Shown here one piece after another: positions 1 through 41,700 of a DNA stretch of 41,700 nucleotides. A model generated the notes under the pieces. It did not search any database, was not told the DNA's origin, and saw only the letters and a list, made by a program, of their open reading frames with translations. A program made the translations under genes and the position numbers. Source of the stretch: a virus. The stretch spans positions 1-41,700 of the IMG/VR virus record IMGVR_UViG_3300042465_001606, one strand, 5' to 3'. Positions within the stretch are counted from its first letter, which is position 1, and each line of letters begins with the position of its first letter.

Positions 1-415
1 GACCCCAAACCATTACTTTCCAATCAACACAAATAGAAGTTTCTGTTGATCCATATCTAACATACAAATCTTTTCCAATACCCCATCCTGGATCCCATTG
101 AGAACTTCCGTCATTAGCAAAAGCGTGATAGTCCCACGAACCAATTGATATAGATGGTGTTGCTGGGTAGCTCCAGAAAGTATAGTCACCCTGACCAAAA
201 GTAACTGTTCCTTTTGGACTTATATAGATGTTACCGTCATAAACCGTGCCACCAAACTCTAGTGGGGTATTTAGGTTCATTAAGAATGCCTGATCACCAC
301 CATTAACTTGATAGGTGTCGCACACTGCGGATGTAGATGCTTTAGCAGCTGCTGGCCAAAGTAATGATACAAACATTATGGATACGGCTACAGCAAAATA
401 TAGGGCTTTTTTAAT
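1..415 (-). CDS. Secreted protein with signal peptide, AUU start, partial at left edge
   Basis: An open frame runs from 415 off the left edge of the window. The first codon after the Shine-Dalgarno AAGGAG (421-426) at a normal 5-base spacing is ATT, followed by AAA AAA, giving (M)KKALYFAVAVSIMFVSLLW and then AAAKA. This is a textbook signal peptide: basic N-region, hydrophobic core and AxA cleavage site. The only nearby ATG (codon 14) would remove the charged N-region and lies too far from the Shine-Dalgarno. The mature part begins near residue 26 and contains a YDGNIYISPKGTVTFG segment, resembling the 'Y..VYVSSNGYITFG' signature of nidogen-like or choice-of-anchor beta-sandwich domains of secreted proteins. 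The function is unknown; cell-surface or virion exposure is inference. It lies downstream of thioredoxin behind its own promoter and a 5' hairpin. Confidence 0.72.
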   Translation of the reverse strand, partial: MKKALYFAVAVSIMFVSLLWPAAAKASTSAVCDTYQVNGGDQAFLMNLNTPLEFGGTVYDGNIYISPKGTVTFGQGDYTFWSYPATPSISIGSWDYHAFANDGSSQWDPGWGIGKDLYVRYGSTETSICVDWKVMVWG

Positions 416-423
416 TTTTTCTC

Positions 424-450
424 CTTGTTAGTGGGGTTAGTTCTAACAAG
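424..450 (-). promoter_or_regulatory. 5' leader hairpin overlapping the Shine-Dalgarno
   Basis: CTTGTTAG and CTAACAAG are perfect 8-base inverted arms separated by an 11-base loop. On the minus strand the hairpin lies a few bases after the -10 box at 454-459, so it would sit at or very near the 5' end of the transcript. Its 3' arm ends in AACAAG, which supplies the first bases of the AAGGAG Shine-Dalgarno of the secreted-protein gene. No U-run follows, so it is not a typical terminator. RNA stabilisation or translational control is inference. Confidence 0.6.
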
Positions 451-453
451 ACT

Positions 454-462
454 ATTATAACA
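454..462 (-). promoter_or_regulatory. Extended -10 promoter, secreted-protein gene
   Basis: The minus strand reads TGTTATAAT here, a perfect extended -10 (TGN plus TATAAT), in the 56-base gap between the thioredoxin stop and the secreted-protein start. No good -35 hexamer is visible 17 bases upstream, which is common for extended -10 promoters. The predicted start of transcription is about 447-448, just inside the 424-450 hairpin. Confidence 0.6.
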
Positions 463-471
463 TTTTATTTT

Positions 472-723
472 TTAGCTAAATAAGTTAAGTAGTTTTTCTT
501 CTGTTGCAACACCAGTATGTCTAGAAATTTCTTTACCATCAAGCAGTGCAATAAAAGTTGGAATACCTTTAACACCATACTCAACCGCTGGATCAAACTC
601 ATCACTTACATCAATCTTGTCATAATTGATATCTAAATTTTCTGAAACAAATTTTGAAATTAACGGTTCCATTTGTTTACATGGCTGACACCAAGTTGCT
701 GTAAAGTGTAAAAGCTGTTTCAT
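472..723 (-). CDS. Thioredoxin-like protein
   Basis: This 83-residue thioredoxin-fold protein is shorter than cellular thioredoxins (about 105 residues). The active site is W11-C12-Q13-P14-C15, and the cis-proline loop is GIP55TF. No signal peptide is present, so it is cytosolic. Its ATG overlaps the stop of the upstream ribonucleotide reductase by one base (TAATG), implying translational coupling. The likely role is to reduce the C-terminal cysteine pair of that reductase after each turnover; this is inferred from adjacency and from the known chemistry of class II reductases. The active-site doublet is QP rather than the GP of typical thioredoxin, so a glutaredoxin-like reactivity is possible. 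Confidence 0.9.
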   Translation of the reverse strand: MKQLLHFTATWCQPCKQMEPLISKFVSENLDINYDKIDVSDEFDPAVEYGVKGIPTFIALLDGKEISRHTGVATEEKLLNLFS

Positions 724-2768
724 TACTTTGCTCTCTTGTCTGGAATCTTAATTTCACAGTAGTCTGTTGTACAGTATGATTCTCCAAGTGCTTCTAGATT
801 ATCTACACCGTCGTAAATTGCAGAGAAATCAATCTTAGCAATACGTCCGATGTAGTAGTCATACTCATCTTCTGTAATTTCTGTGTATGGTTGCTGTGGG
901 TATACTGTGTTACCCATTGGCAAGAATGATACAGCCTTTAGCTTACCCTCATACATATTAAGAACGGATGCGACATGCTGCTTTTCTGTTTCCTTGTCAA
1001 AGGATAGGGTTACGGATACACCGTTGTCTGACCAGTACTCTTGAGCTGTGGCAGCAAGGGACATCTTTTCAAACAAAGATACCTGCTTTTCGCTACGCTT
1101 TTGCCCAGACTTAATTGGGAAGTATACAACCGTAGTGTTTGCTGATACTACATCGTCTTCACACTTATACCCTGCAGCTTTAAATAGGTGAAGCATTGGG
1201 TCTGTGTTACCAAAACGAATGGCACGTAGGTAGAAGGCTCCGCCTGGTCCCCAGTGAACTCCAGGTGTTGCACCTGAGAGCAGGGACACTGAGCCAGATG
1301 GTTTTACGGTAGTCACACGAATTGACTCACGAACACATAGCCATTCAGAATACTTTTTGTCATAGAAACGGATCTTGTTGTATCCTTCATCCATCCAATT
1401 TCGTACAGTTGGAAGACCCTTTTCATCTGCAAAAGATGCAATTCCAGTTAGGGATGTTCCAATGCGACGGTTACGTTGCATGATTCCGTTAGTTTGCTGC
1501 CAGTGAGTTGGAAGAAGTGTTACGGTCTTTCCATATAAATAAGCAAACTTTAGAGTGCGTAGGAAGTCTTCCTTAGACTCGTGACGATTTAGGTGTACCT
1601 CAACTAGGGTACATAGCTCGTAAGACTCTAGTGGCTGTTCTGCACATGGATTAAAGCCTACTACACGGTAGTCTGCACCGTCTGGCTGATCTGCCAAACG
1701 TCCATAGTTACGGGCAACGTCTAGCCAAATAAAACCTGGCTCACCATTGTCTACAATGCGATCTACATACTTTGAGTAATCCATTCCCACAGTAGCAGAG
1801 ATAGAGTTGTTGCTCATCCATGCCCATCCTGGAGCATCTGGGTCATAGCTGTTACGCTCTGGGAAAGCTTCTGCATTTTTTAGATTTAGGAAATCATCAT
1901 CACCCTCTACACCTAAAGCTAGTGTTGCGGAACGACGTACGTTTCCAGAAACAACACATGTTCCAATTAGATTAATAATATCTACAATAGCTCTTGAGTC
2001 TAGTGTCTCTCCAGCACGTCCACCAATTACTTTACGAATCTGCTCGTGAAGTTGCTGTAATGGTGCTGGCCCAGAAGCAGTTCCTCCAAAGCCCTTGATT
2101 GGTGCACCCAAAGGTCTAATAAGTGAGTAGTCTAGCTCTTGCAAATTTTGGTTTGGTCTTAGGAATGAATTAAGAAGAAGTCTTGTTGCCTCTACCCAAC
2201 CTTCACGAGTGTCTGGGATCTCATAGACTGTCTTTGGTTCTACAGGTGCATGAATTGGCAAGGCCTTGTCTTGTCCAAGGGTATCAAATCCAACACCAAT
2301 GCCAAGCATAAGAGCATCCATTACCCAAGCAAACAAAGCTCCTGGATCATTCTTATCTAGGTCTTTTGTAGATACAACAGCACAGTTTTGTAGTGCAGCT
2401 GAGTTACGTTTTTCCATTGTAAGTGGTGTTCCAAATGTCCACATACCACGTCCTGGTGGTGTCCACTTTAGATTGAACATACGGTCAAAAGCTTCTTGTG
2501 CAGACTTCTGAGCCTTGTAGTCATTCCATGGAAGACGGTTGTCCTTGGCATGATTCTTCTGGACAGAATACATCCCTTCGATAACTCTCTTACAAACTTC
2601 ATACCAGCGTTCTTTGGTTCCATCTTCTTTGATGCGAGAATAGGTTCTAGCAAAAGTAATTTCTCCGATCGAGTTTTCTCCTGCGTCTCTGAAACCAAAG
2701 GGTGCCTCTACAGTGCTGTATTTTTCAACAAAATCTGTTGGTAGGTTGAAGGAGAAGAAGTCGGACAT
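723..2768 (-). CDS. nrdJ: Adenosylcobalamin-dependent (class II) ribonucleotide reductase
   Basis: This 681-residue protein resembles the monomeric, B12-dependent ribonucleoside-triphosphate reductase of the Lactobacillus leichmannii type (about 740 residues). Visible signatures are the substrate-reducing cysteine in ALQNC129AVVST, the GNVRRSA segment near 275-281, and the radical-site motif N373-P-C375-A-E377 followed by SYELC386TLVE. A C-terminal redox pair C666-TTDY-C671 lies in the swinging tail. It makes deoxyribonucleotides for phage DNA synthesis and works with oxygen or without it, but needs the host's cobalamin. The thioredoxin gene follows directly and is the likely reductant. The start is ATG with AAAGG about 10 bases upstream. 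Its own promoter (2804-2812) separates it from the terminase gene. A class I or III enzyme is excluded by the NPCAE signature and the missing small subunit. Confidence 0.93.
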   Translation of the reverse strand: MSDFFSFNLPTDFVEKYSTVEAPFGFRDAGENSIGEITFARTYSRIKEDGTKERWYEVCKRVIEGMYSVQKNHAKDNRLPWNDYKAQKSAQEAFDRMFNLKWTPPGRGMWTFGTPLTMEKRNSAALQNCAVVSTKDLDKNDPGALFAWVMDALMLGIGVGFDTLGQDKALPIHAPVEPKTVYEIPDTREGWVEATRLLLNSFLRPNQNLQELDYSLIRPLGAPIKGFGGTASGPAPLQQLHEQIRKVIGGRAGETLDSRAIVDIINLIGTCVVSGNVRRSATLALGVEGDDDFLNLKNAEAFPERNSYDPDAPGWAWMSNNSISATVGMDYSKYVDRIVDNGEPGFIWLDVARNYGRLADQPDGADYRVVGFNPCAEQPLESYELCTLVEVHLNRHESKEDFLRTLKFAYLYGKTVTLLPTHWQQTNGIMQRNRRIGTSLTGIASFADEKGLPTVRNWMDEGYNKIRFYDKKYSEWLCVRESIRVTTVKPSGSVSLLSGATPGVHWGPGGAFYLRAIRFGNTDPMLHLFKAAGYKCEDDVVSANTTVVYFPIKSGQKRSEKQVSLFEKMSLAATAQEYWSDNGVSVTLSFDKETEKQHVASVLNMYEGKLKAVSFLPMGNTVYPQQPYTEITEDEYDYYIGRIAKIDFSAIYDGVDNLEALGESYCTTDYCEIKIPDKRAK

Positions 2769-2803
2769 ATATTTGTTACCTTTCGAGAGTGGGATAGGAA
2801 TCT

Positions 2804-2832
2804 ATTATAGCATAGTGTTTTTAGAAATACAA
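2804..2832 (-). promoter_or_regulatory. Promoter of the reductase-thioredoxin operon
   Basis: The minus strand carries TGCTATAAT (2804-2812), an extended -10, and a TTGTAT hexamer (2827-2832) exactly 17 bases upstream as a partial -35. It lies in the 126-base gap between large terminase and reductase. Transcription would start near 2797, giving a leader of about 30 bases with AAAGG before the ATG. That leader is too short to hold a cobalamin riboswitch. Confidence 0.65.
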
Positions 2833-2896
2833 AACGCTCCTTAAAGTTTTACTTTAGAGTTTTGTAAAAACAAAAACTGTTAACAAAAAGAGCGTT
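2833..2896 (-). terminator. Structured intergenic element, possible terminator
   Basis: On the minus strand AACGCTC (overlapping the terminase stop codon) pairs with GAGCGTT about 50 bases later, followed by TTTTGTATTT. Inside lie two further hairpins, AGTTTT/AAAACT and TAAAGT-AAA-ACTTTA, so the RNA could form a three-way branched fold. The run of T after the closing arm fits a terminator, but the inner stems are weak and AT-rich. The -35 of the next promoter abuts it. It may be a terminator or processing element, or an unrelated structured RNA. Confidence 0.4.
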
Positions 2897-4676
2897 AAAT
2901 TAAATCATACCCTTGTAGATATTCTTCTACTTCTTTTGGCATGGGCTTATATTGTATCACATTCTTAGGAAGATCTTCTGTCCTCTTTGACCTATCCCTA
3001 AACGTATGAATCTCTACCTCGGAATTATTGTCTTTTACAGTGTGACTAATTGCTCCAAAGATTGCACCGCAAACAGCGTCCGCCAAGTCCTTAGAACTTT
3101 TTCTCGGATGATCAACCCTGTTGTTTTTCATAATCTTAAGTTCTGTTAATTCTTCAAAGAGTAATTCTATTGCTGGCATAGCTAGTCTTTCTTCATACAT
3201 AAGCATTGCCATGTCTTCGTAGTGCTTTTTTGCCACTGACACTGTTTCAGTTCTGATGCCCACAGACTTTAGCTCGTTCTGTATGTCAAAAGACTGCCAA
3301 CGGTCGAAGCTAACCATTCCAATATCAAAGCCTTGTCTGCGTAGATTTTGAATCCACTGCTTTACTTCCGAAAGATTTACTGGGCCTTCAACCTTTGGCT
3401 CCCAGTAGACAACTGCATCTACGATAACCATGGGGACAACCTGCTCATAGTCTTTCATAACTTGAACTGATACCCACTTCTCTACGTGAGCAATTGCTAC
3501 TGCACACTTGTCATGCTTCTGTGCAAGGTCAGCATGAACAAAGTATTTCTTATTTGGATCTGGGGTGAATGTCTCGTCAAATCTTTTAGAAGGATCAATC
3601 GGGTTTCTAATAGTCATGCAGGCCCTGACCTTTTCTCTTTGCTTAAAGAATGCGTCGGACGAGAAGGTTGGAACACATGCAAATCTTTGCATAGCATCCC
3701 CAATGTCTGTATAAAAAGCCAGCTTAAAGTCATCAATACTTCTTGTTGGGTTTACTACCCAAGTTGGTCTTTTAAGTGCAAACACTCCTGGATACTTATA
3801 CGAAGTAATTACATCTTCGTCCCACTCAATATCTAAAGAGTTACCCTCTGCATTTTCTGGTAGATCTGGGTTCATAATAAAGGTATGTTTTTTCTGGATA
3901 CTTTCTTTTTCAGCAATTACAGAATCATATCTTTGTGAGATAAAGTCTCCAGGAAAACGTGGGAAGGATAGCAAGGCTACCTTGCCAAGGTCTGGAAATC
4001 GTGAGTCTACAGATGCACGAAAAGCTTTATAAATGTTATCGGCAGTCTTGCCTTGGTCATTACCCCCACCAATCTCTTGTGCAAACCCAGAAATCTCATC
4101 AAGCACTGCAAGAATAAGGTTAAGGCCCTCGTGAGACTCACGCTCTGAGTGTCCAGAGTAAACTGTGATTGCTTTGTCAAACTCTATTGACTCTGCCTTT
4201 GCGTAAAACTTTCCAGCAAACCATGGAGATCTTTCTATCTTTGATTTAAATCCTTTGAAGAAAACGTTCTTAGCTTGCTGAGCATTAATCGCCACGTTAA
4301 TGATATCAATTGCATCGCCACCTGGTTTTCCGAAGTATCTCGCTGGGTCTTTAAGACAAAGGAGTTTGTATACGATGTAAGAACAAGCAACAGTAGACGT
4401 AAAATCTTTACCAGATCCTTTACCAAGCTGTAGAATAACTTCATTCTTTGTGTATTTTTTATAATATCTGGTTCCTTCTTCCTGTCCCATTAAATTAACT
4501 AAATCTTCTAGCTTATAGATTTGACTCATTGCTTCTACGATGTCGTACTGAACATCAGACAGTGGGGGCTGACCTAAATAGTCTTCTCCCTCTACGAAAG
4601 TTTTTGCGTCGACTGGGGTTTCATCAAAGTTGCTATCTTTTAAAACATCCAAGAAGTCATCAAACATCGCTGACAA
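2895..4676 (-). CDS. terL: Terminase large subunit
   Basis: This 593-residue DNA-packaging motor has an N-terminal ATPase and a C-terminal RNase H-like nuclease. Walker A is G85-KGSGK90-D, and Walker B is ILAVLD193E194. Nuclease acidic residues are probably D383 in YFVHADLAQKHD, D458 in VSFDRWQS and D533 in DLADAV. It cuts concatemeric DNA and pumps it into the prohead through the portal. It overlaps the small subunit gene by 17 bases. The start chosen is TTG at 4676, because GAGG lies nine bases upstream; ATG at 4667 (three codons in) is the alternative. The surroundings are unusual: it follows resolvase and other DNA-metabolism genes rather than preceding portal and capsid genes. Confidence 0.93.
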   Translation of the reverse strand: MSAMFDDFLDVLKDSNFDETPVDAKTFVEGEDYLGQPPLSDVQYDIVEAMSQIYKLEDLVNLMGQEEGTRYYKKYTKNEVILQLGKGSGKDFTSTVACSYIVYKLLCLKDPARYFGKPGGDAIDIINVAINAQQAKNVFFKGFKSKIERSPWFAGKFYAKAESIEFDKAITVYSGHSERESHEGLNLILAVLDEISGFAQEIGGGNDQGKTADNIYKAFRASVDSRFPDLGKVALLSFPRFPGDFISQRYDSVIAEKESIQKKHTFIMNPDLPENAEGNSLDIEWDEDVITSYKYPGVFALKRPTWVVNPTRSIDDFKLAFYTDIGDAMQRFACVPTFSSDAFFKQREKVRACMTIRNPIDPSKRFDETFTPDPNKKYFVHADLAQKHDKCAVAIAHVEKWVSVQVMKDYEQVVPMVIVDAVVYWEPKVEGPVNLSEVKQWIQNLRRQGFDIGMVSFDRWQSFDIQNELKSVGIRTETVSVAKKHYEDMAMLMYEERLAMPAIELLFEELTELKIMKNNRVDHPRKSSKDLADAVCGAIFGAISHTVKDNNSEVEIHTFRDRSKRTEDLPKNVIQYKPMPKEVEEYLQGYDLI

Positions 4677-5193
4677 TTGTGATTACCTCTTTGTCTTTTG
4701 AAACAGAGGATAGCCTACGCATAATCTCGTCTCTCACCTGTGGATATTCTGAAGCAATGTCTTTAAGAATGTTTACCAACACTTCTTGCTTTCTTTCAAT
4801 CTCTAGCATCTCTTCTGCAAGCTCTTTATTTTCTAGCAGTCCAGCTTTTTGCAACATGTCAATTCGTCTAGCCTCAATATCTAGAACTAACTTAATAGCA
4901 GCAGTTTTTGCACTAAGGTTTGCAGTTGTGGTTGCATCATCAATAACTTCGTAAGCTTTATTAATTAGTTTATTATAGTGTGTGTCTGCCCCCACCAAGG
5001 CTTCCTTGGCTCTTGCACGGATAGCTGCATTATCTGAAGCCATTTGCTTCCACTCGTTGATATACGTTACAACTTTTTGTCGTGGGATATCTAGCTCTTT
5101 AGATATTTGAGTAGGCTCGCTACCCTTAAGGTATTCTTCTACTACCTTGTTTACCTTATCTAGATGTTCTACTAGGTTGTCTTCAGTCGACAT
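4660..5193 (-). CDS. terS: Terminase small subunit
   Basis: This 177-residue protein lies directly before, and overlaps, the large terminase. The N-terminal 15-50 region reads as a helix-turn-helix (VVEEYLKGSEPTQISKEL then DIPRQKVVTYINEW), followed by a long helical segment suited to oligomerisation (about 60-165). This matches the usual small-terminase plan: DNA recognition domain plus ring-forming coiled coil. It would bind the packaging start site and hand DNA to the large subunit. The identification rests on architecture and position rather than a signature motif. The start ATG has AAGGGG upstream and lies inside the end of the preceding gene. Confidence 0.8.
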   Translation of the reverse strand: MSTEDNLVEHLDKVNKVVEEYLKGSEPTQISKELDIPRQKVVTYINEWKQMASDNAAIRARAKEALVGADTHYNKLINKAYEVIDDATTTANLSAKTAAIKLVLDIEARRIDMLQKAGLLENKELAEEMLEIERKQEVLVNILKDIASEYPQVRDEIMRRLSSVSKDKEVITIVSDV

Positions 5194-5464
5194 TCTTTCT
5201 ACCCCTTTTTATTGGTATTAGTTTAATTCTATCAGATCTGAACGATCTACATGCGGAAACTGAGTTTTTGCTGAATTCAAAGCAGTCTATCCACTGAGCT
5301 CCAGTCTCCTTGTTTGTTACCAAGCTGTCAAACTTAAACCTTGACCCATACTCTCCAGCAATTTTTATAATGTCTCCAGTTACCACTAGCCTGCTACCTA
5401 CCTGTATTTCTTTAACTCTGTCAAACTTGGTTTCTCTTATAGGAGAAGACCTTCTTTTATTCAC
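5183..5464 (-). CDS. Conserved small phage protein, unknown function
   Basis: This is a 93-residue basic protein if it starts at GTG 5464, which overlaps the stop of the preceding gene and has AAGGA upstream. A TTG at 5485 is possible but has no Shine-Dalgarno. The core (VGSRLVVTGDIIKIAGEYGS, then WIDCFEF and WRSFR-like CRSFRSDRIKLIP) looks like a small beta-barrel. I associate similar short 'WxDCF ... RSFRxxRIK' proteins with actinobacteriophages, but no function is known to me. It sits between a MazG/Nmad-like gene and the terminase and overlaps both neighbours, so it is surely co-transcribed. Confidence 0.75.
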   Translation of the reverse strand: MNKRRSSPIRETKFDRVKEIQVGSRLVVTGDIIKIAGEYGSRFKFDSLVTNKETGAQWIDCFEFSKNSVSACRSFRSDRIKLIPIKRGRKNVD

Positions 5465-5729
5465 GAGATGATCTTTCCTTTGCAATTTTTAAAAGAATTA
5501 GATATCCTAGCAGGTCGTCGATCTCGTTATCTCCTGGCCAATCGTGCCCATTCTGTATTCGAGAAAGCTTGTCGTCAATTCGAACAAGCAACTGCTCCAC
5601 GTTGTCAGTCTTTGAGAATATTCTCGAAGGGTGTAGTGCAGAGTCTCCATAAGATCTATTCTTGGAAATCAACAAATCTTTTACTTGATCTGAAACTCTT
5701 TCAATATCTTTTTCTGTTTGTATGCTCAT
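5457..5729 (-). CDS. Nmad1/MazG-like small helical protein
   Basis: A 90-residue, mostly helical protein. The conserved-looking core is KNRSYGDSALHPSRIFSK, then EQLLVRIDDKLSRIQ and GDNEIDDLLGYLILLK. This pattern (KxxxYGDS, RxxDKxxR, EDxxxDxxxYxxL) resembles the 'nucleotide modification associated domain 1' and related all-alpha NTP-pyrophosphatase-like families known from phages. Such proteins act on nucleotides or hydroxylated or modified bases, or clean the nucleotide pool; which applies here is not clear. Its ATG overlaps the stop of the small HTH gene upstream (ATGA). Confidence 0.7.
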   Translation of the reverse strand: MSIQTEKDIERVSDQVKDLLISKNRSYGDSALHPSRIFSKTDNVEQLLVRIDDKLSRIQNGHDWPGDNEIDDLLGYLILLKIAKERSSRE

Positions 5730-5881
5730 CTTCTACTCTTTCTTAGTCCGAACTTTGCTAAATAAACATAGATAGTTTCTACGCTTGTTCCACATTCTTT
5801 TGCGATTTCTTCTGGACTCTTCTTGTCCATCCAATACCTTTTTTTAAGCCATGCCTCACTAGTATACAACTTTGCAGCCAT
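5726..5881 (-). CDS. Small helix-turn-helix protein, 51 residues
   Basis: Translation from ATG 5881 gives MAAKLYTSEAWLKKRYWMDK, then KSPEEIAKECGTSVETIYVY and LAKFGLRKSRR. The segment SPEEIAKECGTSVETIYVYLAKFGL is a classic homeodomain-like helix-turn-helix, seen in resolvase C-termini and in small phage regulators. It starts two bases after the RuvC-like stop codon, and its TGA overlaps the next ATG (ATGA), which supports it as a real gene despite its size. It could be a DNA-binding regulator or accessory to the resolvase or terminase; the target is unknown. Confidence 0.82.
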   Translation of the reverse strand: MAAKLYTSEAWLKKRYWMDKKSPEEIAKECGTSVETIYVYLAKFGLRKSRR

Positions 5882-5883
5882 TT

Positions 5884-6459
5884 TTACAAACCGATCTTTC
5901 CTGGATTATTTACAGCATAGTGTCCAATTGCTATTGCATCTGCCACATCGTTATCATCTATCTGCTTGTCGTAATAGGTGTTAACAAACTTAATTGTTCT
6001 TTGCTTTCTAAATTCTCTTTCTATGGTCTTTAAAGTAGACGGAGCTTTGTTGGGGTTATTCTTTGCTACCTCCAGTTTTTCTGGAGTAGTAAGCTTTTTG
6101 TTTCCTATAAAGTTTTGCCATGTAATAGGGCTGACAGATCCAAATCTTTTTACTCCAACAATCCTTGCTGCCCCAAGAAGGCCACCTTGAACTAGGGCAA
6201 GATCTGCAGCAGTCTTTGGGCTATTCATAAATACCGTGTGCTCAATAACAATTGCATCAATATTAAACTTATCAAAAAAGGCCACTGACTTTCTTGCAGC
6301 ATCTCCTACTTTGGAATAAGTGTCTGGTCCTTTAAAATTAATCTTGCCACAGGCAACCAAAGTCTTATCGTTAAAGATGGCAAACGCTAGGTTATTAGTA
6401 CTGGCATCAATCGCACAGATGTTTTTCGGGGTATCTATTAATAGATTAAGGTTTACCAT
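5884..6459 (-). CDS. RuvC-like Holliday junction resolvase
   Basis: This 191-residue RNase H-fold nuclease shows the RuvC acidic residues in order: D18 in CAIDAST, E73 in AIVIEHTVF, and D171/D174 in DNDVADAIAIGH near the C-terminus. RuvC proteins are about 170 residues, so it is full length. It would cut branched DNA formed by recombination-dependent replication, leaving linear concatemers fit for packaging by the nearby terminase. A basic stretch (about 138-156) may contact DNA. The ATG has GAGG nine bases upstream and overlaps the preceding zinc-finger gene by 14 bases. Confidence 0.88.
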   Translation of the reverse strand: MVNLNLLIDTPKNICAIDASTNNLAFAIFNDKTLVACGKINFKGPDTYSKVGDAARKSVAFFDKFNIDAIVIEHTVFMNSPKTAADLALVQGGLLGAARIVGVKRFGSVSPITWQNFIGNKKLTTPEKLEVAKNNPNKAPSTLKTIEREFRKQRTIKFVNTYYDKQIDDNDVADAIAIGHYAVNNPGKIGL

Positions 6460-6730
6460 TAGATAACCTCTTTATATCTTTCAGGGCAATGGATATGTCA
6501 ACTGGATTAATTAGACACTTACTACAAATTTGTTCATCGTTATAAATTGACAAGTTCTGCTCACACTTCTTGCATTTTCTAACCTTACCAGCCCTACGAC
6601 TAATCCTAGAGAGTTGATATCTTTCAGTGATCTTTTGTTTAGTAGCTCCGTCCCTGCACTCAGGAGAGCAATATATTTGATAAGAAACTTTTGTTTCAAA
6701 ACTGTTGTCACACCATTGACAATGCTTCAT
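6446..6730 (-). CDS. Zinc-finger protein with two Cys4 sites
   Basis: A 94-residue protein with two likely zinc-binding clusters: C4-x2-C7 with C21-x3-C25, and C53-x2-C56 with C69-x2-C72. The first resembles the treble-clef-like 'CxxC...YCSxxCR' finger often found at the start of HNH-type or small phage DNA-binding proteins. No HNH catalytic triad is visible, so nuclease activity is not supported. A basic linker (RYQLSRISRRAGKVRKCKKC) joins the two sites. The ATG has GGAG eight bases upstream and overlaps the Cas4-like gene. It is probably a nucleic-acid-binding accessory protein. Confidence 0.75.
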   Translation of the reverse strand: MKHCQWCDNSFETKVSYQIYCSPECRDGATKQKITERYQLSRISRRAGKVRKCKKCEQNLSIYNDEQICSKCLINPVDISIALKDIKRLSNGKP

Positions 6731-7514
6731 CTAGAGGCTCCAAAGATTTGATCTTTACCTCTCCAGTTCCCGCTGCATCACAAGTTGCCCGAATCGGACA
6801 GGTCTTGCAAATCTTTGAATTGGACCTATAGTTTTTCTCTGGCAGGGTTTTACTTTCCCAAGCCTTTCTGACTGTTCTCATCCATTCAAAAGCGTTCTCT
6901 ACCCACTTAAAAGAATATTCATTTAATTCTACAGGAAAAATTAATAGCTCATGATTGTTCTTGTTTTCATAAATCATAACGGCCTTGCCCTTATTTAAAA
7001 TTTTCATATAAATAAGTAGCTGAATCAAGTGGCCACCCTTTGGTTTTCCTGCTAGCTTTCTATATTCAAAACCTTCATTTGGCATAGTTTTAATTTCACC
7101 AAGGAGGTCTTGACCATCCCAATCTAAAACAACATCTCCATAACCAAAAATCGGTGGATCGGAATATGTTATTTTAAATTCTGAATCTTTAAGAATTCCA
7201 GCATCGCCCATAGCTTTCTGGATTCTTTCATGTGACTTTGTTCCCGCAGTCATATTTGCTCCACCGTATGCATCCGCATTGTCTGTAAACATGGCACCGT
7301 TAAAAGCAAGGTACCAGTATCTAGGACATTCTCCATGTGAGTATGCTATGGTTGATGGGGCAAAGCTTGTTTTTGTAGTAAACTTGTCTACACGGTTAAC
7401 AATATAGCCAGACTTAATTTTTTCAATAAGGGCTGCCTGGTCTAAAAAGGAAGGCCTAGAAGCAATCTTTTGCTCTGTCTTTATCATTATTTGTTGCAGC
7501 AAACTTTTTGTCAT
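6708..7514 (-). CDS. Cas4/RecB-like PD-(D/E)XK exonuclease with Fe-S cysteines
   Basis: A 268-residue nuclease of the RecB/Cas4 type. The motifs appear in order: G-T-K-S-H95 (GxxxH), D127 in GYGDVVLDWD, E140-I-K142 (ExK), and Q165-LLI-Y169 (QxxxY). Four cysteines, C63 plus C236-x2-C239-x5-C245, are placed as in the AddB/Cas4 iron-sulfur fold, where one N-terminal and three C-terminal cysteines staple the domain. It probably resects DNA ends to make 3' tails for the RecA-like protein encoded downstream on the map at 8914. No CRISPR array or other cas gene is present, so a role in spacer capture is not supported. The ATG start follows AGAAGAG. Confidence 0.88.
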   Translation of the reverse strand: MTKSLLQQIMIKTEQKIASRPSFLDQAALIEKIKSGYIVNRVDKFTTKTSFAPSTIAYSHGECPRYWYLAFNGAMFTDNADAYGGANMTAGTKSHERIQKAMGDAGILKDSEFKITYSDPPIFGYGDVVLDWDGQDLLGEIKTMPNEGFEYRKLAGKPKGGHLIQLLIYMKILNKGKAVMIYENKNNHELLIFPVELNEYSFKWVENAFEWMRTVRKAWESKTLPEKNYRSNSKICKTCPIRATCDAAGTGEVKIKSLEPLDEALSMV

Positions 7515-7548
7515 TGTTAGGCTCTTCTCTATATCCTTCTAGTATACA

Positions 7549-7854
7549 CTATCTAGCGATATATTTCAAGGCTGAGACCAAGTTATTAATAGCTTCTGCG
7601 GCAGTATAGTATAGATTTTTCTTGCCTCGATCAGACTTATCTACATTAGCCATCCAGGTAGCTTTAAAAGCCATCTTCGCAGCTATTGCTTGCAACCTTA
7701 CTATCTCAATGGTGACTACGTTAATAGGAATGTCTGGCTTAATAATTACCTTGGCAATGAAGGTGAGGGCCGTATTCAGCTCCTCATCCTGCATATACTC
7801 TGCAATTTCAGATAGCCCGTTGATTGAGTCAATCGTTGTCTGCTGTTGTTCCAT
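7549..7854 (-). CDS. Small conserved helical protein, unknown function
   Basis: A 101-residue protein starting MEQQQTTIDSINGLSEIAEY and ending in GKKNLYYTAAEAINNLVSAL. It is predicted to be nearly all helix, with no cysteines and no recognisable catalytic motif. The frame is open further upstream, but that would run into the exonuclease gene; the ATG at 7854 is preferred. There is no good Shine-Dalgarno at normal distance. Instead TATAAT lies six bases before the ATG, suggesting a leaderless message. The position between the DEDDy exonuclease and the Cas4-like nuclease hints at a DNA-metabolism accessory role, without direct evidence. Confidence 0.72.
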   Translation of the reverse strand: MEQQQTTIDSINGLSEIAEYMQDEELNTALTFIAKVIIKPDIPINVVTIEIVRLQAIAAKMAFKATWMANVDKSDRGKKNLYYTAAEAINNLVSALKYIAR

Positions 7855-7860
7855 GATAAT

Positions 7861-7866
7861 ATTATA
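7861..7866 (-). promoter_or_regulatory. Candidate leaderless promoter (-10) for the 7549-7854 gene
   Basis: TATAAT on the minus strand overlaps the exonuclease stop codon and is followed by only ATTATC before ATG 7854. With a start site about seven bases after the hexamer, transcription would begin at the A of ATG. The TGN extension is absent (AGG instead). The alternative reading is translation from a coupled ribosome using the distant GAGG. Confidence 0.4.
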
Positions 7867-8476
7867 CCTCAGATTCCCTGTCGTAGCCAGAGATAGCCTG
7901 CTTCTCTTTTGTTGTTGCACTGCCCTTACCCACAAACCAAGGAAGTAATTCGTGATAAAGATCTACCAGAAGGTTTACATCCTGAATCTGGTACTCCTTC
8001 ATTTCCTTCCAAGCTTTCTTGTCGCCTTCCATGCAACGAATCCATAGTTTAAATCCAGAGTGTTTTACCTTGGCACCAACGTCTAGCTTTTGTGCAACGT
8101 AATCTAGCTTGTTTGATGGGAACAAAAAGTTAGCTTTTGTAATCGTCATAAGATCTAGATCTTTTGTCGGTGATGGTGGTAGCATTTTATTCTCTAGGAA
8201 TTCCCGATTGATATGCTTGTGGTCAAAAGCTGCGGAGTTCCAGCCAACCAACAGGTCTGCCTCATCCATTAGCTTATGTAGCTCCTTTAGCATCTCTTTC
8301 TTTCCGTCGTGATGAACGGACTTAAAGATTACCTTCTTGCCGTCTAGCCACCTTGCACCAAAGCAAAGCATTTCTGTACTCTTAATAATTTGATCAATGC
8401 TAATGTTCTGGTCCCATAGGCCCCACGCATAAACCTGCATTGGTGTTGTTTCTATATCTAGTAATAGTATTTTCAT
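7862..8476 (-). CDS. DnaQ-like DEDDy 3'-5' exonuclease
   Basis: This 204-residue exonuclease shows the DEDDy pattern: D7-I-E9-T in the first strand, D85 in GWNSAAFDHKHI, and Y162-QIQ-D166 near the C-terminus. It degrades single strands 3' to 5'. It may provide external proofreading for the phage polymerase III alpha subunit, which carries no DnaQ-like domain itself, or trim recombination intermediates. ATG 8476 follows AGGAAAATAAAAA, a good Shine-Dalgarno. It lies three bases after the small nuclease-like gene and is followed by a gene with a possible leaderless start. Confidence 0.88.
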   Translation of the reverse strand: MKILLLDIETTPMQVYAWGLWDQNISIDQIIKSTEMLCFGARWLDGKKVIFKSVHHDGKKEMLKELHKLMDEADLLVGWNSAAFDHKHINREFLENKMLPPSPTKDLDLMTITKANFLFPSNKLDYVAQKLDVGAKVKHSGFKLWIRCMEGDKKAWKEMKEYQIQDVNLLVDLYHELLPWFVGKGSATTKEKQAISGYDRESEV

Positions 8477-8479
8477 TTT

Positions 8480-8761
8480 TTATTTTCCTGTCAGTTCTTC
8501 TAGTATTGATAATTCTATAATCGCTAATCTTGTTTTCATTCCAGACTCTCCTAGTACCACTACGATTGCTGGATCGTTATTGTTTTTAATAGCATCGGTA
8601 GTTGCCTTTGCCCACACATCTTTATTCAAGGTGAACGACTTGCCAACTTCCTTAAAGTCAACAGTAAAGTTTTCCCATGAGGCATCGCCCTTGTGCAAGC
8701 CTCTGCCAGAGTTCTTGTGCTGCTTAGCACCTAGCCTCTTGCTTTCACTTCTCTCGCTCAT
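8480..8761 (-). CDS. Compact PD-(D/E)XK-like protein, possible resolvase
   Basis: A 93-residue protein. The N-terminal half reads SGRGLHKGDASWENFTVDFKE. The G-x-KGD26 followed nine residues later by V-D35-F-K37 matches the D...(D/E)xK arrangement of very small PD-(D/E)XK nucleases such as archaeal-type Hjc resolvases. The rest (KDVWAKATTDAIKNNNDPAI, VVVLGE) is alpha/beta. A role in cutting branched or mismatched DNA fits the recombination cluster, but the assignment rests on spaced motif residues only. The ATG (8761) lies inside the preceding zinc-ribbon gene with AAGAAGGATT directly before it. Confidence 0.68.
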   Translation of the reverse strand: MSERSESKRLGAKQHKNSGRGLHKGDASWENFTVDFKEVGKSFTLNKDVWAKATTDAIKNNNDPAIVVVLGESGMKTRLAIIELSILEELTGK

Positions 8762-8921
8762 AATCCTTCTTTCGTTTTGGCTTTAGGCTTACGTTCGTAA
8801 GATGCTTTTCTGAACACATCCAGCTGAGCAGCTTGTCTTCTCCATAGCAACGCAAAGAGGTAACTTCTTCTTTGCAGGTATGACACTTAAAGATACCGCT
8901 AATAACTATATATTTAGACAT
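8745..8921 (-). CDS. Small zinc-ribbon-like protein, 58 residues
   Basis: Translation from ATG 8921 gives MSKYIVISGIFKCHTCKEEV, then TSLRCYGEDKLLSWMCSEKH and a lysine-rich tail. The cysteines and histidine C13-x2-C16 and C36-x3-H40 form a likely single zinc site (C25 may also take part). The gene overlaps the RecA stop by 8 bases and the next gene's start by 17 bases, filling what would otherwise be a 150-base gap; this and the clean motif support it. It is probably a small DNA-binding or protein-binding accessory; function unknown. Confidence 0.75.
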   Translation of the reverse strand: MSKYIVISGIFKCHTCKEEVTSLRCYGEDKLLSWMCSEKHLTNVSLKPKRKKDYEREK

Positions 8922-9921
8922 CTAGCTTGCTTCTAATTGAGGCCTCTAGATCTTTGTCTTCTCTTACTTTATTGACAAATCCATCCCTACCCTGGACCTT
9001 AGACCCGTCTGGGAGGATGTACCAGGCCCCAGAACGCTCTACAATCCCTAAAAGCTCTGCAGTGTCCACTAGGTCCCCAATGGCGTCTATACCGATTGTA
9101 TCGCCTCTGAAGTAGAAGTCATATTCCCCAGCATCTCCTGGGGCAGAGGTCTTAGAGTTCTGGACTTCCCAGAGGACTCTCCTACCCAGCTTTTGCTCAA
9201 TTAGCTTATCCCCAACCTTGATCTTTCCTTTGATAGCCTTAGAATCTGAGCTAGAAGAAAACAGCTTGACTATTGTAGAGGACATAAATTGAGTGGTCAA
9301 ACCTCCTGTGGGAACGGACTGAGTGTACATAGCCTGGATGTTGTTCCTAGCTTGAGAAATTGCAATTATCAAAGCTGGCTTTTCACGATTGTTGGCGTAG
9401 TTTAGCATCAGCCAAGCATGCTTTAGGTCTTTAGACTCTGCACCAATTTGTTTGGTCTGGTCTAAAGCCTTTAGCTCATCAGAATCTTTTTCAAAGTATA
9501 CAGCTGGAAGGAGAGAGCTAATGCTATCAATAACAATAATGTCTACGCCAGCATGAAGAAGTGCAACACCAACGTCCACCATATCGTTTATACTTCTAGC
9601 TTCGGAGTATATTAGTTTAGATGTGTCTACCCCAAGCTTTTTTGCCCAATCTTCGTCATAAGACATCTCTGCATCTACCCAAGCACAAAGCTTTCCTTCT
9701 TTCTGTGCCAGAGCAATTGTTTGTAAGCATAGCGAAGACTTTGCACTAGACTTGCTTCCCCAAAGAAGAACTTGTCTACCATATGGAAAGCCACCACCTA
9801 GTGCTCTGTTAAGACCTACGCTTGGTGTAGGCTGTAGTTCTGTTTTAACACCTACTCCAGAACCAATTCTTTTTCTAATCTTTGGATCTAAAAGTGCAAA
9901 AGCTTCTTCTATAGTTGTCAT
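8914..9921 (-). CDS. recA: RecA-like recombinase
   Basis: This 335-residue RecA-fold ATPase is similar in length to bacterial RecA (about 350). Walker A is G55-SKSSA60-K61-S, where the usual glycine before lysine is alanine. The catalytic glutamate follows in WVDAEMSYDEDWAKKLG, and Walker B is VDIIVIDSISSLLPA. A central segment (ALIIAISQARNNIQAMY) matches the conserved strand before DNA-binding loop L2. It forms filaments on single-stranded DNA and promotes strand exchange for recombination-dependent replication and repair. It overlaps the MazG-like stop by one base (TAATG). The family could also be called UvsX-like; RecA is used because of the VDAE and IDSI motifs. Confidence 0.9.
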   Translation of the reverse strand: MTTIEEAFALLDPKIRKRIGSGVGVKTELQPTPSVGLNRALGGGFPYGRQVLLWGSKSSAKSSLCLQTIALAQKEGKLCAWVDAEMSYDEDWAKKLGVDTSKLIYSEARSINDMVDVGVALLHAGVDIIVIDSISSLLPAVYFEKDSDELKALDQTKQIGAESKDLKHAWLMLNYANNREKPALIIAISQARNNIQAMYTQSVPTGGLTTQFMSSTIVKLFSSSSDSKAIKGKIKVGDKLIEQKLGRRVLWEVQNSKTSAPGDAGEYDFYFRGDTIGIDAIGDLVDTAELLGIVERSGAWYILPDGSKVQGRDGFVNKVREDKDLEASIRSKLDV

Positions 9922-10250
9922 TAAAACTTTACTCCGTGTCTTTCTGGTCGTGACTTATTAAAACTAGTCTTGTTGTTTAGAGCTATCTGTAGCTCTTGGT
10001 CGACATATCCATTATCCACCAATCCTTGGTATAAGTCAAGTGTTCTGATTATAATGTCTGCCATTTCATCAGCAACTTCTTGCTTTCCCTTATCTTTACG
10101 AATAGCTTCCATTACCTCTACCGCTTCTGACACGATCATCATTAGCTGCTTGGTAATAAAAATATCGTCTACTTTGTCTGGCCAAAATCCTTTTTCCACC
10201 GCAATGTTGTGAATGTCTTTTGCCATAGTGTCTAATGAGTTATATATCAT
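9921..10250 (-). CDS. MazG-like nucleotide pyrophosphohydrolase
   Basis: A 109-residue protein with the MazG-type metal-binding pattern E42-x2-E45 then E62-x2-D65 (SEAVEVMEAI, VADEMADIIIRTLD), and a C-terminal KTSFNKSRPERHGVKF segment typical of phage MazG-like proteins. It hydrolyses nucleoside triphosphates to monophosphates, and phage versions may adjust nucleotide pools or ppGpp signalling. GGAGG lies six bases before ATG 10250, inside the 3' end of the polymerase gene, so the two are translationally coupled. Confidence 0.88.
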   Translation of the reverse strand: MIYNSLDTMAKDIHNIAVEKGFWPDKVDDIFITKQLMMIVSEAVEVMEAIRKDKGKQEVADEMADIIIRTLDLYQGLVDNGYVDQELQIALNNKTSFNKSRPERHGVKF

Positions 10251-13200
10251 TTACGTCCTCCATAATTATTGTTCCATCTTTTGTTTTTCCAAAAGAGAAG
10301 CTGTAAGCAGACCCCTCTTGAACTTTCATGTATGCCTTTGGAAAGGCTGTTGGAAAGACCGTTACTGAGTGCAGGTTCCTAGAGCTATCTGCAAGTGTTA
10401 GGGAAGCCATCTTTTTTCCAGCCTTGGTAATTCTTGGCTTAAAGGAAACCACAAACATGTCTTCATCTTTGTAAGGAAGCTGTTTGTATCCTAGGAATTT
10501 TACAAGGGCATTATTGGATTGTTTAATTTCGTCCACAGGGATAGCAGTAACAATCCTATTGTTATCGCATAGAAGGAGGTAACTCCTACCAGCCTCAATA
10601 GTGGTTTGCTCTTCATCAAATATACCTACGCTTCCAGTCTTATCTAAGACTTCAACACGTGACCAGCCTTTACCACGCTTAATAGATTTTACCATACCCA
10701 TCAAAACGAATGCACCCTTTTCTTCAAACTCTTCTATTGGGTTAATAAAGGCATAGTAGTGAGATGGAACGGTTATGTTGAACTCTGGAAGATTTAAAAA
10801 CTCATAAAGGTTTTCTTTAATCTCTTCTTCGTTTCGTGGATTATCTTCAAAGGTGGCTGCACCAATCACACGTAAAGCTTGTAGCGATCTTGTGTTTACC
10901 CCACTACCCTTGGCAAGGGTAAACTCTTCCAAATGCTTGTAGCTCTTGAATGGTCTTTGAGCAATGTACTTTGCAGCAATGTTATCAGAGATAAACTTAA
11001 TGGCAGTTAGTCCAAAACGAATTCCCTTGCCCTCAATCTTAAAGTCTGCATCAGAGTCGTTAACGTGAGGTAGCTTAACTGAGATACCCATACGCTTAGC
11101 TTCAATTAGATACTCTGTTCTAGTATCTTTATCTTTTTCATTCTTTAGCAATGAGTACATGAACTCTAGTGGGTAGTAATACTTTAACCATGCTGTCCAG
11201 TATGAAAGAGTCGAGTACGCTACAGCGTGAGACTTGTTAAAGGAATACCCTGCGTGTGCCTCAAAGTCTTGCCACAAATCTCTTGCAGAGTTAGGAGCCA
11301 TAAACTTAGAAGCACCATCAATAAACTTATCCTTAAACTTGTCGAACTCTTTTGCATCTTTTTTCTTACCAATAATTTTACGAACCTGATCAGCTTCTGC
11401 CATAGTCATTCCGCCAAGCTCTGTACAAGCCTGCATAACTTGTTCCTGGTATAGAATACACCCATAGGTCTCAGCAGTAAAAGCTTTCATCACCTGGTGG
11501 TGGTAAGAGATGTTCTGCTTACCGTGCTTACGAGCAATATAGTCTTTACCAATGGTATTGGCAGCACCTGGACGAACCAAAGCATTAGATGCAGCAAGTT
11601 CTGCAAAGTTTTTAATGCCCATCTTTACAAGAAGGTTGGTATATGGGGTGGCTTCACACTGAAACACACCCTTAGTGTACCCAGAAGAAAGCATCTCATA
11701 AACCTTTTGGTCTTCCATATTTACAGAAAGTAGCTCTAGTTTTTTATTGTGTCTCTGCTCAATAATCTTTAGAGTATCTTGTAGTACGCTAAGAGTCTTT
11801 AGACCCAGAGCGTCAATCTTAATTAAACCAATACGTTCTGCCTCAGCCATGTCTACTGCAACTACTGGAATTCTTTCGTCTGACCCAGGAGAGGATCTGG
11901 TTTCCATTGGTGCATACCTAAAGATTGGTTCTTTAGATGTTACAACTCCAGCTGCATGTATTCCTGTACCACGGATTCTTCCACGTAGCTGTTCTCCATA
12001 TCTTTCAATCTCTGGGTACTTCTCACGAAACTCAACGGTAGACTTTGATGTGCAGTATTCATCCCAAGTATCAACGAGCTTCATCACCTTGTTTACGTCT
12101 GGCAGAGGAATGTTTAGCACACGAGCAATATCTCTTACAACACCCTTGTCTTTAAAAGATAAGAATGTTGCGATAGAGGCTACGTGTCTATACTGTCTTA
12201 CAAGATAGTCTTTAACTTCTTCACGACGGTTATCTTGGATATCTGTATCAATATCTGGGAAGTCATTACGTTCTGGATTAATAAATCGGAAGAAAAGTAG
12301 GCCATGTTTGATTGGGTCAATATCTGTAATGCCCAAGGCGTAGCAGAGTAGTGATCCAGCAGAAGATCCACGACCTGGACCTACCATGATGTCTTCCTTC
12401 TTTGCCCAAGCAATCATGCTACGAACAACGAGAAAGTATGGACCAAAGTTTTTATCTTTGATAATCTTTAGCTCTTCATCAAGTCTTTCTAGGTATTCAG
12501 AATTTCCCTCAAAGCCTCTTTCCTTTAGGCCTTCTAGGGCTAATATCTTTAGCTCTTTGTCTGGGTCTTTGTATTGAACTGGCAAAAGGTTTAGGTGGTC
12601 TTGAATGTTATAGTCTTCAATCTTATTTGCTATCTCAAGAGTATTCTCATACATATCATCTCTATCAATACCCTGAGCTTCCATAGCAGAACGCATCTCT
12701 TCGTGAGAGAGCAAGTGAATCTCAAACTTGTTAAAGCTCATCTGTCTATCTGCACCATACAGATAGTCCAACCTATCCATGAGGTTATCAAACTTTTTAG
12801 ACTTATCGTATGTGGCATCCTTCTCAACCTTATTAGAATAGGTATTAAGAATAAGCTTTAACTCTTGGATTTCCTTTTGCTCTGGACCAGAGTGGTGACA
12901 GTCTGGAGTTACCACAGGCTTGATATTAAATTCATCTGCTAGCTCTAGGATTGTCTTATTCATCTCTGGTGGATTGTGTGGCATTACTTCAAGGTAGTAG
13001 TCATCACCAAAGGTATCTTTGCACCACTTAATGTGTGTCTTAGCAAAGGCTAAGTTGCCTGCCTCAATTGCCTTGGCCAAAACTCCACTAAGGCATCCAG
13101 AAGTAACTACAATACCTTCTTTATACTGCTCTAATACTTTCCAGTCAATTCTAGGCTTTTTGAAAAAGCCCTCTGTCCAAGCAATTTCGTTTAGCTTGTT

Positions 13201-13518
13201 TAGGTTTTCTAAACCTTTTGGGTTCTTGGCAAGAAGGACAATGTGGTTGTAAACAAGATCTAATGGTCCTGTTCTCTCGTCTTTATCACGACGGTCAAAA
13301 CGATCCTCCGTTATATATCCTTCTACGCCAAGTATTGGCTTGATGTCTTTTTCTTTTGCAGCACGATACATTTCTCTGTGACCAGACAAAGAACCGTGGT
13401 CAGTGATTGCAATAGCAGACATCCCAAGTTCAGATGCACGATCTACATACTCTTGTGGAGTTGCGATTCCATCAAAGAGTGAGTAGTGCGTGTGAACGTG
13501 TAAGCCAACATACCCCAT
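10240..13518 (-). CDS. dnaE: DNA polymerase III alpha subunit (DnaE-type)
   Basis: A 1092-residue C-family replicative polymerase, close to the length of bacterial DnaE. The N-terminal PHP domain starts H7-V-H9-T-H11-YSLFDG and contains AITD40H41GSL and VVTPDCHHSG, so its metal ligands look intact. The palm has GRGSSAGSLLCYALG (about 382-396) and the catalytic aspartates D422 and D424 in FPDIDTD, with the third at D569 in IKIDALGLKTL. A C-terminal OB-fold follows (about 960-1010: LMGMVKSIKRGKGWSRVEVL). It copies the phage genome. The partner helicase, primase and single-strand-binding-type genes lie directly upstream, but no sliding clamp or clamp loader gene is in the window, so host ones are probably used. 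Confidence 0.95.
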   Translation of the reverse strand: MGYVGLHVHTHYSLFDGIATPQEYVDRASELGMSAIAITDHGSLSGHREMYRAAKEKDIKPILGVEGYITEDRFDRRDKDERTGPLDLVYNHIVLLAKNPKGLENLNKLNEIAWTEGFFKKPRIDWKVLEQYKEGIVVTSGCLSGVLAKAIEAGNLAFAKTHIKWCKDTFGDDYYLEVMPHNPPEMNKTILELADEFNIKPVVTPDCHHSGPEQKEIQELKLILNTYSNKVEKDATYDKSKKFDNLMDRLDYLYGADRQMSFNKFEIHLLSHEEMRSAMEAQGIDRDDMYENTLEIANKIEDYNIQDHLNLLPVQYKDPDKELKILALEGLKERGFEGNSEYLERLDEELKIIKDKNFGPYFLVVRSMIAWAKKEDIMVGPGRGSSAGSLLCYALGITDIDPIKHGLLFFRFINPERNDFPDIDTDIQDNRREEVKDYLVRQYRHVASIATFLSFKDKGVVRDIARVLNIPLPDVNKVMKLVDTWDEYCTSKSTVEFREKYPEIERYGEQLRGRIRGTGIHAAGVVTSKEPIFRYAPMETRSSPGSDERIPVVAVDMAEAERIGLIKIDALGLKTLSVLQDTLKIIEQRHNKKLELLSVNMEDQKVYEMLSSGYTKGVFQCEATPYTNLLVKMGIKNFAELAASNALVRPGAANTIGKDYIARKHGKQNISYHHQVMKAFTAETYGCILYQEQVMQACTELGGMTMAEADQVRKIIGKKKDAKEFDKFKDKFIDGASKFMAPNSARDLWQDFEAHAGYSFNKSHAVAYSTLSYWTAWLKYYYPLEFMYSLLKNEKDKDTRTEYLIEAKRMGISVKLPHVNDSDADFKIEGKGIRFGLTAIKFISDNIAAKYIAQRPFKSYKHLEEFTLAKGSGVNTRSLQALRVIGAATFEDNPRNEEEIKENLYEFLNLPEFNITVPSHYYAFINPIEEFEEKGAFVLMGMVKSIKRGKGWSRVEVLDKTGSVGIFDEEQTTIEAGRSYLLLCDNNRIVTAIPVDEIKQSNNALVKFLGYKQLPYKDEDMFVVSFKPRITKAGKKMASLTLADSSRNLHSVTVFPTAFPKAYMKVQEGSAYSFSFGKTKDGTIIMEDVNDI

Positions 13519-13531
13519 ATACTTTTACCTA

Positions 13532-14188
13532 CTACCAGTCAATATTGGTAGCTGATGTTGATGATGGAGAGTCAAAGCCCAAGTAAAAAGCTTCCTGCTC
13601 TGCATACGGAATATTCCTTAGAGCTAGCTCTAGTGGGAATGCTTCTACTCCAGACCAGTTGTATGGCTCTGTGTCAGGACCAGATGGGAACAACGTGTAA
13701 GTTGTTTCTGTGCCCTGGCCACTACGCTTTAGCTTCCAACTCAGGTTTGAAATGCTTCCAGTCTCTAGTGCATACTCACGAATTGTGTTGAATGCAGACT
13801 GCTTGCTGATACCCATAGACCAGATTGCAACATACGGATCTTCGATTCCGTCGTCGACTAGGACGTTGCAGTAAAAACGAAGACGTGCCTTCCAGCCAGC
13901 CTTTGGATCTTTACGGTGCATCTCTTCTGCCCAGTCTCGGCCTTCTGTTTCCATTGTGTCTACAGCCTTACGCTTGTAGTCCTTTGGATTTGTGTGTTCC
14001 TTTACTACAATTGCTAGACCACGCTTTGCATCATAGTTTGACGAGTCTTCGTCTAGCTCTTCAATAAAACGGATCTTTACAGCCTGTCCGTCAGCTAGCT
14101 TTAGCCAGCGAACCTTGCTGCCAGTTCCTTCGTACTTTGGTTTGTCAAGCAGGGCGTTGATATCTTTTAGTCCCTTTGTTACGCTCAT
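13532..14188 (-). CDS. Single-stranded DNA-binding-type replication protein
   Basis: A 218-residue protein between primase and polymerase. The N-terminal part (GSKVRWLKLADGQAVKIRFI) and the middle (WKARLRFYCNVLVDDG, then VAIWSMGISKQSAF) resemble the gp32-like or actinophage single-stranded-DNA-binding family, in which the 'W..L.DG....RFLE' strand opens an OB-like core. The C-terminus is Ser/Thr-rich and ends NIDW, reminiscent of the acidic or aromatic tails by which such proteins recruit partners. It would coat unwound DNA. ATG 14188 follows AGGAGAACAAT. No other single-strand-binding candidate is visible. Confidence 0.66.
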   Translation of the reverse strand: MSVTKGLKDINALLDKPKYEGTGSKVRWLKLADGQAVKIRFIEELDEDSSNYDAKRGLAIVVKEHTNPKDYKRKAVDTMETEGRDWAEEMHRKDPKAGWKARLRFYCNVLVDDGIEDPYVAIWSMGISKQSAFNTIREYALETGSISNLSWKLKRSGQGTETTYTLFPSGPDTEPYNWSGVEAFPLELALRNIPYAEQEAFYLGFDSPSSTSATNIDW

Positions 14189-14216
14189 ATTGTTCTCCTA
14201 TTTTATTTGTTGTTTT

Positions 14217-15161
14217 TTATTTTAGCATATTGGCAATAGCGTTGTCAAACTTAAAGTCTAATGACTTTATGTCTTCGTCCGACATATCCCCAATGTCTTT
14301 GTATTTATTATCTAGCTGTATTACGGAAACACGAGAGCCAAGCTTTTCTAAAAGCCTATTCTTCATGTTACCGCCCGCTTCATCGTTATCTGCAATAACA
14401 ATAATGTTATTGAAGTACTTTTGAAGAAGATCTATTTGCATGCTAGAGACATTTGCCCCTAGAGTTGCCACTGCAGAAAGGCCAACCTGATCTAGCCTAA
14501 TTGCATCGAAAGAAGATTCTACCACATAAACCTGCTCTGCAGTTTTTACACGATTTATATTAAACAGGGTTTTGCTCTTGGGCAATCCTGGAGTATTCTT
14601 AAACTCTTTGCCCTCAATAGATCTTCCAACAAATCCTAAAAGCATTCCGTCTGGAGAGTGAACTGGAACAGTAACCATGTCAAAATTTTCTGAAAAGCCT
14701 AAGTTAAACTTTATCATAGATTCTTTATTGATTTTTCTACCATTAAAGTAGGTCATGGCTCTTGGAGAGTCCATAGCTTGCAAGTGAAGCTTTTTAACCT
14801 GCAGCTCATCGTAGGGAACATACTCTTGTTTAGTATGTAGCTGCCTTGTCATTTCTTGTTCAAGGTCTGTTTCTTGTTCCTTGCTTTTGATAAAGCGAAC
14901 TGACTCAAAGTATGTTCTTGCAGAGGTAAACATTACAAACTCCACAAGATCTGATATTTTGTGACAAGAGAAGCAATAGAACATGCCACTCTTCTTGTCG
15001 ATTTCTCCAGCTGGGCTGCGATGGTTATTGTGAAATGGGCAGAAGATTATAAAGTCGGAATCAACCTCAGACTGAACCTCTATACCCGATCCCGCAAGAA
15101 CTCTTTTAATTTGCTCTTTTGTGTATAGATTACTTTTGTTCCGTCTAGTCCTATTATCCAC
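14217..15161 (-). CDS. dnaG: DNA primase (CHC2 zinc finger and TOPRIM)
   Basis: A 314-residue compact primase. The zinc-binding domain has C41-x2-H44 and C63-x2-C66, and the TOPRIM domain has E215 and D219 in VYVVESSFDAIRL and D258-N-D260 in IIVIADNDEAGG. It lacks the helicase-interaction domain of cellular DnaG (about 600 residues) and pairs with the separate DnaB-type helicase encoded at 15419. The start is GTG 15161, because no start codon exists between the previous gene's stop and the zinc finger. This forces an 82-base overlap with the upstream gene, which is unusually long. Confidence 0.9.
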   Translation of the reverse strand: MDNRTRRNKSNLYTKEQIKRVLAGSGIEVQSEVDSDFIIFCPFHNNHRSPAGEIDKKSGMFYCFSCHKISDLVEFVMFTSARTYFESVRFIKSKEQETDLEQEMTRQLHTKQEYVPYDELQVKKLHLQAMDSPRAMTYFNGRKINKESMIKFNLGFSENFDMVTVPVHSPDGMLLGFVGRSIEGKEFKNTPGLPKSKTLFNINRVKTAEQVYVVESSFDAIRLDQVGLSAVATLGANVSSMQIDLLQKYFNNIIVIADNDEAGGNMKNRLLEKLGSRVSVIQLDNKYKDIGDMSDEDIKSLDFKFDNAIANMLK

Positions 15162-15406
15162 TCTATTTTTTTCTTTCCTACGTATATTCCATATGTCGTT
15201 AATTTAAATTCAAATATTTGTGCTTCTTTATTATACCGTATTGTGAAGTCTGGGTCAATATCTAATCTTGGTACATACCCCAGAGTTTTCATCTCAATTA
15301 GTAATAGTTTTATGTATTCTATTTTTAGTCGTGCAATTGCTGAGTCGTCGTAGATGTTTCCATCTAGAGAAAAACTCTTGATCGGTTTATGGTGTAAATT
15401 GTCCAT
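15080..15406 (-). CDS. Hypothetical protein between helicase and primase
   Basis: A 108-residue protein starting MDNLHHKPIKSFSLDGNIYD. A central stretch of alternating hydrophobic and charged residues (FTIRYNKEAQIFEFKLTTYG, IYVGKKKIEWIIGLDGTK) looks like an antiparallel beta-sheet, and a short basic helix closes the protein. I recognise no family. Its 3' end overlaps the primase gene by 82 bases. The start lacks a Shine-Dalgarno but has TATAAT five bases before ATG, suggesting a leaderless start. The position implies a replisome accessory, but this is inference. Confidence 0.75.
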   Translation of the reverse strand: MDNLHHKPIKSFSLDGNIYDDSAIARLKIEYIKLLLIEMKTLGYVPRLDIDPDFTIRYNKEAQIFEFKLTTYGIYVGKKKIEWIIGLDGTKVIYTQKSKLKEFLRDRV

Positions 15407-15411
15407 AAACC

Positions 15412-15417
15412 ATTATA
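15412..15417 (-). promoter_or_regulatory. Candidate leaderless promoter (-10) before 15080-15406
   Basis: The 12-base gap after the helicase stop contains TATAAT on the minus strand, followed by GGTTT and then ATG 15406. No Shine-Dalgarno is present. Spacing of five bases from hexamer to ATG is the same as at 18159-18153 and close to the six bases at 7861 and 37276. Confidence 0.42.
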
Positions 15418-15418
15418 A

Positions 15419-16639
15419 CTACTTATCTTCATAATCTTTATACTTGTACCAACCTTTATCAAAGTCTGCTTGAACTAGGAAGTCTCCCATAAATCCATTA
15501 CGGTTCTTTCTAAAAACACATTCTAGGATATCACTATTTGCTGCTCTACCCATTGCCAAGACCCAGTCAGCATCGTAAGCAATCTGGCGTGACCAAGCAG
15601 TCTGACCCAGCGTAGGGACCGTATCAAGCTTTGTAACGTCATCTGGTGTGGCAGATGAGATAGCCATAATAGGAACTTCTTCTCCAATAGCCATAAGCTT
15701 TAGCTCACGAGACAGGTTTTTCATTCTTACGGTTTCGTTATCTGACTTTTGGTTAGGACTCATTAGCTGTAGGTAGTCAACAATAACAAAGTCTGGCTTA
15801 TACTGATCTATCTTTCCACGAAGAACTGACGGAGTAATGTCTCCACCAGTATCATTGGATATGATATGAAACTCTGGCTTACCCTCAACGTTGACCTTGT
15901 GCCAACGCTTTAGGTCTTCAATATTTATTTCACCATTGCTTATCTTACGGTGTGACCAAAGCCCTTCGCCCATGATAGTAAATACACGGTTACGAACTTC
16001 TGTCTCTGACATCTCAAGGCTGATTACCATTGGAGACTTGCCTTGCTTCCATGCTTGTACCGCAAAGTAAAGCGAAAGCCAAGACTTACCAATACCTGGG
16101 TAGGCAAGAAAGACTCCTAGTTGTCCTGGCATAATTCCAGATGGTAGATAGTTATCAAATCCTGGCAACCCAGTCTTAATTCCAAGTATTCCTAATGCCT
16201 TTTGCTTTTGAACATTTTCAAAATAGGCTACGGCAGAATCAATATCTGTAACATCAATGTCACGGATAACGGCTGTATTCTTTTTTAGCTCTGATGTCTT
16301 GGTGATTAGTTCTTCTAGGGCTTCTGGACCTTTGCCACCCTGTACGTCTGCAGCTGTTGTCATCAGAATATCTTTAAGGCTAGAGTTAAGATACTCTGCC
16401 TGTAATTCTTCTAGGTGATGCTTTGTCGAACCTACATCTTCTGTAGTCGCAAAGTCTCTAAACTTTTCTATAACTAGGGTTGTTGGGGGGACAGATCCAT
16501 TTATCTCAGAATACTTCCTGATAAACTGCCAAACATCGGTATGGGTTCGTAGCAGGTTTTCTACGTTTGCTTGCAACAAAACATGAACCTGCTTATCTTT
16601 AAGAACTGCAGATATTAGTTTTGCTTCTACGTTACTCAC
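15419..16639 (-). CDS. dnaB: DnaB-type replicative helicase
   Basis: A 406-residue superfamily 4 helicase. The N-terminal helical domain (1-105) is of DnaB type, followed by the RecA-like motor: Walker A PGIGK185S in AYPGIGKSWLS, the SLEMSETEV motif 1a, and Walker B PDFVIVD288YLQLM. It is slightly shorter than bacterial DnaB (about 470). The hexamer unwinds the fork ahead of the DnaE-type polymerase and recruits the primase encoded next. The start is GTG 16639, with AAGGAG eight bases upstream, overlapping the preceding gene by eight bases. Confidence 0.92.
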   Translation of the reverse strand: MSNVEAKLISAVLKDKQVHVLLQANVENLLRTHTDVWQFIRKYSEINGSVPPTTLVIEKFRDFATTEDVGSTKHHLEELQAEYLNSSLKDILMTTAADVQGGKGPEALEELITKTSELKKNTAVIRDIDVTDIDSAVAYFENVQKQKALGILGIKTGLPGFDNYLPSGIMPGQLGVFLAYPGIGKSWLSLYFAVQAWKQGKSPMVISLEMSETEVRNRVFTIMGEGLWSHRKISNGEINIEDLKRWHKVNVEGKPEFHIISNDTGGDITPSVLRGKIDQYKPDFVIVDYLQLMSPNQKSDNETVRMKNLSRELKLMAIGEEVPIMAISSATPDDVTKLDTVPTLGQTAWSRQIAYDADWVLAMGRAANSDILECVFRKNRNGFMGDFLVQADFDKGWYKYKDYEDK

Positions 16640-16940
16640 TTAGCCACTCCTTTGCTTGTTTTCTTCTTTCGGCACGTTCTCTTAAATCTTGTACTAGTCT
16701 TTCCCTAGAGGTTATGATAGTGTCTGCATAGTTTGCAAAATACTTCCAATTAGGATTTGGACTTACCTCAAAGTAGTAGTCTAGCATATCATAGCAGACC
16801 TCTAGAGTAAAAGACTCTATCAAAGCATCTGCTGCCCATTGTTCTACGTTTAGATTTACAATGGGCTTTTCTTCATACCTGGCTTTGTGTAGCTTAGCAT
16901 ACCTGCTAAGTAAAGCCATTCGGTATTTACGATCAGCCAT
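16632..16940 (-). CDS. Small helical protein, possible helicase loader
   Basis: A 102-residue, almost entirely helical protein (VEQWAADALIESFTLEVCYD, MLDYYFEVSPNPNWKYFANY), with a very basic C-terminal helix rich in Arg, Glu and Lys. It overlaps the helicase start by eight bases and the preceding stop by one (TAATG). In many phages the gene immediately upstream of a DnaB-type helicase encodes a loader or replisome organiser, and the W/YYF aromatic pattern would suit a compact helical adaptor. That role is inference from position. No ATPase motif is present. Confidence 0.7.
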   Translation of the reverse strand: MADRKYRMALLSRYAKLHKARYEEKPIVNLNVEQWAADALIESFTLEVCYDMLDYYFEVSPNPNWKYFANYADTIITSRERLVQDLRERAERRKQAKEWLSE

Positions 16941-17155
16941 TATTTGCTGTCAATTTCAGAAGAGGCTTCTTTAACCTTTTCTGCTAGCTTATTCTCTACA
17001 AATTCATAGACACGCTCAAAGGCTTCGTTAGTGTTTTCACTATCTCTCTTGCTGTCCGACACTTCCAGATCAATTCTTAGTGACTGAAAGTTACCTAGGT
17101 TAAGCGTATATCCCAACGCAACCCTTACTTTGGTGTTTTCGTTTTCCATACCCAT
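16940..17155 (-). CDS. Conserved 71-residue phage protein
   Basis: The protein reads KVRVALGYTLNLGNFQSLRI, then DLEVSD and AFERVYEFVENKLAEKVKEA: a beta-hairpin followed by a helix rich in acidic and basic residues. I associate this 'LGYTLNLGNFxSxRxD...AFERVYxFVExKL' pattern with a widespread family of unknown function in actinobacteriophages. The start is either ATG 17155 or the ATG two codons later, and neither has a strong Shine-Dalgarno. It precedes the helicase pair, so it may belong to the replication module. Confidence 0.75.
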   Translation of the reverse strand: MGMENENTKVRVALGYTLNLGNFQSLRIDLEVSDSKRDSENTNEAFERVYEFVENKLAEKVKEASSEIDSK

Positions 17156-17164
17156 ATCTTTCTG

Positions 17165-17707
17165 TTAGATGGACTCAGACCAAATAGGAATAAACCTTCC
17201 GTCTTCTGTCTTCGTATAAGTCAGTATACCATCTCCCATACGCCTTGTCAACTCTTGTCGACTAGGGGTTATGTCATTAGTAATTAACTTATCATTTCTT
17301 GGTCTACCCATGTGGTAGGTGGCTAGTATATCACGAATTTCTTTTACCTGTGATTCTGCATAGTAAGATCTTACTTGCCAACCAGTTTCCCCGCCTTTTT
17401 GAGACCCAGTAGGGTGAGGAATAATTCCACGTTTCATTAAGCTGGGCATATACTTTTTGTGGCGATTCACAAGCTCCGCAGTTTGACCAACGGTATATGC
17501 CCTTTGTCTATTCTTTTTAAAATCTGATATCAGGCAGCTTTCAATTCTGTCTTTTACAATGTTATAAACAGACATAATTCCATTAGACTTATTTAAGTGG
17601 TGAACTCTAACTAGCTCCCCATTTAAAAACCATACCTTTTTATTTCCTGGTATAACTGGAAGAGCATTATACTCTGCCATATCTACCTGGCCGTGTCTTT
17701 TAGTCAT
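17165..17707 (-). CDS. MerR-like helix-turn-helix DNA-binding protein
   Basis: A 180-residue protein. The middle (about 70-132) reads AYTVGQTAELVNRHKKYMPS, then LMKRGIIPHP, and further on QVRSYYAESQVKEIRDIL. This is the winged helix of the MerR superfamily: a helix-turn-helix, a wing, then a Y/R-rich helix. The N-terminal 60 residues form a separate beta-rich part with an 'LNGELVRVHHLNKSNGIMSV' stretch that looks like a small barrel. A basic RPRNDK loop follows the winged helix. It stands at the border between tail-fibre and replication genes, so it may regulate that switch or mark an origin; neither is shown. Confidence 0.78.
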   Translation of the reverse strand: MTKRHGQVDMAEYNALPVIPGNKKVWFLNGELVRVHHLNKSNGIMSVYNIVKDRIESCLISDFKKNRQRAYTVGQTAELVNRHKKYMPSLMKRGIIPHPTGSQKGGETGWQVRSYYAESQVKEIRDILATYHMGRPRNDKLITNDITPSRQELTRRMGDGILTYTKTEDGRFIPIWSESI

Positions 17708-17709
17708 TA

Positions 17710-18153
17710 CTAGTTTGGAATACCAATTGCAATGATATGAACCTTGACAGCTAGCTGTCCTGCTGTATTAAATCGAACAATTCCATTTACCGCTGAATTG
17801 GTTACACTTGAAATCACAACAGAAACATCTTTACCAGAAGGCGTTGTTTCGATAAGAACTGGGCTGGCCGTAACAATTGGCGGATACTTATACTCGCCCT
17901 TAAAAGAATAAGTAAAGGGGACATCTGTTTCTGCAGATACAAGATTCAGTCCTGAATAAATAGATACTTCTCCAGCAACAACTTTTGTGTCTGTCAACAG
18001 TGTGCTCTGAAGCCCCTCGGAGGTGTTTATAGATGCGTACTTATATTTTGCAGAAGAAATCTGAGAAGACAAATCATTGATTGCTTCAACTATCTGATAT
18101 ACATAATTTACGTCTAGAGGCTGTCCTCTATCTGGTGTTGGTATTCTGGCCAT
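17710..18153 (-). CDS. Probable tail-fibre or virion structural protein
   Basis: A 147-residue protein: a short helical N-terminus (DVNYVYQIVEAINDLSSQIS) that could trimerise, followed by a beta-rich C-terminal domain (YPPIVTASPVLIETTP, then VSVVISSVTNSAVNGIVRFN). This looks like the small beta-sandwich found at the ends of phage fibres or head fibres. It follows the fibre genes and is the last structural-looking gene before the DNA-binding and replication genes. TATAAT with the TGG extension lies five bases upstream of ATG 18153, so it has its own promoter and perhaps no leader. Confidence 0.66.
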   Translation of the reverse strand: MARIPTPDRGQPLDVNYVYQIVEAINDLSSQISSAKYKYASINTSEGLQSTLLTDTKVVAGEVSIYSGLNLVSAETDVPFTYSFKGEYKYPPIVTASPVLIETTPSGKDVSVVISSVTNSAVNGIVRFNTAGQLAVKVHIIAIGIPN

Positions 18154-18158
18154 AGCTA

Positions 18159-18167
18159 ATTATACCA
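18159..18167 (-). promoter_or_regulatory. Extended -10 promoter, probably leaderless
   Basis: TGGTATAAT on the minus strand fills half of the 19-base gap between two genes and ends five bases before ATG 18153. The strong extended -10 and lack of a Shine-Dalgarno make a leaderless transcript likely. It is the last extended -10 box before the replication genes, so it may drive them too. Confidence 0.55.
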
Positions 18168-18172
18168 CTTAT

Positions 18173-18412
18173 CTAGCTATTTTGCAACGGGTCGGCGTTT
18201 AAGCCTAACAAGGCTTCTATTTCGTCTTGAGCTAAACCAAGTGCGGCTAATTTAACAAGAGCAGAGTCTTTAGCTATTCTTTTTGCCTCAATATAGGCCT
18301 GACGCTGTTCCTCAATAACTCTATCTAATTCCTGCTCAGATAAATAAGTTTCGTATTCCTCGTCTGTCATTTCTCTAACAAGGTCTCCAATTTGAATTTT
18401 TGGTTTAGTCAT
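18173..18412 (-). CDS. Small acidic helical protein after the fibre gene
   Basis: A 79-residue protein, strongly helical and acidic: EMTDEEYETYLSEQELDRVI, then EEQRQAYIEAKRIAKDSALV. It starts at ATG 18412, overlapping the upstream fibre stop by one base, with AAAGG four bases before. Small genes of this kind, with an 'AKxxALxKLxALGLxxDEIxALLG' ending, often follow phage tail-fibre genes and may act as fibre chaperones. That role is inference. No enzymatic motif is visible. Confidence 0.7.
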   Translation of the reverse strand: MTKPKIQIGDLVREMTDEEYETYLSEQELDRVIEEQRQAYIEAKRIAKDSALVKLAALGLAQDEIEALLGLNADPLQNS

Positions 18413-19143
18413 TATGCCTTTCTGTATCCGTAAACAATTATTGTTCCACCAGTCATTGTTCCACTTTCAACAGAAATGGTAAAGCCAGTTGATGAAACGG
18501 CATTCAGTATGTAGCCCGTGTAGTTACCAGCAGCAACCGTTGTAAAGAATGCTGCTGACACTCTTGTATTGCGAACCAAAAAAGGGTTGAAGATGTCTAC
18601 GTACATTTCGTTATTATTACCAATGTTATTAAATCTAGATACGTTGTTGTCCCAGTTAGAAGAAACACCGCCAGTAGAAAATAGAGTCTGTATTCCACCG
18701 CCGTAATAAGTAGCGGTTGCGTTATCAAATTGAAGCCTTAGTCGAGTACCGTTAACTGTATTTGAGCTACCCTGGATATGAACACGATAGTGGTCATAAG
18801 TAGAGTTGAAAACTTCTGGTACTGTAACGCTTGTAACAGCAGTTCCAATAGGGTAAGAGGTTATAAATTCTAAACCTGGAGCTGCTGGGCTAATCCACCC
18901 AGTGGCGTAATCAGTAGATCCTGACTTGGCTAATACCTGACCAGTTGTGCCACCAGTTGGCAAAAAAGTAGAATAAGGTAGTGCTGTCCAGGTTGCGGGT
19001 GTGGTGCCGACAAGGACTCTGCCAACTTTATATTTACCAGTATCGGTTTCGTATCCAATTTCCCCAACCGCCAGTGACGGATTAACTAAAGTCCAGTTAG
19101 CGGCAGTGTCTCTTCTAAACTGTATTAGATATTTTACACTCAT
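18412..19143 (-). CDS. Tail-fibre / receptor-binding protein candidate
   Basis: A 243-residue protein. The first 40 residues (IQFRRDTAANWTLVNPSLAV, then GEIGYETDTGKYKVG) match the N-terminal collar motif of the 'major tropism determinant' type found in many phage fibre and hyaluronidase-like proteins ('RRdTaanWt..NPvLa.GEiGyetDTgk.KiG'). A GTTGQVLAKSG linker follows, typical of fibres, and the C-terminal 150 residues are all beta and Gly/Ser/Thr/Asn-rich. It probably carries host-binding surfaces. It overlaps the previous gene by four bases. Confidence 0.82.
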   Translation of the reverse strand: MSVKYLIQFRRDTAANWTLVNPSLAVGEIGYETDTGKYKVGRVLVGTTPATWTALPYSTFLPTGGTTGQVLAKSGSTDYATGWISPAAPGLEFITSYPIGTAVTSVTVPEVFNSTYDHYRVHIQGSSNTVNGTRLRLQFDNATATYYGGGIQTLFSTGGVSSNWDNNVSRFNNIGNNNEMYVDIFNPFLVRNTRVSAAFFTTVAAGNYTGYILNAVSSTGFTISVESGTMTGGTIIVYGYRKA

Positions 19144-19634
19144 GCACTGCCCCCATCAAGACTTGCCTGTATTGCAAACTCTTTTGTAGATATTTCAAGT
19201 ATGTCGTTTTTAGTTTTCTCTATTCCTGCTAGCTGTATGGCTATTCTCATATCCGTGATTCCAGCTCCTGTTGGTTTTAAAAAGCTGTATGAGTGTGTTG
19301 GGGATGAACCGTGGTAAGCATAGGAGCCCCAGGTTCCGCTAGTTCTAAGACTAATAAAAATATCGTATAACGATGCATCATTGGTAGTTTCCCAATCTAC
19401 AATAATGGTTGTTGGAGTAACCGTAACACTAGAGGTTACATCTCTAATAAGACTTTTAGTTCCAGTGGTGCCGTCTCTAAGTGGGACTACCGTTGCATCT
19501 AGGGTATAGATTGGGGACCAGTGAGAAGTTCTGTTTTTGTCTTCAGAAATAATTCTATACCTCAGCAGGTATTCTCCATTTGGTGTTAAGGGAGGTAGTT
19601 CTTTTTTTGTAACAGTTACTTTTTTAACTGACAT
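19140..19634 (-). CDS. Tail protein with fibronectin-III-like fold
   Basis: A 164-residue protein. The arrangement YLLRYRIISEDKNRTSHWSP, then IYTLDA, and later IIVDWETTNDASLYDIFISL resembles fibronectin type III or Ig-like strands: RYRxxSED and W(S)P at the first sheet, DWExxxDxxxYDIF at the second. Such domains decorate phage tail tips and fibres and bind carbohydrate weakly. The gene overlaps both neighbours and is part of the fibre operon. The start ATG 19634 lies inside the end of the upstream gene. Confidence 0.72.
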   Translation of the reverse strand: MSVKKVTVTKKELPPLTPNGEYLLRYRIISEDKNRTSHWSPIYTLDATVVPLRDGTTGTKSLIRDVTSSVTVTPTTIIVDWETTNDASLYDIFISLRTSGTWGSYAYHGSSPTHSYSFLKPTGAGITDMRIAIQLAGIEKTKNDILEISTKEFAIQASLDGGSA

Positions 19635-20811
19635 TTCCAGTATCCAAATCTACATCTAGTGCAAATCGAAACTCTACTAGGTTTGCAGTATTAGAAACTT
19701 TTACGATAGGTAAAAGATCTGGAGTTTTTACCACAGAGTATCCAGTTAAACCGTACAGGGGGTTAATAGAAGAAATATTTTCCAGCCTAATTGCGTCAAG
19801 TGCTACGTAATAGTCTGGGCTTGGTGTTCCTCCAGCTGCCAAAACTGAAACCCACACTTTTACAACATTAACAGTATTCCAAGTAAAGGCTGGGCTTTTA
19901 ATTAATTCCCCTAGTTTTTTAGTTACAACGATATATCTATTGGTTGCAAAATTATATCCGCCTACCCCACTTGTTAGGTCTACTTGAAACTGAGCATAGT
20001 TTGTTGCAGCTTCGGCGTCACTGTCTGCAAACTCAACCAAAATCTTTACTCTGGTTGGATGAATAAGGTTTGCGGCTGTAGTTGCATTTTTATTAACAAT
20101 AGAAAATGCAAGCTTTAGCTCATCGTTATCTGAATTTTTATTAAAGTCAGTACTTGCTGCAGAAAGATGAATGTGTTCGTCTCCAGAAGCAGCAGCCATT
20201 TTTGATTGGCCAGGGGCTATGGATAGGGTTGAAGTATTTCCAGCCATAAAAATTGTGTTATTTAAATACCTGCAAGACTCATATCTGTTTAACCTATTAA
20301 CGTCTAGCAGTGTTTTATTGTCTGCATTGGTTTGAAAAATTGGAGAAGCTTGACTAATGATTGCTTCATCCCCTGGAGCAGTGCCTGTAGCCAAAGGACT
20401 ATTTATTGTTTCTACCGATGTCACAGTTGTTTCTGTGTGGCGTTCCCAGTTTTCTGTTGTTGAAAACGAGTATACCGTCTTACTGTCATATGATCCAGCA
20501 GTTGGATTTGATGAAGCAGAATAAACACCTATTTCCGTAATTTCATATCTTTCTACAGTTGGTAATTCTGCTGTTAAAACAATTTTAGATAAACCGTTTT
20601 CGTTTACGTACCCTCTAGAGCTAATTGGAACACGAAACATTTCAAAGTCTAGAGTTTTTTTATTTAAGATGGCATCAAACTCATTTTGTGTTAGTTCGTC
20701 ATCTATTGCATTAGGCGTTGCTCCACAGCCAATAGCAATGTGGGTTGCGTAAGCGGGAGACTGACCGATAAGGTATTTAGCCAATAGGTTTTTGCCAACG
20801 TTTGTAATCAT
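19624..20811 (-). CDS. Tail collar / minor tail protein
   Basis: A 395-residue, beta-rich protein beginning MITNVGKNLLAKYLIGQSPA and followed by YATHIAIGCGATP. The 'hIAIGxGATP ... F.VPISSRGYVNENG ... VLTAELPTxERYEITEIGVY' sequence is characteristic of phage proteins of baseplate or collar type that position fibres. The C-terminal half is a jelly-roll-like region (SKMAASGDEHIHLSAASTDF) of the kind found in carbohydrate-binding modules. It probably attaches fibres to the tail tip. The start ATG has GAGG seven bases upstream. Confidence 0.75.
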   Translation of the reverse strand: MITNVGKNLLAKYLIGQSPAYATHIAIGCGATPNAIDDELTQNEFDAILNKKTLDFEMFRVPISSRGYVNENGLSKIVLTAELPTVERYEITEIGVYSASSNPTAGSYDSKTVYSFSTTENWERHTETTVTSVETINSPLATGTAPGDEAIISQASPIFQTNADNKTLLDVNRLNRYESCRYLNNTIFMAGNTSTLSIAPGQSKMAAASGDEHIHLSAASTDFNKNSDNDELKLAFSIVNKNATTAANLIHPTRVKILVEFADSDAEAATNYAQFQVDLTSGVGGYNFATNRYIVVTKKLGELIKSPAFTWNTVNVVKVWVSVLAAGGTPSPDYYVALDAIRLENISSINPLYGLTGYSVVKTPDLLPIVKVSNTANLVEFRFALDVDLDTGNVS

Positions 20812-21746
20812 GAATAATCCTCTGTATATATTGTATCATCAAAAACTTTACCAGAGGAGACCATTTGAACCTCGACCTCATAGTCAGCTCTCATGCTAGT
20901 TGTTTCAATTATAACATTTTCTGTGACTGGGTCTATGTATGTTACTAGTGCTGGAAGCTCATTGGTTTCTTGCTGGATATGGTTTTCTAGCTTAATTGCA
21001 AAATTCTTAAAGTATGAGTCTGCAGAATCTGGCAATTTTATCATGTTTTGTGGGTTATAGTCAATTGCTAGCTGAGAAACATTTTTTAATGGTCTGTATA
21101 TAATGTTTTGTCCATTAACGGTATCGTGTCTTACAAGATTTATTAATTCTAGACCGCCAATTTTTTCTAGTGTTAACTTGAGAATTAGGTCTATTGGTAC
21201 GTCGTTTGGATCAATTAAAACAACATCTGGAGTTGCGTATTTTACTGGCTCAGTGGCTATGCTGGGAAGTGGGACTGGCATTCTAGCAACAGCTTCTTGT
21301 CTGGCTCGCTCTATTGCTGCTAGCCTTTCTTGTTCGAGTCTAGCCAGTCTTTCTTGTTCTAGCTTGGCCAGCCTATCTCTTTCAAGCTGGGCCAGTCTTT
21401 CTTGTTCTAGCCTAGCTAACCTGTCTCTTTCGATCTGTGCCGCTCTGTCTAGAGCTGCCTGGTCTACTGCTGGGGTAGTTGGTCGTGCTGATGCTGCGGG
21501 GGCAGATGGTGCTGCAGGGGCAACTGGTGCTGGTTTAAAAGCTGGTGCTTTGAGCCAGGCATCCATGGCGTCTGCACTTCTTGGACCATTTTTAAGGATC
21601 CACTGCTTTCTTTCATACTCAGCCATCTCCTCACGCTCCACCTGAGCCTTAGTTTTTTGCGGTGGCTTTCTGTCTGCTACCACTGGCGGTTTATACACAG
21701 GAGCAGGAGATTTTTTAGCGGGAGGCTTATATCCACCAACAGCCAT
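20808..21746 (-). CDS. Minor tail protein with Pro/Ala-rich and coiled-coil repeats
   Basis: A 312-residue protein in three parts. The N-terminus (1-100) is proline/alanine/lysine-rich and probably disordered (YKPPAKKSPAPVYKPPV). A charged coiled-coil or single-helix region (about 103-150) is built of repeated 8-residue units of the type LARLEQER. The C-terminal 140 residues form a globular domain (LEKIGGLELINLVRHDTVNG, YDPVTENVIIETTSM-like). It overlaps the collar gene and lies two bases from the large tail-tip gene. It probably links tip and fibres; the repeat could act as a rigid rod. GAGG precedes ATG 21746. Confidence 0.75.
   Translation of the reverse strand: MAVGGYKPPAKKSPAPVYKPPVVADRKPPQKTKAQVEREEMAEYERKQWILKNGPRSADAMDAWLKAPAFKPAPVAPAAPSAPAASARPTTPAVDQAALDRAAQIERDRLARLEQERLAQLERDRLAKLEQERLARLEQERLAAIERARQEAVARMPVPLPSIATEPVKYATPDVVLIDPNDVPIDLILKLTLEKIGGLELINLVRHDTVNGQNIIYRPLKNVSQLAIDYNPQNMIKLPDSADSYFKNFAIKLENHIQQETNELPALVTYIDPVTENVIIETTSMRADYEVEVQMVSSGKVFDDTIYTEDYS
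21324..21443 (-). repeat. 24-base tandem repeat, about five units, inside a tail gene
   Basis: About five imperfect 24-base units encode LARLEQER, LAQLERDR, LAKLEQER, LARLEQER and LAAIERAR. Alternate units are more alike than neighbours (EQER versus ERDR types), suggesting growth by duplication of a 48-base pair of units. Boundaries are approximate. Confidence 0.75.
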
Positions 21747-21748
21747 AA

Positions 21749-24700
21749 TTACACCTCACTCAAATATAAACTCATGCTTGGTCCAGAAGCATCTTTGCTA
21801 TAGTCTATGCTATATACAACAAATCTTTTATCTGGTTCAAAGTATATTCCATCAGCACTGTTTGCGTAATTTATAGACACTATGTCTCCTAGTTGTATGG
21901 CTGGGTTTGCAAAAACACTAACCCCAATCGATCTTCTTGGTTTCATTATCTTTGAGATTAGCCACTCCATTAAGTTGTTAGCTGCATCAGCACTTTGAAT
22001 ATAAATAGAATCTAAGAAGAATTGGTTTCTACCGTAACTTATTCTACTAGTCTTGATATCTTTATACATTTCTTTTTGGGTGCTTGGTGATAAAATTGTC
22101 ATATCTTCTTTTATTTGTGGGTTTGCAAAATTTGCAGTTTTTTCAAAATAGTTGTCTACGGTTAGTTCATAACGAGAATCTTGAGTAAAAGTAATTCCCT
22201 GAATTCTCAAATAGTTTCCAACAGTTTCGTCAAAGAACAAGAAAGTGTCTGTAGCATTAAAGATTAAGAATTCTGCCCCATATGCTCCACCAAAGAATCC
22301 AGATACGGTATATCCACGAAGCTTGTTGAATGTTGGAGATACCATGGAATACAAAGCTGGGTAAGCTTTATCATACTTAATGTTAAAGTATGCGGCTTCT
22401 CTAAGAATAGTTCCAAACTCTTCGTAGAAAATGTTGTATTTTGGTGGTTGAGATGGATCTACTCCAGCAAGATAGGTTGGCTGAACAATACCATTAATAG
22501 AGTATTTTCTAAATGCCTCATTAGAAGATATGTCTGTCTTATTTGTAAAGACTTCATTTGCAATTGGACCCAAAGAAATATCTGAGTTTTGACTATAATT
22601 GTGTGCTAAGGCATAGACATTTTCAAACATACAATGCGATGAGCCACGAGTAAACAGAGCCACGTTGTTTGCATTAGTTAGTGGAAGTGGTTTTGGATCG
22701 TCTACTACAGCAATTTGAGTGTCGTTTAGGTATAGGTAGAATCTTCTAACTGAACCTACATCTTCGTATTCAATGGCTAGATCATAAACGGTTGTTAATT
22801 CTTCCGCTATTACTCTTGATTGACCAACAAAGTTTCCATCGTCAACAATGATTGAAGATAGTCCACTCCAAAGCCTAATTGGAATAGCATCTTCGTCTCT
22901 GGTTAAAACCCACTTTGCTGGTGGTGCAATATTATATATTTCTGGATTTACCCCGACAATAACGACAAGATCTCCATTGATAAAATTATGATTTGCCGTT
23001 GTTCTGTAAGTAATAATAGTTGTGTCTACGGTAGCTGCAGCTTTAGTAATTTGGTCAATTACAAACTCAGTTGAAGCTGATCCATCTGCCTTAAACAGTT
23101 TAGCTTTTCCCCCAGAAACGTAATCGGGAAACTCTGTGGACACTCCTGGCACTGTAACAGTAAAAGTTTTGTCGCCAGTTTTAGTAATTGGCCTGCTAAA
23201 TGCTCCAGGATTAGTTAGCTTATAATATCCATTTTGTGAAGGAATGGTTTGCCCAGTTAGCCAGACTCTTTGGCCAGCTTGAACTGTATAGTTAATTGGA
23301 GGAGGAGGGCTCAAGTTTGGCAAAACTAACGGAGAATTTATGGAAGAGGTAAGTGTTGTTGGAGTAGAGACACCAAGAACGTTAACTTCGGCCTTAATGT
23401 CGAAGCTAGCATTCTTTAGAATTTTATAGAAGAATACGTTTGATACTCCGTCGGCACTAAATGAGGCTGGGGCCAATGATATATTTTCAGTTTCATTAAT
23501 TCCAGTAGTGTCTGCAACCGTAAATCCAGACCCAGATATTGTTATGGATGTTGACGTAGCTGCAGTTACAGTCCAGTTTCCTAGAGCATAGGCTGGAAGA
23601 TTTATGGGGCTAGAGGTCGCTGGCTTTCCTGAAGAAATTTTTACCTTAGATCCAATTGGATAGCTGCTGCTAGCAGAACTAACGTAAACAACAGCAACGC
23701 TACTACTAGTAGCATTAAAGCGTGTTACATTCTTTTTAACATTAGCGTTTTCTTTTTTGTAAAGATCTATGTTTTTTTCTGACAATGCAGCTATTTCAAA
23801 GTAGTATCCGTTGTTGTTTTCTGGATTAAGCAACGTTGCAATTCCTCCACTACCGCCAGAAATAGTCTTGTTTTCATCTGGGGTGGTGGTTGGAACGTTA
23901 AAGTATGTTGTTGCTCCAGCTGGAGTCTGAACAGATCTTTCGTTGTTTTCAAGCTTTCCAACAATTCTCATTCTTGTTCCAAAATGCTTAAAAGAATTAT
24001 TAAGTGGTTTATTTATATATGATATAAAATCAATAGGGGAGTCTTGGGAAGAAAAAGCTGGGCCATTAAAGACAAGAGCAGATGCCTGAACCGTTTCTGA
24101 TGTTGAAGAAAGCTTGTTTTTATTAGATGTTTCTTCGTTATGAGAATACGACAAATAATTTTTGATTACGCTTGACCTGGAAGACTGAGTAGACAAAGAT
24201 TTGCTCACTCCTGCTGGCCCTACCTCAAGTTTAGGACCACCAGCTGCAAGCATTGCTAGATGTGCAGGGGTATACGAAAAACTAATATTTCCTGTACCAG
24301 AGATTATTTCTGTTACCTTTTCTCTACCAATGGTTTTTGTTGGGTTAGCAATCAGTCCAGAGCCAACAGTAAGTGAAACTATGTCTGGGTAACGAAGAAT
24401 TACAACTCCAGAAGCACCCCAAGCAGAGCTAGCTCTATTGTTTACACCACCGCCACCACCGTCTCCAGTGTTTGGGGCTGGCGAAGCAATATTTCCTAAA
24501 GGGGAGGCTGAGTAGTTTCCGTTTCCACCTCGAGATCTTATAACTGAGGTTCCAGTGATTGAGCTAGCAAGACCTGGGCCACCAGCTCCAGGGGTATTTC
24601 CAGAACCACTTCCTCCAGGACCTCCAGCACCACCACCACCTCCAGAAGCATCGCCGTTACTGCCTCCTCCAACGTTTCCTTGGTCAGCAATTCGTCCACC

Positions 24701-27700
24701 ACCAGTGCCCCTGGCACCGCCACCACCACCAGAAGCACCAGCCTTTCCGTTAGGAGCTCCAATCTGGCCACCCCCACCACCTCCAGAGGCGATAGTTGTT
24801 CCGAAAACTGAGTTGCCACCATTGGTGTTACTAACACCACCAACTCCAACCGTTACCGAATAGTTAGTATTTAAATCAATTAAATAATCTGTTACAGCTA
24901 CATAACCACCACCACCACCACCACCAGTACCAGTGTTTGTAGCTTCGCCTATAGCAACACCTGCTCCACCACCACCACCGACTAACAAATATTGAAGTTT
25001 AGGTCTTGCTATTGTTTGCGAGCCAGGCTCGGCCTCAAAAGAAAGATTTCCAAATAAATAATTAGACTTCATCTTACAGCCATAAACATTGTCATTGTTT
25101 GTCCAATGTGGATCTAGTCCAGCTATGTGCTCTACAACCTTTGTTCCAAACTGCCCTCTTCCATGCTTTGCAACATCTCCATTAGACATTCTGGTTATTC
25201 CATTAAAAGTTTCGTAGTTTGGTTCTGCATAAATTCTTACACGACCAGTTGGATAAATTTTTCCATTAAAAGAAAGTTTAGAAAAATAGTCTTCATATTC
25301 CTGCGGGCTAGAAATCCAAACATTTCCGCCAGTAAAGGTAGAGTCTATTACACTTGATGGCAAAACTGAAACGTTATATTCTACTGCGTCATACTTAATG
25401 ACTTCTCCGCTAGAGTAAAAATATCCATTATATCTTCCGATATACAGGATACCGTCTCCAAAATCAATAATGTTATTTATTAGTTGATGATTTACAACTT
25501 TTGGGATTTCAATACTTAGGTTGGAGTTTAGTGGAATAGCTGCTAGTGCATATTTATTTCCAGTAGCTGTTTGACCATTTGTCGGCTTTAGGTTTTCTGT
25601 TCCTGCAACTTCCCAAAGCAGGGCTGGCTTATATATCCAAGAAATATTTTTGTCTGCAACGTAGGCTTGTTTCAAGGACCCCATAGATTTTTGTATGTAT
25701 CTTGCAATATAACTTATTTTACCGTCATTATAAACATTAGTATCCTTTGAGGCTATGTCAAGAATGTTTTCTTTAACTATCTCGTCTGGATCGTTCTTAG
25801 ATCCTAACAAAACTATATTTGTAGCTCTTTCTTCTTCTGTTGGCAATGAGTAGTTTCTGCTCATCATAACAAAATTATTATACTCGTCAAAGAACATAGC
25901 AGTCTGAGTGGCTACAGCTAAATCATTTAAAACTTCCGCTATGCTTTTATCTGGAGAAACAAAAAAGTATGGAATGACTGGGTCACTCTCTCCATCAAGT
26001 CTTTTAAAAGAGTAGTTGCTAAACCCTATGCTATCAAAGATTGTTGCGAGAGCATAAGATAATGAGACATTGGGTATCAAAAGCTGTGGGGCAGACTGTG
26101 ATTCAAAGTAAAAGAAAAGGTCCCTTAGAGACAGCTGAAGCTCTCTTGTTTTTAAATTTGACTGTGGAAAAGATTCTGAGTATAAGGTCTTTATGGGGAC
26201 ATAAAAACTTTTTTTAATTGTGTTGCCTTCCTCATCTGTTATGCTAACATCGGAGACTATCTCATAAAATTTTATTTGAATGTTTTTATTTATATATTTT
26301 GCAACAATACTTCCAGTTCCAGTTTTTGGATTCCATGAATTATTAGGATTAAATGATTGGTCATAGTCAAAGAGTCTTAGCTCTCCCGTTGAGGCTAGCA
26401 ACTGGCCAACTGGCAATCCGCTTACTCCAAGGTCTGAGGCATTTTTAGTTACTGAGTATGAAACTGTTTTTTCAGATAGGTCTACTGATAGTCTTGGTGA
26501 AAGCTCGATTAGGTCAAAGGTAGATCCAAACTTATTCATAGTTTCAACTACTACCCTAATTCCAGAGATAAACAAAAACTCTTCGTAGTCTAGAATTCCA
26601 GCTTGTTGCGTATTGTATTTCTTAGGACTTGTGGTATCTGTTACAAAGTTTGTCAGCTGATCAACGTTTTCATCTACAACGTACCATCCATATTTTGGAG
26701 CAAAAGTTAAATACCCAGTGTTTTCCCAAATATAGTACTGTCCAATATCGTTGGTGTTTAGTTTTACTAAGTATGCCTGACCATTTTCGTTTTCTGTTGG
26801 CAGAATATTTGTAGAGGCTATAATACCATTGCTTATAAAATTTGACCTAAATCTTTCTGGAACGATAAGTCCATAACCTATTTCTAAATATCCGTCTGTG
26901 CCAACTATTGGATTTCCATCACCACGAACAGAGTTTTTGTCAAAGGATATGGCGTCTAGCCAAGTATTGTTTTTTAGATACTGAATCTTCCACTTTACAG
27001 GAGTTGTTTTATTTTGTTCTCCAAAAAATGGATCTGCAAATAATCCAGCAGAACCAGAAAAAGGTCCGAGATTTACATCCCCAACATTTGTTTGCATCTT
27101 TACAACAAGCCTGTTTACTGGCACCTCTTCTTTGTAAACAACATATGGAGCTGCATCTTCTATGTGATGATTCCCGCTTATTGTATTATTTGCAATTCCA
27201 TACTCTGTACCGTTTTCAGTCCTATAGGAAGTCCAGTATTTAAAGTTGTCATTTTTATCTGGCATATAGTATCTAGGTCTATTAAACATTTCAACATTGC
27301 TGTGATGCAAATATTTTCCAGTAATTTCGTATCTAAGCTTGTTGATGCCAGACCTTGGCCTAAACTTTCCAAAACATTCTTCCAAAGAAAACAAAAGCTT
27401 TTCTTTTTCTTTTTTAGGCTTAAACAAAACTGGAGTTTCCCCATCCTCTTCGAATCCGCCGTCTACCAAAACGTCTGCATCTGTGGCACCAGTATAAAAG
27501 TTTCCTGAGTCTTTTGGGTCATAAATATTTGGGAGTGAGCCGTACTTCTCAGTAATTCCCAAAAGCGGACGGTATCTGTAATTTCCAATATCAGCAATGT
27601 TTTCAAAAAAGTTCATGTTCCATTCTGCAATGACTGCAGCACGTGACTTAATTGTTGAAGAGTTTTGTATGTGATCGTTTAATTCTTTGCTATCAAACAT
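21749..27700 (-). CDS. Large tail-tip (central fibre) protein with glycine-rich insert
   Basis: A 1983-residue protein, one of the largest here. The first part (1-750) contains a tail-hub-like region (ESFPQSNLKTRELQLSLRDL; FFDEYNNFVMMSRNYS), suggesting the hub that caps the tail tube. Residues about 899-1105 are a glycine-rich domain starting LQYLLVGGGGGAGV and closing ASGVVILRYP, a known module in phage adhesins with polyglycine helices. A later segment near 1640 (YDLAIEYEDVGSVRRFYLYL) looks like a LamG/concanavalin-type sandwich. The C-terminus (IGVSVFANPAIQLGDIVSIN) returns to hub-like sequence. It probably binds both the tube end and the cell surface. The start has GAGG seven bases before. 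Confidence 0.85.
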   Translation of the reverse strand: MFDSKELNDHIQNSSTIKSRAAVIAEWNMNFFENIADIGNYRYRPLLGITEKYGSLPNIYDPKDSGNFYTGATDADVLVDGGFEEDGETPVLFKPKKEKEKLLFSLEECFGKFRPRSGINKLRYEITGKYLHHSNVEMFNRPRYYMPDKNDNFKYWTSYRTENGTEYGIANNTISGNHHIEDAAPYVVYKEEVPVNRLVVKMQTNVGDVNLGPFSGSAGLFADPFFGEQNKTTPVKWKIQYLKNNTWLDAISFDKNSVRGDGNPIVGTDGYLEIGYGLIVPERFRSNFISNGIIASTNILPTENENGQAYLVKLNTNDIGQYYIWENTGYLTFAPKYGWYVVDENVDQLTNFVTDTTSPKKYNTQQAGILDYEEFLFISGIRVVVETMNKFGSTFDLIELSPRLSVDLSEKTVSYSVTKNASDLGVSGLPVGQLLASTGELRLFDYDQSFNPNNSWNPKTGTGSIVAKYINKNIQIKFYEIVSDVSITDEEGNTIKKSFYVPIKTLYSESFPQSNLKTRELQLSLRDLFFYFESQSAPQLLIPNVSLSYALATIFDSIGFSNYSFKRLDGESDPVIPYFFVSPDKSIAEVLNDLAVATQTAMFFDEYNNFVMMSRNYSLPTEEERATNIVLLGSKNDPDEIVKENILDIASKDTNVYNDGKISYIARYIQKSMGSLKQAYVADKNISWIYKPALLWEVAGTENLKPTNGQTATGNKYALAAIPLNSNLSIEIPKVVNHQLINNIIDFGDGILYIGRYNGYFYSSGEVIKYDAVEYNVSVLPSSVIDSTFTGGNVWISSPQEYEDYFSKLSFNGKIYPTGRVRIYAEPNYETFNGITRMSNGDVAKHGRGQFGTKVVEHIAGLDPHWTNNDNVYGCKMKSNYLFGNLSFEAEPGSQTIARPKLQYLLVGGGGGAGVAIGEATNTGTGGGGGGGYVAVTDYLIDLNTNYSVTVGVGGVSNTNGGNSVFGTTIASGGGGGGQIGAPNGKAGASGGGGGARGTGGGRIADQGNVGGGSNGDASGGGGGAGGPGGSGSGNTPGAGGPGLASSITGTSVIRSRGGNGNYSASPLGNIASPAPNTGDGGGGGVNNRASSAWGASGVVILRYPDIVSLTVGSGLIANPTKTIGREKVTEIISGTGNISFSYTPAHLAMLAAGGPKLEVGPAGVSKSLSTQSSRSSVIKNYLSYSHNEETSNKNKLSSTSETVQASALVFNGPAFSSQDSPIDFISYINKPLNNSFKHFGTRMRIVGKLENNERSVQTPAGATTYFNVPTTTPDENKTISGGSGGIATLLNPENNNGYYFEIAALSEKNIDLYKKENANVKKNVTRFNATSSSVAVVYVSSASSSYPIGSKVKISSGKPATSSPINLPAYALGNWTVTAATSTSITISGSGFTVADTTGINETENISLAPASFSADGVSNVFFYKILKNASFDIKAEVNVLGVSTPTTLTSSINSPLVLPNLSPPPPINYTVQAGQRVWLTGQTIPSQNGYYKLTNPGAFSRPITKTGDKTFTVTVPGVSTEFPDYVSGGKAKLFKADGSASTEFVIDQITKAAATVDTTIITYRTTANHNFINGDLVVIVGVNPEIYNIAPPAKWVLTRDEDAIPIRLWSGLSSIIVDDGNFVGQSRVIAEELTTVYDLAIEYEDVGSVRRFYLYLNDTQIAVVDDPKPLPLTNANNVALFTRGSSHCMFENVYALAHNYSQNSDISLGPIANEVFTNKTDISSNEAFRKYSINGIVQPTYLAGVDPSQPPKYNIFYEEFGTILREAAYFNIKYDKAYPALYSMVSPTFNKLRGYTVSGFFGGAYGAEFLIFNATDTFLFFDETVGNYLRIQGITFTQDSRYELTVDNYFEKTANFANPQIKEDMTILSPSTQKEMYKDIKTSRISYGRNQFFLDSIYIQSADAANNLMEWLISKIMKPRRSIGVSVFANPAIQLGDIVSINYANSADGIYFEPDKRFVVYSIDYSKDASGPSMSLYLSEV
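24387..25006 (-). repeat. Glycine-rich low-complexity coding tract
   Basis: Many runs of GGT/GGA codons encode a domain with repeated stretches of 4-7 glycines. On the plus strand it appears as repeated CCACCA-type triplets, which produce spurious proline-rich frames. It is a domain inside the 1983-residue tail protein, not a separate gene. Confidence 0.8.
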
Positions 27701-28468
27701 TTAAGCCTCTTCTAGACTTAAGCTTATATTCCATAGGTCGTGATTGGATCCCCCACGTTTTTCAACTGAGTAGTTAAAGCTAGAAATATACATTTCAAGA
27801 ATTTCATTATATTGACCTAGCTTCGAATACTTTTGTGGGTCTTCGTCAGAAAAATTGGTGTATTTGTCATAAGCTAGGTAAACATAAAAAGATCCCTTAT
27901 AGGAGTTATACCAGTCTAAAATTTCTAGTCCTCCAGCCCCTCCGTCGGTAGTATACTGCTGATCTTTGTAGTATGGTGATCCGCTATATTGTTGAATATA
28001 CTTATTAGGTGTTGATGGATTTCCGTCGTGGTCTATAAACTGTTCCAAAAGTTTAACTGGAGTCGCAGGATTTTCGTCGTGATCGACAGAAGTTACTAAA
28101 TCTCTTGCTCTTGCAGAGTCATCAAATCCTGGAAATTCTGAAAAAGATCTAGATGGCAGCATACTCCAAGATGTTGAAATGTCTATCTTGTCTGCAATAT
28201 GGTAAGATCTCATTCTTCCATTTATCATTCTTTCTTTTTTCTCAATTCTTACTGAGTTAAATTGTAAAGGAGACCTATTGTCATCTGACAAAATCAAAAA
28301 CTCGTTAAGCAACTCTTCTTGTGTAGCATCCTCTGGGATAGTCTGACCAACTTCAAAACCTTCTGGGACATAAGCTCCTGATTCAAGCTTGCCTGGATTA
28401 TTTGCCCAGAGCATAGCTTGGGGACGGCCATACTTTTTTCTGTTTGTCATGTATGCGTTAGTTGCCAT
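27701..28468 (-). CDS. Distal-tail-type minor tail protein
   Basis: A 255-residue protein directly between the tape measure and the tail-tip gene, the position of distal tail proteins in siphoviruses. It shows FNSVRIEKKERMINGRMRSY and HIADKIDISTSWSMLPSRSF, a beta-rich tube-adaptor-like region, and a C-terminal ILEMYISSFNYSVEKRGGSN segment that could close the beta-barrel. In the middle lies a duplicated motif, DHDENPATP and DHDGNPSTP, with 17-residue period. It would join the tube to the tip. It overlaps the tape measure stop by one base and has AAGGGG upstream. Confidence 0.8.
   Translation of the reverse strand: MATNAYMTNRKKYGRPQAMLWANNPGKLESGAYVPEGFEVGQTIPEDATQEELLNEFLILSDDNRSPLQFNSVRIEKKERMINGRMRSYHIADKIDISTSWSMLPSRSFSEFPGFDDSARARDLVTSVDHDENPATPVKLLEQFIDHDGNPSTPNKYIQQYSGSPYYKDQQYTTDGGAGGLEILDWYNSYKGSFYVYLAYDKYTNFSDEDPQKYSKLGQYNEILEMYISSFNYSVEKRGGSNHDLWNISLSLEEA
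27986..28087 (-). repeat. 17-residue (51-base) tandem duplication in the distal tail gene
   Basis: Residues 128-144 (VDHDENPATPVKLLEQF) and 145-161 (IDHDGNPSTPNKYIQQY) are two copies with matching D-H-D-x-N-P-x-T-P-x-K positions. The DxDxNxxT spacing resembles calcium-binding loops. The DNA copies are diverged but clearly alike. Confidence 0.8.
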
Positions 28469-31400
28469 TAGAACCTGTTGCCCCTTATTCTTTGAGAATC
28501 AACCATTCTTAGCTGACCCATTACTGTTTGTGCAATTGTGTTTGGATCTGATTGAGATGAAACATTTACACTCAAGTTATAATTATACACTGAACTCCTC
28601 ATGTCTGCTGGAGGTTGTACTTCTGGGGTCTTTATTGCTGGACCCTTTAGCTCCCCCCTGACGGGAACATTAAACTTTGGGCCCGAAGGAATTTGTGGAA
28701 TAGATGGTCTAAGCATTCCCATATTTGGCATACTGATTGATGGTTTGTTAAATGATGGCTTATTGTAGGTGCCAGTTGATTCGTTAAAGTTAGGACTTCC
28801 TCCCATGTACATCATTCCCTCTTCCATACCGTTGTCGGGAATAATTTGCGGCATTGGTCGAGGCTTAAGAATTGATGGCTTGTTAAATGCTGGTTTTGTT
28901 AGTCCTGGTCTTCCTGGTATTGGGCGGGGTTTTCCAGCATTAACAGAATCTAAGAATCTTCTTCCAAGTTTTTTAGCGGCTTCAGCTTTAACTACGTATT
29001 CTCCATTAGAAAGCATTGCTGGAATAGAGTCTGACTTTTCAGTTCCTGGTCCAGAAACTGGTCCTCCATCAGCCAAGAATCGGCTAGCAGTTCCACCACC
29101 ACCACCACCACCGCCGCTAAGCAAGCCAGCTTGACGAAGAATATTATCTGCCTGAGCCTTTGTTATTTTTGCAAGATAGCTATTTATCAGTGCGTCTGCT
29201 CTGTCCCCAGTAGAGTTACTTACTCCAGCGGCTTTGCGTAGTGCTGTGCTTACCTTGCCAGCGGTAGCACTATTGTTTAGTGCTGTTCTAATTCTATTTG
29301 CCTGAGCTGCTGGTGTGTCAAGGGCTGGATCTAGCGGGTCTTGGCCGCCTCCGCCTCCGCCGCCTCCGCCGCCTCCGCCGCCTCCGCCAGAAGCCTGACC
29401 CTCATGAATTGTTTGTACTGTAAGAGTAACAGTCTTGTTTTGAATTCCGTTCCAAGCATTCAAGGTATCTTGAACAACGCTAAGGGCTTCTTCCATAGCT
29501 TCTTTATAACCCTTGCTGTTTACTCTTGCAACATCAATATTATTTTTAATGGTCTCCCACTCAGTCTTTGTCTTTCCAAGAACCGTTAGTTCGTCAATTC
29601 TTGACTGTAGCTCTACTCCCGCCAAGCGGACTCTTTCTGTTGCTGGTTCAATAGCATTTTCTTCAATTTCAAAAATCTGATTTGCAAGCTGTTCAAGTCT
29701 TTCTTCTATCTCAATTCTAGATAGTCCGTTTTCTCCCCTAACTGCGTCAAGGGCGTTTTCTCTTCCTTGATTAAGTGCGTCAGTCTGGCTTGAAAAGTAT
29801 CCAGATGCAGAGGTTGCTCTTACGTCCTGTACGGCTCTTGCAGCTGCAGATAGGTCACCACGAGTAATTGCTTCTGCTACTGATAGCTTTCCTTTTTCCT
29901 GGTCTAGAATTTTTTGATTTGCTTTACGAACGTCTTCTAGGGCTTTTAACTTTTCATCATAAGTTTTATTGATAGCCTGCTCTTGTTCTTCAATACCCCT
30001 AAGATCTGCCTCATAGTCATCCATCTCATACTGTATTGCAGCTATCTGGTTCTGAGCATCCTCAATAATTTTTTGATCATCTGCTATTTGTAACTCATAT
30101 TCTAGAGTTAGCTTTTTCTCTTGTACATCAAAGGATTCCATTGCTTTATTAAAGCCATCTTCAAACACTTCTTGAAGACCTTCTGGAGTTAGCCTTGCAG
30201 CTTCTCTCATAGCGTCTTGTGCAGCTCTAAGCTCGGCAAGCATTGTGTTGAGCTGTTCTCTAGTTACATCTCCAGTAGCAACTGCTGCTGCTACAGAGGC
30301 GTCCTGGATAGTTTCGTATGCTTCGGCAACTGAATATCCAGCAGCCCTTAGTTGATTAAAAGCTAATACCTGGTTTCTTGATTCTTTTGCAGTTTTCTGC
30401 TGTTGGGTAACGTATTCTCCAAGGGCAATTGCAGAAAGAGCTCTTCCAATATTCTTTAACTGATCTTTAAATCCTATAATCTCACCAGTTTGTTTATCAA
30501 AATTAAATAGAGTGTTCTTTCTCTTTTCAAATTCTTCTGGGTCCATTCCAGCTATAAGACTAATTAGGTCTTCTCCAGCACCTAGCTGCCTCATGTCGTT
30601 TTCAATACCGCTGAAAAGATTGATTCCAGCTCCGCCTCCAAATAGCTTGTTGATTGCGTTAGCTGAGGCTTCAAATCCTTTAGTCACCCCTACCTGGTTT
30701 TTACGAACATCTCTTAGCTTTTTGAGTAGATCGTCTAGTGGTGATGCAGATGGGCCAGAGCTGCCTCCAGACGGAGCGTCTTCTTCTTCTACAGCAGCAG
30801 CTGTCCTGTCTGTTCCTGCTTCAGTAACTCTTACTGCAGTAACAGTTGCAAAGTCTTCGAAAGCTCTGGCTTTTTGATCTGCAGGAAGAGTTGCTTGCCA
30901 AGCCTTCCAGGCTGCCTGCATGTCTGGGTCTCCCTGAAGCTCCATGGTGTTAACAAAAGCAGAAACATAATCTTTTCTTTGCTCATTATCAAGGCTTTCG
31001 AAATAAGCCTGGTTTTGTTTAAAAGCTTCGAACTGGCCTTCTCCAACTAGGTTTTGAACAAAATCCATTGTTAATTCTCCACCATAAGAGTTTATTTTTT
31101 CGACCATGTCTTCCATTTTTGCTGCGGCTTCTGGATTCTTGTTGTAGAACTGCATAATGACACTAGTTTCAAGAACATTTGCACCACCCAGTTTTGCAAC
31201 TTCTTCAAACATGGCCAAGGATTTTTGTGCATCTGCTGGACTCTTAGACTCTATATTTGCAATAAATGTTTTTTGCTGTTCTGGCAAGGCATTGCCCTCT
31301 TCATCAACAAACGCATTCATTAATCCAATTGCACGGTTTCCATCGGCAGATCCAATGTTAGTCATGATATTTAGAATCTTTGTCATCTGTTCTTTATCGT

Positions 31401-34400
31401 TTCCAAAACTATCCAAAAGTTGCATAACCATACCTGGATCTAATTCTTTATTGGCAAGCAGTAGTGTCATCTGGTACTCTTGAGTGTCGTCTAAACCCCC
31501 TGCAGCTATAGTCTTGTCATAAGCTCCCTTAGCAATTTGTCCCATGACTGGATCATCTGCGTATGCTGCGGTAAGAGCTTTGCTTGCTGCTTCTTTATAT
31601 GCCCCCTGATTAAAGTTCATTCCAAGGAATGATCCCTGGTTTGTGAAATTGTCTAGAACCATTTTGGTTGTCTCAGCATTTTTAGCAAGAAGAGCTTCTC
31701 TATCTAGGATGTGCTGTGTTGTAAGCTCTTCTGCTTTTGCCACGTCTCCAGCTGCAACAGCATTTGCAATTCTTCTTTGGTACTCTAGGTCTAAGGAATC
31801 CAGCATTTCTTTTTGTTGCTGCATTGCAACCATTCCCATTGCAACATTGGTAGCCGAAGCTTGCCCCATCTTGGCCATTCCATCTACGCCCTGCCAAATA
31901 CCCACTGTAAGGGCAATTGCTCCAGCTGTAGCTAGAGCAATTCCACCAGCAACAGTTCCAACAATTGGTACTGCCTGAGCAATTAGTCCAGCAGCAGACA
32001 AGGCACCCGCAACGCCGAGAGCTGCAGCGGCGACGCCTCCAGTAGCTAGTAACGTACCTCCACCTGCCTGAAAACCACCCTCGGTCATTTTTGGCTGAGA
32101 CGCTTGTGCCACAGCACCAATTTGATCCTGAGTTTCTTGAATCATCTTGACTCTAACTTCAAGTGGTTCGTTTATAAGATTTTCTCCATTTGGACCGAAT
32201 ATTTCAATGAGTTTTGCGTTAACATTAATTCCAAAAGATTGATTTCCTAGTTCTTGGCCAATGCTGGCAGCAATACTTCTTGCCTGTGCTTCATTCAGTG
32301 CCCCAGAGGCAACTGCAGTTCCTAGTTGGTTTACAAGCTGAGCCTGTGTTGCGGAAGATCCTTTTTCTGCAACACTCTTTCTCAGAGAGTCTAGCATAGC
32401 CTTACCTTGTTCTCCAGCTACAAAAGATTCTCCGAATGTTGTTTTTCCTTGCTGAACACTGAATGGCGATGCATTTGCCTCTCTCTGCTTATCCATGATT
32501 TCCCCAGCTGACGCTGTTCCTGCAAATTCTGAATAGGCCAGAATAGCCTTTTTGCCAGCTCCCAGAGTTTCTGTCATCTCCATGGCTTCTTTTTGAGCTT
32601 TATCGAACGCACCCTTTAGTGCAAAAGCACCCATGGCTAATGCGGCAATGGCTGCTACCGCAATACCTATTCCAGCAGGTAACATTGGAAGGATCATAGA
32701 CAATGCCATAACTGGCATCATTAGGTCTTGTGCTACCTTACCAGCTGATCCAGGAAGCATTGAGCCAGCCATGACGGCTCCAGAAGCAACCATACCAGCC
32801 GTACCCATACCACCTCTTCCACCACCAGCACCTTTTTGCTGAGCTTGAGGTGCTTGGTTAGCTCGCATAGCCGCATTGGCCCTTCTTGTCTCTGCCCCCT
32901 TGATAGCACCCTGCTGTCTGTTGTAAGTTGTCTGTCCCGCCTTTTGGTCTGGAACAAGTCTGTTTCCAGAATAGTAGCGTGTTCCACCTGCAGTTTCCCT
33001 CGCTGTTATTCTTTGAGTTTGTCCCTTTTTAGCTGAATCTGTCTTTGTTTTTGTATCTACTTTAGTAGCGTCAATGCTCTTCTTTTTAGCTACAGTCTCT
33101 TCTTTATTAGTCTTTGTTACTGCTTTTCTAGTCTTTGTTTCTTCTTTAACAGCAGTAGTAGACTTTTTCTGTGCATTTGCTTGTTCATCAAGTAGCCTCT
33201 TCGCTTGTGCAACGCTTGTTCCAGCTGGGGCTGTTATTTTATTTGAAGCCTTTTTTTCTTCATAAAATACTTGCTGGCCAGCATTAATCCTTTGCCTTGC
33301 TCTTTCTGCAGGCATAGACAGTTGCCTTTTTCCTTTTGCAGCTTGATTTAAGTCAACTTGTTTGTTAGGAGTAACATGAACTCTGGCCACTTTTTCTGGA
33401 AGGCTATATCCAAACAGTTTTGCGTTCTGCCTATATTTGTCCATGCTATCTTTATAGATAGGCTCTTTGTCGTACATTCTTGATCTTCCAACATCGCCAA
33501 ATTTCATACTGCCTTGGCCTTTAGCCTTTAAGATTTGCTCTGAGCTGTCCTTAAAAGCGTTGTAGTTGGTTAAAACTTTTCCTGTAGCAGAACTAAACTT
33601 TTTACCAATATTCTGGGCTTCTTCTTTTACTATTTTCTGTGCTGTTGAGGAAAAGCTAGGATCATCGACAAATTTCATTTTGCCAAACTCTGAGGTAAAT
33701 CTTGTAGAAACTGCCCCAGCAAACTTATCAAAATTTCTTTTTAGAGCTGGGCTTTTCTTCATTGCAGCTTCTAGTTTTTGCGGAGTAGAGTGACCCATCT
33801 GCTTTGCTATTTCTGTTACGAGAGGAATCATTAAGCCTTTTCCACCCTTTTTGTAAGCTGCAGAAAGTTCTTTTCCAGTTACGGGGTTTTTACGAGAATT
33901 CGCCATTCTATTGTTTATATCTGTATCATCTGGCAAGAATGTTACAGCACTAGTATATGCAGTTACTGTCTTTTTAGCAGATGCTGGTTTCTTAGATCCT
34001 ACCTTTTCAGCACCCAGTTTAAATCCAGGAATGTTTCCAGAAATTAGTGCTTGAATAAATCCACGATATTTTTCTGCTTTGTCCGCTGGAATAACTGCTT
34101 CTCCAGGGGATAGCATAGCTGGAACAATATCTCCAGCACCCTTTGGTCCAGGAACAGAAACAATTCCAGATGCAAGCTTCTTGGGGGATCTTGCCCCTCT
34201 TCCAACTGCTATCGGAGTTCCAGCAAAAGCCATTTGTTTTGCGATTGCTCTATCGTAAGCAGCAGTCAGTGCGTTTATTGCAGCTGCTTCTGAAGTAAAT
34301 GTCTGTCTTAGTTTTGAGTGAACCTGATCTAGAGAAGCAGCTACAGCAGCAGCCTCTAACTGTTGCTGGGTCATGTACTCGGTTTGCATTCCTAGCTGTG

Positions 34401-36174
34401 TGCTTGCACTACCAGCCTTGTTCATTGCAGTCTTAAAGAATACAAATCCCTTAATTACGTTTGCAACACCGTTGGCAATAAGACCAAAACCCATTAGGAA
34501 GACTGGTCCAATTACTCCAGCAATTGCTGTTAGACCAACAACAAACCCTTTTGCACCCTCATCTAACTCATCAAACTTTTTAAGAACACTGGTTCCAAAC
34601 TCTAGCAATGGGGTGACAGCTTTTAAGAATGCTTCTCCAAGAGGTACTAAAGTTACCTTAATGTCTTCCAAAGCTTTTTGGAATTTAAACATTGGAGAGT
34701 CTTCAATTTTTTTCATTTCTCGTTCAGAAAGGACGGCAAGCTCTGCTGTGGTTGCGTTAGATAGTTTTAGTACACGGCTTGCTTGGTTTCCATCTTTAAT
34801 AACGTTTTGGAACAATGTGGATAGACGAGAAAATTGGAACTTTCCAAATAGTTGTTCGATTGCTCGTGCACGATCAAGTGGGTCTAGGTCATCTAGGGCA
34901 GAAGCAAAGTCTACTACAAGTCCCTTTACGTCTCCAGCATTTGCCTCAACAATGCCTTTGATGTTAATTCCAAACTCTGCAAGCATCTCAGATGCTTTGC
35001 CAGTTGGATTAATCAATGCTGCAAGACCAGACTTTAGTGCGTTAGCACCTTCTGAAGCGTTAATACCACCTTCACGCATGGCTGTTAGGAAGAAGGTTAG
35101 ATCTTCTACATCTCCACCTAGCTGTTGAACAACTGGACCAGCTTTTGGAATAGCAATGGTCAAGTCTTCAATAGAGGTAATTGTTTGGTTTTCAACGGCG
35201 TTTAGGAAGTCAATTTTTCCTGCTAGCTCGTCTGCAGAAACTCCAAATGCATCTGTTAGAGAGATTGTGGCTTCTAGGGCTTTTGCCTGTTCTACCCCAC
35301 CAAGTACGGCTAGTCTAGTTGTTTCAGCAACCTGAGCAGTAAGCTCTGCACCCATCTTACCAGTAGCTGCAATGTCGGCCGCAAGCTCCATTGTTTTTGA
35401 AACAGCAACCCCGTATTTAGTAAATTCATTTGCAAGATTTTTAATGTCTTGAAGAGCCTTGTTTGTTTCCTCTGTTGTGGTAAACATTTCACCATAGACA
35501 CGTTTAAATCTTACAGCCTGCTTTTCCATGTCCATGAATGTTTTAGCAGCAACACTACCAAGCATTATTAGCGGTACAGTAAAACCAACCATAAGCTGTC
35601 TACCAGCCCACTGAGTATTCTTACCGAAGTTTAGAAGGTTAGTAGAACCTTGCTTAAGCATCTGGTTAAGAAGGGCTTGACGTTGTGCAGCGATCTGTGT
35701 TTTTGTTGCCAGATTTTCCATATCCAAAGCAAGAGGCCTGACGGCAATTGCTCGCATGGCACCGTTTGCATCTCTACCCATTTTAATATATTGGGTCTGC
35801 AAATCCTTAACACGTTCACGTGCGACTTTATTTATTGTGTCGAACTCAGACGAGAAGAATCTTCCAAAGCTTTTTGTGGCTGCAGCAGAATACCTAAAGT
35901 ACTCTCCCATAGAGAGTTTATTTTTTTGAAGGGAGTTTGTAAAAGAATCTGTAGTGGTTTTTATAGTTTTTATACCAGCAGAAAATTGGCCAGTCTTATT
36001 TAAACCATTGATTAAGCTGTTCTGCAGTTGCATTGAGGATGCAGCAGCTGTACCACCAGATTTTGCTAGGGATGTGTGGAAGGCTGATATTTGCCTTTGA
36101 AGATTCTTGATATTGGCCAGAGCTGCAGCCGTATCAATATCGACTCTTATTCTGGCATTGGCGTCTTCAGCCAT
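28468..36174 (-). CDS. Tape measure protein
   Basis: A 2568-residue protein, by position and composition the tape measure. The N-terminal 1-190 is helical (TAAALANIKNLQRQISAFHT), followed by a membrane-like stretch (VPLIMLGSVAAKTFM) and a PhageMin-tail-type region with repeated coils. Hydrophobic segments lie near 538-581, 1128-1195 and 1372-1428, as expected for DNA-ejection channels. A Lys/Thr-rich stretch occurs at about 970-1058. Two copies of a 'GP...SDxIPAMLSxGEYV' motif lie near 675-710 and 2370-2398; this motif is typical of tape measures. Polyglycine runs precede the second. ATG 36174 has GAGGG upstream. It sets tail length and is ejected with the DNA. Confidence 0.94.
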   Translation of the reverse strand: MAEDANARIRVDIDTAAALANIKNLQRQISAFHTSLAKSGGTAAASSMQLQNSLINGLNKTGQFSAGIKTIKTTTDSFTNSLQKNKLSMGEYFRYSAAATKSFGRFFSSEFDTINKVARERVKDLQTQYIKMGRDANGAMRAIAVRPLALDMENLATKTQIAAQRQALLNQMLKQGSTNLLNFGKNTQWAGRQLMVGFTVPLIMLGSVAAKTFMDMEKQAVRFKRVYGEMFTTTEETNKALQDIKNLANEFTKYGVAVSKTMELAADIAATGKMGAELTAQVAETTRLAVLGGVEQAKALEATISLTDAFGVSADELAGKIDFLNAVENQTITSIEDLTIAIPKAGPVVQQLGGDVEDLTFFLTAMREGGINASEGANALKSGLAALINPTGKASEMLAEFGINIKGIVEANAGDVKGLVVDFASALDDLDPLDRARAIEQLFGKFQFSRLSTLFQNVIKDGNQASRVLKLSNATTAELAVLSEREMKKIEDSPMFKFQKALEDIKVTLVPLGEAFLKAVTPLLEFGTSVLKKFDELDEGAKGFVVGLTAIAGVIGPVFLMGFGLIANGVANVIKGFVFFKTAMNKAGSASTQLGMQTEYMTQQQLEAAAVAASLDQVHSKLRQTFTSEAAAINALTAAYDRAIAKQMAFAGTPIAVGRGARSPKKLASGIVSVPGPKGAGDIVPAMLSPGEAVIPADKAEKYRGFIQALISGNIPGFKLGAEKVGSKKPASAKKTVTAYTSAVTFLPDDTDINNRMANSRKNPVTGKELSAAYKKGGKGLMIPLVTEIAKQMGHSTPQKLEAAMKKSPALKRNFDKFAGAVSTRFTSEFGKMKFVDDPSFSSTAQKIVKEEAQNIGKKFSSATGKVLTNYNAFKDSSEQILKAKGQGSMKFGDVGRSRMYDKEPIYKDSMDKYRQNAKLFGYSLPEKVARVHVTPNKQVDLNQAAKGKRQLSMPAERARQRINAGQQVFYEEKKASNKITAPAGTSVAQAKRLLDEQANAQKKSTTAVKEETKTRKAVTKTNKEETVAKKKSIDATKVDTKTKTDSAKKGQTQRITARETAGGTRYYSGNRLVPDQKAGQTTYNRQQGAIKGAETRRANAAMRANQAPQAQQKGAGGGRGGMGTAGMVASGAVMAGSMLPGSAGKVAQDLMMPVMALSMILPMLPAGIGIAVAAIAALAMGAFALKGAFDKAQKEAMEMTETLGAGKKAILAYSEFAGTASAGEIMDKQREANASPFSVQQGKTTFGESFVAGEQGKAMLDSLRKSVAEKGSSATQAQLVNQLGTAVASGALNEAQARSIAASIGQELGNQSFGINVNAKLIEIFGPNGENLINEPLEVRVKMIQETQDQIGAVAQASQPKMTEGGFQAGGGTLLATGGVAAAALGVAGALSAAGLIAQAVPIVGTVAGGIALATAGAIALTVGIWQGVDGMAKMGQASATNVAMGMVAMQQQKEMLDSLDLEYQRRIANAVAAGDVAKAEELTTQHILDREALLAKNAETTKMVLDNFTNQGSFLGMNFNQGAYKEAASKALTAAYADDPVMGQIAKGAYDKTIAAGGLDDTQEYQMTLLLANKELDPGMVMQLLDSFGNDKEQMTKILNIMTNIGSADGNRAIGLMNAFVDEEGNALPEQQKTFIANIESKSPADAQKSLAMFEEVAKLGGANVLETSVIMQFYNKNPEAAAKMEDMVEKINSYGGELTMDFVQNLVGEGQFEAFKQNQAYFESLDNEQRKDYVSAFVNTMELQGDPDMQAAWKAWQATLPADQKARAFEDFATVTAVRVTEAGTDRTAAAVEEEDAPSGGSSGPSASPLDDLLKKLRDVRKNQVGVTKGFEASANAINKLFGGGAGINLFSGIENDMRQLGAGEDLISLIAGMDPEEFEKRKNTLFNFDKQTGEIIGFKDQLKNIGRALSAIALGEYVTQQQKTAKESRNQVLAFNQLRAAGYSVAEAYETIQDASVAAAVATGDVTREQLNTMLAELRAAQDAMREAARLTPEGLQEVFEDGFNKAMESFDVQEKKLTLEYELQIADDQKIIEDAQNQIAAIQYEMDDYEADLRGIEEQEQAINKTYDEKLKALEDVRKANQKILDQEKGKLSVAEAITRGDLSAAARAVQDVRATSASGYFSSQTDALNQGRENALDAVRGENGLSRIEIEERLEQLANQIFEIEENAIEPATERVRLAGVELQSRIDELTVLGKTKTEWETIKNNIDVARVNSKGYKEAMEEALSVVQDTLNAWNGIQNKTVTLTVQTIHEGQASGGGGGGGGGGGGGGGQDPLDPALDTPAAQANRIRTALNNSATAGKVSTALRKAAGVSNSTGDRADALINSYLAKITKAQADNILRQAGLLSGGGGGGGGTASRFLADGGPVSGPGTEKSDSIPAMLSNGEYVVKAEAAKKLGRRFLDSVNAGKPRPIPGRPGLTKPAFNKPSILKPRPMPQIIPDNGMEEGMMYMGGSPNFNESTGTYNKPSFNKPSISMPNMGMLRPSIPQIPSGPKFNVPVRGELKGPAIKTPEVQPPADMRSSVYNYNLSVNVSSQSDPNTIAQTVMGQLRMVDSQRIRGNRF
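29344..29388 (-). repeat. (GCCTCC)n-type microsatellite encoding polyglycine
   Basis: Alternating CCGCCT units on the plus strand encode an uninterrupted glycine run (about 15 residues) in the tape measure gene near residue 2265. The repeat has mixed GCC/TCC units and could vary by slippage in steps of three bases without loss of frame. Confidence 0.75.
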
Positions 36175-36193
36175 CCACTAGCACCCTCTTTAC

Positions 36194-36514
36194 TTAGGCA
36201 TTTACAAGACCGAGAGATGCTTCTGAGAGCTTAACTCCAGATGCCTCTTCGACAATCTTGTAGACTGTTGGAAGATCTAGATTATCTTCCAAAGCCTTTA
36301 AATCTTCAGCCATCTCTGGCTTGTACTGCTTCATTGCAATTTGAACACATTCCATCAGTAGGCTCATGGACTTGTCATTGTCTTCTGCTACTGCTGTAAT
36401 ACCCTCAAACTTTTTCATAAAAGGGCGGAGCAAAGAAATCTTTAGGGGTCTAACCTTAACTTCTGTTCCGTCAATTAACTTAATTGTTTTCTCTTCGTAT
36501 ACTTCTGTACTCAT
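36194..36514 (-). CDS. Short tail assembly chaperone (gpG-like paralogue)
   Basis: A 106-residue protein homologous to the first 95 residues of the next upstream gene. Shared positions include VY, L-x-DGTE, PLK, LR-x-FM-x-x-F, an MKQ-x-x-PE segment, LED-x-x-DL and YKI. The position immediately before the tape measure is that of the lambda gpG-type chaperone, which coats the tape measure during tail growth. Here it is a separate gene with its own promoter (36550-36558) instead of the short product of a frameshifting pair. AAGGA lies about ten bases before ATG 36514. Confidence 0.85.
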   Translation of the reverse strand: MSTEVYEEKTIKLIDGTEVKVRPLKISLLRPFMKKFEGITAVAEDNDKSMSLLMECVQIAMKQYKPEMAEDLKALEDNLDLPTVYKIVEEASGVKLSEASLGLVNA

Positions 36515-36549
36515 ATTTTAATGTTCCTTCCGCTATGAGGCTTTTATTA

Positions 36550-36558
36550 ATTATAACA
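36550..36558 (-). promoter_or_regulatory. Extended -10 promoter for the short chaperone and tape measure
   Basis: TGTTATAAT on the minus strand lies in the 53-base gap between the long and short chaperone genes. No clear -35 is seen. Transcription would start near 36543, giving a leader of about 29 bases with AAGGA. It could let the short form and the tape measure be made in excess over the long form. Confidence 0.62.
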
Positions 36559-36567
36559 CAAAACCTT

Positions 36568-37269
36568 TTATTTTTTAGGCTTTTTGGTCAAATCTTCGTA
36601 TCCAAGGCCCATCCCAATACCAAACCCAGCATTTCTAGCATTCACGCCTTGCAAAGCTAGAACGTCATTTCCATCTCTTGCCTTACCACCACTAAAGACC
36701 CTAGCCTTCATCTCTTCCCACTTGTTTCCTGAAGACTCTGCGTTGTTCTTATCTATGTCTACCCCCTGAATAGCAGCTAAGAACTTTTTCTCTTGATAGT
36801 CAAGCTCTCTCTTTGATTCTAGAGTTATCAGGAGTTCTGGCATGGAAAGGGAAAGTTCTAGTTGCTGATAATCTTTCCAGATTCCTAGCAAAAAAACCTC
36901 AGACTCAAGCTTGGCTAAATCAAGGTTTTCCCAAGAAGAGCCACTATCTTTTGCTTGTTCTTTTACTGGCTCTTCGGACTCTTCATTAATTTTTATTCCT
37001 GCAGACACCTCTAGGATTTTATATATTCCCTGCAAATCCACAGAATCTTCTAGCTTATCAATAGTGGATATTTCTGGACAATGCTGTTTCATAGAAATAG
37101 CTGCACAGTTTGATAAAAAGATAATTGCTTCTTCGTCATTATCTGCCGTTTTTACAAGCTCAAAGGCTTCCATAAACTCTCTTAGATATTTTAGTTTTAA
37201 CGGAGATAGCTCAATTTCTGTACCGTCAACTAAGACTACTTTTCCTGTTTTATATACTGATGTTGCCAT
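36568..37269 (-). CDS. Long tail assembly chaperone (gpGT-like)
   Basis: A 233-residue protein with two parts. Residues 1-95 (VVLVDGTEIELSPLKLKYLR, EFMEAF) are homologous to the short chaperone at 36194. Residues 110-233 (LESEVFLLGIWKDYQQLELS, LDYQEKKFLAAIQGVDID) resemble the C-terminal T domain of siphovirus chaperones, which contacts tail tube protein. It is one unbroken frame, with no slippery heptamer between the parts. The start is ATG 37269 rather than TTG 37293, because MATSVY aligns with MSTEVY of the paralogue. No Shine-Dalgarno is present; TATACT lies six bases upstream. Confidence 0.83.
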   Translation of the reverse strand: MATSVYKTGKVVLVDGTEIELSPLKLKYLREFMEAFELVKTADNDEEAIIFLSNCAAISMKQHCPEISTIDKLEDSVDLQGIYKILEVSAGIKINEESEEPVKEQAKDSGSSWENLDLAKLESEVFLLGIWKDYQQLELSLSMPELLITLESKRELDYQEKKFLAAIQGVDIDKNNAESSGNKWEEMKARVFSGGKARDGNDVLALQGVNARNAGFGIGMGLGYEDLTKKPKK

Positions 37270-37275
37270 TATATA

Positions 37276-37281
37276 AGTATA
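37276..37281 (-). promoter_or_regulatory. Candidate leaderless promoter (-10) for the long chaperone
   Basis: TATACT on the minus strand is followed by TATATA and then ATG 37269. It lies directly after the terminator that ends the tail tube gene, so a new promoter is needed here. With no Shine-Dalgarno, a leaderless, weakly expressed message fits a protein needed in few copies. Confidence 0.5.
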
Positions 37282-37285
37282 CCGC

Positions 37286-37321
37286 AAAAACAAAATTACC
37301 CAGCCTAAAAAGACTGGGTAA
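37286..37321 (-). terminator. Rho-independent terminator after the tail tube gene
   Basis: On the minus strand TTACCCAG and CTGGGTAA form a perfect 8-base stem around a 10-base loop, followed directly by TTTTGTTTTT. It lies 20 bases past the tail tube stop. This is a clear intrinsic terminator and separates a high-demand gene from the chaperones. Confidence 0.88.
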
Positions 37322-37341
37322 CTCTGTATTGTTAAGTTATA

Positions 37342-38052
37342 TTACGATACTATGTTTGGAATGGTGCGGTCTACGATTTTACCGTAGGATGCATCACTGT
37401 TAGGCAGTAGACGGAATGAAACTTCGTACATTGTCGGCTCGTCACGCTTTGCGGATACTGTAACGCTCTCAATTGAAAGTGCACGGTATGCAACGTAAAT
37501 ACGCTCAATCTGCTCGGTTGGGTCACAGTTACCTGTACCTGGACCAACAGCTACTAGACCACGCTCTACTGGACATTCTCCAATGTCACCAGCAGACATG
37601 TTTAGCACCTGAGATCCCGCCGAGATTCCATTAGTGGAGTTTGTTGTTCCATCTAGGTTCTTAGCCCCAGCAGTTAGATCTTCGTCTCTACCAGCCAATG
37701 AGAACAACAAGTTCTCTAGTGTCGCTTCAGCAAAAGCAGTATTCAGGTTAACCTGCATACCCTGCTTGTATAGCTTTGCAACGTCAAGCACCTGATCAAC
37801 CTGTACTTCACCAAAGTCTGGCTGGAATTGAATTTCCAAACCGTTCATGGTGTAGCCAACGTTACGGAATCCAGCAGTTTCTGCAGCTGTACTCGATAGC
37901 GTTTGGCGGTATGTTCCTGTTGTATTTCCAACAGTTCCTTCTTCTTCGTAATCTGGAAGTAATGCGTCTGTTAAGACTCCTCCTTCGTACGTAAACAAAG
38001 CAGCTGCACCAACAATAATGTTGGTGGCTTCACCTCTTTTGTAATTAGCCAT
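37342..38052 (-). CDS. Major tail (tube) protein
   Basis: A 236-residue protein placed between neck genes and chaperones and flanked by its own promoter (38104) and terminator (37286), as expected for the most abundant tail protein. Beta-rich segments include LEIQFQPDFGEVQVDQVLDV and ESVTVSAKRDEPTMYEVSFR, with helix LDVAKLYKQG between, matching the tube-protein fold (beta-sandwich plus helix). There is no sheath gene, so the tail is not contractile. The start is ATG 38052, six bases after GAGGTG; the in-frame GTG at 38061 is part of that Shine-Dalgarno. Confidence 0.87.
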   Translation of the reverse strand: MANYKRGEATNIIVGAAALFTYEGGVLTDALLPDYEEEGTVGNTTGTYRQTLSSTAAETAGFRNVGYTMNGLEIQFQPDFGEVQVDQVLDVAKLYKQGMQVNLNTAFAEATLENLLFSLAGRDEDLTAGAKNLDGTTNSTNGISAGSQVLNMSAGDIGECPVERGLVAVGPGTGNCDPTEQIERIYVAYRALSIESVTVSAKRDEPTMYEVSFRLLPNSDASYGKIVDRTIPNIVS

Positions 38053-38079
38053 GTAATTCACCTCTTCTTTTTTTTAGAT

Positions 38080-38119
38080 AATAGGCGTGTTTCCTCAAAA
38101 TTAATTATATCAGCCTATT
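38080..38119. repeat. Inverted repeat flanking the tail tube promoter
   Basis: AATAGGC and GCCTATT are perfect 7-base arms 26 bases apart, enclosing the TGATATAAT box. One arm begins right after the stop of the upstream gene. Read-through RNA could form a hairpin, or the arms could be a protein-binding site. No U-run follows. Confidence 0.5.
38104..38112 (-). promoter_or_regulatory. Extended -10 promoter of the tail tube gene
   Basis: TGATATAAT on the minus strand lies in the gap before the tail tube gene. Transcription would start near 38097, giving a leader of about 45 bases with GAGGTG before ATG 38052. Together with the terminator at 37286 it makes a one-gene unit. Confidence 0.62.
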
Positions 38120-38704
38120 TTAAATAACTTGTTTTGTTATTAGCCTTTGTTCTGGAACCCAGTCATTATTAGTTAATTCTGGCATCTGGTGATAGTCATA
38201 CTCAATAATTATCTTGTTTCCGCCATAAGTTCTGGCTGTTCCGAAGTCAATAATGTCTCTGGACTCCTCTAGCTGATATACCTTAAAGTTATGAAAGTAG
38301 AACATGTTGTCTATTAGGTCTGGATTTTGAGAAGTTCCTATGTTTACCTGCCTATTTGAGCACCAATTGTTTACTTCTTCCGCAGTTTCGTCTCCACGGT
38401 CCATTAATCTTAGCGTCTGTTCTTGAATTTGAACCATTTTTTCAATAGGGTTTTCTCCATTAGCATAGAAGTAATACATTACCTGTTCACATTTAATGTG
38501 TGGAAAACTTCTTCTATTCATTTTAATTAGCCTATCCCAAGTTGCCATTGTTCCACCAGTTGGAAAATATGAGGTTAGGTCGTTGATTGTTGATGGCAGT
38601 GTTGGGAAAAAGGGGGTGTCTAGGCTAGTGCCCTCAAGAATCTTGCTTTGTAAATATTTATTTACCCATAAAACTGGGGTATTTAATAGTGAGTTATTAG
38701 CCAA
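38120..38704 (-). CDS. Tail terminator-like neck protein
   Basis: A 194-residue protein just before the tail tube gene, the usual place of the tail terminator or tail completion protein. It begins MANNSLLNTPVLWVNKYLQS from a TTG at 38704 (GGGGG upstream; no ATG nearby), overlapping the preceding stop by eight bases. The middle (MVQIQEQTLRLMDRGDETAE) is helical, and the end (IIIEYDYHQMPELTNN) is a beta strand, compatible with the terminator fold. The assignment rests on position and fold-like pattern. It would cap the tube and stop its growth. Confidence 0.68.
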   Translation of the reverse strand: MANNSLLNTPVLWVNKYLQSKILEGTSLDTPFFPTLPSTINDLTSYFPTGGTMATWDRLIKMNRRSFPHIKCEQVMYYFYANGENPIEKMVQIQEQTLRLMDRGDETAEEVNNWCSNRQVNIGTSQNPDLIDNMFYFHNFKVYQLEESRDIIDFGTARTYGGNKIIIEYDYHQMPELTNNDWVPEQRLITKQVI

Positions 38705-39374
38705 TCTTTGCTACCCCCGCATTTGCTACCCAGCGATATCCAGTAGAAACTCCACCAGGCTTGCCAGTTCTTTTTCCTTTTGCCAAGTTCTTTTTATATA
38801 CTGTGGGGTTTTCTAGATAGGCTGCCATACCACTAGCCCTTAAAAAAGCTTGAGTAAAATACTTATTAAAGAAGTTGTCAAAAACTTCTTGAAACTTTCC
38901 TTCAGTCTTTCCTCCAGGATTTTGAACATATATTGGTCCTTTTGAAAAAACCTCTTCTCCATCATCGAAATATCTCAGGGCCTGAGCATTTACTGGAACG
39001 ATAGTGACAGGAATGCCTTCTTCCATAATTCTTGCCTTATCGTAAAAAGGAGTATTCGATCCATTCTGAATTGTAGTAGACTGCCTAAAAGATGAGCCAA
39101 ACGAGAGGCCTAGGTTGCTTACAGTATAGCTTATGTCGTAAAGTCTTGCACTAGGACTTCCAGCCTTGTGCCACTCGTATACGTGATGTAGTATTGAAGG
39201 ATTTACTTTTGCATTAGAGTCTATGTAGCTCTTTAGAATTTCTACTGTCTGAACTCCCAAGGAATGCATTAGCTGCTGCTTACCCATCTGAATGCCGTCT
39301 AAAAATCCAGAAGAATAATCCATCATGTTTTTCATGTCTTTACCAAATTGTCTTCCATCAAACTTAACTCTCAT
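38697..39374 (-). CDS. HK97-gp10-like neck / tail completion protein
   Basis: A 225-residue protein beginning MRVKFDGRQFGKDMKNMMDY, with helical segments (LMHSLGVQTVEILKSYIDSN) and later beta strands (LYDISYTVSNLGLSFG; IPVTIVPVNAQALRYFDDGE). The order and pattern ('VYEWHKxGSP...RLYDI...') are those of the HK97 gp10-like family that sits between head and tail. The C-terminal 30 residues are Lys/Arg/Gly-rich. Genes overlap by four bases upstream and eight downstream, so expression is coupled. Confidence 0.72.
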   Translation of the reverse strand: MRVKFDGRQFGKDMKNMMDYSSGFLDGIQMGKQQLMHSLGVQTVEILKSYIDSNAKVNPSILHHVYEWHKAGSPSARLYDISYTVSNLGLSFGSSFRQSTTIQNGSNTPFYDKARIMEEGIPVTIVPVNAQALRYFDDGEEVFSKGPIYVQNPGGKTEGKFQEVFDNFFNKYFTQAFLRASGMAAYLENPTVYKKNLAKGKRTGKPGGVSTGYRWVANAGVAKIG

Positions 39375-39820
39375 AGGTCTGCCGCCTGATTCTCTGATCT
39401 ACGAAGAACTATTCTGTAATATTCTACTGATCCAAAAGGGCCAGTATATGGCTCTACGGTAGCTACCTCAAAAAGCGTTGATTTTCCTGCACGTGGTCCA
39501 GCAGTCTCAACGTATATTTCGTTAAGAGTCTTGTCTTTAATGTTTGTTACAATCACGTTTGTAATAGAGTTCTGATCCTTATTGGTTGAAAACCTAATAT
39601 CTGTTTTTGCCCTACCCAGCATAATTGTGTCTTGAGTAATGTTTGCATTTGGCTTTACATCTTCTTTAAAAGCTGCACCAGCAGAACTAAAGTTACAGGC
39701 AATAGTCTTATCGTGAATCCAGTTTTTCTTAACATTACCGTAAGCCCCCTGATCTACAATGGGGTAGTAGATGTCTGCAAGCATTGGAAAAACTATTGAG
39801 GTATTTTCGCAGGTAGCCAT
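39371..39820 (-). CDS. Head-closure-like neck protein
   Basis: A 149-residue, beta-rich protein: a TSIVFPMLADIYYPIVDQGA N-terminus, then VKKNWIHDK-like and FGSVEYYRIVLRRSE ends. Head-closure (stopper) proteins are small beta-barrels encoded just after the adaptor, and this gene has that place and 'adaptation of commercial-style' Y-x-P-I-x-D-x-G-x-x-G-x-x-K-K-x-W pattern. The identification is by context. Its ATG 39820 overlaps the adaptor stop (TAATG) and has GGAG eight bases upstream. Confidence 0.62.
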   Translation of the reverse strand: MATCENTSIVFPMLADIYYPIVDQGAYGNVKKNWIHDKTIACNFSSAGAAFKEDVKPNANITQDTIMLGRAKTDIRFSTNKDQNSITNVIVTNIKDKTLNEIYVETAGPRAGKSTLFEVATVEPYTGPFGSVEYYRIVLRRSENQAADL

Positions 39821-40707
39821 TATAAGACTCCAAGTCTAGTAATAGACTTAGCATACTTTGAAAGTATCTTGTCTACTATAATATTTCCTGTTCCCTCAAA
39901 TACCCTGCTATCAAACTGTAGTCTAAACTGGTCTGTATTATATGCAGAAATATATCTTTGGTAATAGTCATTTCTGCCACACTTAATGTCGTCGATTAGC
40001 AGAGTTGCTGCTCTAACGATGTCTGAGGGCACTGAAGGGTATCCCACCTCTAAAACAAACTTGTAGTCATATCCGTTGGGAAAGCCTCGTAGAGGCGGTA
40101 GGACGGTATCTACAAGGTCTGAGCCAGCGGCTGGTAGGATCAATGGGGCCTGTTCGTTTCTGTTTACTCCATCAAGGACGGTTTCCGTTATTGCCGTTTT
40201 ATCCCTAGTTATTTCATAAGTGCGATCTTCAACCAGTACGTCATTTTCATAGACAGCCAAGATTTTTTTTACGTCCCACCATAGAGGTATATAGTCTGCT
40301 CCAAGACCTACAACCTCTAGGGTTCTTTTTTTGTAATAAAATCCTTCTCGAATAGTTGAGTCAATGACCGCTCTTGCAATTTCTTCATAATTAGTGTATT
40401 CTGCAATTTCTGAGGCAGTCGTGCCAAGAGTTGCTGGTGTCACATACGGTCTACGTATTTCGTATGTTTCGTCATGAATAATGTCACCAGATGCATCTGT
40501 AATTACAACACGATAATCGGTATCATATTTACCAGATAGACCGATTGTCCAAACATAGTTTGCGTTGTCTGTTACGGTTTTTGTTGTAGAGGAAAGGTCT
40601 GCCAAGTCAGTAATTGTTGCTACAAAAGCCTCATTTGAAACATAGGCTGTTGGAATTGTAAATGTAATATTTACGTCTTGATATGGTAGAACTCTTAGTA
40701 ATTCCAT
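39820..40707 (-). CDS. Head-tail adaptor (connector) protein
   Basis: A 295-residue protein in two parts. The N-terminal 85 residues are an Ig-like beta-domain (ITFTIPTAYVSNEAFVATIT; DYRVVITDASGDIIHDETYE). The rest is typical of adaptor proteins: helical YTNYEEIARAVIDSTIREGF, then YYKKRTLEVVGLGADYIPLW and a final helix DIVRAATLLIDDIKC. It would sit under the portal and join it to the neck. It overlaps both neighbours by one base. The portal itself is not in the window. Confidence 0.74.
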   Translation of the reverse strand: MELLRVLPYQDVNITFTIPTAYVSNEAFVATITDLADLSSTTKTVTDNANYVWTIGLSGKYDTDYRVVITDASGDIIHDETYEIRRPYVTPATLGTTASEIAEYTNYEEIARAVIDSTIREGFYYKKRTLEVVGLGADYIPLWWDVKKILAVYENDVLVEDRTYEITRDKTAITETVLDGVNRNEQAPLILPAAGSDLVDTVLPPLRGFPNGYDYKFVLEVGYPSVPSDIVRAATLLIDDIKCGRNDYYQRYISAYNTDQFRLQFDSRVFEGTGNIIVDKILSKYAKSITRLGVL

Positions 40708-41129
40708 TATTTGCCGAAATCTCTCGCAACTTCTTCTGGGGTTGCAATCCTAATGTGGTCACGTGTTGCCCATTTTTCTGCAGCCTGCTTGGTGACAATG
40801 TTATACCCTTTGGAAACCTGGCCCACCCCAGACCAAGTAACATTCTTTGTAGAATATACCGCAACTGTTTCTTTTTCATTGGATGGAATTAACTTGACAG
40901 CTTCTTTTTTGTCTGCACTTCCAGAACCAATTACATTGTCGTCATTAGACACAACTGACACGTTTGGGCTAGTGGCCATCTTATCTGAAGAAATTACGTC
41001 ATTGCGTTCTTCTTGAGCCTTTACGGCTTCTTTATATTTTTCTATAAGTAGGTGAGGAATAAGAGCTTCGCCGTCTTCTAGCTTGGCAAGAGGTACATCT
41101 TTAAATTCTGAATTATTTTTTTCGGACAT
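40707..41129 (-). CDS. Small protein after the capsid gene, unknown function
   Basis: A 140-residue acidic protein. The middle (60-85) is Ser/Asn/Asp-rich and probably flexible. The C-terminal 55 residues (VAVYSTKNVTWSGVGQVSKG, YNIVTKQAAEKWATRDHIRI, ATPEEVARDFGK) form a compact domain. I associate this 'VAxYSxKNVxWxGVGxxxKGYNxVxxxxAxxWxxRxHVRxATPEEVAxxF' type with small phage head genes in several phage groups. Its job may be head decoration or connector assembly, which is unproven. It has its own promoter (41153) after a terminator, and AGGAG precedes ATG 41129. Confidence 0.7.
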   Translation of the reverse strand: MSEKNNSEFKDVPLAKLEDGEALIPHLLIEKYKEAVKAQEERNDVISSDKMATSPNVSVVSNDDNVIGSGSADKKEAVKLIPSNEKETVAVYSTKNVTWSGVGQVSKGYNIVTKQAAEKWATRDHIRIATPEEVARDFGK

Positions 41130-41152
41130 GAGTGTCTCCTTCTTTACCTTTA

Positions 41153-41161
41153 ATTATAACA
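41153..41161 (-). promoter_or_regulatory. Extended -10 promoter of the connector operon
   Basis: TGTTATAAT on the minus strand follows the capsid terminator by eight bases. Transcription would start near 41146, giving a leader of about 17 bases with AAGGAG before ATG 41129. It drives the head-tail connector genes. Confidence 0.65.
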
Positions 41162-41169
41162 GATATTAG

Positions 41170-41207
41170 AAAAGGGAGCAGGAGATTTTACTCACCTGCC
41201 CCCTTTT
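41170..41207 (-). terminator. Rho-independent terminator after the major capsid gene
   Basis: On the minus strand a long stem forms from AAAAGGG-G-GCAGG-T-GA and TC-T-CCTGC-T-CCCTTTT with a 6-base loop. It contains one G-U pair and one mismatch. TTTTCTAAT follows. It lies about 17 bases past the capsid stop. Because both arms end in A and T runs, it may also work in the other direction. Confidence 0.85.
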
Positions 41208-41224
41208 AGTAGGTTGCTTTAGAC

Positions 41225-41700
41225 TTATGAAGGGTCTGAAGCGTTTGCGTCAGCGAACGCAATTGCGTCCTCTTCTTCCCACTGAATACCGAAACGTACG
41301 AATACGGTGTACTCAATGGTGTCCTTCTTAGGAACATACTGACGGTTAACAGTGATGTCTCTCTGGAAACCCCATACACGGTTCTGTGGGAATGTAAGGT
41401 CTACATATCCTGCAGGGTAGTAAGGAACTTCCTGAACATCGATGCCTAGAACACGGGTAGTGCGGGCACCACCGAATGTCTGGCCCTGGCCGTCAAGGTA
41501 AGCCTGGGTATTAGCCTGGGTGTTACCGTTCTGACCTAGTGCCTCGGCAATTGCATCTGATAGGGTTCCGTTATTCTTAACGATTCCCTGGAATGCGTCT
41601 GTACCAGCGTAGAACTTAAGATTGCTCTTAAGTGCACGGTACTTCCTTGGCAATGCAAGAATAATCTTCTGCATTACGTCTGGAGTCCATGCGTTGTCTG
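41225..41700 (-). CDS. Major capsid protein, C-terminal part (partial)
   Basis: The frame stays open through the right edge (reading DNAWTPDV before the first internal Met at 41674), so only the C-terminal part, about 157 residues, is present. The sequence QKIILALPRKYRALKSNLKF, then GIDVQEVPYYPAGYVDLTFP and VWGFQRDITVNRQYVPKKDT, with final TVFVRFGIQWEEEDAIAFAD, fits the A-domain and final strand of HK97-fold capsid proteins. It forms the icosahedral shell. Codons appear more regular and the stretch ends with a terminator, both fitting very high expression. Confidence 0.85.
   Translation of the reverse strand, partial: DNAWTPDVMQKIILALPRKYRALKSNLKFYAGTDAFQGIVKNNGTLSDAIAEALGQNGNTQANTQAYLDGQGQTFGGARTTRVLGIDVQEVPYYPAGYVDLTFPQNRVWGFQRDITVNRQYVPKKDTIEYTVFVRFGIQWEEEDAIAFADANASDPS

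Follow-up and report, generated by a model that had tools for sequence, protein, structure and literature searches.

How does a tailed phage make a short and a long tail assembly chaperone when the two are encoded by separate genes? Few recoding events in tailed phages are as well conserved as the G/GT frameshift, which is commonly regarded as necessary to keep the two products at a strict ratio. Lambda produces gpG and gpGT at about 30:1, and there the tape measure is bound by G and the tail tube protein by T (PMC5009743). The window (the whole stretch of DNA analysed here, a 41.7 kb fragment) carries a long chaperone gene in a single unbroken frame followed by a separate short one. We have found that the two are likely a pair of the lambda gpG/gpGT type in which gene duplication took the place of the programmed -1 frameshift, the protein ratio and the function of the products being inferred.

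Two paralogous chaperone genes in a fixed arrangement

Read along the minus strand, the gene order is a major tail protein-like gene of the Ig-domain type (37342-38061; PHROG_2175, E 6e-30), the long chaperone gene of GT type (36568-37269), the short chaperone gene of G type (36194-36514) and the tape measure protein gene (28468-36174; 2568 aa; PhageMin_Tail PF10145, E 1.1e-24). The major tail protein probably starts at the ATG at 38052 instead of at the 38061 end, and its position is the same in Yaboi and Beuffert. Both chaperone genes sit between the major tail protein and tape measure genes, the location that is one of the criteria of the gpG/gpGT family. The tape measure is presumed to be the client of both chaperones and the major tail protein the partner of the T domain, there being no binding data. 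Elsewhere on the minus strand of the window we identified genes for a B12-dependent ribonucleotide reductase (723-2768), RecA (8914-9921) and DNA polymerase III alpha (10240-13518).

The long protein (233 aa, ATG at 37269) consists of a G domain (residues ~1-100) and a T domain (~109-195), and the short protein (106 aa) is a paralogue of its N-terminal domain. In BLASTP the short protein matched residues 1-98 of the long protein (40% identity over 100 aa, E 2e-25), and the profiles of the two families aligned with 99.9% probability (E 2e-34). The motifs DGTE, PLK, LR-x-FM and MKQ-x-x-PE and the predicted secondary structure are common to both N-domains. This similarity goes well past chance and represents true paralogy. 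Both proteins matched PHROG_10504 and only the long one PHROG_10474, families listed as of unknown function that correspond to the chaperone G and T domains and thereby acquire a likely function. Homology of the G domain and a T domain present in the long form but missing from the short one are also criteria of the gpG/gpGT family, and both were met: tblastn against annotated chaperones gave E values down to 5e-15 for the short protein and 3e-33 for the long one, and the T part of the long gene was 50% identical to that of Coruscant (E 3e-18). The first-pass annotation had described an unbroken long gene with a downstream paralogue of its N-terminal domain, which held by BLASTP, profiles and PHROG_10504. 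It had also named two results that would refute it. One of them, that the shared segment is not homologous, turned out negative in sequence, profile and predicted secondary structure.

Structural models were less informative. The AlphaFold2 models of the short and long proteins were of medium confidence (pLDDT 76 and 74, respectively). The best PDB match of the short model was the HK97 tail assembly chaperone 2ob9 (probability 0.63, E 0.34, TM 0.46), a weak hit with a non-significant E value. The N-terminal elements of the short model recur in the long one ahead of a helical T part, and in BFVD the long model matched viral models labelled as tail assembly chaperones (E 5e-4 and weaker). The fold search of the PDB with the long model gave nothing usable, and a profile search of PDB sequences did not find relatives. 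Both genes are under purifying selection, with dN/dS values of about 0.03-0.09.

The arrangement is fixed in environmental sequences. All 241 IMG/VR loci retrieved have a fused and unbroken long gene; they include 125 distinct long genes, as several contigs were retrieved repeatedly. With two other group members as queries, IMG/VR searches gave 494 and 366 related stretches, and 80 from each search were kept. The short gene was found downstream of the long one in every locus neither truncated nor chimeric, with a gap usually of 28-80 nt, and the examined loci without a recognised short gene either end 0-188 nt past the long gene or are chimeric (L145). In the latter (L145:4735-5100) there is a switch to unrelated DNA directly after the Shine-Dalgarno (SD) sequence and ATG of the short gene, probably a chimeric assembly. 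Intermediate states, either a fused single copy or a duplicated gene still shifting, were not found among the loci or relatives. A scan of GTDB genomes for relatives found none, and an IMG/VR search with the NiceHouse G as query gave no match. In five loci a methyltransferase gene lies between the long and short genes (L025:5697-6472, L062:5697-6477, L065:4947-5727, and also L066 and L067), the one in L025 being a SAM-dependent methyltransferase (Methyltransf_25, E 8e-16). The promoter and SD of the short gene are kept in all five, and so its expression need not rely on coupling to the long gene.

A further criterion of the gpG/gpGT family, a frameshift from the start of the short product, is not met: the long gene is unbroken in the 241 loci and no conserved slippery site was found. 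Slippery heptamers are present in the 48 distinct long genes searched, none of them conserved. The window has an in-frame T TTT TTG at 36889-36895, also found in some relatives and missing from a 99%-identical one (L003) and from most of the family. A GGGAAAA located 337 nt from the start, at the old G/T junction, was discarded for being out of frame. The other refuting result, a slippery site giving a short/long pair, was therefore not obtained, since none is conserved in the long gene.

Expression signals around the long and short genes

Between the major tail protein and long genes there is an intrinsic terminator (37285-37321, minus strand), a stem followed by TTTTGTTTTTG, with a folding energy of -24.8 kcal/mol (z -9). 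We compared 42 representatives less than 85% identical to one another, and a strict search detected a terminator-like hairpin at this place in 34 of them, against 0.2 expected after shuffling. The same strict search found no terminator between the long and short genes and none after the short gene.

Just downstream of the terminator is the -10 hexamer TATACT (37276-37281, minus strand), the predicted leaderless promoter of the long gene, ending 6 nt before the ATG. A TANNNT hexamer was present between the terminator and the long ATG in all 42 representatives, ending 6 nt (33 cases), 7 nt (1) or 9 nt (8) upstream, and a Shine-Dalgarno upstream of the long gene was detected in none of the 42. 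A -10-like hexamer at such a distance from the start (4-10 nt upstream) is rare in the window, occurring in only a few of its 38 genes. In Mycobacterium tuberculosis, TANNNT is centred 7-12 bp before the transcription start, and a transcription start 5 bp or less from the start codon defines leaderless genes (PMC3898074). By analogy, the 6-nt gap found here is consistent with the leaderless spacing of that organism, whose leaderless mRNAs likewise have TANNNT centred about 9 nt before the start codon and no SD, with the difference that ours is a phage case predicted from sequence without mapped 5' ends. The long gene fulfils the sequence criteria of leaderless genes, namely a -10 that puts the transcription start no more than about 5 nt from the start codon, an ATG start and the lack of an SD, and we predict that its mRNA is leaderless. 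The hexamer is TATAAT in 8 of the 42 representatives and off-consensus in the other 34, and promoter strength alone would therefore not always favour the short gene. As a side observation, TATAAT is found 5 nt before the ATG of two further genes of the window (17710-18153 and 15080-15406, minus strand), which are additional leaderless candidates.

The short gene has signals of a different kind. Between the two chaperone genes lies the extended -10 TGTTATAAT (36550-36558, minus strand), the promoter of the short gene, followed by the Shine-Dalgarno GGAAGGA (36525-36531, minus strand). The motif TGNTANNNT, which in M. tuberculosis gives greater promoter strength (PMC3898074), was found in 40 of 41 long-short gaps, the sole exception being a truncated gap, when only 2.6 were expected after shuffling. 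TATAAT appeared in 39 of the 41 gaps, and at least 39 of the 41 short genes had an SD-like sequence. The combination of TGNTATAAT and an SD leader is also that of the G gene in some frameshifting relatives. In most of these, G is preceded by a terminator and an SD, to which Coruscant and Yaboi add TGNTATAAT. The short gene seems to keep an ancestral-type signal, given that the frameshifting relatives carry like signals before G, and in the simplest history, which is inferred, the leaderless promoter would have been gained by the long gene. Over the whole window TGNTATAAT has seven matches (454, 2804, 18159, 20908, 36550, 38104 and 41153), all on the coding (minus) strand and mostly just upstream of genes, with 2.1 expected over both strands. 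A scan with the -35/-10 consensus found promoters no more numerous than in shuffled sequence, and the terminator was missing from its output.

The conservation of these signals is shown, and it supports most of what had been read from the window at the start. The terminator before the long gene (37285-37321, z -9) and the extended -10 promoter between the genes both held. The 'weak start signal' attributed to the long gene was corrected to a leaderless start, in view of the 6-nt gap between TATACT and the ATG and the lack of a Shine-Dalgarno. The suggestion that the short/long ratio could be set by transcription was supported with an amendment. Translation probably helps to set the ratio too, with leaderless initiation for the long gene and SD-dependent initiation for the short one, and this functional part is an inference. 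The comparison with related phages that had been proposed as a check was run, giving a two-gene layout fixed across the group, relatives without the second copy, and conservation of the terminator and both promoters.

Frameshifting relatives and the age of the duplication

By tblastn, homologues of G and T were found in records of Streptomyces phages (127) and Rhodococcus phages (several), and an actinobacterial host for the environmental contigs is inferred from these relatives. The comparison with the Stanwilliamsviridae was limited to the terminase and chaperone genes. The terminases of this Streptomyces phage group (Coruscant, Yaboi, Beuffert, Faust kind) are 54-56% identical to that of the window. 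In the Streptomyces and Rhodococcus relatives examined there is one G gene between the major tail protein and the tape measure, with T overlapping in the -1 frame, and a second copy of G was absent from all of them. Joined products are annotated in Yaboi, NiceHouse and Francesca. The end of G has G GGA AAA in Rhodococcus phages, and several Streptomyces-type G genes have C CCA AAT at the opening of the T frame. We infer that these are the shift sites.

In the maximum-likelihood tree of the N-domain the long and short proteins formed reciprocally monophyletic clades (support 98/94 and 98/95, respectively), and both together were set apart from the Streptomyces and Rhodococcus G (98/91, and 100/99.9 in a smaller set in which support for the long clade was only 84/89). 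Being separate clades, the paralogues probably split before the group of the window diversified, and the duplication is likely ancient. The trees favour, without proving, a duplication later than the divergence from the Streptomyces phages: an older one, with the Streptomyces G placed with either paralogue, was not rejected by the AU test (p 0.24 and 0.28), and the Rhodococcus branch of the tree is long, a caveat for the dating.

Proposed mechanism, alternatives and known systems

In the mechanism that we propose, one copy of the duplicated gene became a permanent G-T fusion, the long gene, and the other kept the G domain only. The RNA polymerase would stop past the major tail protein gene and restart at the -10 of the long gene, giving an mRNA that begins at the ATG or only a few bases away from it, with leaderless and presumably modest translation. 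The consensus extended -10 promoter and SD leader would then produce the short protein in excess, and transcripts from the long promoter would read into the short gene, as there is no terminator between them, adding only to the short output. The tape measure would thereby receive a coat of G domains, with the scarce T domain bringing in the major tail protein, the short gene standing in for G and the long gene for GT, by homology. Transcription starts, relative protein amounts and binding partners are all inferred here, without RNA or protein data.

The alternative that survives best, although unlikely, is that the long and short proteins now do different work and are not a dosage pair; the short one might, for example, bind the tape measure and the long one only start tube polymerisation. 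In its favour, the N-domains are only about 40% identical, the clades have been long separated and some of the invariant residues differ. Against it, the core motifs (DGTE, PLK, LR-x-FM, MKQ-x-x-PE) and the predicted secondary structure are common to both, and the gene order and signals mimic a frameshift pair. It is also unlikely that the two-gene state is the older one, with frameshifting in Streptomyces and Rhodococcus phages derived through loss of the second gene. The AU test tolerates the Streptomyces G beside either paralogue, but long and short form one clade against the G of both outgroups in two trees (98/91 and 100/99.9), the -1 overlap is common to the two outgroup lineages, and frameshifting is widely conserved in tailed phages (PMC5009743).

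Less credible still is that the -10-like hexamers arose by chance in AT-rich DNA and that a single read-through transcript is made, the ratio coming from SD strength alone. Read-through is possible and the presence of SD is strongly different between long and short genes. Against this, the spacing is exactly 6 nt in 33 of the 42 representatives despite their divergence, extended -10 sites and terminators far exceed expectation (40 of 41 gaps against 2.6, and 34 of 42 representatives against 0.2, respectively), and hexamers 4-10 nt before the start are scarce among the 38 genes of the window. Finally, that the long gene still gives a short product by a -1 shift at T TTT TTG, the downstream short gene being accessory, is supported by the correct frame of this heptamer in the window and some relatives, but is very improbable with the heptamer missing from L003 and most of the 48 distinct relatives and located within the T domain, not at the G/T junction, no other heptamer conserved, and strong purifying selection on the short gene.

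Replacement of the frameshift by duplication remains the preferred reading. A bolder version, more likely than not on the evidence, is that a widespread lineage has permanently swapped frameshifting for duplication and division of labour, with the ratio fixed by a terminator-promoter element (leaderless long gene, strong-SD short gene). We found no description of a fused GT with a separate G paralogue in the literature searched (most subscription papers were not searchable). This large environmental phage group provides a clean natural exception to the frameshift rule, and a clade without frameshift suggests that selection acts on the ratio and not on the frameshift. It is also an example of a recoded gene splitting into two, a natural system for titrating the short and long forms independently, and a case in which one can test whether leaderless translation serves to keep output low during phage morphogenesis.

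Microbacterium EA-cluster phages express their chaperone ORFs without evident frameshift (PMC7302621), and like the window they have two chaperone ORFs between the major tail protein and the tape measure. However, in AlexAdler, the one phage checked, gp15 and gp16 are separated G and T that match successive halves of PHROG_18843 and are not paralogues (BLASTP E 0.46), and we rejected this split arrangement as a precedent. The chaperones of the Streptomyces Stanwilliamsviridae (Coruscant, Yaboi, Beuffert, Faust) have homologous G and T domains in the same gene order, and their G follows a terminator and an SD leader, joined in Coruscant and Yaboi by a TGNTATAAT promoter like that of our short gene, but their T is in the -1 frame and there is no second G copy. 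In lambda gpG/gpGT and the frameshifted siphovirus chaperones (Xu, Hendrix and Duda 2004, summarised in PMC5009743) a short G and a long G-T are likewise encoded between the major tail protein and the tape measure, sharing the N-domain and with T in the long form only, but from one start and a -1 frameshift, whereas the group of the window uses two separate genes.
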